From Phaeospirillum sp. (GTDB lineage: Bacteria > Pseudomonadota > Alphaproteobacteria > Rhodospirillales > Magnetospirillaceae): 64,000 nt of DNA. The stretch is taken from positions 1-64,000 of the forward strand of contig JAUSFB010000068.1 of NCBI GenBank assembly GCA_030651575.1, read 5' to 3'. Shown one piece after another: positions 1 to 64,000 of this stretch. A program made the translations under genes and the position numbers. Under the pieces are notes generated by a model. The model was not told where the DNA came from, searched no databases, and saw nothing but the letters and a program-made list of their open reading frames with translations. Numbering within the stretch: the first letter of the stretch is position 1; every line of letters starts with the position of its first letter.

Positions 1-531
1 GATGCGGTCGAACTCGATGCCCTGACGGATGACGTTGCCGTTGGGAAGAACCTCGGTTCGGGTCAACGGCAACATTTCGGAGGGCAGCATCTGAAGCTGC
101 AACGGCACCGTCAGGCCGTCTTCCGGGCGACGCGGGCGCAGGCGGAAGAACACCTCCCCGGCGATGAACACCTCACGGGCGGCGCGGCGCTGCTGGCCGT
201 AGAAATCGGTCAGGCCCTCGGCGTCGGATTCATCGGTCCAGGCCAGCCAGAGCTGTTGCACCAAGGTCTTCATATCCTTGTCGGCGATCAGGGATGACGG
301 CTTGATGCCGGTGCCGACGGCATTGCCGGTCCAGCTTTCGGCGGCATTGAGGGCGTAGCCGTTGTTGCGGACCAGATAACGGGCTCGCGCCGTGATGTCG
401 GAACCGGCAGCCGCGATCAGGGTATTGACGTGGGCGCGGCTGGGCTGGAAGCCCTTGAGCCGACGGCTGCCCTGGGCGGCCTCGAAGCCGCCGATCAGAG
501 CGCCGATCCTCCTGCGCAGTCCCGACAGCAT
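1..531 (-). CDS. Phage portal protein, lambda family (partial, runs off window)
   Basis: The reading frame from ATG at 531 runs to the window edge (177 codons). It encodes the N-terminal part of a lambda-type portal protein: a tail-less start (MLSGLRRRIGALIGGF), then RARYLVRNNGYALNAAESW and an AREVFIAGEVFFRLRPRR stretch, all typical of the family. The portal forms the dodecameric ring through which DNA enters the capsid. It follows the gpW-like gene by 2 bp and the terminase further upstream, reproducing the lambda order A-W-B. The C-terminal part lies outside the window, so intactness cannot be judged. Confidence 0.85.
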   Translation of the reverse strand, partial: MLSGLRRRIGALIGGFEAAQGSRRLKGFQPSRAHVNTLIAAAGSDITARARYLVRNNGYALNAAESWTGNAVGTGIKPSSLIADKDMKTLVQQLWLAWTDESDAEGLTDFYGQQRRAAREVFIAGEVFFRLRPRRPEDGLTVPLQLQMLPSEMLPLTRTEVLPNGNVIRQGIEFDRI

Positions 532-533
532 GA

Positions 534-743
534 TCACAGCCCCTTGGTGGCGACGGCGAGAATCCGGCGGCGGGGCTTCTTGCCCTCCAGCACGGCGATG
601 CGGCGGTCGAAATCGGCCAGAACATGATTGGCCTGGGTGAGGTCGTATTGAACGGTGCGGTCGCCCACCGTGACGCGGGCGACCAGCGAGTTGCGCCGCG
701 CCAGCACTCGCTCGCGCTCAGCCTTCATCTCGTCGAGAGTCAT
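534..743 (-). CDS. gpW-like phage head-tail joining protein
   Basis: This encodes 69 residues, nearly the length of lambda gpW (68). The charged helical start (MTLDEMKAERERVLARR), the central VTVGDRTVQYDL strand pair and the basic tail (KKPRRRIL) fit the gpW family, which seals the filled head before tail attachment. It sits between the terminase (stop at 746, 2 bp away) and the portal gene (2 bp downstream), exactly where lambda W lies. The assignment rests on size, position and pattern rather than on catalytic residues. Confidence 0.75.
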   Translation of the reverse strand: MTLDEMKAERERVLARRNSLVARVTVGDRTVQYDLTQANHVLADFDRRIAVLEGKKPRRRILAVATKGL

Positions 744-745
744 GA

Positions 746-2080
746 TCAGTGCATCCCGCTGAACTTGATGATCCGCCGGGGGCGACGGACGGTGCGGCGG
801 ATCTGGCCCGCCTGGGTTTCTTCGGGTTGAACCGTCTCGGACGGGCCAATCTGGGCTTCCAGATCCCGCCATTTGGCTTCGGACCAGCGGTCTGCCCCGA
901 CGATCCAGACGGCGGCGCGGGCATAGACCCGGCAATCCAGCGCCTCGTTGCGCTCGCGCAGCTTCTGCCATTCAAGCTTGGTGAAGCCGCGTCGGGTCTT
1001 GACCGTCACCAACTGCTCGGCGACGAACTGCTTGCACCACTCCGAGTCTGCCCACGATGGCAGATGCACCGTTCCGGCCGGGAAACGGATGCCCGAAGCC
1101 AATTCCTCGTCGGTGGGCCGCTCAAGCCGCAGGAACCGATAGGTCTCCGACTTGAAGGTGGACACCGCCACCGTCCAGAGGCGGGCACCGCGGCGCACCT
1201 TCTTGCCGCCCTCGGTAGCGTCCACAAACGTCGGCCCCGACACCGGGCTGGAGCGGTTGAAGCCCTCGACGCCCTTGATCGGCGAGACTTGGCCTACGCC
1301 CATCCTGCGGCCCCAGGTGTAGACCGCCGAGGACTCGTAGCCGGAGTCGATGGCGAGACGGGCGATCTTCAGGGCCGCGCCGTTGGCGTGTTGCCAGGTC
1401 TTTGCCAACACCTGTTCCAGGCTCGTCCATGTCTCGGCCTTCTCGGGACCGCCGTCGATGATGATGTGGTCTACCAGCCAGCTTTCAAGGTTGCGGCCCC
1501 AGGCCCAGACATCGATCTCGACGCGGTCTTTCTGGACGTCGGCCCCGGCGGTGAGAAACAGCCCGCCCGCAGGCACGGTGCCGTTGGTCCAGGTTTCGCG
1601 GCGGTCATAGAGCCGCTGCCAATCAGGTGCCTCGCCGGATTCGGTCCAGGTTTCCCCCAGCACGGTGTTCTTGAACACCCGCAGCGCATCATCATTTCCT
1701 TGTGCCGCTTCCCACAGGCGGACGATGTCCCGCCACGACTGCCAGCCCGGCGGCGAATACAGCGCCGAGATGTGGAAGCCGATGGTGCCGGGATCAGAGC
1801 CCGTGGCCGTCGCCCGCCAAACGCCTGCTGCCAGCATGGCGCCTTTGTGGTGCTCGGCGATCTCCTGCTCGCAGGCTTCGCAGTGATAGCGCACCGTCTC
1901 GGGGCGACCCTTGTCCCAGCGCAGCCGCTCGAATTTCAGCCACTGCATGGTCCCGCAATGGGGGCACGGCACGAAGAAGCGGCGTTGGTCGGACGCCTCG
2001 TATTCCCGCTCGATCCGCGACATGCCCCGGATGGTCGGCGTCGAGGCCAGAAACACCTTTCGGCGATGGGCGAAGGTCAT
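746..2080 (-). pseudogene. Phage terminase large subunit (GpA family), 5'-truncated
   Basis: About 444 codons resemble the C-terminal two thirds of a lambda GpA-type terminase. Visible signatures are RRKVFLASTPTIRGMSRI (end of the ATPase domain), the zinc-like CPHCG...CEAC knuckle, and the nuclease-like LTAGADVQKDR and IDSGYESSAVYTWGRR motifs. Family members have about 600-680 residues; the N-terminal Walker A and B part is absent. At about 2078 the homology stops and the opposite strand becomes a serine recombinase. The open frame continues to 2164 only by reading antisense through the recombinase. Without the ATPase the protein cannot package DNA. Confidence 0.85.
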
Positions 2081-3014
2081 CCTGCTCAGCTTCGCCCAGT
2101 TCGAGCGGGAAGTGATCGGCGAGCGCATCCGCGACAAATTCGCCGCCTCGCGGCGCAAGGGCATGTGGATGGGGGGCGTCCCGCCGCTCGGCTACGATGT
2201 GGTCGCCCGCAAGCTGGTGGTCAACCCGCCCGAGGCCGATCTGGTTCGCCACATCTTCGACCGTTTCCTCAAGGTCGGCTCCGCCACCCTGCTGGTCAAG
2301 GAACTCAACGCCGCCGGTCACCATACCAAGTCCTGGACCACCCAGGACGGCAAGCACCGCGACGGCGCGCCCATCACCAAGAACTTCCTCTACAAGCTGC
2401 TCGACAACCGAGTCTATCTCGGCGAGGCCGTCCACAAGGGCGAAGTCCATGCCGGCGAGCATCCGGCCATCATCGACCGCGCCACCTGGGACAAGGTGGT
2501 GGCGGTGAAGAGCGACAATGCGCCCCGCAAGCGCGCCAACGCGGTGCGGTCCTCGACCCCGGCGCCGCTGAAGGGGCTGATCCACTGCGCCCATTGTGGC
2601 CGGGCCATGACGCCGAGCCATACCCGCAAGAAGGGGCGGCTCTACCGCTACTATACCTGCATGAAGGCGATCCATTCCGGCCATGAGTCCTGCCCGGTGC
2701 GCAGTATCGCCGCCGGTGAGATCGAGGCGGCCGTTATCGGACAGGTCCGGGCATTGCTGCGCGCCCCCGAGATCCGGGCGCGGGCCGAACGGCTGGCACC
2801 ATCCATGGCCCCAGCCGATCTGCACGCCGCCCTCGACCGCTTCGAGGCACTCTGGGACGAGTTGTTCCCGGCCGAGCAGGCTCGTATCCTCCAGCTTCTG
2901 GTCGAGAAAGTGGCCATCGCCCCAGACGGCGCCGAGGTCCGGTTGCGGGCCGAGGGGCTGGTCAGCGTCATCGCCGACATCACCGCCCAGACCGGCGACA
3001 GGAGCGCGGCATGA
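2079..3014 (+). pseudogene. Serine recombinase (large resolvase type), catalytic domain missing
   Basis: Homology starts at ILLSFAQFEREVIGERIRDK, which in intact large serine recombinases lies just after the ~130-residue resolvase domain. Present are the Recombinase domain (PPLGYDV... to about 150 residues in), the zinc ribbon (CAHCGRAMTP...YYTC) and a C-terminal tail. The N-terminal catalytic serine domain is gone, replaced by antisense terminase sequence, so no recombination activity is expected. An open frame starting at 1911 exists, but its first ~55 codons read the terminase backwards. The stop overlaps the next gene's ATG (ATGA at 3011-3014), showing the original operon. Confidence 0.85.
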
Positions 3015-3415
3015 CCGCCGACATCAGTATCAACACGCTCACCATCCGCGTGCCGTTGACGCTCCGCCGATATGGCGGACGCAAACTGGTGATCGTGCCC
3101 GAGGGCGAGGGCGTTCCGGTGCGGGCCAAACCCACCCCCGACGACACCCTGCTGAAGGCGCTGGCCCGCGCCCATCGCTGGAAGCGCATGCTGGAATCCG
3201 GGCAGGTGGCATCCCTGAACGAGTTGTCCGAATCCGAGAAGATCAATCCGTCCTACCTGACCCGCATCTACCGCCTGACTTTGCTGGCCCCAGACATCGT
3301 CGAAACCATCCTCGACGGCCGCCAGCCGCGCACCCTTCAACTGGCCGATCTGATGGACGACATGCCGGTGGAATGGAACCGCCAGAGGGAAAGGTACGGG
3401 ATGGCGGCGCGGTGA
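3011..3415 (+). CDS. Recombinase-linked HTH protein, function unknown
   Basis: A 134-residue protein whose ATG overlaps the recombinase stop by 4 bp. The N-terminal half is a beta-rich stretch (TIRVPLTLRRYGGRKLVIVP). Residues about 60-120 contain SLNELSESEKINPSYLTRI followed by RLTLLAPDIVETILDGRQP, which resembles the helix-turn-helix of KorB/ParB-like DNA-binding proteins. I recall similar proteins encoded directly behind large serine recombinases in alphaproteobacterial prophage-like elements, so an accessory role is inferred. The reading frame is intact although its partner is broken. Confidence 0.7.
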   Translation: MTADISINTLTIRVPLTLRRYGGRKLVIVPEGEGVPVRAKPTPDDTLLKALARAHRWKRMLESGQVASLNELSESEKINPSYLTRIYRLTLLAPDIVETILDGRQPRTLQLADLMDDMPVEWNRQRERYGMAAR

Positions 3416-3509
3416 CCGGGCGCACGAATCCCGGCGGGACCATGCATATTGACAAAAGAACAAAATAAAAACACTCTGCGGTAGTCGCCCTTGCCGCAGG
3501 AATACCGCC

Positions 3510-3755
3510 ATGGCCCTCGAAACCTTGTTCATTTGCCAGCCGTACATCCTCGGCAAAAGGGGCGGCCTGAAGCCTCAGCCCCCCATTTCCTACAAGACCG
3601 AGCCACAGGCCCTGCAACGCGCCAGCCGCATGATGGAGGGTGGCGGCGTAGCCGGCGTGGATGTCGTCCGTCAGACCGCTGACCCGGAAATGGGCGATTA
3701 CGACGAGCCTGAGTTTCTGCAGCGTCTGGGGTCCGTACCGAAGGTCGAAAACTGA
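3510..3755 (+). CDS. Small conserved protein of unknown function
   Basis: An 81-residue protein with an AGGA ribosome-binding site about 8 bp before ATG. The sequence MALETLFICQPYILGKRGGL, then PEMGDYDEPEFLQRLG, has the look of a small alphaproteobacterial family found near phage and recombinase genes. No catalytic motif or membrane segment is visible. It lies between the recombinase block and the helicase-nuclease, on the strand opposite the latter. The function is unknown. Confidence 0.55.
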   Translation: MALETLFICQPYILGKRGGLKPQPPISYKTEPQALQRASRMMEGGGVAGVDVVRQTADPEMGDYDEPEFLQRLGSVPKVEN

Positions 3756-3831
3756 GCCGCGATCAGCGTCAAATCATCATGGATCAATATCTTGAATCTG
3801 GGCTGGCCCTGCGCCACCATAGATCAACGTC

Positions 3832-6612
3832 CTACTCGCGCAACAATTCATAGCTCGCTTTGCCGCCTAGCCGATCCAGTTCCGTCAATCCGGGAACTGC
3901 CAGCCACGCAAGAAACTCCTGCGGCGTGATTTGCTTGGCGTGCACCCGAAACAGCCCTTCCATAAATATATCATGGGAAGCGAGGGCTACGTCGGTTGCT
4001 GTTTGAACCTTCTTTTTCGAGTGTTCATCAAAGCCGGGTTTGCCCAGCGTCACGCGATGCATGCATCTATCGTAGCCTATAGCTTTCTGCATTACGGCAA
4101 AGGCGTCTTCTTTTTTTATCAATGGAGGGTTTTTAGTTGTCGTCTTGCATTCAACAATTACGGAGACATCACCCATAACTATAAGTAAATCCGGTACGTT
4201 TTGCTGCTTTCCGTCATCAAGGACATGGACGGTCCAGCTCCGTTCAATTACCAAGAATTGGCGTATTGCCTCCTCGTATTCGGTACCAAGTGTGTCTGCG
4301 CATTGAGCATATTGCTGACCAATCCCAAGTTTTTCCGCCAGCGCGGCATGCGTTTTCTGATACCTCACTGTCTGCATGCCGAAACAAGTCGCAACAGCTT
4401 TTAGCAGTGCCCCGGCCCGCCCTTCGTTACCCACGGCAGCCGATAACGTGTCTTTTGTGGATGCAAGAAGCTGGTCGAACGTTTCGATTCCTTGGCGCAA
4501 CAATGCCATGGCCCGTTGGCGACCAAAACCGGGAACACCTTCACGTTGAGCAACGCGCAGAATGTCGAGCGCTTCGGTTGGTGTGCCCCATTGCACTTGG
4601 CGCGCAAGCATGGACATTTTATTGGTCAACGTTTGAGGGTAACCAAGATCGGGCACGCTAATGATCCGCCGAAGCCCATCGAACACCCACGCTATATCTG
4701 TCGCGAGCCGGTGAATCTGGCCCGAAGGAATGTTGGTTTGGTGGCGAATGGATCGCTCCGTCTCACCTTGGCAAAACAAGGCCAGCGCGTGAGCGCATTG
4801 GTTCGTCCGTCCGTCCGTCCGATCCAGCGCCGCCAGCAACTTATGCGCTTGAAGGAAGCCAGTCGAATGCACAGGCGCTCTACCGGCAGGAAACGGTAAA
4901 AAGCGCGATGGACGGTCGCCAGCGAACTCCTCGCACTGGCACACCCAGTGAATCAGCCCAACGACGTAACCCTCAAAATCATGATCAATGGCGGAATGAT
5001 TTTCAGCAATCATGGCAAGAAATTGCACAGCAGCAGTCGGAAGCAGACCAGACCCAGCAACAGCTTTTCCAACTGGAGTTGACAACAAAATGCCATAATC
5101 TTCTTCGATGAAGTGATGCGAAATCAACCATTCTGTCGCGCGCAACGCAGATTGAATCACATCTTCAAGCTTTCTTGGATTTCGCTCTCGGATTTGATGC
5201 CAATAAAAGGTGTTCTGAAAAAAGTCCGTCAGAGTGCCGCGTGCGTCTATAACGCGCGACGAAACGAGTGAAAGCACCGTCCGGCGCATGCTCAACCGGA
5301 CCATCTTCGATTCCAGGTTTTGATTTTCTGGCAAGACCAGCCGATTGGCGTGCGCAAGCTCGGCGGGGGTTCGTGGAAGCAGGACTGCGAAACCATCAGG
5401 ATGCAGTCCAAGCCTCCCTGCACGGCCAGACATATTCCGGTAATCCGAGAGGGCAATCATCTGCCCTTCTCGGTCACCCCACTGATATGTGAGCTTCGGA
5501 AAAACGACACTGCGGAAAGGAAAATTTACACCTGCCGCCAACGTGGATGTCGCAAAGCATGCATCAAAACTAGAACTTATAAAGCCTTGCTCGATCACTT
5601 GGCGTTCTTGCGCCGTCAGGTCTGCTGAATGGAATGTCACGCGCCGCTGTGCATTCTGTTGTAGCTGCTGGGAGGACTCGGTTGGCTCGGAGAAAAGCTC
5701 CAGTTGGCTGGCCATCGCGATGCCATCGGCAGTTTGTACCAGCGATTGGCAATATGTCGTAGAAAGGCTGGTGGCCTCGTTGCGCGATTCCGTAAAAACA
5801 AGGACGGGGCCGCGTCCCATTGCAACAAGCTGACGCACGGCACCAATAGCATCTCCCGCCAAGTGCGTTCCTTCGTGACAGCCTACACCGCCCTCTTGGC
5901 CAAATCGAACCACATGTCCGTGTCCGCCATTCCAAATTTCCTGATAAAGTTCGACATCTCGGGTGTAGCTGACAGCAACTGCACATTCGAGCCAGTCCGC
6001 CAGCTCCTGAGCATTCCCAACAGTAGCAGTCAGCGCAACGAACTGGTCAATTTTACGTTGAAGAAATATAACACACAGAGTTTCTATGTTGGGTCCGCGA
6101 CCTTCCTCGGCTAAAATCTGTAATTCATCCGCTACAACCAGCAATGATTTGGTATCAAGTTGACCGGATAGTAGAAGGGCCAACCCCTTTTCATAGGTAG
6201 CCACCATGATCTGTGGCGATACATCACCCTCTTCGCGGTCTCCTGTACTCAGTCCTACTGTTGCCAGCGGGTCGGATGCCGCACTACCAAACCGTTGCTC
6301 GAAGTCGATAAACTTCTGGTCGGCAAGCGCCTTATGCGACACAAGATAAAGACATTTGCTGCCGCGATTTATCGCCGAGAATATCGCTATCTCGCCTGCG
6401 AGTGTCTTGCCTGACGATGTCGGCGCACATACAACCAGACCCTTGCCAGCCGCCACCCCCGCACGAAGCGCTGTTTGCTGTATATCGGTGAATTGGTGAA
6501 TGCCCCAGGAAAGCAAGCATTCTTTAAGCTGAGGCGTAAGACCGGGGGCGTCAAAGTCGGATACCAGCATAAGCCGCCTCTTAACATCGTGGCCAAACGA
6601 CATTCTTGCCAC
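3832..6612 (-). CDS. Hel308/Ski2-like helicase fused to a PD-(D/E)XK nuclease domain; candidate Hna-type phage defence protein
   Basis: The protein has 926 residues. An SF2 helicase core is clear: Walker A APTSSGKT (63-70), DEXH-type box ADELQ (161-165), motif III TAT (194-196), and motif VI NMSGRAGRLG (393-402). The middle is helical with a helix-hairpin-helix-like VPGFGRQRAMALLRQG. The C-terminus carries a PD-(D/E)XK core: PD at 807-808, then VIVECK with E821 and K823. GTG at 6612 is chosen because AAGGAGG lies 7 bp upstream; the in-frame ATG at 6603 is too far. Base composition is visibly AT-richer than the neighbours, suggesting transfer. A single-gene helicase plus nuclease matches the layout described for Hna; orthology is inference. 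Confidence 0.8.
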   Translation of the reverse strand: MARMSFGHDVKRRLMLVSDFDAPGLTPQLKECLLSWGIHQFTDIQQTALRAGVAAGKGLVVCAPTSSGKTLAGEIAIFSAINRGSKCLYLVSHKALADQKFIDFEQRFGSAASDPLATVGLSTGDREEGDVSPQIMVATYEKGLALLLSGQLDTKSLLVVADELQILAEEGRGPNIETLCVIFLQRKIDQFVALTATVGNAQELADWLECAVAVSYTRDVELYQEIWNGGHGHVVRFGQEGGVGCHEGTHLAGDAIGAVRQLVAMGRGPVLVFTESRNEATSLSTTYCQSLVQTADGIAMASQLELFSEPTESSQQLQQNAQRRVTFHSADLTAQERQVIEQGFISSSFDACFATSTLAAGVNFPFRSVVFPKLTYQWGDREGQMIALSDYRNMSGRAGRLGLHPDGFAVLLPRTPAELAHANRLVLPENQNLESKMVRLSMRRTVLSLVSSRVIDARGTLTDFFQNTFYWHQIRERNPRKLEDVIQSALRATEWLISHHFIEEDYGILLSTPVGKAVAGSGLLPTAAVQFLAMIAENHSAIDHDFEGYVVGLIHWVCQCEEFAGDRPSRFLPFPAGRAPVHSTGFLQAHKLLAALDRTDGRTNQCAHALALFCQGETERSIRHQTNIPSGQIHRLATDIAWVFDGLRRIISVPDLGYPQTLTNKMSMLARQVQWGTPTEALDILRVAQREGVPGFGRQRAMALLRQGIETFDQLLASTKDTLSAAVGNEGRAGALLKAVATCFGMQTVRYQKTHAALAEKLGIGQQYAQCADTLGTEYEEAIRQFLVIERSWTVHVLDDGKQQNVPDLLIVMGDVSVIVECKTTTKNPPLIKKEDAFAVMQKAIGYDRCMHRVTLGKPGFDEHSKKKVQTATDVALASHDIFMEGLFRVHAKQITPQEFLAWLAVPGLTELDRLGGKASYELLRE

Positions 6613-6839
6613 TAATGATCCTCCTTGGCCAGCGTCGTCGGTACGTTATGAGGTGCGTCGCCGGAGGTCCGCGTTAACGTTCGAAATCTTTAGCGAAAGA
6701 CTGCCTTCGACTTGATGCTGAGGCAAGGGGGCGGTCCGGTTCCGGCCCAATTCGGGCGCACCGAAATTCTTGCTCAAATGTCTGTCCCTGGCACATGAGG
6801 CACCCTGACCTTGATTGCCGTATCGGTTCTGACCAAGGA

Positions 6840-7054
6840 AGCTGTTGACCGCCAAATCCGTCCCCAGACTCCAGCCCGCGCCAATAAAAACAGCGAAAAG
6901 GTCAACAGCTTTTGGCGCCGCAACTCTTTGAATTACTTGCAACTTTAAAACCCGTACCGTTTGGCGGCAGTCAACAGCTTCCAGAGAAATGGGGCGGGAG
7001 AGAAGAGAAAATTGGTTAAAAATGCGCCGCCACAAGACCAGAAGGTCAACAGCT
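6840..7054. repeat. Four copies of GTCAACAGCT (one inverted, three direct)
   Basis: Exact 10-mers lie at 6840-6849 (inverted), 6901-6910, 6970-6979 and 7045-7054, spaced about 61, 69 and 75 bp. Three of the four are preceded by G to give GGTCAACAGCT. Four exact copies of a 10-mer in 215 bp is far beyond chance. The layout (several short sites next to a tRNA gene) resembles arm-type integrase binding sites, but they could also be operators or an origin iteron set. Confidence 0.7.
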
Positions 7055-7072
7055 ACTGGCCATAAACGGCGC

Positions 7073-7100
7073 AGAGCCTTGGGCTTTCGCCCAAGGCTCT
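7073..7100. terminator. Perfect 12-bp-stem hairpin beyond tRNA-Ser
   Basis: AGAGCCTTGGGC (7073-7084) pairs perfectly with GCCCAAGGCTCT (7089-7100) around a TTTC loop. It lies 31 bp past the 3' end of the minus-strand tRNA-Ser gene and could terminate that transcript. No clear U-run follows on either strand, so termination strength is uncertain. Confidence 0.5.
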
Positions 7101-7131
7101 ATGCGTCAGAGAATCTATTCTTTGGAAGTAG

Positions 7132-7221
7132 TGGCGGAGGGGGTGGGATTCGAACCCACGATGAGCTTGCACCCATACCGGTTTTCGAGACCGGCGCATT
7201 CGACCACTCTGCCACCCCTCC
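7132..7221 (-). tRNA. tRNA-Ser(CGA)
   Basis: A 90-nt class II tRNA on the minus strand. The acceptor GGAGGGG (5' end at 7221) pairs with CCCCTCC, followed by discriminator G and an encoded CCA (7132-7134 as TGG on the plus strand). The anticodon loop CTCGAAA gives anticodon CGA, reading UCG serine codons. The long variable arm and the GGTTCGAATCC T-arm agree with tRNA-Ser. The 3' end faces the accessory island, so the gene is a plausible integration target. Confidence 0.95.
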
Positions 7222-7337
7222 GCAGGATCTTGACTCCCCCGGTCGGTGGGGAGGGCCGGAAAATAGCGCAAAGGTCAGACCGAAGCAACCCGCTTCTGGC
7301 GGGCGCTCGAAATGCTTTGGCGCTAATCGCGCCCGCC

Positions 7338-7859
7338 TTAGCGGGGCGCGATCACCATGACCATCTGGCGGCCTTCCATCTTGGGAATTTGCTCGACCTT
7401 GCCGAGTTCCTCGAGGTCGTCCTTGACCTTTTCCAGTACGCGCATGCCCAGGTCCTGGTGGGCGAGTTCGCGGCCACGGAAGCGCAGCGTCACTTTGACC
7501 TTGTCGCCTTCCTCCAGGAACTTGATCATGCTCCGCATCTTGACGCCGTAGTCATGGTCGTCGATGTTCGGGCGAAGTTTGATTTCCTTGACCTCGATGA
7601 CCTTCTGCTTCTTGCGGGCCGCATTCTTTTTCTTCTGGTCTTCGTACTTGAACTTTCCAAAGTCCAGAATCTTGCAGACCGGCGGGTCGGCATTGGGGGA
7701 GACCTCGACCAGATCGAGTCCGGCTTCCTCAGCCATCGTCAGACCCTCGCGCAGGGTCACGACTCCGATCATCTCTCCATCGGCGCCCACCAGACGGATG
7801 GAGCGCACATCGATCTCTCGGTTGACGCGGGGCCCGTCGTTCTTGGGCGGCGTCTGCAT
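7338..7859 (-). CDS. infC: Translation initiation factor IF-3
   Basis: A 173-residue protein with the full IF-3 architecture. The N-terminal domain has [18 protein letters not shown], the linker is lysine-rich, and the C-terminal domain has [17 protein letters not shown] and [13 protein letters not shown]-3 binds the 30S subunit and enforces fidelity of initiator tRNA and start-codon selection. The start is ATG at 7859 with an in-frame TAA 18 bp upstream, so the AUU start known for enterobacterial infC is not used here. It follows thrS by 105 bp containing a hairpin, the classic thrS-infC order. Confidence 0.97.
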
Positions 7860-7901
7860 CGGCGGTCTAGCTATTTAACAATCTCCATGGCTTCGAGGAC
7901 A

Positions 7902-7942
7902 CCGAAAGGCCCGGCGTGTTCAACGGCGGGCCGGCCCTTCGG
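7902..7942 (-). promoter_or_regulatory. Hairpin in the thrS-infC spacer
   Basis: CCGAAAGGCCCGGC (7902-7915) pairs with GCCGGCCCTTCGG (7930-7942), with one bulge and one mismatch, around a 14-nt loop. It lies in the 105-bp gap between the thrS stop and the infC start. It could be an attenuator, an RNA-processing site or part of infC autoregulation. No U-run follows, so it is not a simple terminator. Confidence 0.45.
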
Positions 7943-7964
7943 TCGGATCGAGGACCCCTTTTCG

Positions 7965-9881
7965 TCAAGCGGGAGGGGCGGCCTCGTCGGCAAGTGTAGC
8001 GACTGCTTGATCCAGCGCAACAATTTCTTGGTTTTGGCTGCCGAGCCGGCGCATGGCGACCGAGCGGTTTTCCGCTTCCCGCTTGCCGATGACCAGCATG
8101 ACCGGCACTTTGGCCACCGAATGCTCGCGGACCTTGTAGTTGATTTTCTCGTTGCGCAGGTCGAGTTCGGCGCGGAGTCCGGCGGCTTTCAGGCTTTCCA
8201 GCACCTCGCGGGCAAAGTCGTCGGCCTCGGAGACGATGGTGGCGACCACCACCTGGACCGGGGCCAGCCACAGTGGGAAGCGGCCGGCAAAATTTTCGAT
8301 CAGGATGCCGAGGAAGCGTTCGAACGATCCCAAGATGGCCCGGTGCAGCATCACCGGACGCTTCTTGGCGCCGTCCTCGCCTACATAGGCGGCGTCCAGA
8401 CGTTCGGGCAGGACGAAGTCCACTTGCAGGGTTCCGCACTGCCAGTCGCGGCCGATGGCGTCGCGCAGGACGAATTCCAGCTTGGGGCCGTAGAAGGCGC
8501 CCTCGCCCGGATTAAGGGTGGTTTCCAGCCCGGCGGCCTTGGAGGCCTCCAGCAGCGCCGCTTCGGCCTTGTCCCAGGTCTCGTCGGCGCCGGCGCGCTT
8601 GGCCGGGCGGTCGGAGAACTTGACCCGCACATCGGTGAAGCCGAAATCGGTATAGACCTCCTTCAGCAACTGGCAGAAGGCGATGGTCTCCGAAGTAATC
8701 TGATCCTCGGTGCAAAAGATATGGGCATCGTCTTGAGTAAAGGCGCGCACCCGCATGATGCCGTGCAGCGCCCCCGACGGTTCGTAACGATGGCAGGACC
8801 CGAACTCGGCCATGCGTAGCGGCAGGTCGCGATAGCTCTTGATGCCCTGGCGGAAGATCTGGACGTGGCAGGGGCAGTTCATGGGCTTGACCGCCAGGTG
8901 CCGTTCGTCCTGGGTCTTGATGGTGAACATGCTTTCAGAGAACTTGTCGGCGTGGCCCGAGGCCTCCCACAGCGAGAAGTCCACCAGCTGCGGGGTCTTG
9001 ACCTCCACATAGGCATTGGCTTCCAGGCGGCGGCGCATATAGGCCTCCACCGCCAGCCACAGCTGCCAGCCCTTTGGGTGCCAGAATACCGATCCCGCCG
9101 CTTCCTCCTGCTGGTGGAACAGCTCCATCTCACGGCCCAGGCGGCGATGGTCGCGCTTTTCCGCCTCTTCCAGCATGGTGAGATAGCCGTCCAGATCCTT
9201 CTTGTCGAACCAGGCTGTGCCATAGATCCGTTGCAGCATCTCGTTGCGGGAATCACCGCGCCAATAGGCGCCGGCCAGCTTCATCAGCTTGAACGCCTTG
9301 CCCAGCTTGCCGGTGGACGGCAGATGCGGGCCACGGCACAGGTCGATGAAGGCGCCCTGGCGGTACAGGCCGATCTTTTGCTCGGCCGGGATCGAGGCGA
9401 TGATTTCGGCCTTGTAGGTCTCGCCCAGTCCCAGGAAGAACTTGACCGCCTCGTCGCGGTCCCATTCCTCGCGGGTGATGGCCTCGTCGCGATCGACGAT
9501 CTCGGCCATGCGCTTTTCGATCTTTTCCAGATCCTCCGGCCCGAACGGGGTCGGCCGGGCGAAGTCGTAGTAAAAGCCGTTTTCGATGCTTGGCCCGATG
9601 GTCACCTGGGTTTCCGGGTACAGTTCCTTGACCGCCTCGGCCATCACATGGGCGGCATCGTGGCGCAGCAGTTCCAGCGCCTCCGCCCCGCTTTTGGCGG
9701 TAATGATCGACAGCCGGACGTCGCGGTCCAGCAGGGTCGCCAGATCGCGCATCTCTCCATCGACGGTGATGGCCAGCGCCGCCTTGGCCAGGCCGGGACC
9801 GATGGCCTTGGCCACGTCCAGCCCCGTGACCGGGTGATCGAATTGGCGGACCGAGCCGTCGGGCAGGGTAATGGCGACCAT
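7965..9881 (-). CDS. thrS: Threonyl-tRNA synthetase
   Basis: A 638-residue protein, full length for bacterial ThrRS. The order is TGS domain (1-60), the editing/SAD domain with [11 protein letters not shown] (HxxxH zinc-like site) and CRGPH, the class II catalytic core with [10 protein letters not shown] and [15 protein letters not shown] (motif 2), motif 3 ([12 protein letters not shown]), and the C-terminal anticodon-binding domain (PVQVVVATI...). It charges tRNA-Thr and edits Ser-tRNA-Thr. It lies just upstream of infC as in many bacteria, probably co-transcribed. Confidence 0.97.
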
Positions 9882-9944
9882 GGGAGACTCTCTTACGATA
9901 AAGCGGAATAAGGGGGTGAGACTCTACGGCGAAACGCGCCTAAG

Positions 9945-10868
9945 TCAAGGAAACCGCCGCAGGGTGATCAGCGTCACCTCGGGCGGGCAGTTGAATCGCA
10001 TGGTCGGAACGCCGGAACCAAAGCCGGTGCTGGTGTAACCCTGCATGCCGCGCAGCCGCCACGCCCCACGGGCGAGGCGATGGTTGCGGTCCAGGCTGGT
10101 GATGACAGGGCGGCCGCCGGGCAGGCAGATCTGACCGCCATGGGTATGACCGGCCAGATAGAGGGCGCACCCGGAATCCGCCGCTTCCTGGGCGAATTCC
10201 GGGCTGTGAACCACGGCGACGCGAAAGCCGCCCCCCTGCCGCAGGGCCTGGCGGGCCGCATGGTCGTAGAAGATGTGGACGTCATCGCAGCCGACCAGGT
10301 GGATCGACTGGTCGCCCCGGACGATCTCGACGCTTTCGTTCAGCAGCAGGCGGAGGCCGAGGGCCTCCAGCGGCTCCACCATCTTGTGGGAATCGTGATT
10401 GCCGAGGATGCCGAAGACCCCGTCCGGCGGACGCAGTTCCGCCAGCAGGGGGGCCAGCAGCTCCGTCACCTTCGCCGACGAGGGTTGTCCGTCGGTCTGA
10501 TAGTCTCCACCCAGCACCGCCATGTCATAGCGAAGGCCGCTTACCAGGGCTTGGCCGCGGTGCAGGTTTTCCGGCAGCTCTCCCACATGGAAGTCCGACA
10601 TGAACAAGATGGTGTAGCCGTCGAAGGCCGGCGGCAGATCGGCGAAGCGAAATTCCTGCTCCGTCAGGTGAAGGCTCCGGGCGTTGCCGCGTCCTCTGGC
10701 GGTGGGGCCGGCCCGCTCGAACACCCAGTCGACGATGGACAACATCTTGCCCAGGGAGCTTTCGGGGCGGGTTCCCTGCGGGGTATGGCGAACCTGCTTC
10801 GTCTTCAGCAGGGCCTCAAGCTGGAGACGCCGCTTCAGCCATGCCTGTCGATGTTCCCGGTCGATCAC
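9945..10868 (-). CDS. Metallophosphoesterase (calcineurin-like, YkuE/LpxH-like fold)
   Basis: The product has 307 residues and begins at GTG 10868, which overlaps the upstream heptosyltransferase-type gene's TGA (GTGA), indicating translational coupling. The calcineurin-like motifs are complete: MSDFHVGE (DxH), GGDYQTD (GDxx), GNHDS (GNHD), VVHSPEF and AGHTHGGQ (GHxH). These bind a dinuclear metal centre that hydrolyses phosphoesters. The N-terminal ~80 residues are basic and may contact the membrane. Coupling to two sugar-transferase genes suggests a role in envelope glycolipid or polysaccharide metabolism, but the substrate is unknown. Confidence 0.85.
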   Translation of the reverse strand: MIDREHRQAWLKRRLQLEALLKTKQVRHTPQGTRPESSLGKMLSIVDWVFERAGPTARGRGNARSLHLTEQEFRFADLPPAFDGYTILFMSDFHVGELPENLHRGQALVSGLRYDMAVLGGDYQTDGQPSSAKVTELLAPLLAELRPPDGVFGILGNHDSHKMVEPLEALGLRLLLNESVEIVRGDQSIHLVGCDDVHIFYDHAARQALRQGGGFRVAVVHSPEFAQEAADSGCALYLAGHTHGGQICLPGGRPVITSLDRNHRLARGAWRLRGMQGYTSTGFGSGVPTMRFNCPPEVTLITLRRFP

Positions 10869-11794
10869 AGTCCGTCCAGCAGCCGCGCCAGCGCGGCCTC
10901 CACATCGGCCTCGCCCAGGTCGGACAGGCTGGGTCGGCGCAGCACCGTTACCCTGCCGCGCGGGGCGCACAGGCTGGGGTCGGACTCGTGAGAGAACAGC
11001 ACCACCGAGGGACAGCCGCCGGCGGCGATCAGGTGCATGGGGCCGGTGTCGTTGCCCACCGCCGCCAGCGCGTCCCGCGCCAGGGCGATGATGTCCAGCG
11101 GCGAGGTCCGCCCGGCCAGATTCATGGCCTGGGGGCAGGCCTCGCGGATGGCGGCCAGTTGCTCGGTCTCTTTGTCGGTTCCCAACAGGACCGGTTGAAT
11201 CCGTCGATCCGTCAGCCAGACCGCCAGGGCGGCAAAGCGTTCGGACGGCCAACGCTTGGCGGGGCGGTGGGCGGCGCCGCCGGGGCATAGCAGGAGATAG
11301 GGATGCGACAGCCCGAACCGGGTCAGGTCGCTTTTGACCCAGGACAGGTCGGGTGGGCGGACCTCCTTGATGCCGGCCATGGCCAGTTGCTCGCGCTGGC
11401 GCTCGATGGTGTGCATCAGGTCGCGCTTGGGATTGGCGTGGGGGTGCGAGCAGCCCGGCGCGATACCCGACCATTGGGGCGTCCTGCCCATCAGGCGGAA
11501 ATAACCGGACGAGCGGTCGGAGGTCTGAAGATCGTAGACCCGCTCGAACCGTCCCTCGCGCAAGGTGCGGCGCAGGGCCAGCAGCTTGGCCGGTTGCCAC
11601 AGGCTGGGCTTGTCGTCGAGCCAGACCGCGTCGAACCATGGACAGGCATGGGCCATCTCGGCGAAGGGCCGGGTGGTCAGCAGGGTGATATGGGCCTCGG
11701 GGTGATGGGCGCGGATGGCGGCGAACGGTCCCTGCGCCTGGATGAAATCTCCCAGCGCTCCCAGCTTGATGACAAGGATCCGCTTGATATTCAT
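10865..11794 (-). CDS. Glycosyltransferase family 9 (ADP-heptose:LPS heptosyltransferase-like)
   Basis: A 309-residue GT9 enzyme. The start is ATG at 11794 (MNIKRILVIKLGALGDFIQA), which carries the typical N-terminal glycine-rich loop. The C-terminal GT9 signature reads GNDTGPMHLIAAGGCPSVVLF, with LLCPGGAAHRPAKRWP before it. Enzymes of this family add heptoses to the lipopolysaccharide inner core at the cytoplasmic membrane. It lies 13 bp after a GT4 glycosyltransferase and overlaps the following phosphoesterase, forming a three-gene operon. Confidence 0.9.
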   Translation of the reverse strand: MNIKRILVIKLGALGDFIQAQGPFAAIRAHHPEAHITLLTTRPFAEMAHACPWFDAVWLDDKPSLWQPAKLLALRRTLREGRFERVYDLQTSDRSSGYFRLMGRTPQWSGIAPGCSHPHANPKRDLMHTIERQREQLAMAGIKEVRPPDLSWVKSDLTRFGLSHPYLLLCPGGAAHRPAKRWPSERFAALAVWLTDRRIQPVLLGTDKETEQLAAIREACPQAMNLAGRTSPLDIIALARDALAAVGNDTGPMHLIAAGGCPSVVLFSHESDPSLCAPRGRVTVLRRPSLSDLGEADVEAALARLLDGL

Positions 11795-11807
11795 GGCGTA
11801 TCGGGCC

Positions 11808-13034
11808 TCAGACGTCGGACGAGGGGCGCCCCAGCACCTCGTCATAGACGGCCAGGGTGCGGGCGCACATGGTTTCCTTGCTGAAATTGGTCCGCACATG
11901 CTCGATGGCGACCTGGGCCATTCCCGCCCGTTCTTCCGCCGACAGGGCCAGGAAGCGGTCAAGCGCCTGGGCCAGCGACATGGCGTCGCCCGGCGCGGTC
12001 AACCAGCCGGTGCGGCCGGGCAGCACGGTTTCGCCGGTGGCGCCGTGGGCGGTGACGATCACCGGGCGGCCCATGGCCTGAGCCTCGACCGCGACGCGGC
12101 CAAAGGCCTCCGGGTCGGTCGAGGCCGATACCACCGCATCGGTCAGCATATAGGCCGCCGGCATGTCGTTGCATTCGTCGGTGAGGTGAACCACGTCCAC
12201 CAGATCGCGGCGGCGGACCAGCTCCTCCAACTCCTCGCGATAGCCGGTGCGGCCCTGATCCGAGCCCACCAGCAGACACCGCACGTCGTGGCGGCCCAGC
12301 AGGGCCAGCGCCTCGATCAGCACGGACTGGCCTTTCCAGCGGGTCAGGCGGCCGGGCAGCATGATCACCCGGTGACCGTCGGGCAGCCGCCACTTTTGCG
12401 CCAGTTGGATGATGCGTTCCGGGCTGACCCGGTTGGGATCGAACCGGTTGAGGTCGATGCCGCGATGGACGACGCGAATCCGGTCGGGATCAAGGCCGTA
12501 GATCCGTCTGGCGTGTTCGGCGATGAATTCGGAAATGGCGATCACCCGCTCGCCTCGGGTCATGATGGCGTTGTAGCGGTTCTTCAGCCCGAAAAAGCCC
12601 GCGATGTTATAGGTGCCGTGGAAGGTGGTGACGAAGTGACAGCCGGTGCGCTCGGCCGCCAGCCAGGCGCTCCAGGCCGGCGCGCGCGACCGGGCGTGGA
12701 TGATGTCGACGCCCCGGTCCTTGATGATGTCGGTCAGCCGGTCGGCATTCTTGCGAATCACCAGCGGGTTCTTGCTGGCCAGCGGCAAGGTGATGTGCTC
12801 GGCCCCCGCCCGCGTCAGTTCCCGAACCATGGGGCCGCCTTCCGAGGCGACGATGGGGGTCCACCCCGCCTCGACCAGGGCCACCGCCATATCGACGGTT
12901 CCGCGCTCGACCCCGCCGGTCACCAGCGCCGGCAGCACCTGCAACACCACGGGGGCGCGGCCGGCGGGGGCCGGGAGGGGTTGACGAGTCTCCTCCGAGG
13001 GAGCATCGATGGAATTGGTTTGGTCCATGGACAT
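11808..13034 (-). CDS. Glycosyltransferase family 4
   Basis: A 408-residue GT-B fold protein. The N-terminal acceptor-side domain carries LPALVTGGVERGTVDMA; the donor-binding domain carries MLPGRLTRWKGQSVLIEA and the EAFGRVAVEAQAMGRPVI motif (the E-x7-E of GT4). It probably transfers a sugar from a nucleotide donor to a lipopolysaccharide or surface polysaccharide. Start is ATG 13034 or ATG 13028; neither has a good ribosome-binding site. Only 21 bp separate it from the divergent hydrolase gene, so the promoters must overlap coding sequence. Confidence 0.88.
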   Translation of the reverse strand: MSMDQTNSIDAPSEETRQPLPAPAGRAPVVLQVLPALVTGGVERGTVDMAVALVEAGWTPIVASEGGPMVRELTRAGAEHITLPLASKNPLVIRKNADRLTDIIKDRGVDIIHARSRAPAWSAWLAAERTGCHFVTTFHGTYNIAGFFGLKNRYNAIMTRGERVIAISEFIAEHARRIYGLDPDRIRVVHRGIDLNRFDPNRVSPERIIQLAQKWRLPDGHRVIMLPGRLTRWKGQSVLIEALALLGRHDVRCLLVGSDQGRTGYREELEELVRRRDLVDVVHLTDECNDMPAAYMLTDAVVSASTDPEAFGRVAVEAQAMGRPVIVTAHGATGETVLPGRTGWLTAPGDAMSLAQALDRFLALSAEERAGMAQVAIEHVRTNFSKETMCARTLAVYDEVLGRPSSDV

Positions 13035-13055
13035 TGGGAAAAGCGAGCTCGACCT

Positions 13056-13850
13056 ATGACGGATATTCGTGATGACGGGGGGCTCCCCGTCGGGGGCGGG
13101 ATACTATCACGCCCCGACGGCGCGACAATCGCATACCGCAGGCTTCAGGGCAAAAACCCTGGCGTGGTATTCCTGCATGGCTACCATTCCGATATGACCG
13201 GGAGCAAGGCTTTAGCGTTGGAAACCCTTTGTCGCGACCAGGGCCGCGCCTTTTTGCGGTTTGACGGTTTCGGCCATGGCGAGTCGTCGGGCGATGTCTT
13301 GCACGGCACGGTCGGCCGCTGGGCCGCCGACGCGGTGGCGGTGATCGATGCTCTGACTGAAGGGCCGGTGGTGCTGGTGGGGTCCAGCCTGGGCGGCTGG
13401 ATCTCGTTGTTGGCGGCGTTGGAGCGGCGCGACCGGGTCGCCGGTCTGGTGGGCATTGCCGCCGCTCCCGACTTCACCGAAGACCTGATGTGGCAGGAGT
13501 TCACCTTCGAGCAACGGCGCGAGTTGCTGGAACGGGGTGAGGTCTCGCTGCCCAATTGCTATGAACCGGAGAGCCCCTGGCGGATCTACCGCTCGCTGAT
13601 CGAGGATGGCCGCAATCATCTGTTGTTGCGCGATGCCGTCAATCTGGATTGCCCGGTTCGGCTGATCCACGGTCAGCAGGATGCCGATGTGCCATGGCGG
13701 ACGGCGCTGCAACTGGCCGACTGCCTGATCGCCGCCGATGTGGAGGTGACGCTGGTCAAGGACGGCGACCACCGCCTGTCCCGCGATCAGGATATCGGGC
13801 GGCTGTGCCGGGTGGTGACGGGCCTGCTTGAAGCCATACCTACGGCGTAG
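13056..13850 (+). CDS. Alpha/beta hydrolase (ABHD10-like serine hydrolase)
   Basis: A 264-residue single-domain alpha/beta hydrolase with no signal peptide. The nucleophile elbow is GSSLGGW, the oxyanion region VVFLHGYHSDM, the acid probably lies in GQQDADVP, and the histidine in KDGDHRLSR. The pattern resembles bacterial relatives of human ABHD10 acyl-protein thioesterase, but the substrate cannot be read from sequence. It is transcribed divergently from the glycosyltransferase operon. The open frame extends far upstream antisense to that operon; ATG 13056 is chosen because homology begins there. Confidence 0.85.
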   Translation: MTDIRDDGGLPVGGGILSRPDGATIAYRRLQGKNPGVVFLHGYHSDMTGSKALALETLCRDQGRAFLRFDGFGHGESSGDVLHGTVGRWAADAVAVIDALTEGPVVLVGSSLGGWISLLAALERRDRVAGLVGIAAAPDFTEDLMWQEFTFEQRRELLERGEVSLPNCYEPESPWRIYRSLIEDGRNHLLLRDAVNLDCPVRLIHGQQDADVPWRTALQLADCLIAADVEVTLVKDGDHRLSRDQDIGRLCRVVTGLLEAIPTA

Positions 13851-13909
13851 GGGAAAGACCCTGGTTCCGTCCTGGCCCACGAGGGGATAGGCTGGCGCCC
13901 GGAGGCCTT

Positions 13910-14347
13910 TTGGATCGGATGATGGCAAAGCTCGAACTCTCGCGGATCGCCGCCCTGACCGTCCTGGTTTTCCTTGGCGGCTGCGCCTTTGTCAGCCATG
14001 ACCAAAGTGTCGAGGCGTTGTTGGCCAATGCCGATACGCGCACTTCGTTCCAGGTCGCGGCGGTGCCGGGCCAGGCTTGTCCCAAGGCCGCCCGCATGTT
14101 GAGCTGGTGTGCTGGCGGCCCCAATTTCCACTATCGCTGCAATATTTCGCAAGATGGCGGCCGGGCCGAGCTTGTCGGCATCCTGGAGGCCATCTATCGC
14201 ACCGAATACTTCATGGTGACCGAGTTCGTGAGGGGGGGAAGCGACTCGACGGTCACCGTTCACCAGCACGACGGCGTTCTGATCTACGATTACGCCCCGA
14301 TGATCGAGAAGTATTTCGGCAATACCGGCAGTTGCCAGCCGCGTTAG
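13910..14347 (+). CDS. Small lipoprotein of unknown function
   Basis: About 140 residues with a lipoprotein signal: basic start, hydrophobic AALTVLVFLGG and a lipobox ending at cysteine (FLGGC). The mature part has four further cysteines (ACPKA, WCAGG, YRCNIS, GSCQP), likely disulphide-bonded in the periplasm. GGAGG at 13901-13905 lies 4 bp before TTG 13910 and 13 bp before ATG 13919, so the start is ambiguous. Its stop overlaps the stop of the next, convergent gene by 3-4 bp. No family recognised. Confidence 0.65.
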   Translation: MDRMMAKLELSRIAALTVLVFLGGCAFVSHDQSVEALLANADTRTSFQVAAVPGQACPKAARMLSWCAGGPNFHYRCNISQDGGRAELVGILEAIYRTEYFMVTEFVRGGSDSTVTVHQHDGVLIYDYAPMIEKYFGNTGSCQPR

Positions 14348-14568
14348 GTCTTGGCGATGACCTTGAAGCTTTCGGGGTCCAGCAGCATGCTGACCGCCAC
14401 CGTCATGGTGCGGCCGCTGCCTTGATCCACCAGCCGGGCATGGGGAGGAATGTCGGGATAGTCGAACAGCCGCTCAACCACCCAATTGGCGCCATAGGTT
14501 CCGATCTTGCGAAAGATATCGCCGGGCTGGACGGTGACTGCGCCCCGGTTGCGGGAAAACAGGCTCAT
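14344..14568 (-). CDS. Small conserved protein of unknown function
   Basis: A 74-residue protein (ATG 14568, MSLFSRNRGAVTVQPGDIF). A tryptophan-containing core (YGANWVVERLFDYPDIPPHA) and a beta-rich end (TMTVAVSMLLDPESFKVI) look like a small folded domain. I recall similar short proteins in Rhodospirillales but no function. It converges on the lipoprotein gene with overlapping stop codons at 14344-14347. An upstream in-frame TTG at 14577 is an alternative start. Confidence 0.55.
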   Translation of the reverse strand: MSLFSRNRGAVTVQPGDIFRKIGTYGANWVVERLFDYPDIPPHARLVDQGSGRTMTVAVSMLLDPESFKVIAKT

Positions 14569-14763
14569 GCGCCACAAACGGCCAAAGCCGCCGCCGATAA
14601 TGTCAACGCGCCCAACATGCGGAAGTCTCCGTAATCCCCTGCCATCCCCGTGTTGGGTTTACACGCAAGCGACGGGAAAAGTCGAGAGCGAATGAAAAAG
14701 CGACGACCGGCCCCGCTGATACCAACGGCCTCGATGATTGGTTCCGATCAGCGAGACTTGGCA

Positions 14764-16326
14764 TTAATGCCCTTCGCCGCCGCCGCTGGGGTGGTGGACC
14801 TTTTGCAGCAGCGGCAGCAGCGCCAGACCAAGTACGAACACCGCCGCCACCGCCATCATCACATCGGCGAAGGCCATGGTCAGCGCCTCGCGCCGGGTGA
14901 TCTGCCACAGCAGTTTCAGCGCCGCCTGTTCGGCTCCGACGCCCATGACCGGTTCAAATCTGACGGTCAGTCCTTCCAGCACGCCGATCACGGTCCCGCG
15001 CGCCGCCGTCAGGGTTTCCGACAGCCGCAGCATGTGCAGATCGAGGCGATGGGTCAGCGCGGTGTTGATTCCCGCCAGTCCGATGGCTCCGCCCAGATTT
15101 CGCATCAGGTTGTAAAGCCCCGATGCGTTCTGAACCTGATGGGGCGGCAGATGGCCCAGGGCCACCGCATTGATCGGCACGAAGCAGAACATCAGCGACA
15201 GCCCCCGCACCGCCTGGGGCAGGAACATCTCCCAGTAGCCCCATTGGGAGGTCAGCGCCGCGTTCAGCCACAGCCCGCCGCCGAACAGCGCCAGTCCCAT
15301 GCCCAGCATGTGACGCAGGTCCATATACCTGGCCAGCGTCCCGGCCAGCGGGGCCGAAAGCGCCTGGAACATGCCGGTCACCATCATGGTGATGCCGATT
15401 TCCAGTGCGGAATAGCCTCGCACCCGCCCCAGATAGAGCGGCACCACATAGACCGAGCCGTAAAGGCCGATGCCGATGATGAAGCTGTACAGGCAGCCCA
15501 CGGTAAAGTTCCGGTCGCCGAACGCTCTGAGATCGACCACCGGATGGGCGGCGCTCAGTTCTCGCCAGATGAAGCCCAGTCCGGCCGCCACCGAGACCAG
15601 GGTCATGCCGACGATGCGGCGATCGTTGAACCAGTCGTCGCCCGGTCCTTCCTCCAGCACGTATTGCAGGCTGCCCAGGAAGGTCGCCACCAGGACGATG
15701 CCGGCAAGGTCGAAGCCCCGGAGCATCTCCAGCCGGGGGGCCTCCTTGCGGCCGCAGGTGAACACCACCGAGGCGACGATCACGCCGGGCGCCACATTGA
15801 TCAGGAACAGCCAGTGCCAGCTCCAGGTTTCGGTCAGCCAGCCGCCCAGGCTCGGCCCCAAGGTCGGGGCCATGGTGGCGACCAGTCCGATCACCACCGA
15901 TACGCCGGCCTGCTGACGCGGCGGAAAAATCATGTAGGTGCTGGCGAACACGGTGGGAATCATGGCGCCGCCCAGGAAGCCCTGAATCGCCCGAAAGACG
16001 ATCATGGACTCGATGCTCCAGGAAAAGGCGCAGGCGGCGCTGGCCACCGTGAAGGTGATGCAGGAGGCGAAAAACAGGTAGCGGGTCGAAACCACCCGCG
16101 CCGCCCAGCCCGATAGCGGAATCATCACCACTTCTGCGATCAGGTACGAGGTCTGGACCCAACTGACTTCCTCGGCCGAGGCGGCGATGCCGGCCTGGAT
16201 CTGGGCGATGGAACTGGCGACGATCTGGATATCCAGAATCGCCATGAACATCCCCAGCACCATGGCGAGAAAGCCGATCCAGTCGCGGGTCGTGACGACC
16301 CGGTCCTCGGGACGGACGGGAACCAT
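14764..16326 (-). CDS. DHA2-family drug:H+ antiporter, EmrB-like
   Basis: A 520-residue major facilitator with about 14 hydrophobic segments, the DHA2 topology. Motif A-like SGWAARVVSTRYLF and motif C-like GLVATMAPTLGPSLGGWL are visible. In E. coli EmrB pumps hydrophobic drugs through EmrA and TolC. The start is ATG 16326; GTG 16332 overlapping the HlyD stop (GTGA) is an alternative and would mean translational coupling. It is in one operon with the upstream EmrA-like gene. An outer-membrane partner is not nearby. Confidence 0.9.
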   Translation of the reverse strand: MVPVRPEDRVVTTRDWIGFLAMVLGMFMAILDIQIVASSIAQIQAGIAASAEEVSWVQTSYLIAEVVMIPLSGWAARVVSTRYLFFASCITFTVASAACAFSWSIESMIVFRAIQGFLGGAMIPTVFASTYMIFPPRQQAGVSVVIGLVATMAPTLGPSLGGWLTETWSWHWLFLINVAPGVIVASVVFTCGRKEAPRLEMLRGFDLAGIVLVATFLGSLQYVLEEGPGDDWFNDRRIVGMTLVSVAAGLGFIWRELSAAHPVVDLRAFGDRNFTVGCLYSFIIGIGLYGSVYVVPLYLGRVRGYSALEIGITMMVTGMFQALSAPLAGTLARYMDLRHMLGMGLALFGGGLWLNAALTSQWGYWEMFLPQAVRGLSLMFCFVPINAVALGHLPPHQVQNASGLYNLMRNLGGAIGLAGINTALTHRLDLHMLRLSETLTAARGTVIGVLEGLTVRFEPVMGVGAEQAALKLLWQITRREALTMAFADVMMAVAAVFVLGLALLPLLQKVHHPSGGGEGH

Positions 16327-16328
16327 CG

Positions 16329-17360
16329 TCACCGCGCCGCGTCCCTGGTATCGACCCGCACCAGCACCGACAGGCCGGGGCGCAACAGCCCCGCCAGGGG
16401 GTTGCCGGCGACCGGCTGGATCCGCACCGGAATCCGCTGGACCACCTTGGTGAAATTGCCGGTGGCGTTCTCGGGCGGCAGCAGGCTGAATTTGGCGCCC
16501 GACGCCGGGGCAAAGCTGTCGATCCGCCCTTCGATCGCCTGATCGGGAAAGGCGTCGACCTTGATCTCGACCTTCTGACCCGGCTTCATGCGGCCCAGCT
16601 GGGTTTCCTTGAAGTTGGCGTCGATCCACACCCGGCCCAGCGGCACCACCGCCATCAACATCTGACCCGGCCGGATATATTGCCCGTCGCGAACGCCGCG
16701 ATTGCCGATGACGCCGTCGACCGGGGCGCGGATCACCGTGGCCTCCAGATCGATCTCGGCCAGGGTCAGCGCCGCCTTGCCCTGTTCCAACAGCGCCTCG
16801 GCCATGACGCGCTCGGACGCCAGCACTGCCAACTGCCGCCGCGCCGCCTGCAAGCCGGCCCCGGAGCCGGTCAGGCCGGCCTCGGCCTTGGCGGCGTCGG
16901 CGGCGGTGACGTCAAAGCGTTGCCGGCTGACGAAATCCTCGCGGACCAGTCGCTGGCTGCGTTGGAAATCCGCCCTGGCGCGGACCATGTCGGCCCGTGC
17001 CGCCGTGATTGACGCCCCGGATTGGGTGATGACCGCCGCCTGGACCGCCAGCTTTTCCTCGATCTGAACCAGTTGCGCCATCCGCCCGGCCACCTGTGCG
17101 CGGGCCTCGTCGACCTTGGCCCGATAGTCGCGGTCGTCCATGCGCAGCAGGATGTCGCCCTTGACCACCGCCCGGTTATCCTCGGCCTTCAGTTCGACCA
17201 CATAGCCGGCGACTTTGGGCAGGATGGCGGTGATGTCGCCGTCCACATAGGCGTCGTCGGTGGCCTCGATCCACCGCCATTCGGCGGCCCAGCGCGAGGC
17301 GGCCCACAGGCCGGTTCCGGCAAGAGCAATGATGACGGCGAGGAGGAGGGGCTTTTTCAT
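16329..17360 (-). CDS. HlyD/EmrA-family membrane fusion protein
   Basis: A 343-residue periplasmic adaptor. One N-terminal membrane anchor (LLLAVIIALAGTGLWAA) is followed by the first lipoyl half with TDDAYVDGDITAILPKVAGY, a long alpha-helical hairpin (about 85-200), then APVDGVIGNRGVRDGQYIRPG and a beta-barrel domain. Such proteins link the EmrB pump to an outer-membrane channel. It precedes the EmrB-like gene with a 4-bp overlap. A TetR-type palindrome lies 25 bp upstream of the start and probably represses the operon. Confidence 0.92.
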   Translation of the reverse strand: MKKPLLLAVIIALAGTGLWAASRWAAEWRWIEATDDAYVDGDITAILPKVAGYVVELKAEDNRAVVKGDILLRMDDRDYRAKVDEARAQVAGRMAQLVQIEEKLAVQAAVITQSGASITAARADMVRARADFQRSQRLVREDFVSRQRFDVTAADAAKAEAGLTGSGAGLQAARRQLAVLASERVMAEALLEQGKAALTLAEIDLEATVIRAPVDGVIGNRGVRDGQYIRPGQMLMAVVPLGRVWIDANFKETQLGRMKPGQKVEIKVDAFPDQAIEGRIDSFAPASGAKFSLLPPENATGNFTKVVQRIPVRIQPVAGNPLAGLLRPGLSVLVRVDTRDAAR

Positions 17361-17385
17361 GATAGCGCGACACCGGACAAACTAT

Positions 17386-17400
17386 ACTGAACGGTTCAGT
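17386..17400. promoter_or_regulatory. TetR-type operator upstream of the EmrAB operon
   Basis: ACTGAACGGTTCAGT is a perfect 7-bp inverted repeat around one base, extended by AT-rich TATA/TTATA flanks. This is the shape of operators of AcrR/TetR repressors of efflux pumps. It lies 25 bp upstream of the adaptor gene start, where a bound repressor would block transcription. No TetR gene is adjacent. Confidence 0.65.
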
Positions 17401-17534
17401 TTATATCGGGAGGCGGGGCGGAGAGTCAATGTTTCCGAAGGCGCAACACTGTTGTGTCAACACGCCGGATTATCCCATCCTGCGACACAGGCTATGGTGA
17501 TTCCCGTCATCGGTTCCAGTCATCGAGGTCCATC

Positions 17535-18236
17535 ATGAGCATCGTCCTCCGTCCGTCCCAGGCTCGCTTCCACGCCCATCATGGTTGGCTGGAGTCGTTT
17601 CATACCTTTTCGTTCGCCGAGTTCCACGATCCCGCTCATATGGGATTTCGGGCGCTGCGGGTGATCAATGACGACTGGATCGCCGCCGGAAGCGGTTTCG
17701 ATACGCATCCCCACCGCGATATGGAAATCCTGACCTATGTCTTCGAGGGGGCGGTGGAGCACAAGGACAGCACCGGCGGCCATGGCGTCACCGCGCGCGG
17801 CGATGTCCAGCGCATGACCGCCGGCACCGGGGTGCGCCATAGCGAGATCAACGCTTCGGCCACCCAGGATCTGCGGTTGCTTCAGATCTGGATTTTGCCC
17901 GAGGCGACCCGGCTGGAGCCCGGCTACCAACAGGGGCGTTTTGACGACGAAGCCAAGCGCGACCGCCTGCGGCTGATTGCGTCGCGCGACGGCCGCGACG
18001 GCGCGCTGACCATCCACCAGGACACGGCGGTCTACGCCTCGTTGCTGTCCGAGGGGGCCGCCGTCTCGCATACGCTGGCGGCGGGGCGGGGGGCCTGGGT
18101 TCAGGTGGTGCGGGGTGAATTGGATCTGAACGGCTGCCGCCTCTCTACCGGCGACGGCGCCGCCGTGGAGGACGTGGCCGAACTCATCCTGACGGCCCGG
18201 TGCGAGACCGAGTTCCTGCTGTTTGACCTGGGCTGA
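17535..18236 (+). CDS. Pirin-family protein (YhhW-like bicupin)
   Basis: A 233-residue bicupin. The N-terminal cupin carries the metal-site pattern FDTHPHRDMEILTYVFEG, with VEHKDSTG and GTGVRHSEIN completing the two His, His and Glu ligands. The E. coli homologue YhhW has quercetinase activity; physiological roles vary. A GAGG sits 6 bp before ATG 17535. It is divergent from the EmrAB-like operon across the TetR-type palindrome, so it may respond to the same regulator. Confidence 0.92.
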   Translation: MSIVLRPSQARFHAHHGWLESFHTFSFAEFHDPAHMGFRALRVINDDWIAAGSGFDTHPHRDMEILTYVFEGAVEHKDSTGGHGVTARGDVQRMTAGTGVRHSEINASATQDLRLLQIWILPEATRLEPGYQQGRFDDEAKRDRLRLIASRDGRDGALTIHQDTAVYASLLSEGAAVSHTLAAGRGAWVQVVRGELDLNGCRLSTGDGAAVEDVAELILTARCETEFLLFDLG

Positions 18237-18245
18237 ACCTCAAGG

Positions 18246-19283
18246 TTAGGGCAGCGGCGTTTCCAGGAACTCGTGCACTGCCTGATAGAGTTGGCGGCGA
18301 TTGGTCTCGAACAGGGCGGCATGGGTGGCTTCGCCCACCATGAGATAGCGTTTGAACGGGGTATGGGTCAGCTTGTTGAACACCAGCATTCCCATGGCGG
18401 GCGGGGCTTCGGAATCCCATTCGCCCTGGATCACCAGGGTCGGAGCCGAAAGCCGTTCCGGATTCCAGCGCGGTTTGCCCGACGCCCAGAATCGCATGGT
18501 GTCCAGCACGACCCCGTTGGGAGCCCGCACCGTCCCCGGCACCGCCGGTTCGGGATCGCTGGCCAGGGTGGCGGTCATCCATTCGGCGAAAACGGCCTTG
18601 GGCAGGATGGTCTCGTGCTTGGCCGCCGGCACGCCCTTCAGCCAGATATCGCGGGCATGGCGGGGATCGACCGAACGCCAGGCCGGGACGCGGGCCATAT
18701 CCGCGTCCGATGGCGGCGGCACGTCGCGCAGCCATTGCGGCGCGTACAGCACCAGCCGTTCGACCCGGTCGGGAGTGGCGGCGGCGAATCCGCCGGCGAT
18801 GGTGGCCCCCCATGACCAGCCGACCAGAACCACCTTTTGGGAGTTGCGGCGCGATACGATGAAGTCCACCGCCGAGGTCACGTCCTCGATCGCGGCGGCG
18901 GTATCGACCGCCGGCGGGTTGGCTTCGGCGGTCTGTTTCAGTTCGGGCGGGCGGGTCGACTTGCCGTAACCGCGGATGTCCAGGGCATAGACGTCGTAGC
19001 CCTTGCCGGCCAGCCAATCCATCCAGCTTTGACCGTCGATGGCGAAATCGAACGAGGAATGGGCCGGATAGGATGCGCCGTGAATGAACAGGACGGTTTT
19101 GTTGGACCGGACGTCGTACAGCGCCTCGGGATGCTTGTTGCGCAGATAGAGTTCAATACCGGGTTGCTTGGAGGCGACCATGAACTCCTCGGTCACCACC
19201 GTCGCCGCCCTGGCCGGGCCACCGGCCCCGATCAGAAGCGCCGCGACCCAAATCCAAGTCATCAGCCTGTTGCCCATCGCCAT
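18246..19283 (-). CDS. Secreted alpha/beta hydrolase
   Basis: A 345-residue protein with a Sec signal peptide (hydrophobic WVAALLIGAG, cleavage near ARAA). The alpha/beta-hydrolase fold shows VLFIHGASYPAHSSFDFAI, YALDIRGYGKS, the nucleophile GWSWGA, the acid in QGEWDSE and the histidine in VGEATHAAL. It is predicted to act in the periplasm on an ester or amide. It converges on pirin with 9 bp between the stops. The substrate is unknown. Confidence 0.82.
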   Translation of the reverse strand: MAMGNRLMTWIWVAALLIGAGGPARAATVVTEEFMVASKQPGIELYLRNKHPEALYDVRSNKTVLFIHGASYPAHSSFDFAIDGQSWMDWLAGKGYDVYALDIRGYGKSTRPPELKQTAEANPPAVDTAAAIEDVTSAVDFIVSRRNSQKVVLVGWSWGATIAGGFAAATPDRVERLVLYAPQWLRDVPPPSDADMARVPAWRSVDPRHARDIWLKGVPAAKHETILPKAVFAEWMTATLASDPEPAVPGTVRAPNGVVLDTMRFWASGKPRWNPERLSAPTLVIQGEWDSEAPPAMGMLVFNKLTHTPFKRYLMVGEATHAALFETNRRQLYQAVHEFLETPLP

Positions 19284-19335
19284 CCCTTCCCCACTTTCCC
19301 GGGGCCATCATGGCGATAGTGGCTGCGGGAGTAAA

Positions 19336-21822
19336 CTAGGCCGAAGGGTCGGTTGCTCCGGTGGGCAGGCGCACCGTGACGGTGGTCCCCTCATTTCGCG
19401 CCGACGTCACTTCGAGCCGGCCTCCATGCAGGTCGACAAAGCGTTCGACCAGGGCCAGCCCCAGCCCGGCCGCCGCGCCGCCGCCGGGCGGCGCCACGGC
19501 GGAGCGGCGGCGATAGGCGTCCCCGCCAAAGGCGCGGGTCTGCTCGTCGACACTCATGCCCGGGCCGGAATCGCCGATGGTGAAGGCGATTTCGCCGGGG
19601 CGGCGTCGGGCCGCGACCACCACCCGGCCGCCGGTCGGCGAGTCCTTGACCGCATTGCCGATCAGGTTGAACAGAACCTGACGCAGCCGCCGTTCGTCGG
19701 CGACGATCCAGCCGATTTCCAGTGGACAGTCGAAGTCCAGCGCCAACTTCTTCTCGCGGACCCGTTCGCGCACCAGCCCCAGCACTGCCGACAGCATGGG
19801 ATGAACATCCACCGTGTCCAGTTCCAGCGTCATCTGGCCGGCATCGATGGCGGCCAGATCGAGGATGTCGGAGATCAGCGCCTGCAATCCCTGTCCGGCC
19901 TCGGTGACGCCGCGGGCGTATTCGTGCTGGCGCTTGTTGAGTTTGCCGAAATACTCGGCGGACAGCATCTCGGAAAAGCCGATGACGGTGGTCAACGGCT
20001 TTCTGACCTCGGCCGAGACATTGGCGATGAACTCGCTTTTCAGCAGATCAGCCCCGGCCAGCGCCTCGTTGCGTTCCCGTAGCGCCTTTTCCACCCGCGC
20101 CGAATCGGTGACGTCCAGCCAAGTGGCCAGCATGGCGCCGTCGGGGAGCGGCACCGAGGTGAAATCGACGATGGTGTCGTCGATACGTTCGAACCGGCCG
20201 TCGCGCGGCACGCGGTCGCTGAACAGGGCGAACAGGCGTTCGCGCACCTGCTGCCAGTCGGAGGCCCGGTCTGGGCGTCCGTCAAAGAACGGCCGATGGG
20301 CCTCGATCAGTTCGCTCAGATGGGGCTCGCCCGCCAGATCGGCCTCGGACAGCGCCCAGATGCGGGCGAAGGCCGGGTTGTAAAGGCGTAGCCTGCCGTC
20401 GCCGTTGAACACCGCCACGCCTTCGTGCAGATGGTCCAGGGTTTCCCGCTGCACCGCCAGCACGGTGTTGAACGAGCGTTCCAGCGCCAGGGTGTCGGTG
20501 ACGTCCTCGTAGGTGAAGATCAGGCCGCCATAGGGGTGGGCCGAGATCATGCGGCGCAGGGTGCGGCCGTCGGGCAGGTGCAGCAGGGTCTCGGCGGCGT
20601 CGATCAGCGAGATAAACCGCTTCAACTCGTCTTCCTTATAGGCGCGGTAATCCGCGACCTCGGGCAGCAGCCGGCGCTCGCGCAGGGCGTCGAGGACCGC
20701 GCCATAGGTTGGCTGCGCCGCCAGCCAGTCATTCTCCAGCCGCCACAGCCGGGTGAAGGCGGTGTTGAAGAAGGTCAGGCGGGTGTCGGTGGAGAAAATG
20801 GCGATGGCGGTGGCGAGGTGCTCCAGCACCTCGGCATGGGCGCTGGCGTGGCGCGACAGCTCGGTCTGCAACTCCTCGATCCGGGTCAGGTCCAGGGCGA
20901 AACCGGCGGTGAGCAGCTCGCCGTCGCCGGTCTCGAACGGCGCTTCGGTAATCTCGGTGAAGCGGCGCTGGCCTCCCAGCACCAGATGGAACGACTCGGC
21001 GCGGGATTCCCCCGCCGCCCGCGCTCGCGCCGCCAGGGCGCGGGCCTCGCGCACAGATCCATCGGAGGCCAGCTCGATCTGCCCCGCTACCGCCGCCTGG
21101 GGCGAGGCGGCGTCCACGGCGCGGGCGTAGGCGCGATTGACATGGACCAGCGACAGATCGTCGTCGCGCACCCAGACCGGCACCGGCAGGACGCCCAGCA
21201 GGCCGTCCAGCCGTTCCCGCTCGGCCGCCAGACCGTCGATCCGTTCGGCCAGTTCGTCCTCGACCGCCGCGCCCTCGGTGACATCGCGCATCCACACCAT
21301 GTCGGCCAGGGCGACGCCGTCAGCATTGGAGGCGCGCACGCCATCGGCGCGGACCCGCCGTCCGCCGTCGCGCATGGCCAGTTCCAGTTCAAAGCCCTGC
21401 CCCTCCTGGCGCAGCCGGCGGATGGCGGCGTCAAGATCGGCGGCATCGGCGGCGTCGAAGGATTCCAGTACATCCATGACGGTGGATTCGGTGCCGCCGT
21501 AAAGCCCCAGCAGCACCGCCAGCCGGCGGGAACAGATCTCGCGGTCGGCGATCCAGGAAAAGAAGCCGTCGGGGGCGGCCTGAAGGCTTTCCAGCAGGCG
21601 CTCGGCCTCGGCGGCGGATCGCTGCGCGTCCCGCTCCCATCCGGCCATGCGCCAGCGCAGCGCCAGCAGCGCCGCCACCGCCGGCACCAGCACCAGCAGC
21701 GCGCCAACGCCCAGCGATAGAGGATCGAACCAGCCGGGTCGAACCAGACCGGCCGCATCCTGCGCGGCGGCCGACCCGGCCGCCGCGATCACTCCCACTC
21801 CCGCCGCGAAAGCCGCGCGCAT
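19336..21822 (-). CDS. DivL-like PAS-rich pseudo-histidine kinase (phosphoacceptor His replaced by Ala)
   Basis: An 828-residue protein: N-terminal signal-like segment, one membrane segment (about 35-55), several PAS domains (about 85-590), then a HisKA-like helix pair and an HATPase domain. The H-box reads FIANVSAEVRKPLTTVIGF, with Ala604 where kinases have His and Caulobacter DivL has Tyr. The ATP lid is kept: LIGNAVKD (N box), GDSGPGMS (G1), GLGLALVE (G2). The following LNKRQHEYARGV matches DivL-type dimerisation helices. DivL binds DivK and controls CckA and the cell cycle; orthology is inferred. It cannot autophosphorylate in the usual way. Confidence 0.8.
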   Translation of the reverse strand: MRAAFAAGVGVIAAAGSAAAQDAAGLVRPGWFDPLSLGVGALLVLVPAVAALLALRWRMAGWERDAQRSAAEAERLLESLQAAPDGFFSWIADREICSRRLAVLLGLYGGTESTVMDVLESFDAADAADLDAAIRRLRQEGQGFELELAMRDGGRRVRADGVRASNADGVALADMVWMRDVTEGAAVEDELAERIDGLAAERERLDGLLGVLPVPVWVRDDDLSLVHVNRAYARAVDAASPQAAVAGQIELASDGSVREARALAARARAAGESRAESFHLVLGGQRRFTEITEAPFETGDGELLTAGFALDLTRIEELQTELSRHASAHAEVLEHLATAIAIFSTDTRLTFFNTAFTRLWRLENDWLAAQPTYGAVLDALRERRLLPEVADYRAYKEDELKRFISLIDAAETLLHLPDGRTLRRMISAHPYGGLIFTYEDVTDTLALERSFNTVLAVQRETLDHLHEGVAVFNGDGRLRLYNPAFARIWALSEADLAGEPHLSELIEAHRPFFDGRPDRASDWQQVRERLFALFSDRVPRDGRFERIDDTIVDFTSVPLPDGAMLATWLDVTDSARVEKALRERNEALAGADLLKSEFIANVSAEVRKPLTTVIGFSEMLSAEYFGKLNKRQHEYARGVTEAGQGLQALISDILDLAAIDAGQMTLELDTVDVHPMLSAVLGLVRERVREKKLALDFDCPLEIGWIVADERRLRQVLFNLIGNAVKDSPTGGRVVVAARRRPGEIAFTIGDSGPGMSVDEQTRAFGGDAYRRRSAVAPPGGGAAAGLGLALVERFVDLHGGRLEVTSARNEGTTVTVRLPTGATDPSA

Positions 21823-21882
21823 TGCTTCACTCTCCCCGTTCCGGGTTCAAGGTGCAGCAATGAGCGAGGGCGTGCAAGAGTC

Positions 21883-22770
<888 letters not shown>

Positions 22771-22850
22771 GAAACCGCCCTTTCCGATTGGGGAATTACC
22801 GGCCGGTGTTAGGACAAATCCGGGGCGGATGCAATGGGGGCCGGGGAGGA

Positions 22851-24191
22851 TTACTCCTCCGCCGTCTTTTCCTCGTCGGCTTCCATCTCCTCGACCACGT
22901 CCTCGGGCAGCATCAGCACGCCGGAATTATAGTCGTAGTCGAAGATTTCGGCGTAGCGGCCCCAGGTGATGGCGGTCTCCAGCACCCTTTCGGCCTCGCT
23001 CCCGGTCAAGTAGTCCTCCAGCTCTTGCAGAAAGCGGTTTTCCGGGGCGCGGTGGTCCTTGCGCTCGTCCAGCACCCGGCGGATATGGGCGGCCAGCGGG
23101 ATGTTCTTGACCAGGGATTCGGCAAACATCTCCTTGCGCTGGGCGTCGTCGGCCTCGACGAACAGCTTGCCCGCCGGGGTCAGGAAGATATCGCCGGCGG
23201 CGATCCGCGCCAGCCCCAGCACCCGCAATCCCTCGAACAGATGGAACAGCGTGTCGTCGTCCAGCTCGGTTTCCTCGGCCAGCTGCGGCAGATCGGCGCG
23301 GCCGCTGAACGGCGGCTCGGCGATGGTCTCCAGCAGGCCGGCCAGCTTGCCCGGCGTGGTGTCGGGCAAGCGATAGCCCAGGGTCAGCTGTTCGGCCATT
23401 CCCGCGCCGCCGCCGCGCACATGGGCGGTCATCAGGGTATAGACCTCGTCGACGATCTGGCGGAAGGCGGCGGATTCGGTGTCGCGCGGCCGGGGCAGCC
23501 CCACCCGGATCTCGGCCCGCACCCGGCCGGGATCGCTGGAGAACACCAGCACCCGGTCGGCGATGGAGACCGCTTCCTCGATATTGTGCGATACCAGCAA
23601 GATGCCCTTGGTGGGGATCTTGCGCTCTTCCCACAGATCGACCAGGTCTTCGCGCAGCGTCTCGGAGGTCAGCACGTCCAGGGCCGAGAACGGCTCGTCC
23701 AACAGCAGCACGTCCGGGCGCATCACCAGGGCGCGGGCAAAGCCGACCCGCTGACGCATGCCGCCCGACAGCTCCTTGGGATAGGCGCTTTCGTAACCGC
23801 CCAGGCCGATCAGCTCGATCACCGCGTTGGCGCGTTCCTCGCGCTCGGCGACGGATACCCCGGCCGCCTCCAATCCCAGTTCGACGTTCTCCTGCACCGT
23901 CAGCCAGGGAAACAGGGCGAAGGACTGGAACACCATGGAAATGCCCTTGGCCGGGCCGGTCATGGCCTTGCCGCGATACAGCACCTCGCCGCCATTGGCT
24001 GGAATCAGGCCGGCCATGATCCGCAGCAAGGTCGATTTGCCCGAGCCGGACTTGCCCAGCAGGGCGACGATTTCGCCCTCCTCCAAGCGGAAGTCGACGC
24101 CTTCCAGCACGGTGCGCTCGTGGCGTTCCGGGGTTCTGAAGCTCTTGCGGACGCCGCGAAGGTCAAGCAGGGCGGTGGAGGTTTCGGCCAT
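22851..24191 (-). CDS. ABC transporter ATPase of the nitrate/sulfonate/taurine type with C-terminal AAA-associated domain
   Basis: The product has 446 residues from ATG 24191, with AGGA 8 bp upstream. The ABC domain has Walker A GKSGSGKST, signature LSGGMRQRV, Walker B LLLDEPFSALD and the switch SHNIEEA. The C-terminal ~150 residues (SGRADLPQLAEETELD... to YDYNSGVLMLPED) match the AAATPase-associated C-terminal domain seen in some importers of this class. It energises the fused permease encoded 102 bp upstream. The substrate is not evident. Confidence 0.9.
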   Translation of the reverse strand: MAETSTALLDLRGVRKSFRTPERHERTVLEGVDFRLEEGEIVALLGKSGSGKSTLLRIMAGLIPANGGEVLYRGKAMTGPAKGISMVFQSFALFPWLTVQENVELGLEAAGVSVAEREERANAVIELIGLGGYESAYPKELSGGMRQRVGFARALVMRPDVLLLDEPFSALDVLTSETLREDLVDLWEERKIPTKGILLVSHNIEEAVSIADRVLVFSSDPGRVRAEIRVGLPRPRDTESAAFRQIVDEVYTLMTAHVRGGGAGMAEQLTLGYRLPDTTPGKLAGLLETIAEPPFSGRADLPQLAEETELDDDTLFHLFEGLRVLGLARIAAGDIFLTPAGKLFVEADDAQRKEMFAESLVKNIPLAAHIRRVLDERKDHRAPENRFLQELEDYLTGSEAERVLETAITWGRYAEIFDYDYNSGVLMLPEDVVEEMEADEEKTAEE

Positions 24192-24293
24192 CACGGTTTC
24201 CTCATGGCGGCGAGCCAATGAGGAGTATTGGCTCGTCTTAGTTGTCCATCAAGCGCCGGGCGGGCGCATCCGCACCCTTTGTGTCTTTCGCTA

Positions 24294-26033
24294 TCAGTCG
24301 AGCCGCAACCGGTCGGCCGCCAGCATATAAAGCGGTCGCCACAGGAAGCGGTTGAAGGCCATCACGAACAGGCACATGACGGCGATGCCCAGCGCGATCC
24401 GGGGAAAGTCGCCGTTGATCGTCCCCTTGGCGATATAGGTGCCCAGGCCGAAGGCTTCCAGCCTGACGTCGCCCCAACTCACTAGTTCGGCGACGATGGC
24501 GGCGTTCCACGATCCGCCCGCCGCATTGAAGGCCCCGGTGACGTAGGACGGGAAGATCGCCGGCAAGATGAAGCGCCGCCACCGCATCCAGCCGGTCAGT
24601 CCCAGATTGCCGGCGGCGTCCTTCATGTCTTGCGGGATGGCCGAGGCTCCACCGATCACGTTGAACAAGATGTACCATTGCGTCCCCAGGATCATCAGAG
24701 GGCTGGTCCAGACATCGACGTTGAGGTCGAAGCGCACGATCAGCACCACCGCCACCGGAAACATCAGATTGGCGGGGAAGGCGGCCAGGAATTGGGCGAT
24801 CCACTGGACATTTTGCGCCACGACCGGCCGCTGGCCGATCCAGAACCCGATGGGCACCCAGATCAGCGAAGCCAGGGCGATCAGCACCACCACCCTGGCG
24901 CTGGTGGCCAGCCCGTACAGCAGGACCTGACCGATTTCGGCGAAGCCGACCTCGCCATGAACGAACAGGACGACCTGAGCCAGCCCCCCCAAGGCGGCGG
25001 CGATCAGAACGATGTCCCAGGCCTTTTCCGCCCAGGACGGCAATACGATGCCCCGACCGGGAAGCCGGTGGAAGACGGCGGCGTCGTCACGTCGACGCAG
25101 CAGTCCGGTAAAGCCGTGCCACAGCGCCGCCGGCAGTTTGGCCAGGGCGCGGAACAGCCGCCCGCGTTGCAGCATGGTCAGCAGCCAGGATTCCGGCTGC
25201 TGCTCGCCCAGCGCCGTATCCACCTTGAACTTGGCGGTCCAGGCGACCAGCGGACGAAAGAACAACTGGTCGTATATAACGATGCCGCCCAGCACCGCCA
25301 GGATCGCCCAACCGATGGCGGCAAGATCCTCGGCGGCGATGGCCAGCGCGATATAACTGCCCACTCCCGGCAGCATGATGGTCTGCCCCGCCACTGAAAT
25401 GGCTTCGGACGCCACCACGAAGAACCAACCGCCCGAGACCGAGATCATCATATTCCACACCAGCCCCGGCATTCCCCATGGCAGTTCCAGCCGCCAGAAC
25501 CGCTGCCATGCCGACAGGTGGAACACGTTCGAGGCCTCGATCAGGTCGTTGGGCACCGTCTTTAGCGATGAATACAGGCTGAAGGCCATGTTCCAGGCCT
25601 GCGAGGTGAAGATGGCGAAGATGGCGGCGCATTCCACCCCCAGCAGATTGCCGGGAAACAGGGCGATGAAGCCGGCGACGGTGATCGACAGGAAGCCCAG
25701 GATGGGAATCGATTGCAAGATGTCGAGGATGGGGATCAGCACCTTTTCCAGCGCTGGCACCTTGGCGGCCAGGACGGCGAAGACCAGGGTGAACACCAGC
25801 GACGCCAGCAGCGCCGCCGCCATGCGCAACGCGCTGCGCAGCAGGTAGTAGGGCAGGTTGGCCGGGTCCAGCGACAGGGCCAGCTTCTCGCCCACGTCGT
25901 AGGGCGTCGTCATCTGGGCGGCACCGAAGGCCAGCAACGCGAATACGGCGAAGATCACCGGGACCAGCGCCAGATCCCAAAGATTTGGCTTCAGATCGGG
26001 CGCTACCGCGACTGTGGGAAGGCTCCACCGCAT
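24294..26033 (-). CDS. ABC transporter permease, two fused BPD domains
   Basis: A 579-residue protein with two complete MetI-like permease halves (about 1-270 and 330-579). Both contain an EAA-type loop: IEASNVFHLSAWQRFWRLE in the first and KDAAGNLGLTGWMRWRRF in the second. Having both halves in one chain lets a single gene form the membrane channel. It pairs with the downstream NitT/TauT-type ATPase. No periplasmic binding protein is encoded next to it, which is unusual for an importer. Confidence 0.9.
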   Translation of the reverse strand: MRWSLPTVAVAPDLKPNLWDLALVPVIFAVFALLAFGAAQMTTPYDVGEKLALSLDPANLPYYLLRSALRMAAALLASLVFTLVFAVLAAKVPALEKVLIPILDILQSIPILGFLSITVAGFIALFPGNLLGVECAAIFAIFTSQAWNMAFSLYSSLKTVPNDLIEASNVFHLSAWQRFWRLELPWGMPGLVWNMMISVSGGWFFVVASEAISVAGQTIMLPGVGSYIALAIAAEDLAAIGWAILAVLGGIVIYDQLFFRPLVAWTAKFKVDTALGEQQPESWLLTMLQRGRLFRALAKLPAALWHGFTGLLRRRDDAAVFHRLPGRGIVLPSWAEKAWDIVLIAAALGGLAQVVLFVHGEVGFAEIGQVLLYGLATSARVVVLIALASLIWVPIGFWIGQRPVVAQNVQWIAQFLAAFPANLMFPVAVVLIVRFDLNVDVWTSPLMILGTQWYILFNVIGGASAIPQDMKDAAGNLGLTGWMRWRRFILPAIFPSYVTGAFNAAGGSWNAAIVAELVSWGDVRLEAFGLGTYIAKGTINGDFPRIALGIAVMCLFVMAFNRFLWRPLYMLAADRLRLD

Positions 26034-26142
26034 GCCGTCACCTTGGCCGGAGGGAATTCAAGGACGCGGCCTCTCTTACTCCCCCCATCCAACGCTGTCG
26101 AGCCGGGAAAACAATGATGTTTCCGTGACTGTCGGCCAGCGG

Positions 26143-26631
26143 TCAGGTCCGTTCCAGCACCACGAAATCAAAGGCGGGGTCGCCATCATTGCGTTCGCGG
26201 CTTGCCTCGTGCCAATCGGCCCGGTCAAAAGCGGCAAAGTAAGTATCACCGTCATAGGCCCGCTTGATCTCGGTCAGGTAGATCCGGCGGCAGGCCGGCA
26301 AGGCCTCGGCAAACAGGGTGCTGCCGCCGATCACCATCAGCTCCGACGCCTCGGGGGCCAAATGCCCGGCCAACTCCAGCGCCTCGGCCAGGGAGTGGGC
26401 GGCCTGCACCCCCTCGACCGACCAGTCGGTCTGGTGGGTCACCACGATATTGGGCCGCCCCGGCAGCGGCCGTCCGATGGAGTCCCAGGTCTTGCGCCCC
26501 ATGATCACCGGCTTGCCCAGCGTGTTGCGCTTGAACCATTTCAGGTCCTCGGGAATGTGCCAGGGCAGCGCGTTGTCCTTGCCGATCACCCCATTGGCGG
26601 CGACGGCGACGATCAGGGCGACCCCGCTCAT
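26143..26631 (-). CDS. folA: Dihydrofolate reductase
   Basis: A 162-residue type I DHFR. The Met20-loop region reads [22 protein letters not shown] with the catalytic acid in PEDL, and [18 protein letters not shown] forms the NADPH site. It regenerates tetrahydrofolate from the dihydrofolate made by ThyA. The ATG overlaps the thyA stop (26628-26631), so the two are translationally coupled. Confidence 0.96.
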
Positions 26632-27422
26632 ATGGCCACCGGGGCGGCGATATGGGGGTGGGACTGGTAATTCTCGACCACGATATCATCCATGGTGAAG
26701 GCGAACAGGTCCTTGACCTCGGGATTCAGCCTTAGGGTCGGCAGCGCCAGCGGCGGCCGCGACAGCTGCAACGCCGCCTGCTTCATGTGGTTGGAATACA
26801 GATGGGCGTCGCCGAAGGTATGGACGAAGTCACCCGGCTGCAAGCCGGTCACCTGGGCGATCATATGGGTCAGCAGGGCATAGGAGGCGATGTTGAACGG
26901 CACTCCCAGGAAGGCGTCGGCCGAACGCTGGTACAGCTGGCAGGACAACCGCCCCTCGGCCACATAGAACTGGAACAGGCAGTGACAGGGCGGCAGGGCC
27001 ATCTTGTCCACATCCGCCGGGTTCCACGCCGAAACGATCAGCCGCCGGGAATCGGGATTGGTCCGGATCATCTCCACCAGCTGGGAAATCTGGTCGATGA
27101 CGCGGCCGTCGGGGCAGGCCCAGGACCGCCACTGCTTGCCATAGACCGGTCCCAGCTCGCCATCGGCATCGGCCCATTCGTCCCAGATGGAGACCTTGTT
27201 GTCCTTCAGCCAGGCGATATTGGTCTCGCCGCGCAGGAACCACAGCAACTCGACGAAGATCGACCGGGTATGCAGCTTTTTGGTGGTCACCAGCGGGAAG
27301 CTCCGCGACAGGTCGAACCGCATCTGATGGCCGAACACGCTGGTGGTGCCGGTGCCGGTACGGTCGGCCTTGAAGACGCCGTCGCGACGGATGCGTTCAA
27401 GCAGTTCCTGGTACTGGATCAC
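26628..27422 (-). CDS. thyA: Thymidylate synthase
   Basis: A 264-residue classical ThyA, the normal length. [19 protein letters not shown], the catalytic cysteine in [12 protein letters not shown], the [20 protein letters not shown] motif and the C-terminal APVAI are all present. It methylates dUMP to dTMP with methylene-tetrahydrofolate. It is coupled to folA by a 4-bp overlap, a common arrangement. Confidence 0.97.
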
Positions 27423-27448
27423 GAGGAAGGGGCTCCGTTTCGTCGCTC

Positions 27449-29308
27449 TTAGGAAAACGCCGTACTCTGACCTTCGGCCGACCTCAGCTCAAGCCCGGAA
27501 TCATTCATGGGCAGGGTGAAGATGAAACTCATGCCCTTGCCCAGTCCTTCGGACTCGACCCAGACCTGACCGCCGTGGCGGATGATGATCTTGCGGCAGA
27601 TGGGCAGCCCGATGCCGGTGCCGCCGCCATATTCATCTCGCTGATGCAGGCGCTGGAACAGCCCGAAGATCCGTTCTTCATAGCCATGGCCGGTCTCGAT
27701 GCCAATGCCGTTGTCGTGAATCTGGAACCGCCACGCCGCCGGTCCGTCGGGGGCGCAGCCGACCCGGATCACGGGTGGGGCGGCATGACGGTATTTCAGG
27801 GCGTTGCCGATGGCGTTGAGGAAAACGCGGTAAAGCTCTTCCGCGTCGCCCATCACCACGGGCAGGTCCGGCGGCGCCTCCACCGTCGCTCCCGCCGTCT
27901 CGATTTGCAGCCGCAGGCTTTCGAGCGCGGAGTGAAGCGCCTCGCCCAGGGCGACCGGCTGTATGGTCCGCTCACCCTGACCGACCCGGGACACCTCCAG
28001 CAGGTCGCGGACCAGGGCGTCCATACGGCTGGCGGCGTCGGTGATGATCGTCAACAGATCCTGTTCGTCATTGTCCAGCCGCCCTTCCAGCCGCCGCGCC
28101 AGCATGGTCGAGAACGCCGTGACGTTGCGGAGCGGTTCGCGCAGATCGTGGGAGGCCACATAGGCGAAGGATTCAAGCTCGGCATTGGAGCGTTCCAGTG
28201 CCTCGTTCTTGTCCTTCAGGGCGGCGCCCCGTTGATCGAGGGTTTCCAGCAGGTGATTGAAGCCCCCGATCAGCCGGCCGATTTCGTCTTGTCGGGAGAT
28301 GGGCAGGGGGCGCAGCGGCTGGTTCGTCTCGGACATGGTCACCAGCGCCTCCACCGTGTCCGACATGGGTGACAGCTGCCGTTGCAAGACCCACCAGGTC
28401 AGTCCCCCCGCCAGCAGCGTCAGAAGCAGCGTGGCAAGCAACATGCGTCGTTGCATCTCGCGGATCGGCGCGAAGGCGTCTTCCGTTGGCAGCGTGGCCG
28501 CCAGAATCCATTCCGCCACGGGAATGGCCTTGTCGGACACCAGAACCTCCTGGCCGATTGGATTGATCATCACGGCCGAGCCTTCATGGCCCGCGAGGAG
28601 CCTGTCGATGGTCGGATTGACGCCGGCGGCGGGAAGCGTCTCCATGACGCGCCTCTTGTCGGTGGCGGTGACGACCAGCCGGTGTTGCGGCGCGATCAGC
28701 AGATAGCCGCCGGTCTTGCCGTAGGGGGTATTGGCGATCTGCCCCAGGAAGTTCGGCTGGCCCAGATTGGTGATGCCCGCCAAGGCGCCGATCACCTTGC
28801 CCCGAGAATCGTGGATGGGCACCTGGATGCCAAAGGCCGGGCTGTTGAGCGTCTTGCTCATGATCGCCCGCGTGACGGTGCCCTTGCCTTCCCGCAGCGT
28901 GATCGCCACCTCCTCGATATTCAGGAAGTTGGCGCCGCGCCGCCCCGTGGCCAGCGGGACCTCGGCGATTGCCGTTCCGCCCGCGTCCAAGACGATGAGT
29001 CCGCCATTGAACAGGCCTTGCAGCGTCATCCGTTGCTCGATGAAGTCCTGCATGCCCGCCGGGCCGTCCTGCATGGCCCGTGATGACTGCGTTGCCGCGA
29101 CGTCCAGGGCTTTGAGGCGGCTTTCCAGGTGGTAATTGATCTGATCGGCGACGATGGAGGCCGTGGAGAACTGCTGTTCGCCGAGCAGTCTTTCCATATC
29201 CTCGCGCAGCATTCGGCTGGCGAAATACGACAGCGACCACAGGCCTCCCATGAAGATGGCCAGCGTCGTCAGGGTGATTATGGATTTCAGCGACCTTGGG
29301 AAAGCCAT
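27449..29308 (-). CDS. Membrane sensor histidine kinase with dCache-like input domain
   Basis: The product has 619 residues from ATG 29308. A transmembrane segment (about 10-30), a ~260-residue periplasmic sensor with [20 protein letters not shown] typical of dCache, a second membrane segment ([18 protein letters not shown]), HAMP, then HisKA with [12 protein letters not shown] (phosphoacceptor His) and an HATPase domain ([27 protein letters not shown]). No response regulator is adjacent. Longer in-frame starts (29356, 29443) would run into the tmRNA promoter and transcript, so the shorter start is preferred. Confidence 0.88.
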
Positions 29309-29422
29309 CAAAGTTATCGGATACCTTCCGCTGGAGGCCTCGATTCGGCCAAGCATAATAGTCCAAGCCCAGGCCCCGAAGGTATTCGAATCGTCCCACT
29401 GGCGCTTCGTGGCGAGGCGCTC

Positions 29423-29428
29423 TATATT
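29423..29428 (+). promoter_or_regulatory. ssrA: Candidate -10 element for ssrA
   Basis: TATATT lies about 7 bp before the G-rich stretch where the tmRNA precursor probably begins. No good -35 element is visible 17 bp upstream. Confidence 0.4.
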
Positions 29429-29435
29429 GAGGGGG

Positions 29436-29730
29436 TCGGGCAACCGACTATGACGCTAAACGCCACGCGGAATAGACGTTACGGACCCGGGGGCGGTACC
29501 CGGCGCCTCCACCAGATTCCTTCCCGGCCAGGACGCGGCCGGGATCACTGGGGGCGAAACAGGATCGACGTGCGCAGTAAAGGTGTGGTTTGCGTTCGGC
29601 ATGATACCACCGTTATCGGGTCAATCCTAACAAGTGCCAACGACAACGTTGAACTTGCCGCTGCGGCTTAGTTGCCCGTAAGCGCGGTATAGGGGGGGGC
29701 ACCGGGCAACAGAAGCCCCCCCCACTTAAA
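29436..29730 (+). ncRNA. ssrA: Two-piece (circularly permuted) tmRNA
   Basis: The gene is permuted as in alphaproteobacteria. The acceptor piece comes first: its T-arm (CCGGGGGCGGTACCCGG) and GCGCCTCCACCA end at 29514. A 35-nt spacer (29515-29549) folds as CCCGGCC/GGCCGGG and is removed. The coding piece begins at 29550 with GGGGGCGAAACAGGATCGAC; its GGGGGCG pairs with the acceptor CGCCTCC. The tag reading frame (29636-29671) encodes ANDNVELAAAA and a TAG stop. A pseudoknot follows: 29671-29678 with 29703-29710, and 29692-29700 with 29715-29723. Outer ends are approximate. It rescues stalled ribosomes and tags proteins for ClpXP. Confidence 0.95.
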
Positions 29731-29754
29731 TTTTACGAAGGGATGCCGGGGCCT

Positions 29755-30246
29755 ATGCCGGTCGAGGAATTACGCTACGACAAGATGGTGGAAGATGCGC
29801 TCCGGGGTGTGGTGCGCGATGCGCTGGCCTTTGCCGCCGAGCAGGGGCTTCCCGGCGATCACCACTTCTATGTCACCTTCCGCACCCATTATCCGGGGGT
29901 GGCCTTGCCCAAGCATGTGCTGGCCCGTCATCCCGACGAGATGACCATTGTCCTTCAGCATCAGTACTGGGACCTGGAGGTCGGCCAGGATCTGTTTTCG
30001 GTGACGCTGTCCTTTTCCGGCAAGTCGGAACGGCTGGTGATCCCGTTCGCGGCGGTGTCCGGCTTTGCCGATCCGTCAGCCAAATTCGGCTTGCAGTTCC
30101 AGGCGATCCCCGGCGATGACGAGGATGAGGTCGACGAGGGGTTCGAGGATGCGGCCGCCGCCCTTCCGCCGGCCTCCCCCGACGCCAAGCCCGAGGTCGA
30201 GGGCGACGGCAAGGTGGTGACGCTGGATCGCTTCCGCAAGAAGTAG
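29755..30246 (+). CDS. sspB: ClpXP adaptor SspB, alphaproteobacterial type
   Basis: A 163-residue protein. The start LRYDKMVEDALRGVVRDAL, the central TFRTHYPGVALPKHVLARHP and the hydrophobic peptide-binding core (MTIVLQHQYWDLEV) match SspB-alpha. An acidic linker (GDDEDEVDEGFED) leads to the C-terminal ClpX-binding tail ending GKVVTLDRFRKK. SspB delivers ssrA-tagged proteins to ClpXP. It lies only about 25 bp beyond the tmRNA, so tag and adaptor are neighbours. ATG 29755 is chosen because homology starts there; ATG 29743 is an alternative. Confidence 0.93.
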   Translation: MPVEELRYDKMVEDALRGVVRDALAFAAEQGLPGDHHFYVTFRTHYPGVALPKHVLARHPDEMTIVLQHQYWDLEVGQDLFSVTLSFSGKSERLVIPFAAVSGFADPSAKFGLQFQAIPGDDEDEVDEGFEDAAAALPPASPDAKPEVEGDGKVVTLDRFRKK

Positions 30247-30283
30247 GGTCGTCTTTCGGTTTTCACCGCTTTCGACCAACAAA

Positions 30284-30310
30284 AAACCCCGCCGGAAACC
30301 GGCGGGGTTT
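30284..30310. terminator. Bidirectional intrinsic terminator between sspB and the cold-shock gene
   Basis: AAACCCCGCCGG and CCGGCGGGGTTT form a perfect 12-bp stem around AAA. Poly-A precedes and TTT ends the structure, so it works on both strands. It lies between convergent genes. Confidence 0.9.
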
Positions 30311-30334
30311 ATCGTTTGGCCGGAGCCTGAGGGC

Positions 30335-30544
30335 CTAGAGGGCCTTCAGGTTCACCGCCGAGGTCTTGCCCTTGCGCGGATCGCGCTCGGTCTCGAAGGA
30401 CAGCTTCTGGCCTTCGTTCAGGTTGCCCATGCCGGCGCGCTCAACGGCCGAGATGTGAACGAAAACGTCGGCGGAGCCATCCTCGGGCTGAATGAAGCCG
30501 AAGCCCTTGGTGCTGTTGAACCACTTCACGGTGCCAGTCGACAT
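30335..30544 (-). CDS. Cold-shock protein (CspA family)
   Basis: A 69-residue single OB-fold protein. RNP1 (KGFGFIQ) and RNP2 (VFVHISA) are intact, and the start [12 protein letters not shown] is typical. Such proteins act as RNA chaperones, in cold shock or constitutively. ATG 30544 has GGAG 8 bp upstream; an in-frame start at 30556 would waste that site. Several csp paralogues normally exist, so no specific symbol is given. Confidence 0.95.
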
Positions 30545-30712
30545 AAAGATCTCCAATAGTAAGTTTCGCCTCGCATAAGCTCATGCGAGGTTTTGATCGT
30601 TCGACCAGCGATGTCACCGGGGCGGCACCGGAATCCGCCGCGCGGATTCCCTTGGTAGGAAGAAAGATGGCGGCACCATGGGCCAAACGGGGAAAGATTA
30701 CAAGATAATCCG

Positions 30713-31201
30713 CTACGGCGCCCGGCGGGTGGGCTTTTCCAGCGCCTGATAGCCGGCGCCGTTCCAGCGCAGCCATTGCGATTGAGTTTCGAGGGTGGCC
30801 CAGCCCTCGACCCTACCGGAGGTGACGAAGACGCTGTCGGAATCGGCGAATCCCCAGCCGATGGGGGTCCAGCCCTTGGCGGTCCATTGGGCGACGAGCA
30901 GGGGCTGCCCCTTGTCGGACAGCCATGCGGGCGAGTCGATCAGCACGAACAGCTCGGCGCGGCCGTCCTCGTTCAGGTCGATCCGGCCGGCGCGGACCTG
31001 GTCGCGGAAGAAGCCGAACGGGCCGCCGGCATTGTAATAGGCCCTCCAATGGGTCTTCAGCAGCGCCTCGATATCCGGGGTTTCGGTCTCGGGCAGCGGT
31101 TGCAACGCCACCATGGCCTGCGGCCGCCCATACTCCTGGGCGGAGGCGGGGCCGGCGAGGCAGGTCAGCAGGGCAAGGGCGAGGCTGGCGATCAGGCGCA
31201 T
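30713..31201 (-). CDS. Secreted protein of unknown function with a calcium-loop-like motif
   Basis: A 162-residue protein with a clear Sec signal peptide (LIASLALALLTCLAGPASA). The mature part contains DLNEDGRAELFVLID, an Asp/Asn-rich loop like those of EF-hand or FG-GAP calcium sites, and a WxxxGW-rich beta region (WTAKGWTPIGWGFADSD). This suggests a small periplasmic beta protein. It stands alone, opposite in direction to the rhodanese gene. No family is recognised. Confidence 0.7.
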   Translation of the reverse strand: MRLIASLALALLTCLAGPASAQEYGRPQAMVALQPLPETETPDIEALLKTHWRAYYNAGGPFGFFRDQVRAGRIDLNEDGRAELFVLIDSPAWLSDKGQPLLVAQWTAKGWTPIGWGFADSDSVFVTSGRVEGWATLETQSQWLRWNGAGYQALEKPTRRAP

Positions 31202-31389
31202 GGTGGCGGAGATTAGTGAGCCGGGCCGCCGCCGTCAATGCGATGCCCTCGGCAGCAATAATACACACGCATAATGTTAATTAACCACATAAAATTATAC
31301 GCCTCCGAAATTTGGTGTTGAATTATTTGTCGCGGTGCGGTATCACAGTATCACCACGATGAATTCACTGCCGGACGAGGATCTTTCCC

Positions 31390-31725
31390 ATGAGCGCTTC
31401 CGAAATCGGTCTGATCGAGCTGGAACCGGAAACCGTCAAGGCCCTGCTGGACTCGGGCGAGGCCGTGCTGGTCGATGTCCGTGAGGAAGAAGAATTCGCC
31501 GAGGACCATATCGAAGGCTCCCTCCTGTCGCCCATGAGCGATTTCGAGGTCGAAACCTGGCCGAGCGTCCCCGGCAAGAAGGTGATCATTTCCTGCCTGG
31601 GCGGCGTGCGCTCCGCCGCCATCGCCCGCAAGCTGATCGCCTCGGGCCAGGGCTGGGCCATCCATCTCAAGGGTGGGCTCAACGCTTGGCGTGACGCCGG
31701 ATTACCCACCGTCAACCAGAGCTGA
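31390..31725 (+). CDS. Rhodanese-like sulfurtransferase domain protein
   Basis: A 111-residue single rhodanese domain. The start EPETVKALLDSGEAVLVDVR, the EEEFAEDHIEGSLLSPMSD strand and the active-site loop SCLGGVRSAA with catalytic Cys are complete, and the closing GGLNAWRDAGLP is typical. It could transfer sulfane sulfur or act as a sulfur sensor. An intrinsic terminator follows at 31777. The 188 bp upstream are AT-rich and probably hold its promoter. Confidence 0.93.
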   Translation: MSASEIGLIELEPETVKALLDSGEAVLVDVREEEEFAEDHIEGSLLSPMSDFEVETWPSVPGKKVIISCLGGVRSAAIARKLIASGQGWAIHLKGGLNAWRDAGLPTVNQS

Positions 31726-31776
31726 GGGTTCCCCCCCCCCCCTCTTCCCTCATCTTCCTCTGGTTGATATCGCCTT

Positions 31777-31810
31777 GGGCGGCCGTCTTGGACGGTCGCC
31801 CTTTTCTTTT
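31777..31810 (+). terminator. Intrinsic terminator after the rhodanese gene
   Basis: GGGCGGCCGTC (31777-31787) pairs with GACGGTCGCCC (31791-31801), with one G-T pair, around a short TTG loop, and is followed by a T-rich run (TTTTCTTTT). Confidence 0.85.
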
Positions 31811-31862
31811 GTCCCGAGGGGGGCTACATCGAAGGGGAGAGCTTTAGAAAGGGTCCATCCAT

Positions 31863-33656
31863 ATGCGCCGTCTCGGTCGAATCGTGGTGTTGCTGCTGGC
31901 CGGTACCGGCCTGCTGTCCCTTGCGCTGGTCGGGCTGGGATTCTGGCTGGCGGCGCATCTGTCGCCCCGGACCGAGCACGATCTGCCCAAGCGGGCGGTG
32001 CTGACCCTCGACCTTGACGCCAGGTTCCAGGAAATGCCCGACGGCAATCCGCTGGCGGCGCTGTCGGGCGAGAAGTCCTATGCCCTGCGTCAGGTGATCG
32101 AGGCCATCGATCATGCCGCCGCCGATAAGCGGGTGGTCGGGCTGTTCGCCACCATGGGCCACGCCTCGCTGGGGCTGGGCGATGTCCAGGAGGTCCGCGA
32201 CGCGGTCGGGCGCTTCCGCCAGTCGGGCAAGCCGACCCTGCTGTTCGCCGAGACCATGGGAGAGGGGGGCAGCGGCACCCTTGACTACTATCTCGCCTCC
32301 GCCTTTGGGCAGATCTGGCTTCAGCCCTCGGGCGATATCGGCCTGACCGGCATGATGGCGGAAAGCCCGTTCATCAAGGGCACTCTCGATCTGCTGGGGA
32401 TCAAGGCGCAGTTCTCCGGCCGGCACGAGTACAAGTCGGCCATCGATATGTTCACCGAGACCGGCTTCACCGCTCCCCATCGCGAGAATCTGGGGCGTTT
32501 GATGGATTCTTTCAGCGACCAACTGGCCGACGGCATCGCTCACGGCCGCAAGCTGGCTCCCGACGCGGTGCGGGGATTGCTGGGCAAGGGGCCGTATCTG
32601 GCGTCGGAGGCCAAGGCCGCCGGATTGGTGGACCAGATTGGCTACCGCGACGCCGCCTGGGTGGCCATCGCCGGGACCGGCAAGGACAAGGACGCCGCAT
32701 CCGAGGAGATGGATATCGCCGACTACGCCGCCCATCTGGCTGATCCCAAGGGGGCCAAGGTGGCGCTAATCATCGGCAGCGGCGCCATTCATCGCGGCGA
32801 GTCCCATCACGGCTTTGACTCCGAGCCCGATTTCGGCGCCCAGACCATCGCCGAGGCGTTGCGCGACGCGGTCGATGATGACGGCGTCAAGGCGATCTTG
32901 TTCCGGGTCGACAGCCCCGGCGGTTCCTACACCGCCTCTGACACCGTCTGGCACGAGGTCAAGCGCGCCCGCGAGGCCGGCAAGCCGGTGGTGGTCTCCA
33001 TGGGCAATGTGGCGGCCTCGGGCGGCTATTTCGTCGCCATGGCGGCGGATCGCATCATCGCCCAGCCCGGCACCATCACCGGCTCCATCGGGGTCTTCAC
33101 CGGCAAGATGGTGCTCGACGAGTTCTGGAAGAAGCTGGGAGTCAGCTGGGACGAGATGCATCGTGGCGACAACGCCGCCATGTGGAGCGCCAACCGCCCG
33201 TTCTCGCCCCAGGCTCAGGGCCGCATCGACGCGCTGCTTGACCATATCTACGCCGATTTTTCCGGCAAGGCCTCGGACGGACGCGGCATCGCCGCCGACA
33301 AGATGGATCAACTGGCGCGCGGCCGCATCTGGACCGGCGCCGACGCCAAGGCGCTGGGGTTGGTGGACCGGCTGGGCGGCTGGCACGAGGCGGTGGCGGC
33401 GGTGCGCGAGGTCGCCGGCATGAAGCCCGACGAGCCGGTGCGGCTGGTGGACTATCCGCGTCCCCGCAAGATCTGGGAGGTGCTGGCCGAGGCCATGGCC
33501 GGCGGTTCGGTCACCGAGCGGCGTCAACTGGCCGCCTTGCTGAAGGCGGCGGCGGTGCTGGAGCCGCTGACGGCGCGGCTGCCGATCCTGGCCGAGCCCC
33601 CCGGCGCGGCGAGCTTGCGCCTGCCGCCCCTCGACCATCTCGGAAGCCGGCCATGA
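31863..33656 (+). CDS. sppA: Signal peptide peptidase SppA, 67K type
   Basis: A 597-residue membrane-anchored protease with the duplicated S49 architecture. One N-terminal membrane segment (VVLLLAGTGLLSLALVGLGF) is followed by the first half with the general-base lysine (RHEYKSAIDMFT, K191) and the second half with the nucleophile GNVAASGGYF (S386). Long SppA uses Lys from one half and Ser from the other, and both are here. It degrades leftover signal peptides in the membrane. The stop overlaps the next gene's ATG. Confidence 0.94.
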   Translation: MRRLGRIVVLLLAGTGLLSLALVGLGFWLAAHLSPRTEHDLPKRAVLTLDLDARFQEMPDGNPLAALSGEKSYALRQVIEAIDHAAADKRVVGLFATMGHASLGLGDVQEVRDAVGRFRQSGKPTLLFAETMGEGGSGTLDYYLASAFGQIWLQPSGDIGLTGMMAESPFIKGTLDLLGIKAQFSGRHEYKSAIDMFTETGFTAPHRENLGRLMDSFSDQLADGIAHGRKLAPDAVRGLLGKGPYLASEAKAAGLVDQIGYRDAAWVAIAGTGKDKDAASEEMDIADYAAHLADPKGAKVALIIGSGAIHRGESHHGFDSEPDFGAQTIAEALRDAVDDDGVKAILFRVDSPGGSYTASDTVWHEVKRAREAGKPVVVSMGNVAASGGYFVAMAADRIIAQPGTITGSIGVFTGKMVLDEFWKKLGVSWDEMHRGDNAAMWSANRPFSPQAQGRIDALLDHIYADFSGKASDGRGIAADKMDQLARGRIWTGADAKALGLVDRLGGWHEAVAAVREVAGMKPDEPVRLVDYPRPRKIWEVLAEAMAGGSVTERRQLAALLKAAAVLEPLTARLPILAEPPGAASLRLPPLDHLGSRP

Positions 33657-34393
33657 GCGGCGATGTGCGCAGCGTCGTGGTCACCGGCGCCAGCCGGGGC
33701 ATCGGCCACGCCATCGCCCGCCGCTTTCTGGCCGAGGGCTGGCGGGTCATCACCTGCGCCCGCGCCGACGTGCCCAAGGAATGCATGATCGACCGCAACT
33801 GGGCTTGCCACATCGTGGCCGATCTGGCCGATCCGGTCAGCGCCGAGGCTTTCGTCGCCCAGGCCAACGCCTTCCTCGGCGACGCGCCGCTGCACGCCCT
33901 GGTCAATAACGCCGGAGTCAGCCCCAAGACGCCCTATCGCGAGCGGCTGGGGGTGTTGAACGGCTCCATCGACCGGTGGAAGGATGTGTTCGAGCTGAAC
34001 TTCTTCGCGCCGCTGCGGCTGGCGCGCGGCTTTGCCACCGCCTTGCATCGCGGCAAGGGCGCCATCGTCAACATCACCTCTATTGCCGGCCACTACGTCC
34101 ATCCCTTCGCCGGCTCGGCCTATTCGACCTCCAAGGCGGCGCTGTCAGGGTTGACGCGCGAGATGGCGGCCGAGATGGCCCAATTGGGGGTCAGGGTCAA
34201 CGCCGTGGCCCCCGGAGAAATCCGTACGGAAATGATCTCGGCGGAATACGAGGCGCTGGTACCGCGTATTCCGCTGGAGCGCATGGGAACCACCGGCGAT
34301 GTGGCCGGAACCGTGTTCCGCCTGTGCGGCGACGATTTCGCCTATGTCACCGGCACCGAGGTCTTCGTCACCGGCGGCCAGCACTTGTACTGA
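33653..34393 (+). CDS. SDR-family NAD(P)-dependent oxidoreductase
   Basis: A 246-residue classical short-chain dehydrogenase. The cofactor loop is TGASRGIGHA, followed by NNAGVSP, the catalytic Ser in NITSIAG and the YSTSK Tyr-Lys pair. The C-terminal VTGTEVFVTGGQHL closes the fold. The pattern resembles 3-oxoacyl-ACP reductases, but substrates cannot be told from motifs. It overlaps sppA by 4 bp (ATGA), though a functional link is not obvious. It converges on the haem-protein gene with a long hairpin between. Confidence 0.9.
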   Translation: MSGDVRSVVVTGASRGIGHAIARRFLAEGWRVITCARADVPKECMIDRNWACHIVADLADPVSAEAFVAQANAFLGDAPLHALVNNAGVSPKTPYRERLGVLNGSIDRWKDVFELNFFAPLRLARGFATALHRGKGAIVNITSIAGHYVHPFAGSAYSTSKAALSGLTREMAAEMAQLGVRVNAVAPGEIRTEMISAEYEALVPRIPLERMGTTGDVAGTVFRLCGDDFAYVTGTEVFVTGGQHLY

Positions 34394-34428
34394 CGCGCGA
34401 TCACGGGACGCCGTCCCGGACCGCGCGT
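34393..34428. terminator. Nested hairpin between convergent genes
   Basis: Outer arms ACGCGCG (34393-34399) and CGCGCGT (34422-34428) enclose inner arms CGGGACG (34404-34410) and CGTCCCG (34412-34418). It lies between the SDR stop and the stop of the convergent cytochrome gene. TTGTT follows on the plus strand, a weak U-run. Confidence 0.5.
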
Positions 34429-34441
34429 TGTTCGCCGTGGA

Positions 34442-35758
34442 TTACTCGACCTTGACCGCCTGGATATCGGCCTTGGCGCCAAAGCCCAGGGAGACCGGGA
34501 ACGAGACGTGGTGGCCCCGCGTCGTGATGTTATCGTCGTGGACGGCCATGCCGACATTGTAGACGCCGCCTTCCCTGAAGGCCTTGTCGTCGGGGTTGGC
34601 GAGGTTGAGCGGGCGGACCCAGACCACGGTCCACATGCCGTCCTTCCAGACGCCCTTGACGTCGGCGTTGTCGGCGGCCGATCCCGCCGCCTGGGCGCGG
34701 CTGACCACGTATTCGGGGATCATGTCGCCGTCCTTCCATCCGGCCATGGGGTCGAAGGCGACCCCGTTGGTTTCCAGGATCAGATGCTGTGGCTTGCCGG
34801 GTTGGTGGAGGTCCTCGGTACGGATGGCTTTCACCCCGACTTTCTTGGCGTCATACATGTATTTCGGCTGGTGGGTTTTCTTGTCCTTGTTGGACGCGAA
34901 CACATCCTTGCCGTCGTCGCTCAGGCGGTATTCCAGCACATAGCCGTCATCGGCCATGCCGACCGGATTGGAGCGATGCGCCCGCCACTGCATCAGGTCG
35001 AGGAAACCTCCGGCGGCTTTCAGCTTGGCGATTTCGTCCGGCGAGCGGGTCGAGTCCCAGCTTTCGCCGGTGCGGGTGGGGGGCAGGAACTTGCGGACCT
35101 CCGATTTCTTCAGCGTCTGACCGAGCAGCGGATTGGCCGCTACGTCTTCGGGTTTGGCCGCCTTCGGCATGTCGCGCAGGCCGTCATGGCAGGTCACCCA
35201 GCAGCCATGGACGGCGAAATTCTCGACCTTGCCGTCGTCGATCATCAGAGCGAGGCGGTCTTCGTAGAGCGCCGGCTGTTTGGCCTCGCGCACATCGCCG
35301 TCGAGGCGTGGCCCGCCATACGACTTCCATTCCTTGCCGTTGAAACGCAGATAGGGGTGGGCGTCGCCCGGATGGGGGTTCCTGGTCTTCCACTGGAAGC
35401 GGAGATAGGCATTCTTGGAATCGTAGGCGGCCTGAACCGCCAGATCGATCGTGCCCTGCTTGCCGGGGATCGGATTCGGCTCCAGACGGCCGCCCTTGAC
35501 GACGACGTTGCCGATATCGGTTTCGTCATTCTCGTGGCAGGACACGCAGGCGCGGCCGGCCGGAACCTGCTTGTTGCCCTGCTTGTGCTCGGTCGAGCGC
35601 AGCCATTGCGAACTCGACTGGCCGGGATAAAATAGTTTGACCGATTTGACCGGCACCTTGGACCAGTCCGGCTCGGCGGCCTGCGCTGAAGCCGCCATGA
35701 CGCCGATCATCCCGGTGGCAACCGCGCTGGCCAGCGCCTTGGTGAGAAAATGCGCCAT
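34442..35758 (-). CDS. Periplasmic c-type haem protein, ethylbenzene-dehydrogenase haem-subunit-like
   Basis: A 438-residue protein with a Sec signal peptide (cleaved near AQA-AEP). A standard haem c site CVSCH is at 71-75. A second, unusual site reads CWVTCH (186-191), C-x3-C-H. The remaining beta-rich domain (LEYRLSDDGKDVF, WKDGDMIPEYVV, WTVVWVRPL, VGMAVHDDNITTRGHHVSFP) fits the EB_dh/DmsC-like haem-binding domain. It probably moves electrons in the periplasm, but the partner oxidoreductase is not adjacent. AGGAG lies 9 bp before ATG. Confidence 0.8.
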   Translation of the reverse strand: MAHFLTKALASAVATGMIGVMAASAQAAEPDWSKVPVKSVKLFYPGQSSSQWLRSTEHKQGNKQVPAGRACVSCHENDETDIGNVVVKGGRLEPNPIPGKQGTIDLAVQAAYDSKNAYLRFQWKTRNPHPGDAHPYLRFNGKEWKSYGGPRLDGDVREAKQPALYEDRLALMIDDGKVENFAVHGCWVTCHDGLRDMPKAAKPEDVAANPLLGQTLKKSEVRKFLPPTRTGESWDSTRSPDEIAKLKAAGGFLDLMQWRAHRSNPVGMADDGYVLEYRLSDDGKDVFASNKDKKTHQPKYMYDAKKVGVKAIRTEDLHQPGKPQHLILETNGVAFDPMAGWKDGDMIPEYVVSRAQAAGSAADNADVKGVWKDGMWTVVWVRPLNLANPDDKAFREGGVYNVGMAVHDDNITTRGHHVSFPVSLGFGAKADIQAVKVE

Positions 35759-35795
35759 GGGGTTTTCTCCTAAGTGGTGATGCGGAAGGGCAAAG

Positions 35796-37058
35796 TCAGG
35801 TTACAGCCGCCCGAGGTGCCGCAGGCAGTTGTTTTTTCATGCCGGCGAACATCTTGGAGAGGAAGTCGACGATTTCGGGCAGCGGCGTTTCCTGGTTGAT
35901 GCCGGCGGCCTTGGCGCGTTCGACGAATTTGGTGACGTAATCCAGATTGCCCGGCACTCCGAACGAGCGGCGGAACATCTCCTCGCCTAACTGTGCGTGA
36001 AGAGTGAGGGCCGTCACCGCCAGCTGATCCGCCCGCAGTCCCAGTTCGCCGACCAACATCTTGGCCGGCAGCCCTCCCATCTCGGTCAACAGGCTGGTGA
36101 TGCGGACGGTCTGTTCCGAATTGGGCAGCAACGCCCGCACGACGGGGTCCAGCAGGATCATGGTGAAGGCGGCGGCGCGCAGTCGCTTTTGATCGGGGGT
36201 CAGGATTTCAGACAGGCGGGCGCGCCTGTCGGTGGTGCCCTCCGGCTTGGCGTTCTCGACCGGTTTGACCATGTGGACCGGGTCGCCCGAAGCGCCACCA
36301 CTGGGCGCAAGGCCGATGGGCTTGCCCTTTTCGGCGGCCTTGGCCGCCTCGGCGCGCCCCTTGGCCGACAGCAGGAATGTCGGGATGGCGTCGGGCCGGG
36401 TCGAAGGAACCGGAAGCTCGTTGGGGTTCTCCTTCAGGCGGCGGATGTCCTCGGGAACTTTGTAGTCGAGGATGCGCTTGCCCAGACGCCGGACCAGCTG
36501 CGGTGATAAGGTGGAGTATTCCTGGACCAGCGGCACCTGCCAGTCATGCAGCAGATGTTCCTTGATGGCGTCGTAGAGCACCTCGCTCCGGCTGCGCTGT
36601 GGCGTCGGCGTCGCCTGATTGGCGGCGAACAGCCGGACCAGGCGCTCCATCAGTCCGCCGCCTTCGGGTTTGACCTTGGGCGGCTTGCGGCCGGGTTTGA
36701 GCGCGCGGGAGTCGCCGTCGAGGCGCTTGCGGAAGTGGCGTTTGGCATGGGTGCGGACCACCATGGCCACCACGTCGTCCAGGCTGCGGCCGCAGGCCAG
36801 CAGGGCGTCGGCCTGCTCGACCGGGACATTATGCTGATCCACCAGCAAGGCGCGGAATTTCTCCACATTGGCGCGGAAGGCCTTGAAGCAGCGGTCGAGC
36901 AGTTCTGGGTCGTCGAAGACATGCTCCAGAACGCCGCGCCGTGGCAGCTTTTTCAGCTCGGGGACCAACTGCGCCATGACCTCGGCCACCGGACCTTCAA
37001 GGGTCAGATTGATCTGGCGAATGATCTGCGCGTGGGACTCGGTGGGCGAACGCGGCAT
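35796..37058 (-). CDS. Protein of unknown function, tandem paralogue 1
   Basis: A 420-residue, mostly helical, soluble protein with no signal peptide or catalytic motif that I can recognise. Three blocks are shared with the neighbour at 37151-38275: the N-terminal QINLTLEGPVAEVMAQLVPE, the middle LYDAIKEHLLHDWQVPLV, and the C-terminal LTPDQKRLRAAAFTMILLDP followed by LGLRADQLAV. A basic, low-complexity linker (KPGRKPPKVKPEGGG) separates the first two blocks. The two genes point the same way 92 bp apart and probably arose by duplication. Confidence 0.7.
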   Translation of the reverse strand: MPRSPTESHAQIIRQINLTLEGPVAEVMAQLVPELKKLPRRGVLEHVFDDPELLDRCFKAFRANVEKFRALLVDQHNVPVEQADALLACGRSLDDVVAMVVRTHAKRHFRKRLDGDSRALKPGRKPPKVKPEGGGLMERLVRLFAANQATPTPQRSRSEVLYDAIKEHLLHDWQVPLVQEYSTLSPQLVRRLGKRILDYKVPEDIRRLKENPNELPVPSTRPDAIPTFLLSAKGRAEAAKAAEKGKPIGLAPSGGASGDPVHMVKPVENAKPEGTTDRRARLSEILTPDQKRLRAAAFTMILLDPVVRALLPNSEQTVRITSLLTEMGGLPAKMLVGELGLRADQLAVTALTLHAQLGEEMFRRSFGVPGNLDYVTKFVERAKAAGINQETPLPEIVDFLSKMFAGMKKQLPAAPRAAVT

Positions 37059-37150
37059 CAGCGGGTCCGTATGAGTCTCGACAAGGGAGAAGGGTACGGC
37101 GAAAGCTTGGAAAACCCAAGCCTTCCTAAGTCATATTCGGCTTGGTGGAG

Positions 37151-38275
37151 TTAATCCCGGCGCGAGCGATGGCCGAACCGGGCGAACACGCCGCGCATGA
37201 AGATGGCGCAGTCGAGGACGTCGGAGTCCGGTCCCAGGCCCCTGATCCGCGCCCGATCGACGATGCGCGACACCAGTTCCGGGTCGGCGCGGGGGCCGAA
37301 CAATCGCCCGAACACGGTGCTGCCGATACTGTCCTGAGCGACCATCAGCATGACCGCCAACTGGTCCTTGCGCAGGCCCAGCCCTTCGACCAGGGTGATG
37401 GTCGGTTGCCCCCCGACGCCGCGCAGCACGTCGCCGATCTTGACGATCTGGTCGGCATTGGGCAGCGAGGCGCGGACCTCGGGGTCAAGCAGGACCTGGG
37501 TAAAGGCCTCGGCGCGCAGGCGTTGCCGGTCGGGGGTCAGGACGTCGTCCAGCGCTGCCGTGCGGGGGTGGGCCGGCCGGCATGGCGCCTTGGCCGACGG
37601 CATCGGAGACGACGACAGCAGGCCGTTGGTGCTGATGGATTGTTCTGGCCGCATGGCGACATCCATCCGCTTTGGCATGTCGGGACGGGTGGGGGCGTCG
37701 GGGTCGGCGATCAGCCGGGCCAGGGCCTCGGGCTCGCGCGCATCCAGCAGCTTGGCGCCCACTTGGCGGACCAGGGCCGGCTCCATCCCGGCATAGGTGG
37801 GAACCAGCGGAACCTGCCACTCGTGCAGCAGATAGGCCTTGATGGCGTCGTACAACTCGTCGGCGGCATTGCGGCTTGGGGCGGCGGCTGGGGTTTCGAC
37901 CCGCGCCACCGGCTCGCCGCGCGAGGGGGCCAGGGCGCGGCGGAAATAGCGTTTGGCGGCGGTGCGGACGACCATGGCGACGATTTCGGCCAAGGTGCGG
38001 CCGCAGGAAAGCGGGACATTGTCGTCGGTCACCGGGCGTCGGCGCTCGTCCACCAGCACGTTGCGAAAACGCGGCCGCTCCTGGCGGAAAATCTGGAAGC
38101 AGCGGGATAGCAGGCTCAGATCGTCCAGGGTGCGGTCATAGGCCTGACCACGCGGCAAGGCGTTCAATTCTGGCAGAAACTGGCCGAGAATATCCACCAC
38201 AGGCCCCTGAAGGGTGCTGTTGATCCGAAAGACGGCGGTGGCCGTGTCGGTCATGGCGTCGACTGTTGCTCCCAT
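37151..38275 (-). CDS. Protein of unknown function, tandem paralogue 2
   Basis: A 374-residue paralogue of the next gene, with the same three blocks: RINSTLQGPVVDILGQFLPE, LYDAIKAYLLHEWQVPLV, and LTPDRQRLRAEAFTQVLLDP followed by LGLRKDQLAV. The linkers differ strongly. The start is well supported by AAGGAG 6 bp before ATG 38275. No membrane segments are visible. The conserved tryptophan-containing middle block and the two helical ends suggest a three-part scaffold, but no function can be assigned. Confidence 0.7.
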   Translation of the reverse strand: MGATVDAMTDTATAVFRINSTLQGPVVDILGQFLPELNALPRGQAYDRTLDDLSLLSRCFQIFRQERPRFRNVLVDERRRPVTDDNVPLSCGRTLAEIVAMVVRTAAKRYFRRALAPSRGEPVARVETPAAAPSRNAADELYDAIKAYLLHEWQVPLVPTYAGMEPALVRQVGAKLLDAREPEALARLIADPDAPTRPDMPKRMDVAMRPEQSISTNGLLSSSPMPSAKAPCRPAHPRTAALDDVLTPDRQRLRAEAFTQVLLDPEVRASLPNADQIVKIGDVLRGVGGQPTITLVEGLGLRKDQLAVMLMVAQDSIGSTVFGRLFGPRADPELVSRIVDRARIRGLGPDSDVLDCAIFMRGVFARFGHRSRRD

Positions 38276-38414
38276 GACCGGCTCCTTTCAGTCGGGAAGT
38301 GACCCTTCGATACGTCTTATATAGCCCAAATTGCCTGGGTCAGGCTAGCTACTGGTGCCCATCATAGCGAGGATGGCGGTCAGCCTTCTATGAACAACAT
38401 CACATTGGCGCATA

Positions 38415-39218
38415 CTAATCGTATGGAGGACAGTGGAAGCCGGCGGGGGACAGGGTGAAAATCTCGCAGCCGGTGGCGGTCACTCCGATGGAGTGTTCGA
38501 ACTGGGCCGACAGCGATTTGTCCTTGGTCACCGCCGTCCAGCCATCGGACAGGATCTTGGTGTCGGGTCGGCCGGAATTGATCATCGGCTCGATGGTGAA
38601 GAACATCCCTTCCTCCAGCACCACGCCTTCGCCGGGGCGGCCGAAATGCATGACGTTGGGCGGCTCGTGAAAGATACGGCCCAGGCCGTGGCCGCAGAAA
38701 TCGCGGACCACCGAAAAGCGGTTCTGTTCGACGGTGGTCTGGATGACGTGCCCGATATCGCCCAGCGTCGCGCCCGGCCTGACGATCTCGATGGAACGCA
38801 TCAGGGCCTCGTAGGTGACCTCGACCAGCTTCCTCGCCTTCACGCCGACCTTGCCGACATAGTACATCCGGCTGGAATCGCCGTGCCAGCCGTCCAGGAT
38901 CGGGGTGACATCGATATTGACGATGTCGCCGTCCTCCAGCTTTTTATCGCTGGGGATGCCGTGGCAGACCACATGGTTGACCGAGGTGCAGATCGATTTC
39001 GGGTAGCCGCGATAATTCATGGGCGCGTTAACGGCGCCCCGCGCGCTGATGAAATCGGCGCAGAGGCGGTCGATCTCGGCGGTGGTCACGCCCGGCGCCA
39101 CATGGGGGCCGATGAAGTCGAGAGCCTCGGCCGCCAGTCGGCCGGCATTGCGCATGCCGATGAAATCCGCAGGGCCATGCAGGCGAATTCGCGACGATTC
39201 CCTATCTTCCCGTTCCAT
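38415..39218 (-). CDS. map: Methionine aminopeptidase type I
   Basis: A 267-residue pita-bread metalloprotease. Metal ligands appear in order: VNHVVCHGIPSD (His), VNIDVTPILDGWHGDSS (two Asp), GHGLGRIFHEPPN (His), FTIEPM (Glu) and AQFEHSIGVT (Glu). It removes initiator methionine from nascent proteins. About 20 extra N-terminal residues precede the usual start. It lies 17 bp upstream of nothing shared: the next gene (sfsA) on the same strand ends 17 bp before this gene's start, so they are probably in one operon. Confidence 0.95.
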   Translation of the reverse strand: MEREDRESSRIRLHGPADFIGMRNAGRLAAEALDFIGPHVAPGVTTAEIDRLCADFISARGAVNAPMNYRGYPKSICTSVNHVVCHGIPSDKKLEDGDIVNIDVTPILDGWHGDSSRMYYVGKVGVKARKLVEVTYEALMRSIEIVRPGATLGDIGHVIQTTVEQNRFSVVRDFCGHGLGRIFHEPPNVMHFGRPGEGVVLEEGMFFTIEPMINSGRPDTKILSDGWTAVTKDKSLSAQFEHSIGVTATGCEIFTLSPAGFHCPPYD

Positions 39219-39235
39219 CGAATCCTTTTATCCGT

Positions 39236-39949
39236 CTAGTCGCGTTGACGATCAACGCTGATGGGCAAAGCTCCGCCGATGACGATGCCATCCAGCGACA
39301 GACGGCAGATATAGCAGATCGCTTCGACGCCGTCGCGCATCGCCTCGATCAGGGCGTTGGCGTAGGTCGGGTCGATATCCGCCGCCGTCCTGAATCCGGC
39401 GCAGTCGGCACGCTGCACCAGATAAACCATCACCGCCCGGTCCCCCACCGCGACCATGTCGCGCAACTCCGCCAGATGCTTGGTGCCGCGAACAGTGACC
39501 GCGTCGGGGAATTCCGCCCACTCGCCGCGCTTCAGGTGGACATTCTTGACCTCCACCCAGCATTTGGGGCGTCGGGGGCTTTCCAGCAACAGGTCGATAC
39601 GCGAATTGCGGCCGTATTTGACCTCGCGCCGGATGCTGTCATAGCCGGTCAGTTCGGGGATCAGGCCGTCGGCGACCGCTTGCGCCACGATGCGGTTGGG
39701 GTGGGCGGTATTGACTCCGACCAGATGGCCGTCCACCGAAACCAGTTCCCAGTTCCATTTCAGCTTGCGGTCGGGGTTGGAGGCCGGCGACAGCCATACC
39801 TCCATGCCGGGCGTGGCGGTCCCCAGCATGGCCCCGGAATTGGCGAGGTGAACCGTGATCTCCTCGCCGGAATCGAGGACGACATCGGCCAGGAAACGTT
39901 TGTAACGGCGGATCAGGGTGGCCCGGACCAGCGGGGAGTCGAACCGCAT
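39236..39949 (-). CDS. sfsA: SfsA family protein
   Basis: A 237-residue protein matching the SfsA family throughout: RRYKRFLADV, the DNA-binding-like HLANSGAMLG, SRIDLLLE...CWVEVKNVHL (a PD-(D/E)XK-like core with D and ExK), and GTKHLAELRDMVAVGDRAVM. E. coli SfsA affects sugar fermentation and binds DNA; the nuclease-like fold hints at an undefined enzymatic role. ATG shares one base with the stop of the upstream methyltransferase (TGATG). Confidence 0.93.
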   Translation of the reverse strand: MRFDSPLVRATLIRRYKRFLADVVLDSGEEITVHLANSGAMLGTATPGMEVWLSPASNPDRKLKWNWELVSVDGHLVGVNTAHPNRIVAQAVADGLIPELTGYDSIRREVKYGRNSRIDLLLESPRRPKCWVEVKNVHLKRGEWAEFPDAVTVRGTKHLAELRDMVAVGDRAVMVYLVQRADCAGFRTAADIDPTYANALIEAMRDGVEAICYICRLSLDGIVIGGALPISVDRQRD

Positions 39950-40848
39950 CAGGACTTGTCGGCGGGGCAGGAGCCGCCGCCATTCCAGCCATTGATCGGA
40001 CCGCCGCCTTGAAGATGGCGGGGAGGGGGCGGCTTGGGCTGGTCGGGGTGCGGCGCCCAGCCGGTCAGGGTCATGACCTGAAAGGTGGCGGGCAGCCGCC
40101 CATCGGGGCCGGCGAATCGGGTCTGATAGGCGTTGATGGCGTGCAGCAGGGTGGCGCGCCGGGTCAGGCCCTTGCGCTGTTCGGCCACCGCGTTGGTTTC
40201 GCCCATGCCGCGCAGATCGGCCAGCAGCCGCATGGGATCGGCATAGGTGACGGCGACGGTGTCGGCATCGACCACCGGCAGGGCAAATCCGGCCCGTTGC
40301 AGCAGCGCTCCCAGATCCTTGACGTCGGCGAATGGTGAGACGCGGGGGCTGACGCCGCCTTCCTCGGCCAGTTCGGCTTCCATCAGCGACTGACGCAGCT
40401 CGGGCAGGGTGCCGGCGCCCAGGATGGCGGCCAGGAACAGGCCGTCGGGCTTGAGGATGCGGCGGATCTGCAACAGCGTGCCGGGCAGGTCGTTGACCCA
40501 GTGCAGCGACAGGTTGGAGATGACCAGATCAAAGCTGGCCGGCGCGAAGGGCAGCCATTCCTCGTCCACCGCCAGGGTGGGATTGCCGTTGGCGGCGGCC
40601 CGCGCCGCCATGCGGGGCGACAGGTCGCATTGCACCAGGGCCTGGATGCCGCCGCGCCCGCGAAGCGTGTCGGTCATCTCGCCGGTATGGCAGCCCAGAT
40701 CCAGCGCCACGGGAAAGCGCCGGGTCACGTCGTCCAGGCGGTCGGCCAGCCGTTCGGCCACTTCGCGCACCAGGAAGTCATGGGCGGCGAAGCCCTCGGC
40801 GGCGCGGTCGCGGTGCCGACGCACCAGGGAACGATTAAAGATCTTCAT
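39949..40848 (-). CDS. SAM-dependent methyltransferase, BioC/NDUFAF5-like
   Basis: A 299-residue class I methyltransferase starting at ATG 40848 (MKIFNRSLVRRHRDRAAEGF). The SAM loop is VALDLGCHTGEM, with later motifs SFDLVISNLSLHWVNDLPG and LKPDGLFLAAILGAGTLPEL. This pattern fits the alphaproteobacterial relatives of mitochondrial NDUFAF5 and of BioC. The proline-rich C-terminus (PDQPKPPPPRHLQGG) is typical of neither and may be disordered. It is coupled to sfsA and divergent from comF. Confidence 0.85.
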   Translation of the reverse strand: MKIFNRSLVRRHRDRAAEGFAAHDFLVREVAERLADRLDDVTRRFPVALDLGCHTGEMTDTLRGRGGIQALVQCDLSPRMAARAAANGNPTLAVDEEWLPFAPASFDLVISNLSLHWVNDLPGTLLQIRRILKPDGLFLAAILGAGTLPELRQSLMEAELAEEGGVSPRVSPFADVKDLGALLQRAGFALPVVDADTVAVTYADPMRLLADLRGMGETNAVAEQRKGLTRRATLLHAINAYQTRFAGPDGRLPATFQVMTLTGWAPHPDQPKPPPPRHLQGGGPINGWNGGGSCPADKS

Positions 40849-40978
40849 CCAACCGTATATGGCATGAGTCAGGGGGGCCGGGAAAGCGGAACCCTTCGCA
40901 TGATTGATCATGCATGTGGTGTTTTTGCGTGTGATTATAATCGGCAACGTGATTCTGTTCTACTTATTGGATCGAGTA

Positions 40979-41707
40979 ATGCTGAGATGGGTCGGAAGGT
41001 TTGTGATCGACGCGCTGTTGCCGCCGCTTTGCCTGTGTTGCAATGACCAGGTGAGCGAGCCCGGCACCTTGTGTCCGGGGTGCTGGTCCGAGGTCGTGTT
41101 CCTGGCGCCGCCGTTCTGCCGTGTCTGCGGCCTGCCGTTCGAGTTCGATCCCGGCCCCGAATCCCAGTGCGGCGAGTGCCTGCGCCAGCCGCCTCGCTTT
41201 GGCCGGGCGCGGGCGGTGTTTCGCTATGACGACGCCTCGCGCGCACTGATCCTGCGGTTCAAGCACGGCGATCGGCTGGAGGGGGTGCCCGCCTTCGCCC
41301 GCTGGATGGCCCGTGCCGGGGCGGAGGTGCTGGCCGAGGCCGATCTTTTGGTTCCGGTCCCGCTGCATCGCTGGCGTCTGTTGGCGCGGCGCTATAATCA
41401 GGCCGCCCTGCTGGCCATGGCGTTGGCCGGTCATGGCGGGGCGGTTGCTGTGCCCGATCTGCTGATCCGGTCCCGCCGCACTCCGCCGCAGGGCCACCTG
41501 AACCGCTCTGGCCGCCAAGCCAATGTGGCCGGCGCGTTCCAGGTGGCCGGGCGGCGTCGGGCGGCCCTGGCGGGCAAGCGGGTGGTGCTGATCGACGACA
41601 TGATGACCAGCGGCGCAACGGTGGAGGAGTGCGCCAAGGTCCTGCTGAAGGCCGGCGCCGCCAAGGTGGACGTGTTGACCCTGGGCCGCGCCATCCGGAT
41701 CGAGTAG
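40979..41707 (+). CDS. comF: ComF family phosphoribosyltransferase-like protein
   Basis: A 242-residue protein. An N-terminal four-cysteine zinc site (CLCCND...CPGC, then CRVCG...CGEC) is followed by a type I PRTase fold with PVPLHRWRLLARRYNQA and the PRPP loop VVLIDDMMTSGAT. ComF proteins aid DNA uptake in competent bacteria, but homologues are widespread in non-competent species. ATG 40979 is chosen from the start of homology; longer in-frame starts reach 40904. Confidence 0.9.
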   Translation: MLRWVGRFVIDALLPPLCLCCNDQVSEPGTLCPGCWSEVVFLAPPFCRVCGLPFEFDPGPESQCGECLRQPPRFGRARAVFRYDDASRALILRFKHGDRLEGVPAFARWMARAGAEVLAEADLLVPVPLHRWRLLARRYNQAALLAMALAGHGGAVAVPDLLIRSRRTPPQGHLNRSGRQANVAGAFQVAGRRRAALAGKRVVLIDDMMTSGATVEECAKVLLKAGAAKVDVLTLGRAIRIE

Positions 41708-41770
41708 GGGTCTGGTCAAAACACCCCGGGGCGTTATATATGGCAGAGTTCAACACCGGAGCCCTTCTTC

Positions 41771-42034
41771 ATGGCCGAGATCGAAATCTACACCACCGAC
41801 GTCTGTCCCTATTGCGTCCGGGCCAAGAAGCTGTTCGACAGGAAGGGCGCCGCCTATACCGAGATCAACGTCTCCTCCGATGACGGGTTGCGTCAGTATA
41901 TGACCAACCGGGCCGGCGGCCGGCGCTCGGTGCCGCAGATCTTCATCGATGGAACCCATGTGGGCGGCTGCGACGATCTGTATGACCTGGATCGGGCCGG
42001 CAAGCTTGACCCCATGCTGGCGGGCGGGGCGTGA
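41771..42034 (+). CDS. grxC: Glutaredoxin 3
   Basis: An 87-residue dithiol glutaredoxin. The active site is CPYC, and the glutathione-binding residues lie in RRSVPQIFIDGTHVGGCDDL. It reduces disulphides and glutathionylated proteins using GSH. Its stop overlaps the GTG start of the nitrilase-family gene (GTGA), a frequent alphaproteobacterial pair. Confidence 0.95.
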   Translation: MAEIEIYTTDVCPYCVRAKKLFDRKGAAYTEINVSSDDGLRQYMTNRAGGRRSVPQIFIDGTHVGGCDDLYDLDRAGKLDPMLAGGA

Positions 42035-42858
42035 GGAGTTTCAAGGCGGCCTGCCTCCAGGTCAACGCCTCCAGCGATCTGATGGCCAATTGCGAGACGG
42101 CGGCCCGGTTTGCCGTCGAGGCCCGCGCCGCCGGTGCCGACCTGATCCTGATGCCCGAAAACGTCGCCATGATGGAATGGGGACGCTCGAACATCGTCCT
42201 GAAGGCCATGCCCGAGGACGATCATCTGGCGCTGAAATTCTTTCGGGATCTGGCGCGCGAGATCGGGGCGTGGCTGCATATCGGCAGCCTGCATGTGCTG
42301 GTCGAGGGCGGCATGGTGGCCAATCGCGGCTACGCGATCCGTCCCGATGGCGAGATTGCCGCCCGGTACGACAAGATTCACATGTTCGACGTCGATCTGG
42401 GCTTGGGCGAGGTCTACAGGGAATCCGCCACCTTCACCCCCGGCGATCAGGCGGTCAGCGTCGCCCTGCCCTGGGGCCGGCTGGGCCTGTCCATCTGCTA
42501 CGACCTGCGCTTTCCGCACCTGTACCGGTCGCTGGCCAAGGTCGGCTGCGACTTCCTGGCGGTGCCCGCCGCCTTCACCCGCACCACCGGCAAGGCCCAT
42601 TGGCATGTTCTGCTGCGGGCGCGCGCCATCGAGACCGGCTGCTACGTCTTCGCGCCGGCCCAGTGCGGCGAGCACGCCAACAACCGTCAGACCTACGGCC
42701 ACGCCCTGATCGTCAGCCCATGGGGCGAGATCCTGGCCGATGCGCTGGAACAGCCCGGCTGGGTGATGGCCGAGATCGATCCGCGCAAGGTCGAGGACGC
42801 CCGCAAGAAGATCCCCTGCCTGGATCACGACCGCCCCTTCGCCATGCCAAGGGGGTAG
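42031..42858 (+). CDS. Carbon-nitrogen hydrolase, Nit1-like (probable deaminated-glutathione amidase)
   Basis: A 275-residue nitrilase-superfamily enzyme with the Glu-Lys-Cys triad: LMPENVAM (Glu), YDKIHMFDVDL (Lys) and SICYDLRFPHL (Cys). The DKIHMFDVD sequence is the signature of the Nit1 branch, which repairs deaminated glutathione. The GTG start overlaps the glutaredoxin stop; glutathione is common to both, supporting that role by inference. Confidence 0.9.
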   Translation: MRSFKAACLQVNASSDLMANCETAARFAVEARAAGADLILMPENVAMMEWGRSNIVLKAMPEDDHLALKFFRDLAREIGAWLHIGSLHVLVEGGMVANRGYAIRPDGEIAARYDKIHMFDVDLGLGEVYRESATFTPGDQAVSVALPWGRLGLSICYDLRFPHLYRSLAKVGCDFLAVPAAFTRTTGKAHWHVLLRARAIETGCYVFAPAQCGEHANNRQTYGHALIVSPWGEILADALEQPGWVMAEIDPRKVEDARKKIPCLDHDRPFAMPRG

Positions 42859-42880
42859 GGGACGGCCCCGGTCTCCGCCG

Positions 42881-43411
42881 CTAAAAAAGCGTCGCCGGCC
42901 CCGGCCCGTTGAGGGCGCAGATGCGCTGCACCACTTTGTGGGCGGCCTCGACGCCGTCTTGATAGGCGACCACGGTCAGCCCCTCGGTCAGGCGCAGCAA
43001 CTCGCCCCGCGCCAGCAGATGGTCGGGATTGCGGGGGCGGCCAAAGGCTTCGTTGCCCAGGGCGAAGGTCTCGTAGAGCAGCACGCCGTCCGGTTCCAGG
43101 CTGTCGCGCAGGATGGGAAACAGCGGCCGCCACAGATAGTTGGTGATCACCACCGCCGCGAACCGGCGGCCAGCCAGCGGCCAGGGCGAGCCGTCCTCCA
43201 GGTCGGCGGCGATCAATTCGGCGCCCTCGGCCATGCGGGCCTGGGTCACGTCGCGATCGATGGCGGTGACGGGGTGGCCGTGATCGAGAAAGAGCCGCGA
43301 ATGCCGGCCGCCGCCGCAGGCGAGGTCAAGGACGGCGCCGCCCGGCCGCACCAACGGGACGAAACGCCGGACCCAGGCGGATGGATCGGTCTTGAATGGA
43401 TTGGCGCCCAT
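42881..43411 (-). CDS. Small class I SAM-dependent methyltransferase (TehB-like)
   Basis: A 176-residue protein with the SAM loop VLDLACGGGRHSRLFLDHGH, acidic ITAIDRD-like strand (VTAIDRDVTQ), AADLEDGSPWPL and FAAVVITNYLWRPLF. The size and LACGGGRHS motif resemble TehB/Tellurite-resistance-type methyltransferases. The substrate is unknown. It converges on the nitrilase-family gene. Confidence 0.85.
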   Translation of the reverse strand: MGANPFKTDPSAWVRRFVPLVRPGGAVLDLACGGGRHSRLFLDHGHPVTAIDRDVTQARMAEGAELIAADLEDGSPWPLAGRRFAAVVITNYLWRPLFPILRDSLEPDGVLLYETFALGNEAFGRPRNPDHLLARGELLRLTEGLTVVAYQDGVEAAHKVVQRICALNGPGPATLF

Positions 43412-43470
43412 ACTCTTGCCGTGCCCTTCGTGTCGAAGCCCTGTAGGATGATCCGGCCCAGAGAAAGCCG

Positions 43471-43890
43471 ATGCCCATGATCTTGTTCGAACTGCGCTGC
43501 CCCGACCAGCATCATTTCGAGGCCTGGTTCAAGGATGGCGCCGCCTATGACTCCCAGGCGGCGGCGGGCGTGATCGCCTGCCCGCATTGCGGCGACACCC
43601 GGATCGAAAAGGCGCTGATGACTCCCCGCCTCGCCAAGGCGCGCGGCGCAGCCCTGGATGTTCCCGAAGTGATGGGAGAGGTGCGCAAGGCCCTGGTTTC
43701 CCTGAAAAAGACGGTTCAGGAAAACTGCGATTACGTGGGCGAACGCTTTCCCGAGGAGGCGCGCAAGATCCACTACGGCGAAACCGAGGCGCGCGGCATC
43801 TATGGCAAGGCGACGTCCGAGGAAGCGCGTGAACTGGAAGACGAGGGCGTCTCCGTTCAGCGGCTTCCCTGGGTCTCCGAGGGGAATTAG
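43471..43890 (+). CDS. DUF1178 family protein
   Basis: A 139-residue protein. MILFELRCPDQHHFEAWFKD with the CP..H pattern and ACPHCGDTRIEKALMTPRL give an N-terminal zinc-ribbon-like module; the C-terminal VGERFPEEARKIHYGETEAR is diagnostic of DUF1178. The function is unknown. ATG 43471 or 43477 could start it. The first palindromic element copy begins 28 bp after its stop. Confidence 0.9.
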   Translation: MPMILFELRCPDQHHFEAWFKDGAAYDSQAAAGVIACPHCGDTRIEKALMTPRLAKARGAALDVPEVMGEVRKALVSLKKTVQENCDYVGERFPEEARKIHYGETEARGIYGKATSEEARELEDEGVSVQRLPWVSEGN

Positions 43891-43918
43891 GCTGATTCCG
43901 GTCCAGACCGTCTTTCAG

Positions 43919-43993
43919 CCACAGATAAACATTGATGGATTGAGAGAATTTCCATCTGTGTCCCGCGCAGCGGGAATCTGTGTTTATCTGTGG
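43919..43993. repeat. Palindromic-ended repeat element, copy A
   Basis: The element begins CCACAGATAAAC and ends GTTTATCTGTGG, so its termini are inverted repeats. An internal CCCGCGCAGCGGG forms a second hairpin. Its reverse complement matches the copy at 51009-51093 almost base for base. No coding capacity. It resembles a small non-autonomous or REP-like mobile repeat. Confidence 0.9.
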
Positions 43994-44050
43994 CCCATTT
44001 TCCCATTCTGTCCGCTTGAATGCCGATTGACCCCAGGCCGGTAGCGGCGA

Positions 44051-44542
44051 TCAGTGGCCGCTATGATTCATCGGACCACCCGGCATGGCTCCGGCCGGCA
44101 TCATGGCGCCGGGGGCCATGGCTCCGGCCGCCTGGACGGGAACGTTCACGACGATTTTGCCGGCCTTCTCGAAGACCAGGGTCAGCGGCACCATGGCGCC
44201 TTCCTTGACCGGGGCGGTCAGGCCGATGAACATGATGTGATCGCCGCCGGGCTTCAGCGCGACGGTGCCGTGCATGGGCACGGCCAGGGCGTCGACCTTG
44301 CGCATGCGATAGATGTCGCCGTCCTTGACGTGGGTGTGCAGTTCCACCGCCTTGGAGATGTCGGCCTGCGCGCCGGTCAGGCGGTCGTCGGAGCCGTGAT
44401 TGCTGATGGTCAGGAAGGCGGCGCCATTACCGCCAACCACCGGCGCGGCGCGCATGAACGGGGCTGCGACCTCGATATCGGCGGCGTTGGCTTGGGCGCC
44501 GAGCAACAGCAGGGCGGCGGCGGCGGCGAGGACCATTTTCAT
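44051..44542 (-). CDS. PCu(A)C periplasmic copper chaperone
   Basis: A 163-residue protein starting at ATG 44542 with GGAG 9 bp upstream and a signal peptide (VLAAAAALLLLGAQANA). The PCuAC copper site is recognisable: PFMRAAPVVGGNGAAFLTI, the ELHTHVKDGDIYRMRKV stretch and GGDHIMFIGL with Met and His ligands. The C-terminal tail is Met/Gly/His rich (MAPGAMMPAGAMPGGPMNH), another copper-binding feature. It delivers Cu(I) to CuA centres such as those of oxidases, and here plausibly NosZ. Confidence 0.92.
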   Translation of the reverse strand: MKMVLAAAAALLLLGAQANAADIEVAAPFMRAAPVVGGNGAAFLTISNHGSDDRLTGAQADISKAVELHTHVKDGDIYRMRKVDALAVPMHGTVALKPGGDHIMFIGLTAPVKEGAMVPLTLVFEKAGKIVVNVPVQAAGAMAPGAMMPAGAMPGGPMNHSGH

Positions 44543-44628
44543 GAAATGCAAGCTCCGGGCATATGGACTGGAAAACCGCCATTCAGAGAATGGCGGACAC
44601 AAAAGAAACGAGAATGGGGCAGGTGGTC

Positions 44629-45066
44629 TCACGCCACGGCGACGGGGGGCGCTCGGGCAGGATGTTGGCGGGATGCGCGCCTGTCGACATGGAGCGAGGC
44701 GCCGGTGGCGGCCAGCAGGCTTGCCGTTCCTTCGGTGGGTCGTGTGAAGGTCGGGGACGGCAGAGCCCCTTTCGCCAGTCCGGCGACCTGGCACACCAGG
44801 CAGCATCCATGACTGTCGGATTGCCCCTCTCCACCGGAACCGGCAGGGGCCGCCGTACGCGCGTCCGTGCCAGAGGGTGACGAGTGGCAGATGGCGGCTT
44901 CGATCCCGAACGCGGTTCGGTGAAAATCGCCCCTGAAGGCGAGATCGAGACCGGGGAGAAGGCCTTGAAGCGTGAAGCCGGCAACCGTCAACACCGCGAA
45001 CAGCAGCCGAGTCGCCGGCATGCCGTTGTAAATCCGGGTCAGGGGTATCGGCCGTGAAACGCTCAA
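44629..45066 (-). CDS. DUF2946-like cysteine/histidine-containing protein
   Basis: A 145-residue protein. The TTG start at 45066 is supported by AAGGAGG 7 bp upstream. One hydrophobic N-terminal segment (LLFAVLTVAGFTLQGLLPG) leads to a region with AAICHSSPSGTD and HGCCLVCQVAGLA, the His/Cys arrangement of DUF2946 proteins often found with copper genes. It precedes the PCuAC gene on the same strand by 86 bp. Metal binding is inferred from that pairing. ATG 45021 is an alternative start. Confidence 0.6.
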   Translation of the reverse strand: MSVSRPIPLTRIYNGMPATRLLFAVLTVAGFTLQGLLPGLDLAFRGDFHRTAFGIEAAICHSSPSGTDARTAAPAGSGGEGQSDSHGCCLVCQVAGLAKGALPSPTFTRPTEGTASLLAATGASLHVDRRASRQHPARAPPVAVA

Positions 45067-45175
45067 AGACGCTCCTCCTTAAGCCTGAAACGATGCCATG
45101 GACTGTAACTCGCGAACTTGACTGCAATCAAGTCTATGTCATCCTTCACCGGCTTGTTTTGAAAGGATTCCGTCC

Positions 45176-45541
45176 GTGTCCGACTATTTCTTTTACGCCG
45201 CCATGCTGCGCTTCGTCGCCAACAAGACCGAGGCCGCCGATCCCGGCGCCCATGCGATGATGGCGGAGTTGCGCGCCGTCGCCGACGCGGCTTCGGCGGG
45301 GCCGCGCGTGACTGTGGCGGCGGATCGGCTGGAACTGGCGGCGCGGGCTTTCGCCGGCTTTGCCGCTTTTCTACAAAAACAGATCCTCCCCGAGGCGGTG
45401 GCCCTTGGCAATGCCGGGGCCGAGGCGCAGCTGCGATGGGCGGTCGATGTCGCCATGGCGGGGGTCAACACCTTGCTCGGCCGCGCCGCCCTGGTGGAGG
45501 AGCGATGCGCCGTGGAGTTGATTTTGCCGCCACCGCCTTAG
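45176..45541 (+). CDS. Small helical protein of unknown function
   Basis: A 121-residue, alanine-rich, helical protein. The GTG start has AAGGA about 9 bp upstream. No motif is recognised. It begins the plus-strand block that continues with the tiny membrane ORF and the EAL gene, with overlaps or short gaps, so all may be co-transcribed. Confidence 0.55.
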   Translation: MSDYFFYAAMLRFVANKTEAADPGAHAMMAELRAVADAASAGPRVTVAADRLELAARAFAGFAAFLQKQILPEAVALGNAGAEAQLRWAVDVAMAGVNTLLGRAALVEERCAVELILPPPP

Positions 45542-45657
45542 GCAAGGCCAGTCTAGCCAAGGCCGATCTAGCCAAGGCCGATCCGGCATGGTTCACTATC
45601 GGCGTCGCGGCCACATTGGGGGCCTTGATGTTTTGGAGGCATGGGGATGTTGAGTAG
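45505..45657 (+). CDS. Possible 50-residue membrane protein with tandem pentapeptide repeats
   Basis: The frame starts at ATG 45505 with GGAGGAG just upstream, overlaps the previous gene by 37 bp and the EAL gene by 11 bp. It encodes GKASLAKADLAKADPAWF then a hydrophobic segment (TIGVAATLGALMFW). The Ala-Lys-Ala-Asp repeats come from a 15-bp tandem DNA repeat (CTAGCCAAGGCCGAT). It may be a real overlapping small gene or a by-product of the repeat. Confidence 0.35.
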   Translation: MRRGVDFAATALGKASLAKADLAKADPAWFTIGVAATLGALMFWRHGDVE

Positions 45658-46807
45658 GGACGTTGTCGCCGGCAATCTGATCTTTTCCGAGGGAGATCGG
45701 GCCGACGCCGCCTATCTGATCGAGCGGGGGGTGGTTGAAATCGCCGTGAGCCGCGACGGGCATCGTCAGGTGCTGGCCCTGTTGGGATCGGGCGAGATTT
45801 TCGGCGAGATGGGGGTCATCGACAACCTGCCGCGCTCGGCCACCGCCACCGCGGTCGAGGATTGCCGGCTGGTCGAGGTCTCGGGCGAGCAGATACAGCA
45901 GGTGATCGCCCGCTCGGACCCGTTCTTCGCCGAGCTGATGCGCAAGCTGGTCGGCCGCCTGCGCGATACCCAGAACGCCTTGCTTCAGGGGCGCGAGACC
46001 GTCGGCCTCCATGTTTCGGACTTTGGTCCGGGCTATGCCGAGCTGGTGCGTGAGCGCGATATCGCCGAGGCGATCATCGGCGGCGAGATCGAGCCCTATC
46101 TTCAGCCCATCGTCGATCTGGGCGAGGGCGTCATTCTCGGCTACGAGTCGTTGGCCCGCTGGCGCTCCGACCGGCTTGGCCTGATGCGGCCGGTGGATTT
46201 CCTGCCGCTGGCCCGGCGCACCGGCCTGATCCGCCGGATCGATCTGACCATGGCCGACAGGGCGATGGCCATCTGCGCCAGGCTGGGCAGCCGCGAGGAC
46301 TCTCCGTTCGTCTGCATCAACGTCTCGGCCTGGCTGTTTCAGGACTATTCCCTGGTCGACGCGCTGCGGCGGATGCTGGATCAGCATCGGCTGGCTCCGG
46401 CCCGGATTTGCCTGGAGGTGACCGAGACCATGCTGATCGACGATCTCGACGCCGCCGAGCGGACCATGGACGAGCTTCATGACCTGGGGCTGCGCATCGC
46501 CCTGGATGATTTCGGTACCGGCCTGTCCTCGCTTGGCATTCTTCACCGGCTGCCGTTCGATATGCTTAAAGTCGATGGCAGCATGGTGCAGGGCTGCCAG
46601 ACTTCGGCGAGACAGCGGGGCATGCTCAAGGGTATCTTGGACCTGTGCGGCCGCCTTGACATCGAAGTGATCGCCGAGGGGATCGAGGATGCCGGGACGG
46701 CTCGGGCTTTGCTTGATCTGGGCTTCGTCATGGGGCAAGGATTACACTTCGCCCCGCCGGTTCAGGCCGAGCAGGCAATGGCATCCTGGCGCGAAGGTGT
46801 GACATGA
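45647..46807 (+). CDS. cNMP-binding-domain EAL c-di-GMP phosphodiesterase
   Basis: A 386-residue protein. Residues about 5-125 form a Crp-like cyclic nucleotide-binding domain (GSGEIFGEMGVIDNLPRSAT). Residues about 140-380 form an EAL domain with all key residues: YESLARW (E167; ESL for EAL), NVSAWLFQ, EVTETML, ALDDFGTGLSSL, AEGIED and GQGLHFAPP. It should hydrolyse c-di-GMP under control of a small ligand. ATG 45647 is preferred because GGAGG lies 7 bp upstream; ATG 45641 is only 1 bp from it. The stop overlaps the GGDEF gene. Confidence 0.9.
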   Translation: MLSRDVVAGNLIFSEGDRADAAYLIERGVVEIAVSRDGHRQVLALLGSGEIFGEMGVIDNLPRSATATAVEDCRLVEVSGEQIQQVIARSDPFFAELMRKLVGRLRDTQNALLQGRETVGLHVSDFGPGYAELVRERDIAEAIIGGEIEPYLQPIVDLGEGVILGYESLARWRSDRLGLMRPVDFLPLARRTGLIRRIDLTMADRAMAICARLGSREDSPFVCINVSAWLFQDYSLVDALRRMLDQHRLAPARICLEVTETMLIDDLDAAERTMDELHDLGLRIALDDFGTGLSSLGILHRLPFDMLKVDGSMVQGCQTSARQRGMLKGILDLCGRLDIEVIAEGIEDAGTARALLDLGFVMGQGLHFAPPVQAEQAMASWREGVT

Positions 46808-47706
46808 CCGAAGGTGTTCCGCATCTCCAGGCCGAGCATATCTTCTCTGGCCTCAGCGACTATCAGCATGCGCTCAGTAGCCATATGGACTGGCTGCGGC
46901 ATTGGTACAGCGCCGTCCTCAACTGGGGCGAGGAACCGCCGCGCGGCGTCGATCGCACCGCCTGCACCTTCGACGCCTGGTTCGGCGGCGCGACGGGCTC
47001 CCTGCTCGGCGGCTACGCCGGTTTCGCCAAGCTGGGCGAGTTGCATGACGAAGTTCATGATACCGCCGAGCGGATCACCGGCCGCGTCAGTACCGGCCAG
47101 ACCGTCACCACCTCGGATTACGAGGCCATGATGGCCCTGGTGCTGGCGTTCAGCACCGCGGCCCAGACGCTGGAGCGCGAGGTGTGGCGGACCCTGGCCA
47201 CGGTCGATCCCCTGACCGGGCTGGGCAACCGCCAGACCATGATGTCCCAACTGGTCAGCGAACGCGACCGCGCCATCCGGTTGGCCCAGCCGTGTTGCGT
47301 CGGTCTGGGCGATATCGATCACTTCAAGAAAATCAACGACACGTTCGGCCATGCCGCCGGGGACCGGGTCTTGCGCGCGGTGTCCGACTGCCTGCGCGGC
47401 GCGGTGCGGCCCTACGACATCTTGTATCGTTATGGCGGCGAGGAGTTTCTGGTCTGCCTGCCCGCCGCCACCCTGGAGGCCGGCGCCCTGGTGCTGGAGC
47501 GCATGCGGGCCGCGGTCCAGCAGATGAACATGAAAGACGATGCCGGTCGCAAGATCGTCGTCACCGCGACCTTCGGCCTTGCCGAGTTGACCGCCGATCA
47601 ATCGGTGGAGGAAACGCTGGAGCGGGCGGACAACGCCCTTTATGACGGCAAGCGCGCCGGCCGCAACCGGGTGGTGCTGTACAGCGACGACGGGCGGGAG
47701 AAGTAG
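46804..47706 (+). CDS. Diguanylate cyclase with N-terminal CZB-like zinc-sensing domain (DgcZ type)
   Basis: A 300-residue protein. Residues about 15-130 resemble the chemoreceptor zinc-binding domain: HMDWLRHWYSAVLNWGE, then CTFDAWF and two further histidines (LHDEVHDTAE). The GGDEF domain has GGEEF (211-215), DPLTGLGNR and GDIDHFKKINDTFGH, with an inhibitory-site RPYD five residues before GGEEF. It should make c-di-GMP, with zinc inhibition and product feedback inferred from E. coli DgcZ. ATG overlaps the EAL stop by 4 bp, pairing synthesis and breakdown in one operon. Confidence 0.9.
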   Translation: MTEGVPHLQAEHIFSGLSDYQHALSSHMDWLRHWYSAVLNWGEEPPRGVDRTACTFDAWFGGATGSLLGGYAGFAKLGELHDEVHDTAERITGRVSTGQTVTTSDYEAMMALVLAFSTAAQTLEREVWRTLATVDPLTGLGNRQTMMSQLVSERDRAIRLAQPCCVGLGDIDHFKKINDTFGHAAGDRVLRAVSDCLRGAVRPYDILYRYGGEEFLVCLPAATLEAGALVLERMRAAVQQMNMKDDAGRKIVVTATFGLAELTADQSVEETLERADNALYDGKRAGRNRVVLYSDDGREK

Positions 47707-47730
47707 GGGGGCAACGAATGTCGATGCTAC

Positions 47731-48165
47731 CTAATCCGGTAGCCGGAACGAAGGCGGCAGATTCTTCAGGTGTTCTCGCATGCGAAGATCGCTCTTGATG
47801 ATGTGGTCGACCAGCCAGTGCCGGAGAAAGCGGGAGACTTCCGCAAGCGATTCCTTGGTCACCGGGTCGGTCCGGTCGATGAAATAGCGCCGGGCCATGG
47901 CCTTGATCGAAGCCAGAAGCTCCTGATGCTGCTGCTTGTGGGGGGCATGGAAGGGATAGTGGCAGGCGGCCTGAATCGCCTCCTCGCGATCAAAGTGAAT
48001 GGCGGCGTAGTCATGGAGGCCGATCAGGGTTTCATGCAGGGTCCGGTCGCCGGGCAGGCGTTGCGCCATATTCTCGAAATCGTTGATGATGGCGATCAAC
48101 TGGCGGTGGTCGCCGTCGATATCGACCTGTCCGACACACATCTCTTCGCGCCATAGCAACGTCAT
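47731..48165 (-). CDS. Bacteriohemerythrin
   Basis: A 144-residue single-domain hemerythrin. The diiron ligands are visible: IDGDHRQL, LHDYAAIHFDREE (His, Glu), HAPHKQQHQEL (two His) and HWLVDHIIKSD (His, Asp). It binds oxygen reversibly and may store, carry or sense it. It is divergent from the MBL-hemerythrin fusion gene, sharing a 155-bp promoter region with an inverted repeat. Confidence 0.93.
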   Translation of the reverse strand: MTLLWREEMCVGQVDIDGDHRQLIAIINDFENMAQRLPGDRTLHETLIGLHDYAAIHFDREEAIQAACHYPFHAPHKQQHQELLASIKAMARRYFIDRTDPVTKESLAEVSRFLRHWLVDHIIKSDLRMREHLKNLPPSFRLPD

Positions 48166-48261
48166 CGATTTCCCCCTTTATCAAGCATCGGTCCCAGGTC
48201 CGACTTCTATCGGGACGGCGCAGGAAAGGCTACCTCCGTCTGCCGGTTCCGTAAACCGATT

Positions 48262-48285
48262 ATACCATTGGGCATAATATGGTAT
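48262..48285. promoter_or_regulatory. Inverted repeat in the divergent hemerythrin promoter region
   Basis: ATACCAT (48262-48268) and ATGGTAT (48279-48285) are perfect inverted arms 10 bp apart. CATAAT between them could be a plus-strand -10. The site lies 36 bp upstream of the fusion gene start and about 97 bp upstream of the bacteriohemerythrin start, suitable for joint control. Confidence 0.5.
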
Positions 48286-48320
48286 CTTGCCCGTCTTGGT
48301 CGTGGATTGGGGAGGGGGCG

Positions 48321-50933
48321 ATGTCCGGACTTCGTAAGGTTGACGTAACGCCGGGTATCGTCTGGGTGGAAGTCCCGGAGGTCGATCTGCGCATCTTGTG
48401 CGGATGTCCGGCCGATGCGGTCAAGCACATGATGCGTCGCGGGTTGATTCTGCCGGTCGAGGTCGGGGGCGTTCGTTGCGAGAGCGGGCCGAACGCCATC
48501 TTGCTGTCCGACGTGATGGTCCAGAACGGCGCGTTTTGCAATCTGGGCGAGTTTCCCGTCCTTCAGATGTTTTATCGCCAAGGCATGCTGTTGCCGGGCC
48601 ATCCCAACAATACCGGCCGCCGGCCGTTGCTGATCGGTCGGGTCGAGCAGCTTCAGGCCCAGCTTCAATATATCTATCGGGGCAATTACGGTCTGATTTC
48701 GGTGGAGGAGCTGCGGGAAGCGGGGCTCGACGCCGAGACCGCCGCCGACATGATGCGGTTGAAGCTGAAATTCGCCTTTGGCCGCATTCAGCCCCCGCGA
48801 GAGCTGCTGGACATCCTGGCCCTGTCCGACGAGGCGGTGGAAATCCGGGACGGCGTCACCGTGCGGCGTCTGGGCCTTAACCGCTTTCAGTTCGCCTACG
48901 AGGGCAAGACGGTCGAGGTCGATCTTAACCTGCCGCCGTTCGAGATCCACGAGTGCCCCTATACGCTCGGCTTTCATCAGATCCCGCGCGAGTATTTTGC
49001 GGTGATCCATTCCGGCGACGGCGACGGCTGGGATATCCGCCGGCCCAGCATGGGGGCGATCCTGGTCTATCAGGGCGGGATCTATCTGGTCGATGCCGGC
49101 CCCAATCTGGTTTACGCCCTGACTTCGCTTGGCATCGGCATCAATGAGGTCGAGGGAATCTTCCACACTCATTCCCACGACGACCATTTCGCGGGACTGA
49201 CGACGCTGATCCGGGCGGATCGTCGGATCAAGTACTTCGCCACCCCCATGGTGCGCGCGGCGGTGACCAAGAAGATGGCGGCGCTGCTGTCGCTGGAGGA
49301 GGAGGATTTCTCCGACTATTTCGACGTCCGCGATCTGGTGATGGGCGAGTGGAACGACGTGGACGGGTTGGAGGTCCGGCCGATCTTCTCGCCTCATCCG
49401 GTCGAGACCACACCCTTCGTCTTTCGGGTCTTGGCCGAGGGCGGCTATCGGAGCTATGCCCATTTCGCCGATATCGTCGGACTGACGATCCTGGACGGAA
49501 TGGTGACCGACGACCCGGGCAAGCCCGGCATCGCCCGCGAATGGGTCGAGCGCATCGTCACGGATTATGCCGAGGCGGCCGACGTCAAGAAGGTGGATAT
49601 CGGTGGCGGCCTGATCCATGGCGCGGCCGAGGATTTCGCCTCGGACCGGTCGGGTAAGATCATCTTGTCCCACACCGCGCTGAAGCTGTCCGACGCCCAG
49701 AAGCGGATCGGGTCGGGCGCCTCGTTCGGCACGGTGGACGTGCTGGTCCGCAGCAATCGCGATTTCGCGCGGCGCACCGCCTATGGGCATCTGACCAGCT
49801 ACTTTCCGACGGTGAGCGACGCCCATCTTCAGATTTTGCTCAACAGCCCGCTGGTGTTGTTCAATCCCGAGACCATCCTTATCAAGGAGGGCTCCACCAG
49901 CGACGCTATCTACCTGCTGCTGACCGGTCAGGTGGAGATGTTGAGCAGCGACAGTCAGTTCCGCAGCCAGTTGTCGGCCGGCGCGCTGCTGGGGGAACTG
50001 TCCGGGCTGCATGGGCTTCCGTCCATGGAGACCTACCGCGCCACCAGCTATGTCCAGGTTCTGCGGCTGTCTTGCGAGTTCTATCTGGAATTCGTCAAGC
50101 GCCACGACCTGTTCGCCGACATCTCGCGGCTGATGGAAACCCGCGAATTTCTTCAGCGAACCTGGCTGTTCGGCGAGGTGGTGTCCACCGGAACCCTGAA
50201 CCGGCTCGCCAACGAGATGCGTCCCCTGGCCTTTGCCGCCGGCGAGACCATGGTCATCGGCGACCGTCACGTCGCCCTGGTGCGGTCGGGTCAGGCGATG
50301 CGGCTGGCCGGCGGGCAGGAGATGGAGTGCCTGGAGCATGGCGACTTTTTCGGCGAGGAGACGGCGGTATTCGACACGCCGCGTCTGACCCAGGTGGTCG
50401 CCACCCAGGCCGCCGAGTTGTTCATCTTACCCGCCAGCACCCTGTCCAGCATCCCCGGCGTGAGGTGGAAGCTGTTCGAGACCTTCCATCGCCGGACCAG
50501 GGCCTGTTCGGAGGTCGATATCGAAAGCTCGTCCGAAATGGTGTGGCGCGAGGAGTACAGCGTCAACATCCAGCGGATCGACAATCATCACCGTCGCCTG
50601 TTCGAGATGTCGAATCGGCTGATAGAGGCCATCCGCAAGGGCAAGGGCGCAACTGAAATGGCGGAGGCGCTTGATTTTCTGATGGGCTACGCCATGTATC
50701 ATTTCTCGGAGGAAGAAGCGCTGCTGGAGCGTTACGGCTATTCCGAGCAAGCGGGGCATGCCCTTAAGCACAAGCGGTTGCTGGCCCAGGTTCGCGATCT
50801 GGAGGAACGGCTTTCCGGTGGCGGCATGTCGGCCGACGAGGTGCTGGTTTTTCTTCAGGACTGGATCGTCAATCACATCTTGGTGGAAGATCGCCGTTTC
50901 TCGGTCTTCATTAATGAAAAGGGCGTTTACTGA
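48321..50933 (+). CDS. MBL-fold / double cNMP-binding / hemerythrin fusion protein
   Basis: An 870-residue soluble protein from ATG 48321 (GGGGAGGGGG upstream). The first ~190 residues are unassigned. Next is a metallo-beta-lactamase-fold domain with HTHSHDDHFAG (ligands H284, H286, D288, H289) and later SPHPVETTPF and HFADIVG. Then come two Crp-like cyclic nucleotide-binding domains (about 503-595 and 633-730). A complete hemerythrin domain closes it (about 739-865: DNHHRRLF, YHFSEEE, HALKHKRL, NHILVEDRRF). It could couple oxygen or NO sensing to nucleotide binding and a hydrolase, but the activity is unknown. Confidence 0.88.
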   Translation: MSGLRKVDVTPGIVWVEVPEVDLRILCGCPADAVKHMMRRGLILPVEVGGVRCESGPNAILLSDVMVQNGAFCNLGEFPVLQMFYRQGMLLPGHPNNTGRRPLLIGRVEQLQAQLQYIYRGNYGLISVEELREAGLDAETAADMMRLKLKFAFGRIQPPRELLDILALSDEAVEIRDGVTVRRLGLNRFQFAYEGKTVEVDLNLPPFEIHECPYTLGFHQIPREYFAVIHSGDGDGWDIRRPSMGAILVYQGGIYLVDAGPNLVYALTSLGIGINEVEGIFHTHSHDDHFAGLTTLIRADRRIKYFATPMVRAAVTKKMAALLSLEEEDFSDYFDVRDLVMGEWNDVDGLEVRPIFSPHPVETTPFVFRVLAEGGYRSYAHFADIVGLTILDGMVTDDPGKPGIAREWVERIVTDYAEAADVKKVDIGGGLIHGAAEDFASDRSGKIILSHTALKLSDAQKRIGSGASFGTVDVLVRSNRDFARRTAYGHLTSYFPTVSDAHLQILLNSPLVLFNPETILIKEGSTSDAIYLLLTGQVEMLSSDSQFRSQLSAGALLGELSGLHGLPSMETYRATSYVQVLRLSCEFYLEFVKRHDLFADISRLMETREFLQRTWLFGEVVSTGTLNRLANEMRPLAFAAGETMVIGDRHVALVRSGQAMRLAGGQEMECLEHGDFFGEETAVFDTPRLTQVVATQAAELFILPASTLSSIPGVRWKLFETFHRRTRACSEVDIESSSEMVWREEYSVNIQRIDNHHRRLFEMSNRLIEAIRKGKGATEMAEALDFLMGYAMYHFSEEEALLERYGYSEQAGHALKHKRLLAQVRDLEERLSGGGMSADEVLVFLQDWIVNHILVEDRRFSVFINEKGVY

Positions 50934-51008
50934 TCGCCAGACTCGATACCGGGGTTTTGCGGACTATTAAAATCAATCGACATTCAAGTGGACTGGACGG
51001 GGAATAGG

Positions 51009-51093
51009 CCACAGATAAACGCAGATTCCCGCTGCGCGGGACACAGATGGAAATACTCTCAATTCATCGGTGTTTATCTGTGCCCATCTGTGG
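51009..51093. repeat. Palindromic-ended repeat element, copy B
   Basis: The element begins CCACAGATAAAC and ends TGTTTATCTGTG, with an extra CCCATCTGTGG. It is the reverse complement of copy A at 43919-43993 apart from a few substitutions. The internal CCCGCTGCGCGGG hairpin is conserved. The 261-bp gap (50934-51194) otherwise holds no gene. Confidence 0.9.
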
Positions 51094-51194
51094 CCGAATT
51101 TCCTGAATGTCGATATAGTTTAGCCCTGACGGTGTTTCGTATAGTATTCGCGCAAGGCTGGTGCGACACGGCCGGACGCCAGGGAAGGAAGCCC

Positions 51195-53147
51195 GTGGGG
51201 CAATATCCTGAAACCGTCGATATCTCGATGATGCAAGGTGTGCTGGAGCACCTGGATCAGGGTATTTCCGTGTTCGACGCCAAGCTTCGGCTGGTGCTGT
51301 GGAACCGGCGGTTCACGGAGTTGTTCAAGCTGCCGCCAGGCTTGGTCCGCTACGGCGCCGCCTTCGAGGACATCATCCGCTTCAATGCCGAACGGGGCGA
51401 ATACGGCCCTCACGAGGAGGTGGAGGCCCAGGTCCGGTTCAGGGTCGATCAGGCCCGGCACTTCCAGCCTCACCGCCTCGATCGGACCCGGCCCGATGGA
51501 TCGATCATCGAGATCATCGGCAATCCGCTGCCCGATGGGGGGGTCGTTACCAGCTACAGCGACGTCACGGTGGCCCGGCAGGTCTCGGGCAATCTGCGCG
51601 AATCCAATGATCGCCTGGATCAGATGGTCGAGCGTCGCACCCGCGCGCTTCAGGCCAGCGATGACCGCCACCGCGCCTATGCGGAACTGCTTGAAGCTAC
51701 CGTGCGCCACATGCCCCAAGGGGTTTGCGTGTTCGATTCCGAATTGAATCTGGTGGTGGGCAATGACGGGTTTTTCGAGGCGACCCAGGTTCCCCGCTCT
51801 TTCGACGTGCAGGGAAAGCCGTTCGGGGACTTCATGCTGTACAACGCCCAGCGCGGCGAATACGGGCCGGGCGATCCGTTGGAATTGGCCCGCCAGCGGG
51901 TAGAGATCGCGCGCCTGATGATGCCGCATTCCTTCGATCGGAAGCGGCCCGACGGGACGGTGATCGAGGTTCTCGGCAATCCGATTCCCGGCCGGGGCTT
52001 CATCAGCACCTTCACCGATATCACGGCGCGCCACCGGGCCGAGGAGTCCCTGCGCGAGGCGGCGACCATGGCGCAGGCCATGCTGGACGCGCCGGGGCTG
52101 ATCGTTTTGCTGCTGACTCTGGACGGCACCGTCCTCGACCTCAACGACAGCGCCGCCGGCAGCCTGGGACGGTCAAAGGATGAACTGATCGGCAGCAATG
52201 TCTTGCGGTTGATGCCGCCCGAGGTGGCTATCCGCAGGGTCGAGTTCGCCCAGCAGGCGATCGCGGAAAGCCGCGCCATTCATTACGAGGATGGGCATGG
52301 CGGCCGCTGGTTCGAGACCACCGTCACTCCCTACGCCCCCGATCAGAAGGGGGAGGCGCGGGTGATGGTGATCGCCCACGACGTCACCCATCGCCACCTG
52401 GCCGAGCAGCACCTGCGCGAGGCCAAGGCGCTGGCCGAGACCGCCAACCGCACCAAGACCGATTTCCTCGCGGCCATGAGCCACGAATTGCGGACTCCGC
52501 TGAACGCCATCTTGGGCTTTTCCGAGATCATCAATCGCGAGATGTTCGGCCCGGTGGGCGAACGGTATCGCTCTTATGGCAGCGACATCAACAACGCCGG
52601 TCAGCACCTGCTGGAGATGATCAACGATATTTTGGATATCTCGCGCATCGAGATCGGCGCCTTTACCCTGAGCGAGGAAGACGTCGACCCGCATGGATTG
52701 GCCGAATCCTGCCTGAGGCTGGTGGCCAGCCGCGCCGAACAGGGCGTTGTTCATCTGATCGACGCCGTGCCGGATTCCATGCCGTCGCTGCGCCTGGACG
52801 CGCGGCGGACCAAGCAGGTCCTGCTCAATCTGCTGGGCAACTCCGTCAAGTTCACTCCGGCCGGGGGCACGGTCACCCTGAGCGCGGAGCTGGAGCCGGA
52901 CGGCTGCTTTGTCTTTCGGGTGGCCGATACCGGCATCGGCATGAGCAAGGACGATGTCGCGGTCGCTCTGTCACGATTCGGCCAGGTCGATAGCGGCCTT
53001 GATCGGCGGTTCGAGGGCGTCGGGCTGGGGCTGCCCCTGGCCAAGTCATTAACCGAGTTGCATGGCGGGGTGCTGGAGATCGCCTCCGTCCCCGGTCAGG
53101 GCACGGTCATCACGGTCCGGTTTCCCGCCGCCTGCGTCCGGGGTTAA
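51195..53147 (+). CDS. Soluble PAS-domain sensor histidine kinase
   Basis: The product has 650 residues from GTG 51195 with AAGGA 5 bp upstream. Two related PAS-7-type domains (VLEHLDQGISVFDAKLRLV and VRHMPQGVCVFDSELNLV) are followed by a third PAS domain (LDAPGLIVLLLTLDGTVLDL). HisKA carries MSHELRTPLNAILGFSE with the phosphoacceptor His; the HATPase domain has LLGNSVKFT, ADTGIGMS and GLGLPLAKS. No membrane segment, so it senses a cytoplasmic cue. A longer frame starting at 50988 would translate repeat copy B. The stop overlaps the convergent TlpA-like stop. Confidence 0.9.
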   Translation: MGQYPETVDISMMQGVLEHLDQGISVFDAKLRLVLWNRRFTELFKLPPGLVRYGAAFEDIIRFNAERGEYGPHEEVEAQVRFRVDQARHFQPHRLDRTRPDGSIIEIIGNPLPDGGVVTSYSDVTVARQVSGNLRESNDRLDQMVERRTRALQASDDRHRAYAELLEATVRHMPQGVCVFDSELNLVVGNDGFFEATQVPRSFDVQGKPFGDFMLYNAQRGEYGPGDPLELARQRVEIARLMMPHSFDRKRPDGTVIEVLGNPIPGRGFISTFTDITARHRAEESLREAATMAQAMLDAPGLIVLLLTLDGTVLDLNDSAAGSLGRSKDELIGSNVLRLMPPEVAIRRVEFAQQAIAESRAIHYEDGHGGRWFETTVTPYAPDQKGEARVMVIAHDVTHRHLAEQHLREAKALAETANRTKTDFLAAMSHELRTPLNAILGFSEIINREMFGPVGERYRSYGSDINNAGQHLLEMINDILDISRIEIGAFTLSEEDVDPHGLAESCLRLVASRAEQGVVHLIDAVPDSMPSLRLDARRTKQVLLNLLGNSVKFTPAGGTVTLSAELEPDGCFVFRVADTGIGMSKDDVAVALSRFGQVDSGLDRRFEGVGLGLPLAKSLTELHGGVLEIASVPGQGTVITVRFPAACVRG

Positions 53148-53725
53148 GGCGCCGTGGTCATCTTGACCTGCGGTGGGGCCATGTCCGGGGTTAGCGGCCG
53201 GCCGGCGGCGAGGGCTTCGAGCAGGATGGCGGCCTTGGGGCCTTCCCAGTCGGCGGCGCCGATATAGCGGGCAACCTCGCGGCCTTGCCGATCCAGCAGC
53301 AGGCTGACCGGCAGCGCCGAGGCGTTCAGCTTTTCGGCGGCGGCGCGGGCCTCGTCGGTGCGGATGGCCAGGGCCGTGATGCCGAGCCGGGCATAGGTGT
53401 TGACCACCGCGATCTTGCCGCTGCGATCCAGCGACAGCGCGACCACCGCCACGCCCTTGGCCTCGGCCTTGGGCTTCAGGCGATCGAGCGCCGGCAGCTC
53501 GGCGACGCAGGGGCCGCACCAGCTGGCCCACAGGTTCAACAGGACGGCCTGCCCACGCAAGGACTCCAGTCCGGCGGGGGCGCCGTCGCCGTCCCGGATA
53601 TCCAGAGCCGGCAGCGTCTTGGGCTGGTCATGGATCAGCAGGCCCTGGGCGGCCTTGGCCCCGACCGGAGAGGGGAGGCCGAACGCCGCCAGGGCGGCGA
53701 GAAAAGCGCGGCGTTGCATGGTCAT
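53144..53725 (-). CDS. TlpA-like periplasmic thioredoxin
   Basis: A 193-residue thioredoxin-fold protein. The N-terminus QRRAFLAALAAFG looks like a Tat or Sec signal. The active site WASWCGPCVAELPAL and the cis-proline region NASALPVSLLLD are complete. TlpA-type reductases keep the copper sites of SCO and CuA proteins reduced. ATG overlaps the SCO1 stop (53722-53725), strongly suggesting a joint copper-insertion role for NosZ or an oxidase. Confidence 0.9.
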   Translation of the reverse strand: MTMQRRAFLAALAAFGLPSPVGAKAAQGLLIHDQPKTLPALDIRDGDGAPAGLESLRGQAVLLNLWASWCGPCVAELPALDRLKPKAEAKGVAVVALSLDRSGKIAVVNTYARLGITALAIRTDEARAAAEKLNASALPVSLLLDRQGREVARYIGAADWEGPKAAILLEALAAGRPLTPDMAPPQVKMTTAP

Positions 53726-54315
53726 TCGTCCGTCTTCTTCGGGTAGAGATAGGAGCGGACCCGCTCGGCCACCCGGTCGGGCTTGGAGCCATGGGGCATG
53801 CGCGCCAGGAAGTTGCCGGCGCGGTCCATGATGTAGATGGAGGCGGTGTGATCGACGCTGTAGGCGTTGGGGTCGCCATCCGCCGCCGGCTGCTTTTCGT
53901 AGCGGGCCTTGTAGTTATACGCCACCGCCGCGACCTGTTCCGGGCTGCCGGTCAGGCCGATGACCTCCGGGAACGACACCAGATAGTCCTTGAGATGGGC
54001 GACGGTGTCGCGCTGGGGATCGACGCTGATGAACAAAGTGACGACCTTGGCGCGGTCGGCCCCCAGATGGTCGAGCGCCACCGACAAGGTGTTGAGGATG
54101 GTGGGACAGATATCGGGGCAGTAGGTGTAGCCGAACACCACCAGCCGGATCTTGCCGGCATAGGCCTCGTCGGTGACCGGCCGTCCGGTCGTGTCCACCA
54201 GCAAGAAGCGGCCGACCACGTCGCGGTCGGGGTCGCCAGCGGCCGATGCGGGAAAAGTCAGTCCGGCGCACCAGCCGATCAGGATGGTAAGGGAGGCGAT
54301 CACGGTCTTGCGCAT
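53722..54315 (-). CDS. SCO1/SenC family copper chaperone
   Basis: A 197-residue protein with a signal peptide (VIASLTILIGWCAGLTFPASA). The copper site is complete: GYTYCPDICPTIL (CxxxC) and VDHTASIYIMD (His). SCO proteins load or reduce CuA centres. It is transcribed divergently from nosZ and coupled to the TlpA-like gene, so CuA assembly in NosZ is the likely task. Confidence 0.93.
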   Translation of the reverse strand: MRKTVIASLTILIGWCAGLTFPASAAGDPDRDVVGRFLLVDTTGRPVTDEAYAGKIRLVVFGYTYCPDICPTILNTLSVALDHLGADRAKVVTLFISVDPQRDTVAHLKDYLVSFPEVIGLTGSPEQVAAVAYNYKARYEKQPAADGDPNAYSVDHTASIYIMDRAGNFLARMPHGSKPDRVAERVRSYLYPKKTDE

Positions 54316-54430
54316 GGGGGCCTGTTCTCCTGGGGATGCGCCCCTTTATGCCGTCAGGCGGGGCGATTTAGGAAGCGCCATGATAGCGCGGCGATCATGC
54401 ATACGGATTTCGGAATTTACATCCCCTTTC

Positions 54431-54444
54431 TTGACGAAAGTTAA
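54431..54444 (+). promoter_or_regulatory. Weak FNR/NNR-like box upstream of nosZ
   Basis: TTGACGAAAGTTAA has the TTGAY-N4-RTYAA shape with one mismatch in the right half against the FNR/CRP-family consensus. It is centred about 73 bp before the probable transcription start. Anaerobic control of nosZ is expected biologically, but this site is imperfect. Confidence 0.35.
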
Positions 54445-54498
54445 GGCTTTTGCAGTGGTCTGAACCCATCGTGGCGGGTGAAGGTTGGGTAAGATTCC

Positions 54499-54504
54499 TA
54501 TAAT
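54499..54504 (+). promoter_or_regulatory. nosZ: Perfect -10 box of the nosZ promoter
   Basis: TATAAT lies 25 bp before the nosZ ATG. The position 17 bp upstream (GGGTGA region) has no -35 element, as expected for an activator-dependent promoter. Confidence 0.5.
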
Positions 54505-54529
54505 TTCAACAATCCAAAAGGTGGGGAAT

Positions 54530-56839
54530 ATGACGAAGACCCGCAAGCTGGCGACACTGCTCGCCACGGTGAGCTTTGGCGCCCTGGTGGCAGGCGCTGC
54601 CTCGGCCGAGTCGCTGCAAGAGGTGATGAAGCGCCGCGGACTGACCGAGAATGACATGCTCGCCGCCGCGAAGACCTATACGCCGACCGGCAAGATGGAC
54701 GAGTTCATGGTGTTCAGCTCGGGCGGTCAGAGCGGTCAAGTGATCGTCTATGCCGTTCCGTCCATGCGCATCTTGAAGTATATCGGCGTGTTCACGCCCG
54801 AGCCCTGGCAGGCCTATGGCTTCGACGACGAGTCCAAGCGCGTCCTGAAGGAAGGTTCCGAGGTTTCCGGCCGTTCGATCCTGTGGGGCGACACCCATCA
54901 CCCGGCGCTGTCCGAGACCAATGGCGAGTCCGACGGTCAGTGGCTGTTCATCAACGATAAGAACACCCCCCGCATCGCGGTCATCGATCTGCGCGACTTC
55001 GAGACCAAGCAGATCGTCCAGAATCCGGTCCTGCAGTCCGAGCATGGCGGCGCCTTCGTCAGCCCGAACACCGACTACATCGCCGAAGCGGCGCAGTACC
55101 CGACCCCCCTGGGCGGTGAATTCGCTCCGCTGGAGCAGTTCAACGACAAGTATCGTGGCGCGCTGACCCTTTGGAAGTTCAACCGCGAGCACGGCCGCAT
55201 CGAGCCCGAGAACTCGTTCTCGCTCGAACTGCCCCCCTACAGCCAGGATCTGGCCGACTTTGGCAAGGGCGCGTCCGACGGTTGGGTGTTCGTGAACTCG
55301 TTCTGCACCGAGCGTTATGTCGGTGGTATCGAGCGCGGCCGTCCCCCCTTCGAAGCCGGTTGCTCGGCCAAGGACAGCGACTTCCTGCACGTGATCAACT
55401 GGAAGAAGGCCGCCGAGCTGGTCAAGGCCGGCAAGGCCAAGAAGATCAACGGCCACAACGTTCTGCCCATTGACGTCGCGGTCAAGGAAGGCATCCTGGT
55501 GCTCATCCCCGAGCCCAAGAGCCCCCATGGCGCCGACGTCAGCCCGGACGGCAAGATGGTGATTGTTTCCGGCAAGCTGGACAGCCACACCACCGTCTAC
55601 GACATCGCCAAGATCGAAGCGGCCATTGCCGCCAAGACCTTCGCGGGCAAGGACGAGTACGGCATTCCGATCATCGCGCTGGAAACCGTCGCTCACAAGC
55701 AGGTTGCCCTGGGCCTTGGCCCGCTGCACACCCAGTACGACTCCAAGTCCTGCGTCGCCTATACCTCGCTGTACGTCGACTCCATGGTCGCCAAGTGGGA
55801 TTATTGCGAAGGCAAGGTCATCGACAAGCTGTCGGTGCACTACAACATCGGCCATTTGATGGCCATGCAGGGCGATACCGCCAAGCCGTCGGGCAAGTAC
55901 CTGATCGCTCTGAACAAGCTGGCCATCGACCGGTTCGCTCAGGTTGGCCCGCTGCATCCGCAGAATCACCAGCTGATCGACATCAGCGGCGACAAGATGC
56001 AGCTGCTCTATGACATGCCGCTGCCGCTGGGCGAGCCCCACTACGCGGTGTCCATCGATATCGCCAAGCTGAAGACCAATGTCCGCTATCCGTTCGGCAC
56101 CGACTCCCGCACCGAGAAGAAGTCCCCGTTCGCTGTGCGTCCGGGCCAGGAGCGGATCGAGAAGAAGCCGGGTAAGGTCGAGGTGTTCGGCACCCTGATC
56201 CGCTCGCACATCACCCCTGAGATCATCGAGGCCAACGAGGGCGACGAAATCACCGTCCACCTCACCAACCTGGAACGCGCTCAGGACGAGACCCATGGTT
56301 TCGCCATCTCCAAGCATAACGTCAACCTGTCGGTCGAGCCGGGCAAGACCGCCTCGGCCACCATCAAGGCCAACAAGGCTGGCGTCTATCCCTACTACTG
56401 CACCGAGTTCTGCTCGGCGCTGCATCTGGAAATGGAAGGCTATCTCCTGGTCCAGCCGGCCAACTACAAGGCGACCGGCGTCAAGGGCAAGGAAGGCCAG
56501 ATCTATGGCAAGACCGAGTACGACGCCCGCGTGAAGGCCAATGTCGAGACCCAGGCCATCATCAACAGCGTCGTTGGTTACATCACCTCGGTGAATTACA
56601 AGGACTTCCCGGCCGTGGTCGCCATGGTCGAGGACGCCACCGAGCAGCTGGGCTATGCCGAGCAGAACAAGAAGAAGTCGGAAGAGTTCGCCACCAAGGG
56701 CGATTACAACGCCGCCTTCCTCTGGGCCGAGCAGTGGTTCCAGTATCAGGTCAAGACCGCCGATATCGGCCTGCGCGCCAAGACGTTCTTGGAGCAGAAT
56801 GGTGCCGTCAAGGTCGAAGCCGCTCCGGCTGCGAAGTAA
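54530..56839 (+). CDS. nosZ: Nitrous-oxide reductase, clade II type
   Basis: A 769-residue periplasmic multicopper enzyme reducing N2O to N2. The signal peptide (RKLATLLATVSFGALVAGAASA) lacks the twin-arginine motif, the mark of clade II (Sec-exported) NosZ. The beta-propeller contains the CuZ histidines (GDTHHPALSETNG, SEHGGAF, HNVLP, SPHGADVSPDG, HTQYDSK, HYNIGHL). The C-terminal cupredoxin has the CuA site YYCTEFCSALHLEM (C624, C628, H632, M635). AAGGTGGGG precedes ATG. It heads the nos cluster. Confidence 0.97.
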   Translation: MTKTRKLATLLATVSFGALVAGAASAESLQEVMKRRGLTENDMLAAAKTYTPTGKMDEFMVFSSGGQSGQVIVYAVPSMRILKYIGVFTPEPWQAYGFDDESKRVLKEGSEVSGRSILWGDTHHPALSETNGESDGQWLFINDKNTPRIAVIDLRDFETKQIVQNPVLQSEHGGAFVSPNTDYIAEAAQYPTPLGGEFAPLEQFNDKYRGALTLWKFNREHGRIEPENSFSLELPPYSQDLADFGKGASDGWVFVNSFCTERYVGGIERGRPPFEAGCSAKDSDFLHVINWKKAAELVKAGKAKKINGHNVLPIDVAVKEGILVLIPEPKSPHGADVSPDGKMVIVSGKLDSHTTVYDIAKIEAAIAAKTFAGKDEYGIPIIALETVAHKQVALGLGPLHTQYDSKSCVAYTSLYVDSMVAKWDYCEGKVIDKLSVHYNIGHLMAMQGDTAKPSGKYLIALNKLAIDRFAQVGPLHPQNHQLIDISGDKMQLLYDMPLPLGEPHYAVSIDIAKLKTNVRYPFGTDSRTEKKSPFAVRPGQERIEKKPGKVEVFGTLIRSHITPEIIEANEGDEITVHLTNLERAQDETHGFAISKHNVNLSVEPGKTASATIKANKAGVYPYYCTEFCSALHLEMEGYLLVQPANYKATGVKGKEGQIYGKTEYDARVKANVETQAIINSVVGYITSVNYKDFPAVVAMVEDATEQLGYAEQNKKKSEEFATKGDYNAAFLWAEQWFQYQVKTADIGLRAKTFLEQNGAVKVEAAPAAK

Positions 56840-56896
56840 GTCTACGCCGACCAGAAACCGGGGCGGTGAATGCCGCTCCGGCCAGACGATCCGGAA

Positions 56897-56922
56897 CCGG
56901 GGGTGGGAGTGCCCACCCCCGG
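56897..56922 (+). terminator. Strong hairpin after nosZ
   Basis: CCGGGGGTGGG (56897-56907) pairs perfectly with CCCACCCCCGG (56912-56922) around AGTG. ATTTCC follows, a weak U-run. It may partly end transcription or stabilise the nosZ mRNA so that more NosZ is made than accessory proteins. Confidence 0.6.
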
Positions 56923-57127
56923 ATTTCCGTACCGGCGAATGATGGACGGATGTGCCATTCGGCCGGAGGCAGGGCCAGGGGCATCGCGCCGGCTTCGCCA
57001 GCACTTATGAAATTACGCGTCTAAACATGCATGGTGCATATACCAAGCGCGGGCGCTATAAGTTGCCCGAAGGACAACAAGGCGGGTTTCGATCGCGGGC
57101 TCGCAGGAACTTAAGAGGATTTCGAAC

Positions 57128-57739
57128 ATGCTCAAGAGCGTCAAGCGGCAGCTCCCCGTCGTGGCCATGGCGGTCGCCTTCGGATTTATCACCCTGGCTC
57201 CGGCGTTGGCCGCCGATGGCAAGGCACTGTTCACCGACAAGGGCTGCGTCGCCTGTCATGGTGAGGACGCCAAGACCCCCATGCAGGAAGGCTTTCCCAA
57301 GCTGGCCGGCCAAGGCGCAGAATATGCGCTTAATCAGATGAAGGACATCAAGTCCGGCGCCCGGACCAACGGCCAGTCCGTCGATGTCATGAAGCCGATC
57401 GTCGCCGAGTTGAGCGAAGACGAGATGAAGGCCATGGCCGACTACCTGTTCTCGCTGCGCGAAGCGCCTGTCGCCGCCGCCGCCGCCCCGGCCACGCCCG
57501 GCAAGACCCTGTTCCTGACCAAGACCTGCGTCGCGTGCCATGGCAAGGAAGGCAAGAAGCCGCTGCCTGGATATCCTTCCATCGGCGGTCAGGACAAGGC
57601 CTATATCTTGGCCCAGACCAAGGACATCAAGAGCGGCGCGCGGGCCAACGGCAAGGCCAACGCCATGCAGCCGGTGATGCATCTGGTTAATGACGACGAG
57701 ATCACCGCCATTGCGGAATACTTGTCCACAGTCAAGTGA
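57128..57739 (+). CDS. Dihaem cytochrome c of the nos cluster (NosC1-like)
   Basis: A 203-residue c553/c4-like cytochrome. A signal peptide (VVAMAVAFGFITLAPALA) precedes two similar class I domains, each with CVACHG and a distal Met (MKPIVAELSEDEM and MQPVMHLVNDDE). An Ala-rich hinge (APVAAAAAPATPG) joins them. It probably donates electrons to NosZ in the periplasm. AGAGGA lies 9 bp before ATG. Confidence 0.9.
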   Translation: MLKSVKRQLPVVAMAVAFGFITLAPALAADGKALFTDKGCVACHGEDAKTPMQEGFPKLAGQGAEYALNQMKDIKSGARTNGQSVDVMKPIVAELSEDEMKAMADYLFSLREAPVAAAAAPATPGKTLFLTKTCVACHGKEGKKPLPGYPSIGGQDKAYILAQTKDIKSGARANGKANAMQPVMHLVNDDEITAIAEYLSTVK

Positions 57740-57780
57740 GGCTGAAGCTGATTCCGCTAATGTGCGGCTAATTCCAGCGG

Positions 57781-57932
57781 CCAAGCCTACGGATGTGGGC
57801 GCCCGGCGATTGAGGGACAGCGACGGGTCAAGGCATTCGTGCATTGACCCGGCGTTGCGGCCAAGGGCCGGCGCGCCACGTGGCGCGAGAGCCAAGCCCA
57901 CGGATGTGGGCGCCCGGCGATTGAGGGACAGC
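57781..57932. repeat. 41-bp direct repeat pair with internal palindromes
   Basis: The same 41-bp unit (starts CCAAGCC, core CGGATGTGGGCGCCCGGCGA) lies at 57781-57821 and 57892-57932 with one mismatch. Between them are a hairpin CGGGTCAA (57824-57831)/TTGACCCG (57844-57851) and the 16-bp palindrome CGCGCCACGTGGCGCG (57872-57887). There are only two units, so this is not a CRISPR array. Confidence 0.85.
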
Positions 57933-57999
57933 AGGGTTTAAGTCACGACCACGGACTCAAACCTGTGTGACAACGAATCGAATTCGGAGACAGACGACG

Positions 58000-58758
58000 A
58001 TGTTGAAGTTCAAGCACAGCCTGGCCGTTGCGGCCGCGATTTCGGCTTTGGTGACCGGCGGGGCGGTGTATGCCGCCGGCGGTGGCCCGACCCCCCAGAA
58101 GGGCAAGTCCCTGGGCGAGGAAGGCTATACCTGGCATGCCGGCGGCGGCGAGGAAGACGAAGCGTTGCACATGAAGCCGAATCTGGAAAACGGCAAGGAT
58201 GTCTATGAAGTCTGCTCCGCCTGCCATCAGCCCGAAGGCTGGGGCCTGACCGACGGCACCTTCCCGCAGCTGGCTGGTCAGCACCCCAAGGTGGTGATCA
58301 AGCAGCTGGCCGATATCCGCGCCCTGAACCGCGACAATCCGACCATGTACCCCTTCGCTCTGCCGTCGCAGATCGGTGGGCCGCAGGCCATTGCCGATGT
58401 GGCGGGCTATATGCAGAAGCTCAAGATGAACCCCGATCCCGGCCATGGAGACGGCAAGGATCTTGAGCACGGCAAGAAGCTGTATGCCGAGAATTGCACC
58501 CGCTGCCACGGCGCCGATGGCGCCGGCGACGACGATAAGTTCTATCCCCGCATCCAGGCCCAGCATTACAACTACCTGCTGCGTCAGTATCAGTGGATCA
58601 AGGAAGGCAAGCGTCGCAACGCCAACCCGGACATGATGAAGCAGATCCAGACCTTCTCCGACCGCGACACCAAGGCGGTGCTGGATTACGTTTCGCGCCT
58701 GAAGCCGCCGGCCAATCTGACCGCGCCGAAGGGCTGGAAGAATCCCGACTTCCAGTAG
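58000..58758 (+). CDS. Dihaem cytochrome c of the nos cluster (NosC2-like)
   Basis: The product has 252 residues from ATG 58000, with GGAGA about 10 bp upstream, and a signal peptide (LAVAAAISALVTGGAVYAAG). Two haem c sites, CSACH and CTRCH, each with later Met-containing loops (NPTMYPFALPSQIGG and NANPDMMKQIQTF). It is related to, but distinct from, the preceding cytochrome. Probable electron carrier between the membrane and NosZ. Confidence 0.9.
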   Translation: MLKFKHSLAVAAAISALVTGGAVYAAGGGPTPQKGKSLGEEGYTWHAGGGEEDEALHMKPNLENGKDVYEVCSACHQPEGWGLTDGTFPQLAGQHPKVVIKQLADIRALNRDNPTMYPFALPSQIGGPQAIADVAGYMQKLKMNPDPGHGDGKDLEHGKKLYAENCTRCHGADGAGDDDKFYPRIQAQHYNYLLRQYQWIKEGKRRNANPDMMKQIQTFSDRDTKAVLDYVSRLKPPANLTAPKGWKNPDFQ

Positions 58759-58849
58759 CATTTTCTGATATAACCATGGATAATGGGCGGCGATCAGGCT
58801 TTCGCCGGGTCGCCGCCTCCCATTTTCCAGGTCTCCATCGAGGTTTTCC

Positions 58850-59506
58850 ATGGCCAAGAACAACCGCAAGAGCAAGCCCGCGCTCGTGCGAATCCTCACC
58901 TTGCTTGCCGCCCTGATGATTGGCGGCGCCTATTTCTCACCGATTTGGTGGGTGGCGCTGAAGGCTCCCAATTATCCGGCCGAAACGTTCCCCGACGGCA
59001 TTCGCATCCATTTCCACGTCAACGGCGTGTTCAACGGCTGCTCCAGCCAGATGGTCAAGTCCGATGCCTGGGGTGACGAGGAAGGCGGCCTGGATTGCGT
59101 CCACGAGATGAACGTGATCAACCACTTCATCGGCATGGAGCCCATCGAGAAGGGCGCCGCGCTGGAGATCAAGGCGGCTCCCTATCTGTTCAGTCTGGTC
59201 GGCGTCATGCTGGCGGCTTTCCTGTTCTATGCCGGGCCGTTCTGGTGGGTCTTGCCGCTATCGGGCATCGTCATACCGGTGGCCTTCGTGATCGACTATT
59301 CCGCCTGGCTCTGGTGGTTCGGGCACAATCTGCGGGCTTGGGCGGCTTTTTCGGTCAAGCCGTTCATGCCGACCGTTTTTGGCGACGGGCAGGTGGCGCA
59401 GTTCACCACCTACTCCTATCCCCATTATGGGTATGGCCTGCTCGTCCTGGCGTCTTTGTGTCTGGTTCTGGCTCTGCTCTTGCAGCGCAAGGCCCTCAAG
59501 GACTAG
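58850..59506 (+). CDS. NosB-like membrane protein
   Basis: A 218-residue protein with four hydrophobic segments: LTLLAALMIGGAYFSPIWWV near the start, then APYLFSLVGVMLAAFLFYAG, WWVLPLSGIVIPVAFVIDY, and GYGLLVLASLCLVLALLL at the end. The ~75-residue loop after the first segment (IRIHFHVNGVFNGCSSQM, then GLDCVHEMNVINHFIG) is His/Cys/Met rich, suggesting metal binding outside the membrane. Clade II nos clusters encode such a protein, NosB, between nosZ and nosD. GAGG precedes ATG. Confidence 0.75.
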   Translation: MAKNNRKSKPALVRILTLLAALMIGGAYFSPIWWVALKAPNYPAETFPDGIRIHFHVNGVFNGCSSQMVKSDAWGDEEGGLDCVHEMNVINHFIGMEPIEKGAALEIKAAPYLFSLVGVMLAAFLFYAGPFWWVLPLSGIVIPVAFVIDYSAWLWWFGHNLRAWAAFSVKPFMPTVFGDGQVAQFTTYSYPHYGYGLLVLASLCLVLALLLQRKALKD

Positions 59507-59533
59507 GGTCGGGTCCTTCCTGCCCGGCTAACG

Positions 59534-60862
59534 ATGGGCGATTCCATGCGGTTATCGATCAAGAATTTGTCAAATTCCATAATCGGAACGCTGGCCGCCT
59601 TCGTTGCCGCCGGTCTGGTGGCGGTCGCGGTTTCGGCCGCGCCGCCGGCCGAGGAGCCGTTGCGTGACTCCTCGCTGCTTCAGGCCCTGATCGATATGGG
59701 CCAGCCGGGCCAAGTAATCGTGCCGCCGCCCGGTCGCTACCGCTCACATCTGAAGATCACCCGGCCGATCATCCTCGACGGTCAGGGCAAGGTGACGCTG
59801 GACGGCGAGGGCCAGGACTCGGTGTTGTGGGTCATGACCGACGGCGCCACCGTCCGCAACCTGCGCATCGTCAACAGCGGCTCCGGCCATCCCAATCAGG
59901 ACGCCGGGATTCAGGTGCGGGGCAGCGACAATGTCATCGAGGACAATGTCATCGAGGACACCTTGTTCGGCTTCGCGGTGGAGCAGTCCAACCGCAATAT
60001 CATCCGCCGCAATATCTATAATGGCCGGCGGCTGGACATGCAGCGCCGCGGCGACGGCATCAAGCTGTGGTATTCCCACAACAACCGTATCGAGAACAAC
60101 GAGTTTCGCAACGGTCGCGACGTGGTGTTCTGGTACGCCAACGGCAATCTGTTCAAGGGCAACCGCGAGTATGGCGGCCGCTATGGCCTTCACCTGATGA
60201 AGGCCGCCGATAATATTGCCGAGGACAATCTGTTCATCGACAATATGACCGGCATTTCCATGATGTACGATACCGGCGACATCATCCGGAATAATTACAT
60301 CGCCAAGGCCAACGGAACGGTTGGGGTCTGTCTGTCGTTGAAGGAGAGCAGCGACGTGGTCGTCGAGAACAACGACCTGATGTACTGCGCCACGGGGATC
60401 GGCATCGACGTTGCCCCCTACGAGCCCGATAGCACCAATCTGATCCGGGGAAACCGCATCGCCTTCAACGATATCGGGGTGTCGTTCCTCAACGATTGGA
60501 AGGGCAGCGTTTTTACCGGCAACCTGTTCACCGGCAATATCACCGAGGTTGCGATCTATGGCGGCGGCAGCGCCAAGCGCAACACCTGGGACGGCAATCG
60601 CTGGGAGGATTACCAGGGCTTCGACCGCAACGGCGACGGCGTCGGCGACAAGCCGCACCGCCTGTTCGGGTATGCCGGGCGGGTCTGGATGGATGTTCCC
60701 AATACCCGTTTTTTCAAGGGCACTCCCCTGCTGGAGGTGCTCGATTTCCTGGACCGCCTGGCTCCGTTCAGCGAGCCGATCCTGTTGCTGGAAGACCGGC
60801 ACCCCCGGCTTGGCACCGACAAGACCTTCAAGGCGGGATCGAATCTGGAGCCGAAGCTATGA
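59534..60862 (+). CDS. nosD: NosD, periplasmic copper-site maturation protein
   Basis: A 442-residue protein with a signal sequence (SIIGTLAAFVAAGLVAVAVSA) and a right-handed beta-helix built of CASH repeats (NVIEDNVIEDT, NIIRRNIYNGRR, NRIENNEFRNGRD, NIAEDNLFIDN). NosD works with the NosFY ABC transporter to assemble the CuZ cluster. ATG 59534 or 59546 could start it; neither has a strong ribosome-binding site. Its stop overlaps the nosG ATG. Confidence 0.93.
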   Translation: MGDSMRLSIKNLSNSIIGTLAAFVAAGLVAVAVSAAPPAEEPLRDSSLLQALIDMGQPGQVIVPPPGRYRSHLKITRPIILDGQGKVTLDGEGQDSVLWVMTDGATVRNLRIVNSGSGHPNQDAGIQVRGSDNVIEDNVIEDTLFGFAVEQSNRNIIRRNIYNGRRLDMQRRGDGIKLWYSHNNRIENNEFRNGRDVVFWYANGNLFKGNREYGGRYGLHLMKAADNIAEDNLFIDNMTGISMMYDTGDIIRNNYIAKANGTVGVCLSLKESSDVVVENNDLMYCATGIGIDVAPYEPDSTNLIRGNRIAFNDIGVSFLNDWKGSVFTGNLFTGNITEVAIYGGGSAKRNTWDGNRWEDYQGFDRNGDGVGDKPHRLFGYAGRVWMDVPNTRFFKGTPLLEVLDFLDRLAPFSEPILLLEDRHPRLGTDKTFKAGSNLEPKL

Positions 60863-61614
60863 GCGATCCAACTCCCCCGACGAAACACGCGACGGCCAAC
60901 CCCAAGACGCGGCGTCAGATCATGCGTTCGCTGACCATGGGCGGTGCCATCATCGGCGCCTCGCTGTTCGGCTTCTTTCCGGTTTTGCGCAAGTGGACGC
61001 CGCGTCTGCGGCCGCCCGGTGCGCTGCCCGAGCGCGAGTTTCTCGCCGCCTGCATCAAATGCGGTCAGTGCGTCCAGGTCTGCCCGGTGAGGGCGATCGA
61101 ATTGGGCGATCTGGATGAAGGGTTCGGCGTCGGCGTACCCTTTATCCCGCCCCGCGCCCAGGCTTGCGACTTTTCCTGCGACGCGGTGCAATGCGTGCTG
61201 TCCTGCCCGACCGGGGCGCTGGACCATGCCATCATCAAGAAGGAACAGGTCCGCATGGGTCTGGCGCGGCTTGACCGTCCCGGCACCTGTCTGGCGCGCA
61301 AGGGCGAGGGTTACAAGGGGCCGGCGCGGCCGGCGCCGTTCAAGGGCGTGCACCGCTATGCCGAGATCGACCGCTGGAAGCCGGTCAAGCTGGCCGAGTA
61401 CAAGTATGACCTGGATGTCTGCGATCTGTGCGTGCGCGAATGCCCGGTCGCCAATGCCATCACCATGGAGCCCATGTCCAGCGACCCCGGCGACAGGCGG
61501 CGAACGCCGGTGGTGCACGAGGCCTGCGTCGGCTGCGGCATGTGCGAGATGATTTGCCCGACCGAGGCCGCCTCCATCGTCATCGACATCCGCCGCAAGT
61601 GGGGAGACGCGTGA
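60859..61614 (+). CDS. nosG: NosG, NapG-like periplasmic ferredoxin
   Basis: The product has 251 residues from ATG 60859. A twin-arginine-like RRQIMRSLTMGG precedes a hydrophobic segment, so it may be Tat-exported. Four iron-sulfur motifs follow: CIKCGQCVQVCP, CDFSCDAVQCVLSCP, CDLCVRECP and CVGCGMCEMICP. NapG-type proteins pass electrons from menaquinol via NapH to cytochromes. In clade II nos clusters NosG and NosH are thought to feed NosZ. Confidence 0.9.
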   Translation: MSDPTPPTKHATANPKTRRQIMRSLTMGGAIIGASLFGFFPVLRKWTPRLRPPGALPEREFLAACIKCGQCVQVCPVRAIELGDLDEGFGVGVPFIPPRAQACDFSCDAVQCVLSCPTGALDHAIIKKEQVRMGLARLDRPGTCLARKGEGYKGPARPAPFKGVHRYAEIDRWKPVKLAEYKYDLDVCDLCVRECPVANAITMEPMSSDPGDRRRTPVVHEACVGCGMCEMICPTEAASIVIDIRRKWGDA

Positions 61615-62576
61615 TGAGCCTGCTCTCTTCCCTCAAGATCATGCTGGGCGCGGCGCCCGAGCGGCCGCGCGGCTACACCCCCGAGGCGGCGGCCATGCAC
61701 GAGGCCAAGCGCCAGATCAAGGGCGCCGATCGCGCCCGCGAGATCAAGGCTGCCCATGCCGAGCATAACAGCCACAAATGGCGCAATATCCGCTGGGCCA
61801 CCCTAATCACCATCAACATGGTATTCGTGCTGTCGTTCCGCTTCGACGTGCAACTGGTCGAAGGCTCGCTGACCGGGGCGCGCGTCATCGGCTTTCACAT
61901 GGCCGACCTCAATTCCGCGATTCAGGTGATGCTGGCCTATAAGGTCATCCTGCTCAATCTGGTGATCGGCACCACCACGGTGTTCCTGATGTGGTGGCTG
62001 TTCGGCGGCCGGACGTTCTGTTCCTGGTCGTGCCCCTATCACCTGCTGGCCGAGATCGCCGAGAAAATCCATCTGGCCCTGGCGGCGCGGCGCATGGTGG
62101 TCGATTACCCGTTGCATCGCGGCGCCCGGACCGTGCTTTACGTGGTGTTCGCCCTGCTGGCGCTGATCAGCGGCTATACCGTCTTTGAATCCATCTCGCC
62201 CACCGGTATCGTGTCGCGCGCCCTGATCTATGGGCCGGGGCTGGCCATGGTCTGGGTGATGGGTCTGCTGGTCTACGAAATTGTCTTCATCCGCCGCATG
62301 TGGTGCCGTTATATCTGCCCGATCGGCCTGACCTACGGCTTTGTCGGGGCCATCTCGCCGCTGCGGGTGAAGTACAATCTGGAAAATTGCCTGCACGAGG
62401 GCGATTGCCGCAAGGTATGTTTGGTGCCGCATGTGCTGGAATGCACCAAGAAGACCTATGCCGAGGATGTGGAGGTGGCCATCAGTGCCGACTGTACCCG
62501 CTGTGGGTTGTGCATCGACGCCTGCCCGACCGGTTCGCTCCGGTTCGAGGTCAAGGGCCTGAACAAGCTGCTGTAG
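61614..62576 (+). CDS. nosH: NosH, NapH-like membrane iron-sulfur protein
   Basis: A 320-residue protein sharing one base with nosG (TGATG). About four to five membrane helices; cytoplasmic CSWSCP and CRYICP motifs typical of the NapH/NosR family; and C-terminal ferredoxin sites CLHEGDCRKVC and CTRCGLCIDACP. It likely oxidises quinol and passes electrons to NosG. The long charged N-terminus before the first helix (to about residue 60) is notable. Confidence 0.9.
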   Translation: MSLLSSLKIMLGAAPERPRGYTPEAAAMHEAKRQIKGADRAREIKAAHAEHNSHKWRNIRWATLITINMVFVLSFRFDVQLVEGSLTGARVIGFHMADLNSAIQVMLAYKVILLNLVIGTTTVFLMWWLFGGRTFCSWSCPYHLLAEIAEKIHLALAARRMVVDYPLHRGARTVLYVVFALLALISGYTVFESISPTGIVSRALIYGPGLAMVWVMGLLVYEIVFIRRMWCRYICPIGLTYGFVGAISPLRVKYNLENCLHEGDCRKVCLVPHVLECTKKTYAEDVEVAISADCTRCGLCIDACPTGSLRFEVKGLNKLL

Positions 62577-62590
62577 GTACGGAAACGCGC

Positions 62591-63436
62591 ATGATCACGT
62601 TCGATAACGTTTCAAAGATCTTCAAGCGCCATACGGTTCTCGATGGCGTCAGCCTTGCCATCGAGACTGGCGAGCGGGTGGCGCTGGTCGGTTCCAACGG
62701 CGCCGGCAAGACCACCTTGATCCGCTGCCTGCTGGGCGAGTACCTGCACGAGGGCATGGTGCGGGTGGGCGGGCTCGACCCCAGGGCCAACCGCAAGGTG
62801 GTGCTGTCGCGGGTCGGTTTCGTGCCGCAGATCCCGCCGCCGCTGAAGATGCCGGTGGGCGAGCTGGTGAACTTTTCCGCCGCCGTCTGCGGTTCGGACC
62901 CCGACCGCATCGTCGCCATGGTGCGCGAGCTGGGGCTGGATTGGGACCGGGTGCGTCGACTGCCCTTCGTCAAGCTGTCGGGCGGCATGAAGCAGAAGAT
63001 GCTGATCGGCATCGCGCTTGGCCGCGACGCCGACATCCTGATCATGGACGAGCCCGCCGCCAATCTGGACCCCGAGGCCCGCCACATCTTTTTTCATCAG
63101 TTGCACGAGCGCAAGGACAACGCCGTGATGCTGATCACCAGCCATCGCCTGGACGAGGTGGCGGCCCTGGTCAACCGGGTGATCGAGATGGATCAGGGCA
63201 AGGTTGCGCTGGACGACCGGGTCGCCGACGATGTGGAGATGACGGCGCGGCTGGATTGCGCCATCCGTCTGACGCGGGCCGAATCGGCTTTCGCCAAGGC
63301 AATGGCGGAGTGGCGCTTTGCCTCCGACGACGGCGGCATCAACTGGCGGGGTGTGGTCAACGGCCCCGACCGGCTGCGCTTTCTCGGCGTTCTGGCCCGT
63401 TATGCCGGCCTGATCGCCGGTATCGAGATGAAATAG
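62591..63436 (+). CDS. nosF: NosF, ABC transporter ATPase
   Basis: The product has 281 residues from ATG 62591. Walker A GSNGAGKTT, signature LSGGMKQKM, Walker B ILIMDEPAANLD and switch SHRLDEV are complete. NosF energises NosY, and with NosD delivers sulfur or copper for CuZ assembly. It ends 11 bp before nosL. The C-terminal ~60 residues (IRLTRAESAFAKAMAEW) form the family's extra domain. Confidence 0.94.
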   Translation: MITFDNVSKIFKRHTVLDGVSLAIETGERVALVGSNGAGKTTLIRCLLGEYLHEGMVRVGGLDPRANRKVVLSRVGFVPQIPPPLKMPVGELVNFSAAVCGSDPDRIVAMVRELGLDWDRVRRLPFVKLSGGMKQKMLIGIALGRDADILIMDEPAANLDPEARHIFFHQLHERKDNAVMLITSHRLDEVAALVNRVIEMDQGKVALDDRVADDVEMTARLDCAIRLTRAESAFAKAMAEWRFASDDGGINWRGVVNGPDRLRFLGVLARYAGLIAGIEMK

Positions 63437-63447
63437 GAGGACGGACC

Positions 63448-63948
63448 ATGTGCGATCATCGGATGAGCCGCCGTCACTTCATCGGTCTGGTTCCGGGGTT
63501 CGCCCTGGCCGCCTCCGGCTGTGGCCAGCAGACCACGGGGCCGGTCGAGGTCAAATGGGGCCGCGACACCTGCGACTATTGCGGCATGATCGTCGACGAT
63601 CCCCATTACGCCGCCCAGGTGCGGGGCGGGGCCAATCGCAAGGTCTATAAGTTCGACGACCTCGGCGACGGCATCCTGTTCCTGGCCAAGCAGAGTTGGG
63701 TGGCCGATTCCGCCACCGAATTCTGGGTCGGCGGGCTGGAAACCGGCCAGTGGTTGGACGGGACCAAGGCTTTTTACGTGGGCGGGTTGCGGACGCCCAT
63801 GGCCCACGGTTTTGGGGCGGTGGCCACGCCGCGCGACGGCGCGCTGGACTTCGCCGGTCTCAAGGCCGCCATCCTGGCCAAGGGTTCGACCAGCCGGTGC
63901 GAGCCGGTCGGCTCCAACCCCGTCGTCCCGGCCGGAGAGCCGACATGA
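63448..63948 (+). CDS. nosL: NosL, outer-membrane-type copper lipoprotein chaperone
   Basis: A 166-residue lipoprotein: SRRHFIGLVPGFALAASGC gives the lipobox cysteine. The Cu(I) site CDYCGMIVDDPHYAAQV is conserved, with KVYKFDDLGDGILF and the Met in RTPMAHGFGA. NosL holds Cu(I) for NosDFY to use. AGGAGG lies 7 bp before ATG. Its stop overlaps the nosY ATG. Confidence 0.94.
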   Translation: MCDHRMSRRHFIGLVPGFALAASGCGQQTTGPVEVKWGRDTCDYCGMIVDDPHYAAQVRGGANRKVYKFDDLGDGILFLAKQSWVADSATEFWVGGLETGQWLDGTKAFYVGGLRTPMAHGFGAVATPRDGALDFAGLKAAILAKGSTSRCEPVGSNPVVPAGEPT

Positions 63949-64000
63949 ATGCCTTGTGGTTGACTGCCCGCCTCGATATCGCCGAGTCCCTTCGCGCCCG
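63945..64000 (+). CDS. nosY: NosY, ABC transporter permease (partial, start only)
   Basis: Only the first 18 codons are inside the window (MNALWLTARLDIAESLRA). The ATG overlaps the nosL stop (ATGA). A start with LTARLDIAESLRAR and its position after nosD-G-H-F-L point to NosY, the membrane part of the NosFY transporter. Position is the main evidence. Confidence 0.75.
   Translation, partial: MNALWLTARLDIAESLRA

Follow-up and report, generated by a model that had tools for sequence, protein, structure and literature searches.

A multi-phylum family joining an MBL domain, tandem Crp-like domains and exchangeable sensors, viewed from a hemerythrin-bearing member in Phaeospirillum

The locus and the protein

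The window considered here, a stretch of 64,000 nucleotides from Phaeospirillum sp. (contig JAUSFB010000068.1, positions 1 to 64,000), contains a gene that brings together in one chain an N-terminal domain without a Pfam family, a catalytic MBL domain, two Crp-like domains (CNB1 and CNB2) and a bacteriohemerythrin. Counts out of 194 refer to a family set obtained from 263 loci, which gave 247 complete frames and 194 unique proteins (window copy included). The features of the locus are as follows.

45641..46807, + strand: cNMP_binding-EAL protein of 388 aa, with a canonical phosphate-binding cassette and intact EAL motifs (Pfam)
46804..47706, + strand: CZB-GGDEF diguanylate cyclase with a GGEEF motif (NF007380, which we take to be the DgcZ model; 295.7 bits, cut-off 256)
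47731..48165, − strand: single-domain bacteriohemerythrin, divergently oriented, its membership in the unit doubtful (Pfam/NCBIfam)
48321..50933, + strand: the whole gene (MBL-like / MBL / CNB1 / CNB2 / hemerythrin), 870 aa plus stop (coding 48321–50930)
48321..48935 (aa 1–205), + strand: N-terminal domain without a Pfam family, putatively of MBL-like fold, lacking HxHxDH (Foldseek, alignment columns)
48987..49760 (aa 223–480), + strand: catalytic MBL domain (Pfam, PDB profile search)
49170..49187 (aa 284–289), + strand: HxHxDH metal motif, intact in 194/194 family members
49806..50120 (aa 496–600), + strand: CNB1, cassette Glu present and cassette Arg absent (Pfam, alignment columns)
50148..50495 (aa 610–725), + strand: CNB2, with E679 and R688 (Pfam, alignment columns)
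50538..50912 (aa 740–864), + strand: bacteriohemerythrin domain with seven iron ligands (NF033749, TIGR02481)
51135..53147, + strand: PAS-HisKA-HATPase kinase, start codon uncertain (Pfam)

The frame of the central gene is open from 48279, and the ATG at 48321 agrees with the start common to relatives. Pfam models above their curated cut-offs were cNMP_binding (63.7 bits over two stretches, cut-off 27.5), Hemerythrin (48.1), Lactamase_B_2 (33.0 bits) and Lactamase_B (31.6 bits); residues 1–235 had no Pfam or NCBIfam match. The hemerythrin part scored 117.5 bits with NF033749 (cut-off 84) and 111.4 bits with TIGR02481 (cut-off 51.75), and its iron ligands are H757, H794, E798, H813, H817, H852 and D857, which bears out the complete diiron site predicted by an earlier, sequence-only reading of this DNA. 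The same reading had put an unassigned N-terminal domain, an intact metallo-hydrolase site and two Crp-like domains into one chain with the hemerythrin, and the Pfam and NCBIfam matches and the motifs agree. The full-length AlphaFold2 model was confident (pLDDT 88.9, pTM 0.89). The fusion is thus confirmed as real, and is not a product of chance, because relatives 47–81% identical to it occur in several phyla (see below).

The metallo-hydrolase site, supposed earlier to be intact, has all its ligands (H284, H286, D288, H289, H359, D384 and H451), and 194/194 family proteins keep this dinuclear site in full (HxHxDH plus H, D and H). What kind of hydrolase might this be? In a search of the PDB with an MBL profile, the top match was Apyc1 (E values 1.1e-7 and 4.5e-7), followed by an arylsulfatase as the second-ranked molecule (1.2e-5) and then by ELAC1 (2.4e-4). 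Apyc1 is described as a homodimer of the MBL class whose substrates are cyclic mononucleotides, and its relative YhfI as preferring cAMP and cGMP (PMC9117128). With phosphodiesterases of this type (PF23023, NF041851) the catalytic domain of the window protein shares a Lactamase_B_2-type fold and the HxHxDH site, as well as its top PDB profile match, but it differs from homodimeric Apyc1 in being fused to an MBL-like domain, two CNB domains and a sensor, and in scoring beneath the cut-offs (18.3 against 50 bits for PF23023, and 15.9 against 400 bits for NF041851). Since the window protein fell beneath the curated cut-off of every specific MBL model listed in the Pfam and NCBIfam scans, the likeness to Apyc1 is to be read as 'works like', not as membership.

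Modelled alone with AlphaFold2 (pLDDT 89.6), the N-terminal domain gave Foldseek matches of which ranks 1–31 were all MBL folds by name; the best was Apyc1 (E 6.8e-5, probability 1.00), the query TM-scores of the MBL matches were only 0.33–0.44, and two matches were at E ≤ 0.001. Comparison of the domain with the catalytic MBL domain by hhalign gave no signal (probability 0.1, from shallow profiles), and Pfam gave scattered weak matches alone (best E 0.0053). In its predicted fold the domain may resemble a metal-free MBL domain, a likeness for which the sequence comparison offers no support; by analogy with homodimeric Apyc1, it might form a pseudo-dimer with the catalytic domain. Its residues C27 and H94 are invariant (194/194 members). 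A search with this domain alone found it in 59 of 99 genomes, and among the matches listed seven lay in frames of 83–505 aa (which may be contig-end fragments) and the rest in frames of more than 700 aa.

The cassette Glu and Arg of CNB domains hold the cyclic phosphate. In CNB1, E559 is accompanied by R568 in none of the 194 family proteins; in CNB2, E679 and R688 occur together in the window protein, in 8/9 of its genus clade and in 16/194 overall. To judge from these residues CNB2 of the window protein may bind a cyclic nucleotide, but a pair so sparsely distributed means that such binding is not a family trait, and the earlier proposal that both Crp-like domains sense cyclic nucleotides is not supported, in view of the missing Arg of CNB1 and the rarity of this residue in the family. 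When the full model was submitted to Foldseek, nearly all of the 50 matches listed were PKA or PKG structures by name (tandem CNB). The window protein resembles the PKA regulatory subunit and PKG in having two CNB domains in tandem, but in this family CNB1 lacks the cassette Arg, as CNB2 mostly does, and the pair is joined to an MBL domain rather than to a kinase. Another parallel is the cAMP-independent PKA-R of Trypanosoma, in which the cassette Arg is described as replaced and this goes with nucleoside binding (PMC6440977); the CNB domains are alike in this replacement, but where that protein has an added Glu the window protein has Ser (561) and Thr (681), on an alignment to PKA by eye. A nucleoside ligand, as in the Trypanosoma protein, would be one of several options for CNB domains that lack the Arg. 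We also observed one distant MBL match in PHROGs and four distant CNB matches in PADLOC.

A multi-phylum family and its exchangeable sensors

The fusion had been called unusual, which says too little: the protein belongs to an established multi-phylum family with exchangeable sensors and is not a one-off. A scan of named genomes gave at least 538 confirmed stretches, and the best 80 of these, which were kept, are 47–81% identical to the window protein; three of the 80 are without hemerythrin. Their hosts are Magnetospirillum and its kin, Magnetococcales, Betaproteobacteria and Gallionella, together with Desulfobacterales and further sulfate reducers, Campylobacterota, anammox planctomycetes, Nitrospirota and Nitrospinia (Nitrospinota). 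Matches were found at 1e-30 in 65 of 119 relatives' genomes and at 1e-40 in 56 of the 398 genomes sampled from its own phylum (the own genome counted in both), and in the phylum of Desulfonema in 3 of 198 sampled genomes, one of them Desulfonema itself. The genome of the window has three members, namely the window gene, a second with hemerythrin (56% identity) and a third without (54%), and up to four copies per genome occur in the genus. The alignments comprised 18 of 33 listed proteins (A1), the window protein and 80 of 81 others (A2, L117 left out), 76 of 81 slices (A4), 58 of 81 (A5) and every third row (A6).

Across the family set, mean identity to the window protein is 62% for the N-terminal and MBL domains and 40–45% for the CNB domains and hemerythrin. 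Of the 194 proteins, 136 carry hemerythrin and 58 do not, and 118 of the 136 keep all seven iron ligands. Upstream of the core, a receiver domain was found by HMM in 15 members (one also with hemerythrin), two more being REC-like by eye (L158, L159), and an SBP_bac_3 periplasmic binding domain by HMM in 6; the HMMs derive from the fusions that Pfam confirms, five with a receiver and three with SBP. As loci with long frames were deliberately chosen, the set is biased and these counts of architectures do not give frequencies. The strict phosphoacceptor pattern occurs in 12 of the 17 receiver forms; L141 and L151 are close variants of it, L158 and L159 have the Asp context alone, and L263 does not match. 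Both receiver and solute-binding inputs lie N-terminal of the core, as would be expected of an output enzyme. It is the core that stays constant while the sensors are exchanged round it: on the FastTree tree, hemerythrin switches state 14 times (for the label core-plus-Hr, nine changes are forced by starred branches alone), the receiver label needs four changes (at least three of them forced) and the SBP label one.

A same-strand histidine kinase lies within 2.5 kb of 5/17 receiver forms as against 10/80 of L039–L118 and 0/8 bare forms; 1/6 SBP forms has a kinase, on the other strand. The flanks are unequal in these comparisons. The frame upstream of the core in L131 has no domain recognizable by eye, and the long upstream frames of the Magnetospirillum paralogues L132–L134 were rejected as fusions because the frame overlaps a CHAT gene.

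Neighbouring genes and the cyclase operons of paralogues

The sequence-only reading had suggested that the protein forms one system with the neighbouring c-di-GMP pair and a PAS kinase. This neighbourhood is kept within the genus and is not supported beyond it. In eight same-genus orthologues (≥76% identity) the EAL gene adjoins the gene in 8/8, the GGDEF gene in 7/8 (all but L177) and the PAS kinase gene in 8/8; the EAL protein's own CNB domain has the canonical cassette (GE...RSA), alongside intact EAL motifs, in all eight. Outside the genus, the gene order of the window was found in 0/4 family members tested (L178–L181), and neighbours elsewhere are diverse. Among 57 close co-directional neighbours across phyla (61 passing a distance filter, minus four from L117 and L118; genes called by a crude longest-ORF rule), no family recurred more than three times, EAL being found in 3/57.

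The divergent bacteriohemerythrin, which had been put forward as a partner, is present in the window, but as a conserved partner it was rejected: a bacteriohemerythrin lies at the place of 47731–48165 in 0/8 same-genus orthologues (rechecked with the family hemerythrin HMM). In 5/8 of them (L173–L177) another part of the cluster holds a distant single-domain hemerythrin, past a 121-aa ORF and on the opposite strand, so that a looser link is possible. A 144-aa ORF between GGDEF and core in L047 was ruled out as a hemerythrin.

Paralogues lie in a different setting. The third member in the window genome belongs to an operon of a CHASE2-class III cyclase, a TPR-CHAT protein and the MBL core, and all three genes were present in 18/20 further loci chosen as orthologues of this paralogue or for CHAT already seen, the other two being incomplete (one lacking the upstream part, one a fragment). 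Fourteen of the 18 hold the hemerythrin-free Magnetospirillum paralogue and four a hemerythrin-bearing form in another genus. The same operon occurs in L040, L041, L043 and L179, of which the first three share their contigs, to judge by length, with L286, L285 and L288. On the tree the two operon forms are far apart, at a distance of 1.42 compared with the 0.78 that separates the window copy from the hemerythrin-bearing form (pairwise distances were used for this group, with no statement about clades). The cyclase of the operon retains its catalytic motifs, including a Lys/Asp pair that is presumably ATP-selecting, and the core of one member from Magnetococcales is directly followed by a Fer2-class III cyclase. 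Before this targeted choice, a cyclase was found near the core in 6/261 loci, many with short flanks. Class III cyclases are present in 19/19 family-holding genomes from several phyla as against 4/14 controls; within the relatives they occur in 118/119 genomes, with or without the family, which makes co-occurrence there uninformative. The link to nucleotide signalling that had been proposed from the window alone is thus supported, and strengthened by the class III cyclase operons of the paralogues.

A possible sensor-gated hydrolase

How might these parts work together? The explanation that we favour, at a probability of roughly one half, is that the protein is a sensor-gated MBL hydrolase serving as a signalling output, probably a cyclic-nucleotide phosphodiesterase, gated in the window protein by O2 or redox state. 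The fixed core (a metal-free MBL-like domain, the catalytic MBL domain and the two Crp-like domains) would hydrolyse a cyclic nucleotide, our best guess being a cyclic mononucleotide such as cAMP. The C-terminal diiron hemerythrin would report O2 or redox state, possibly NO, and a conformational signal passing from it through the Crp-like domains to the MBL site would alter the rate of hydrolysis; in other members a receiver or periplasmic binding domain would take the role of the hemerythrin. The adjacent cNMP-binding EAL protein of the window might then read the resulting change in cyclic nucleotide, which would couple O2 or redox state to c-di-GMP. The relatives with other sensors, or beside nucleotide-making enzymes, suggest an unstudied family of sensor-controlled signalling-nucleotide hydrolases. 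Of what the sequence-only reading proposed as a whole, the intact sites, the neighbourhood within the genus and the nucleotide link have held up; the case for the hemerythrin partner is weak, and the neighbourhood outside the genus and cyclic-nucleotide sensing by both CNB domains are not supported.

The same neighbourhood could be taken to mean that the substrate of the MBL domain is a cyclic dinucleotide (c-di-GMP, or else its linear product) and that the protein is a direct partner of the GGDEF and EAL proteins next to it. In the receiver fusions the core takes the place that a GGDEF or HD-GYP domain often has, and GGDEF is found in 19/19 family-holding genomes examined as against 8/14 controls, which, with the adjacency in the genus (EAL 8/8, GGDEF 7/8), would suit such a role; but none of the four members tested outside the orthologue group has retained these neighbours (EAL 3/57 elsewhere), the class III cyclases that some operons have of their own speak for mononucleotides, and we know of no MBL c-di-GMP phosphodiesterase. 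The closest structure, Apyc1, also acts on cyclic mononucleotides. We consider a dinucleotide substrate distinctly unlikely. A somewhat better case, though still an unlikely one, can be made for a substrate that is not a signalling nucleotide at all, such as a nucleic acid, a lactone, a sulfate ester or a phosphate ester. An RNase Z model matches 58/58 MBL domains (lactonase models at most 32/58), and the place of arylsulfatase in the PDB search is of the same tenor, but for the window protein such matches are far beneath curated cut-offs, and a signalling substrate accounts better for the exchange of sensors and for the cyclase operons.

Might the MBL domain instead be a metal-based sensor, with no enzymatic output, in a multi-input protein acting through protein contacts? 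Diiron MBL oxygen sensors do exist, and high conservation of an N-terminal domain that is without HxHxDH could be accommodated. Such flavodiiron-like oxygen sensors have the motif HxExD, however, and the site in this family is the hydrolase HxHxDH in 194/194; moreover, fusions to a receiver or a periplasmic sensor call for an output, which nothing but the core is left to provide, so that we think a purely sensory MBL domain improbable indeed.

Returning to the sensor-gated hydrolase, there are precedents for its general logic. In PMC8846402, hemerythrin is described as regulating both a diguanylate cyclase (VcBhr-DGC) and an HD-GYP phosphodiesterase (Ferrovum Bhr-HD-GYP). Those proteins are like the present one in that a bacterial hemerythrin gates, or here would gate, an enzyme of second-messenger synthesis or breakdown, but their output is GGDEF or HD-GYP, with the hemerythrin N-terminal (in the HD-GYP case), whereas here it would be the MBL domain, with the hemerythrin C-terminal. 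In the literature as far as its text was available, we recognized no account of an MBL-cNMP-hemerythrin protein or of MBL as a response-regulator output. The words 'cNMP' and 'lactamase' are absent from the main text of the survey of hemerythrin architectures in PMC4919030, and the available parts of PMC1592074 and PMC9549626 have nothing on the combination, which may yet be listed elsewhere. The MBL output module with exchangeable sensors therefore appears to be undescribed as a combination, its parts other than the N-terminal domain being known families.

A wider and more tentative suggestion, in which we place appreciably less confidence, is that the core represents an unnamed class of second-messenger hydrolase, which bacteria at oxic–anoxic boundaries combine with a hemerythrin, a receiver or a periplasmic sensor in the way in which EAL, HD-GYP and GGDEF domains are used. 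It would link O2 or redox state to cyclic mononucleotides and in the window, by way of the cNMP-gated EAL protein, to c-di-GMP, while the partners of paralogues would be an adenylate cyclase with CHASE2 and a CHAT protein of caspase-like kind. If this is true, a new and conserved type of regulated second-messenger hydrolase would be present in many redox-boundary bacteria, and a role would have been found for some of the many hemerythrins of these organisms. The operon of cyclase, CHAT and MBL genes is a small circuit in which such ideas are testable.

A conserved Cys/His set and cyclase-linked neighbours

The MBL-like N-terminal domain of the core carries four near-invariant residues among the 194 unique family proteins compared, namely C27 and H94 (each 194/194), H36 (185/194) and C29 (183/194), which could constitute a second metal or redox site. 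At two loci a cyclase adjoins a family member as follows:

L181 5983-14100 (own genome, G000:C74): operon of a CHASE2-class III cyclase, a TPR-CHAT protein and the hemerythrin-free paralog
L106 10623-12416 (Magnetococcales MAG): class III cyclase carrying a fused 2Fe-2S ferredoxin domain

Both ATHG and SACET motifs are found in the TPR-CHAT protein, and the operon is possibly a cyclic-nucleotide-linked caspase-like system. At L106, the ferredoxin-cyclase fusion lies directly 3' of a core-hemerythrin gene, a possible redox-controlled cyclase/hydrolase pair.

Surroundings of the EAL-GGDEF-core block

The following flank the block (cNMP_binding-EAL, CZB-GGDEF and core-hemerythrin genes) in the window:

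45176-45541 (+): 121-aa ORF on the 5' side of the EAL gene
54485-56839, with 53144-54315 (-): NosZ, a nitrous-oxide reductase of the Sec-dependent type (clade II), adjoined by SCO1/SenC and a TlpA-like thioredoxin

The 121-aa ORF, which is without a Pfam family match, precedes the EAL gene in seven of the eight same-genus orthologs (60-67% identity). In five of these eight (L173-L177), the cluster starts with a single-domain hemerythrin gene, on the opposite strand and upstream of this ORF; its product shows 22-26% identity to that of the window (47731-48165) where tblastn aligned them (4/5). Apart from the three family members, the genome that contains the window has 26 more scattered stretches that match the hemerythrin portion of the core-hemerythrin protein, and 47731-48165 is one of them.

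NosZ of the window scores 869 bits against a TIGR04246 cut-off of 625. The SCO and TlpA genes lie on the opposite side of the block in 7/8 genus orthologs.
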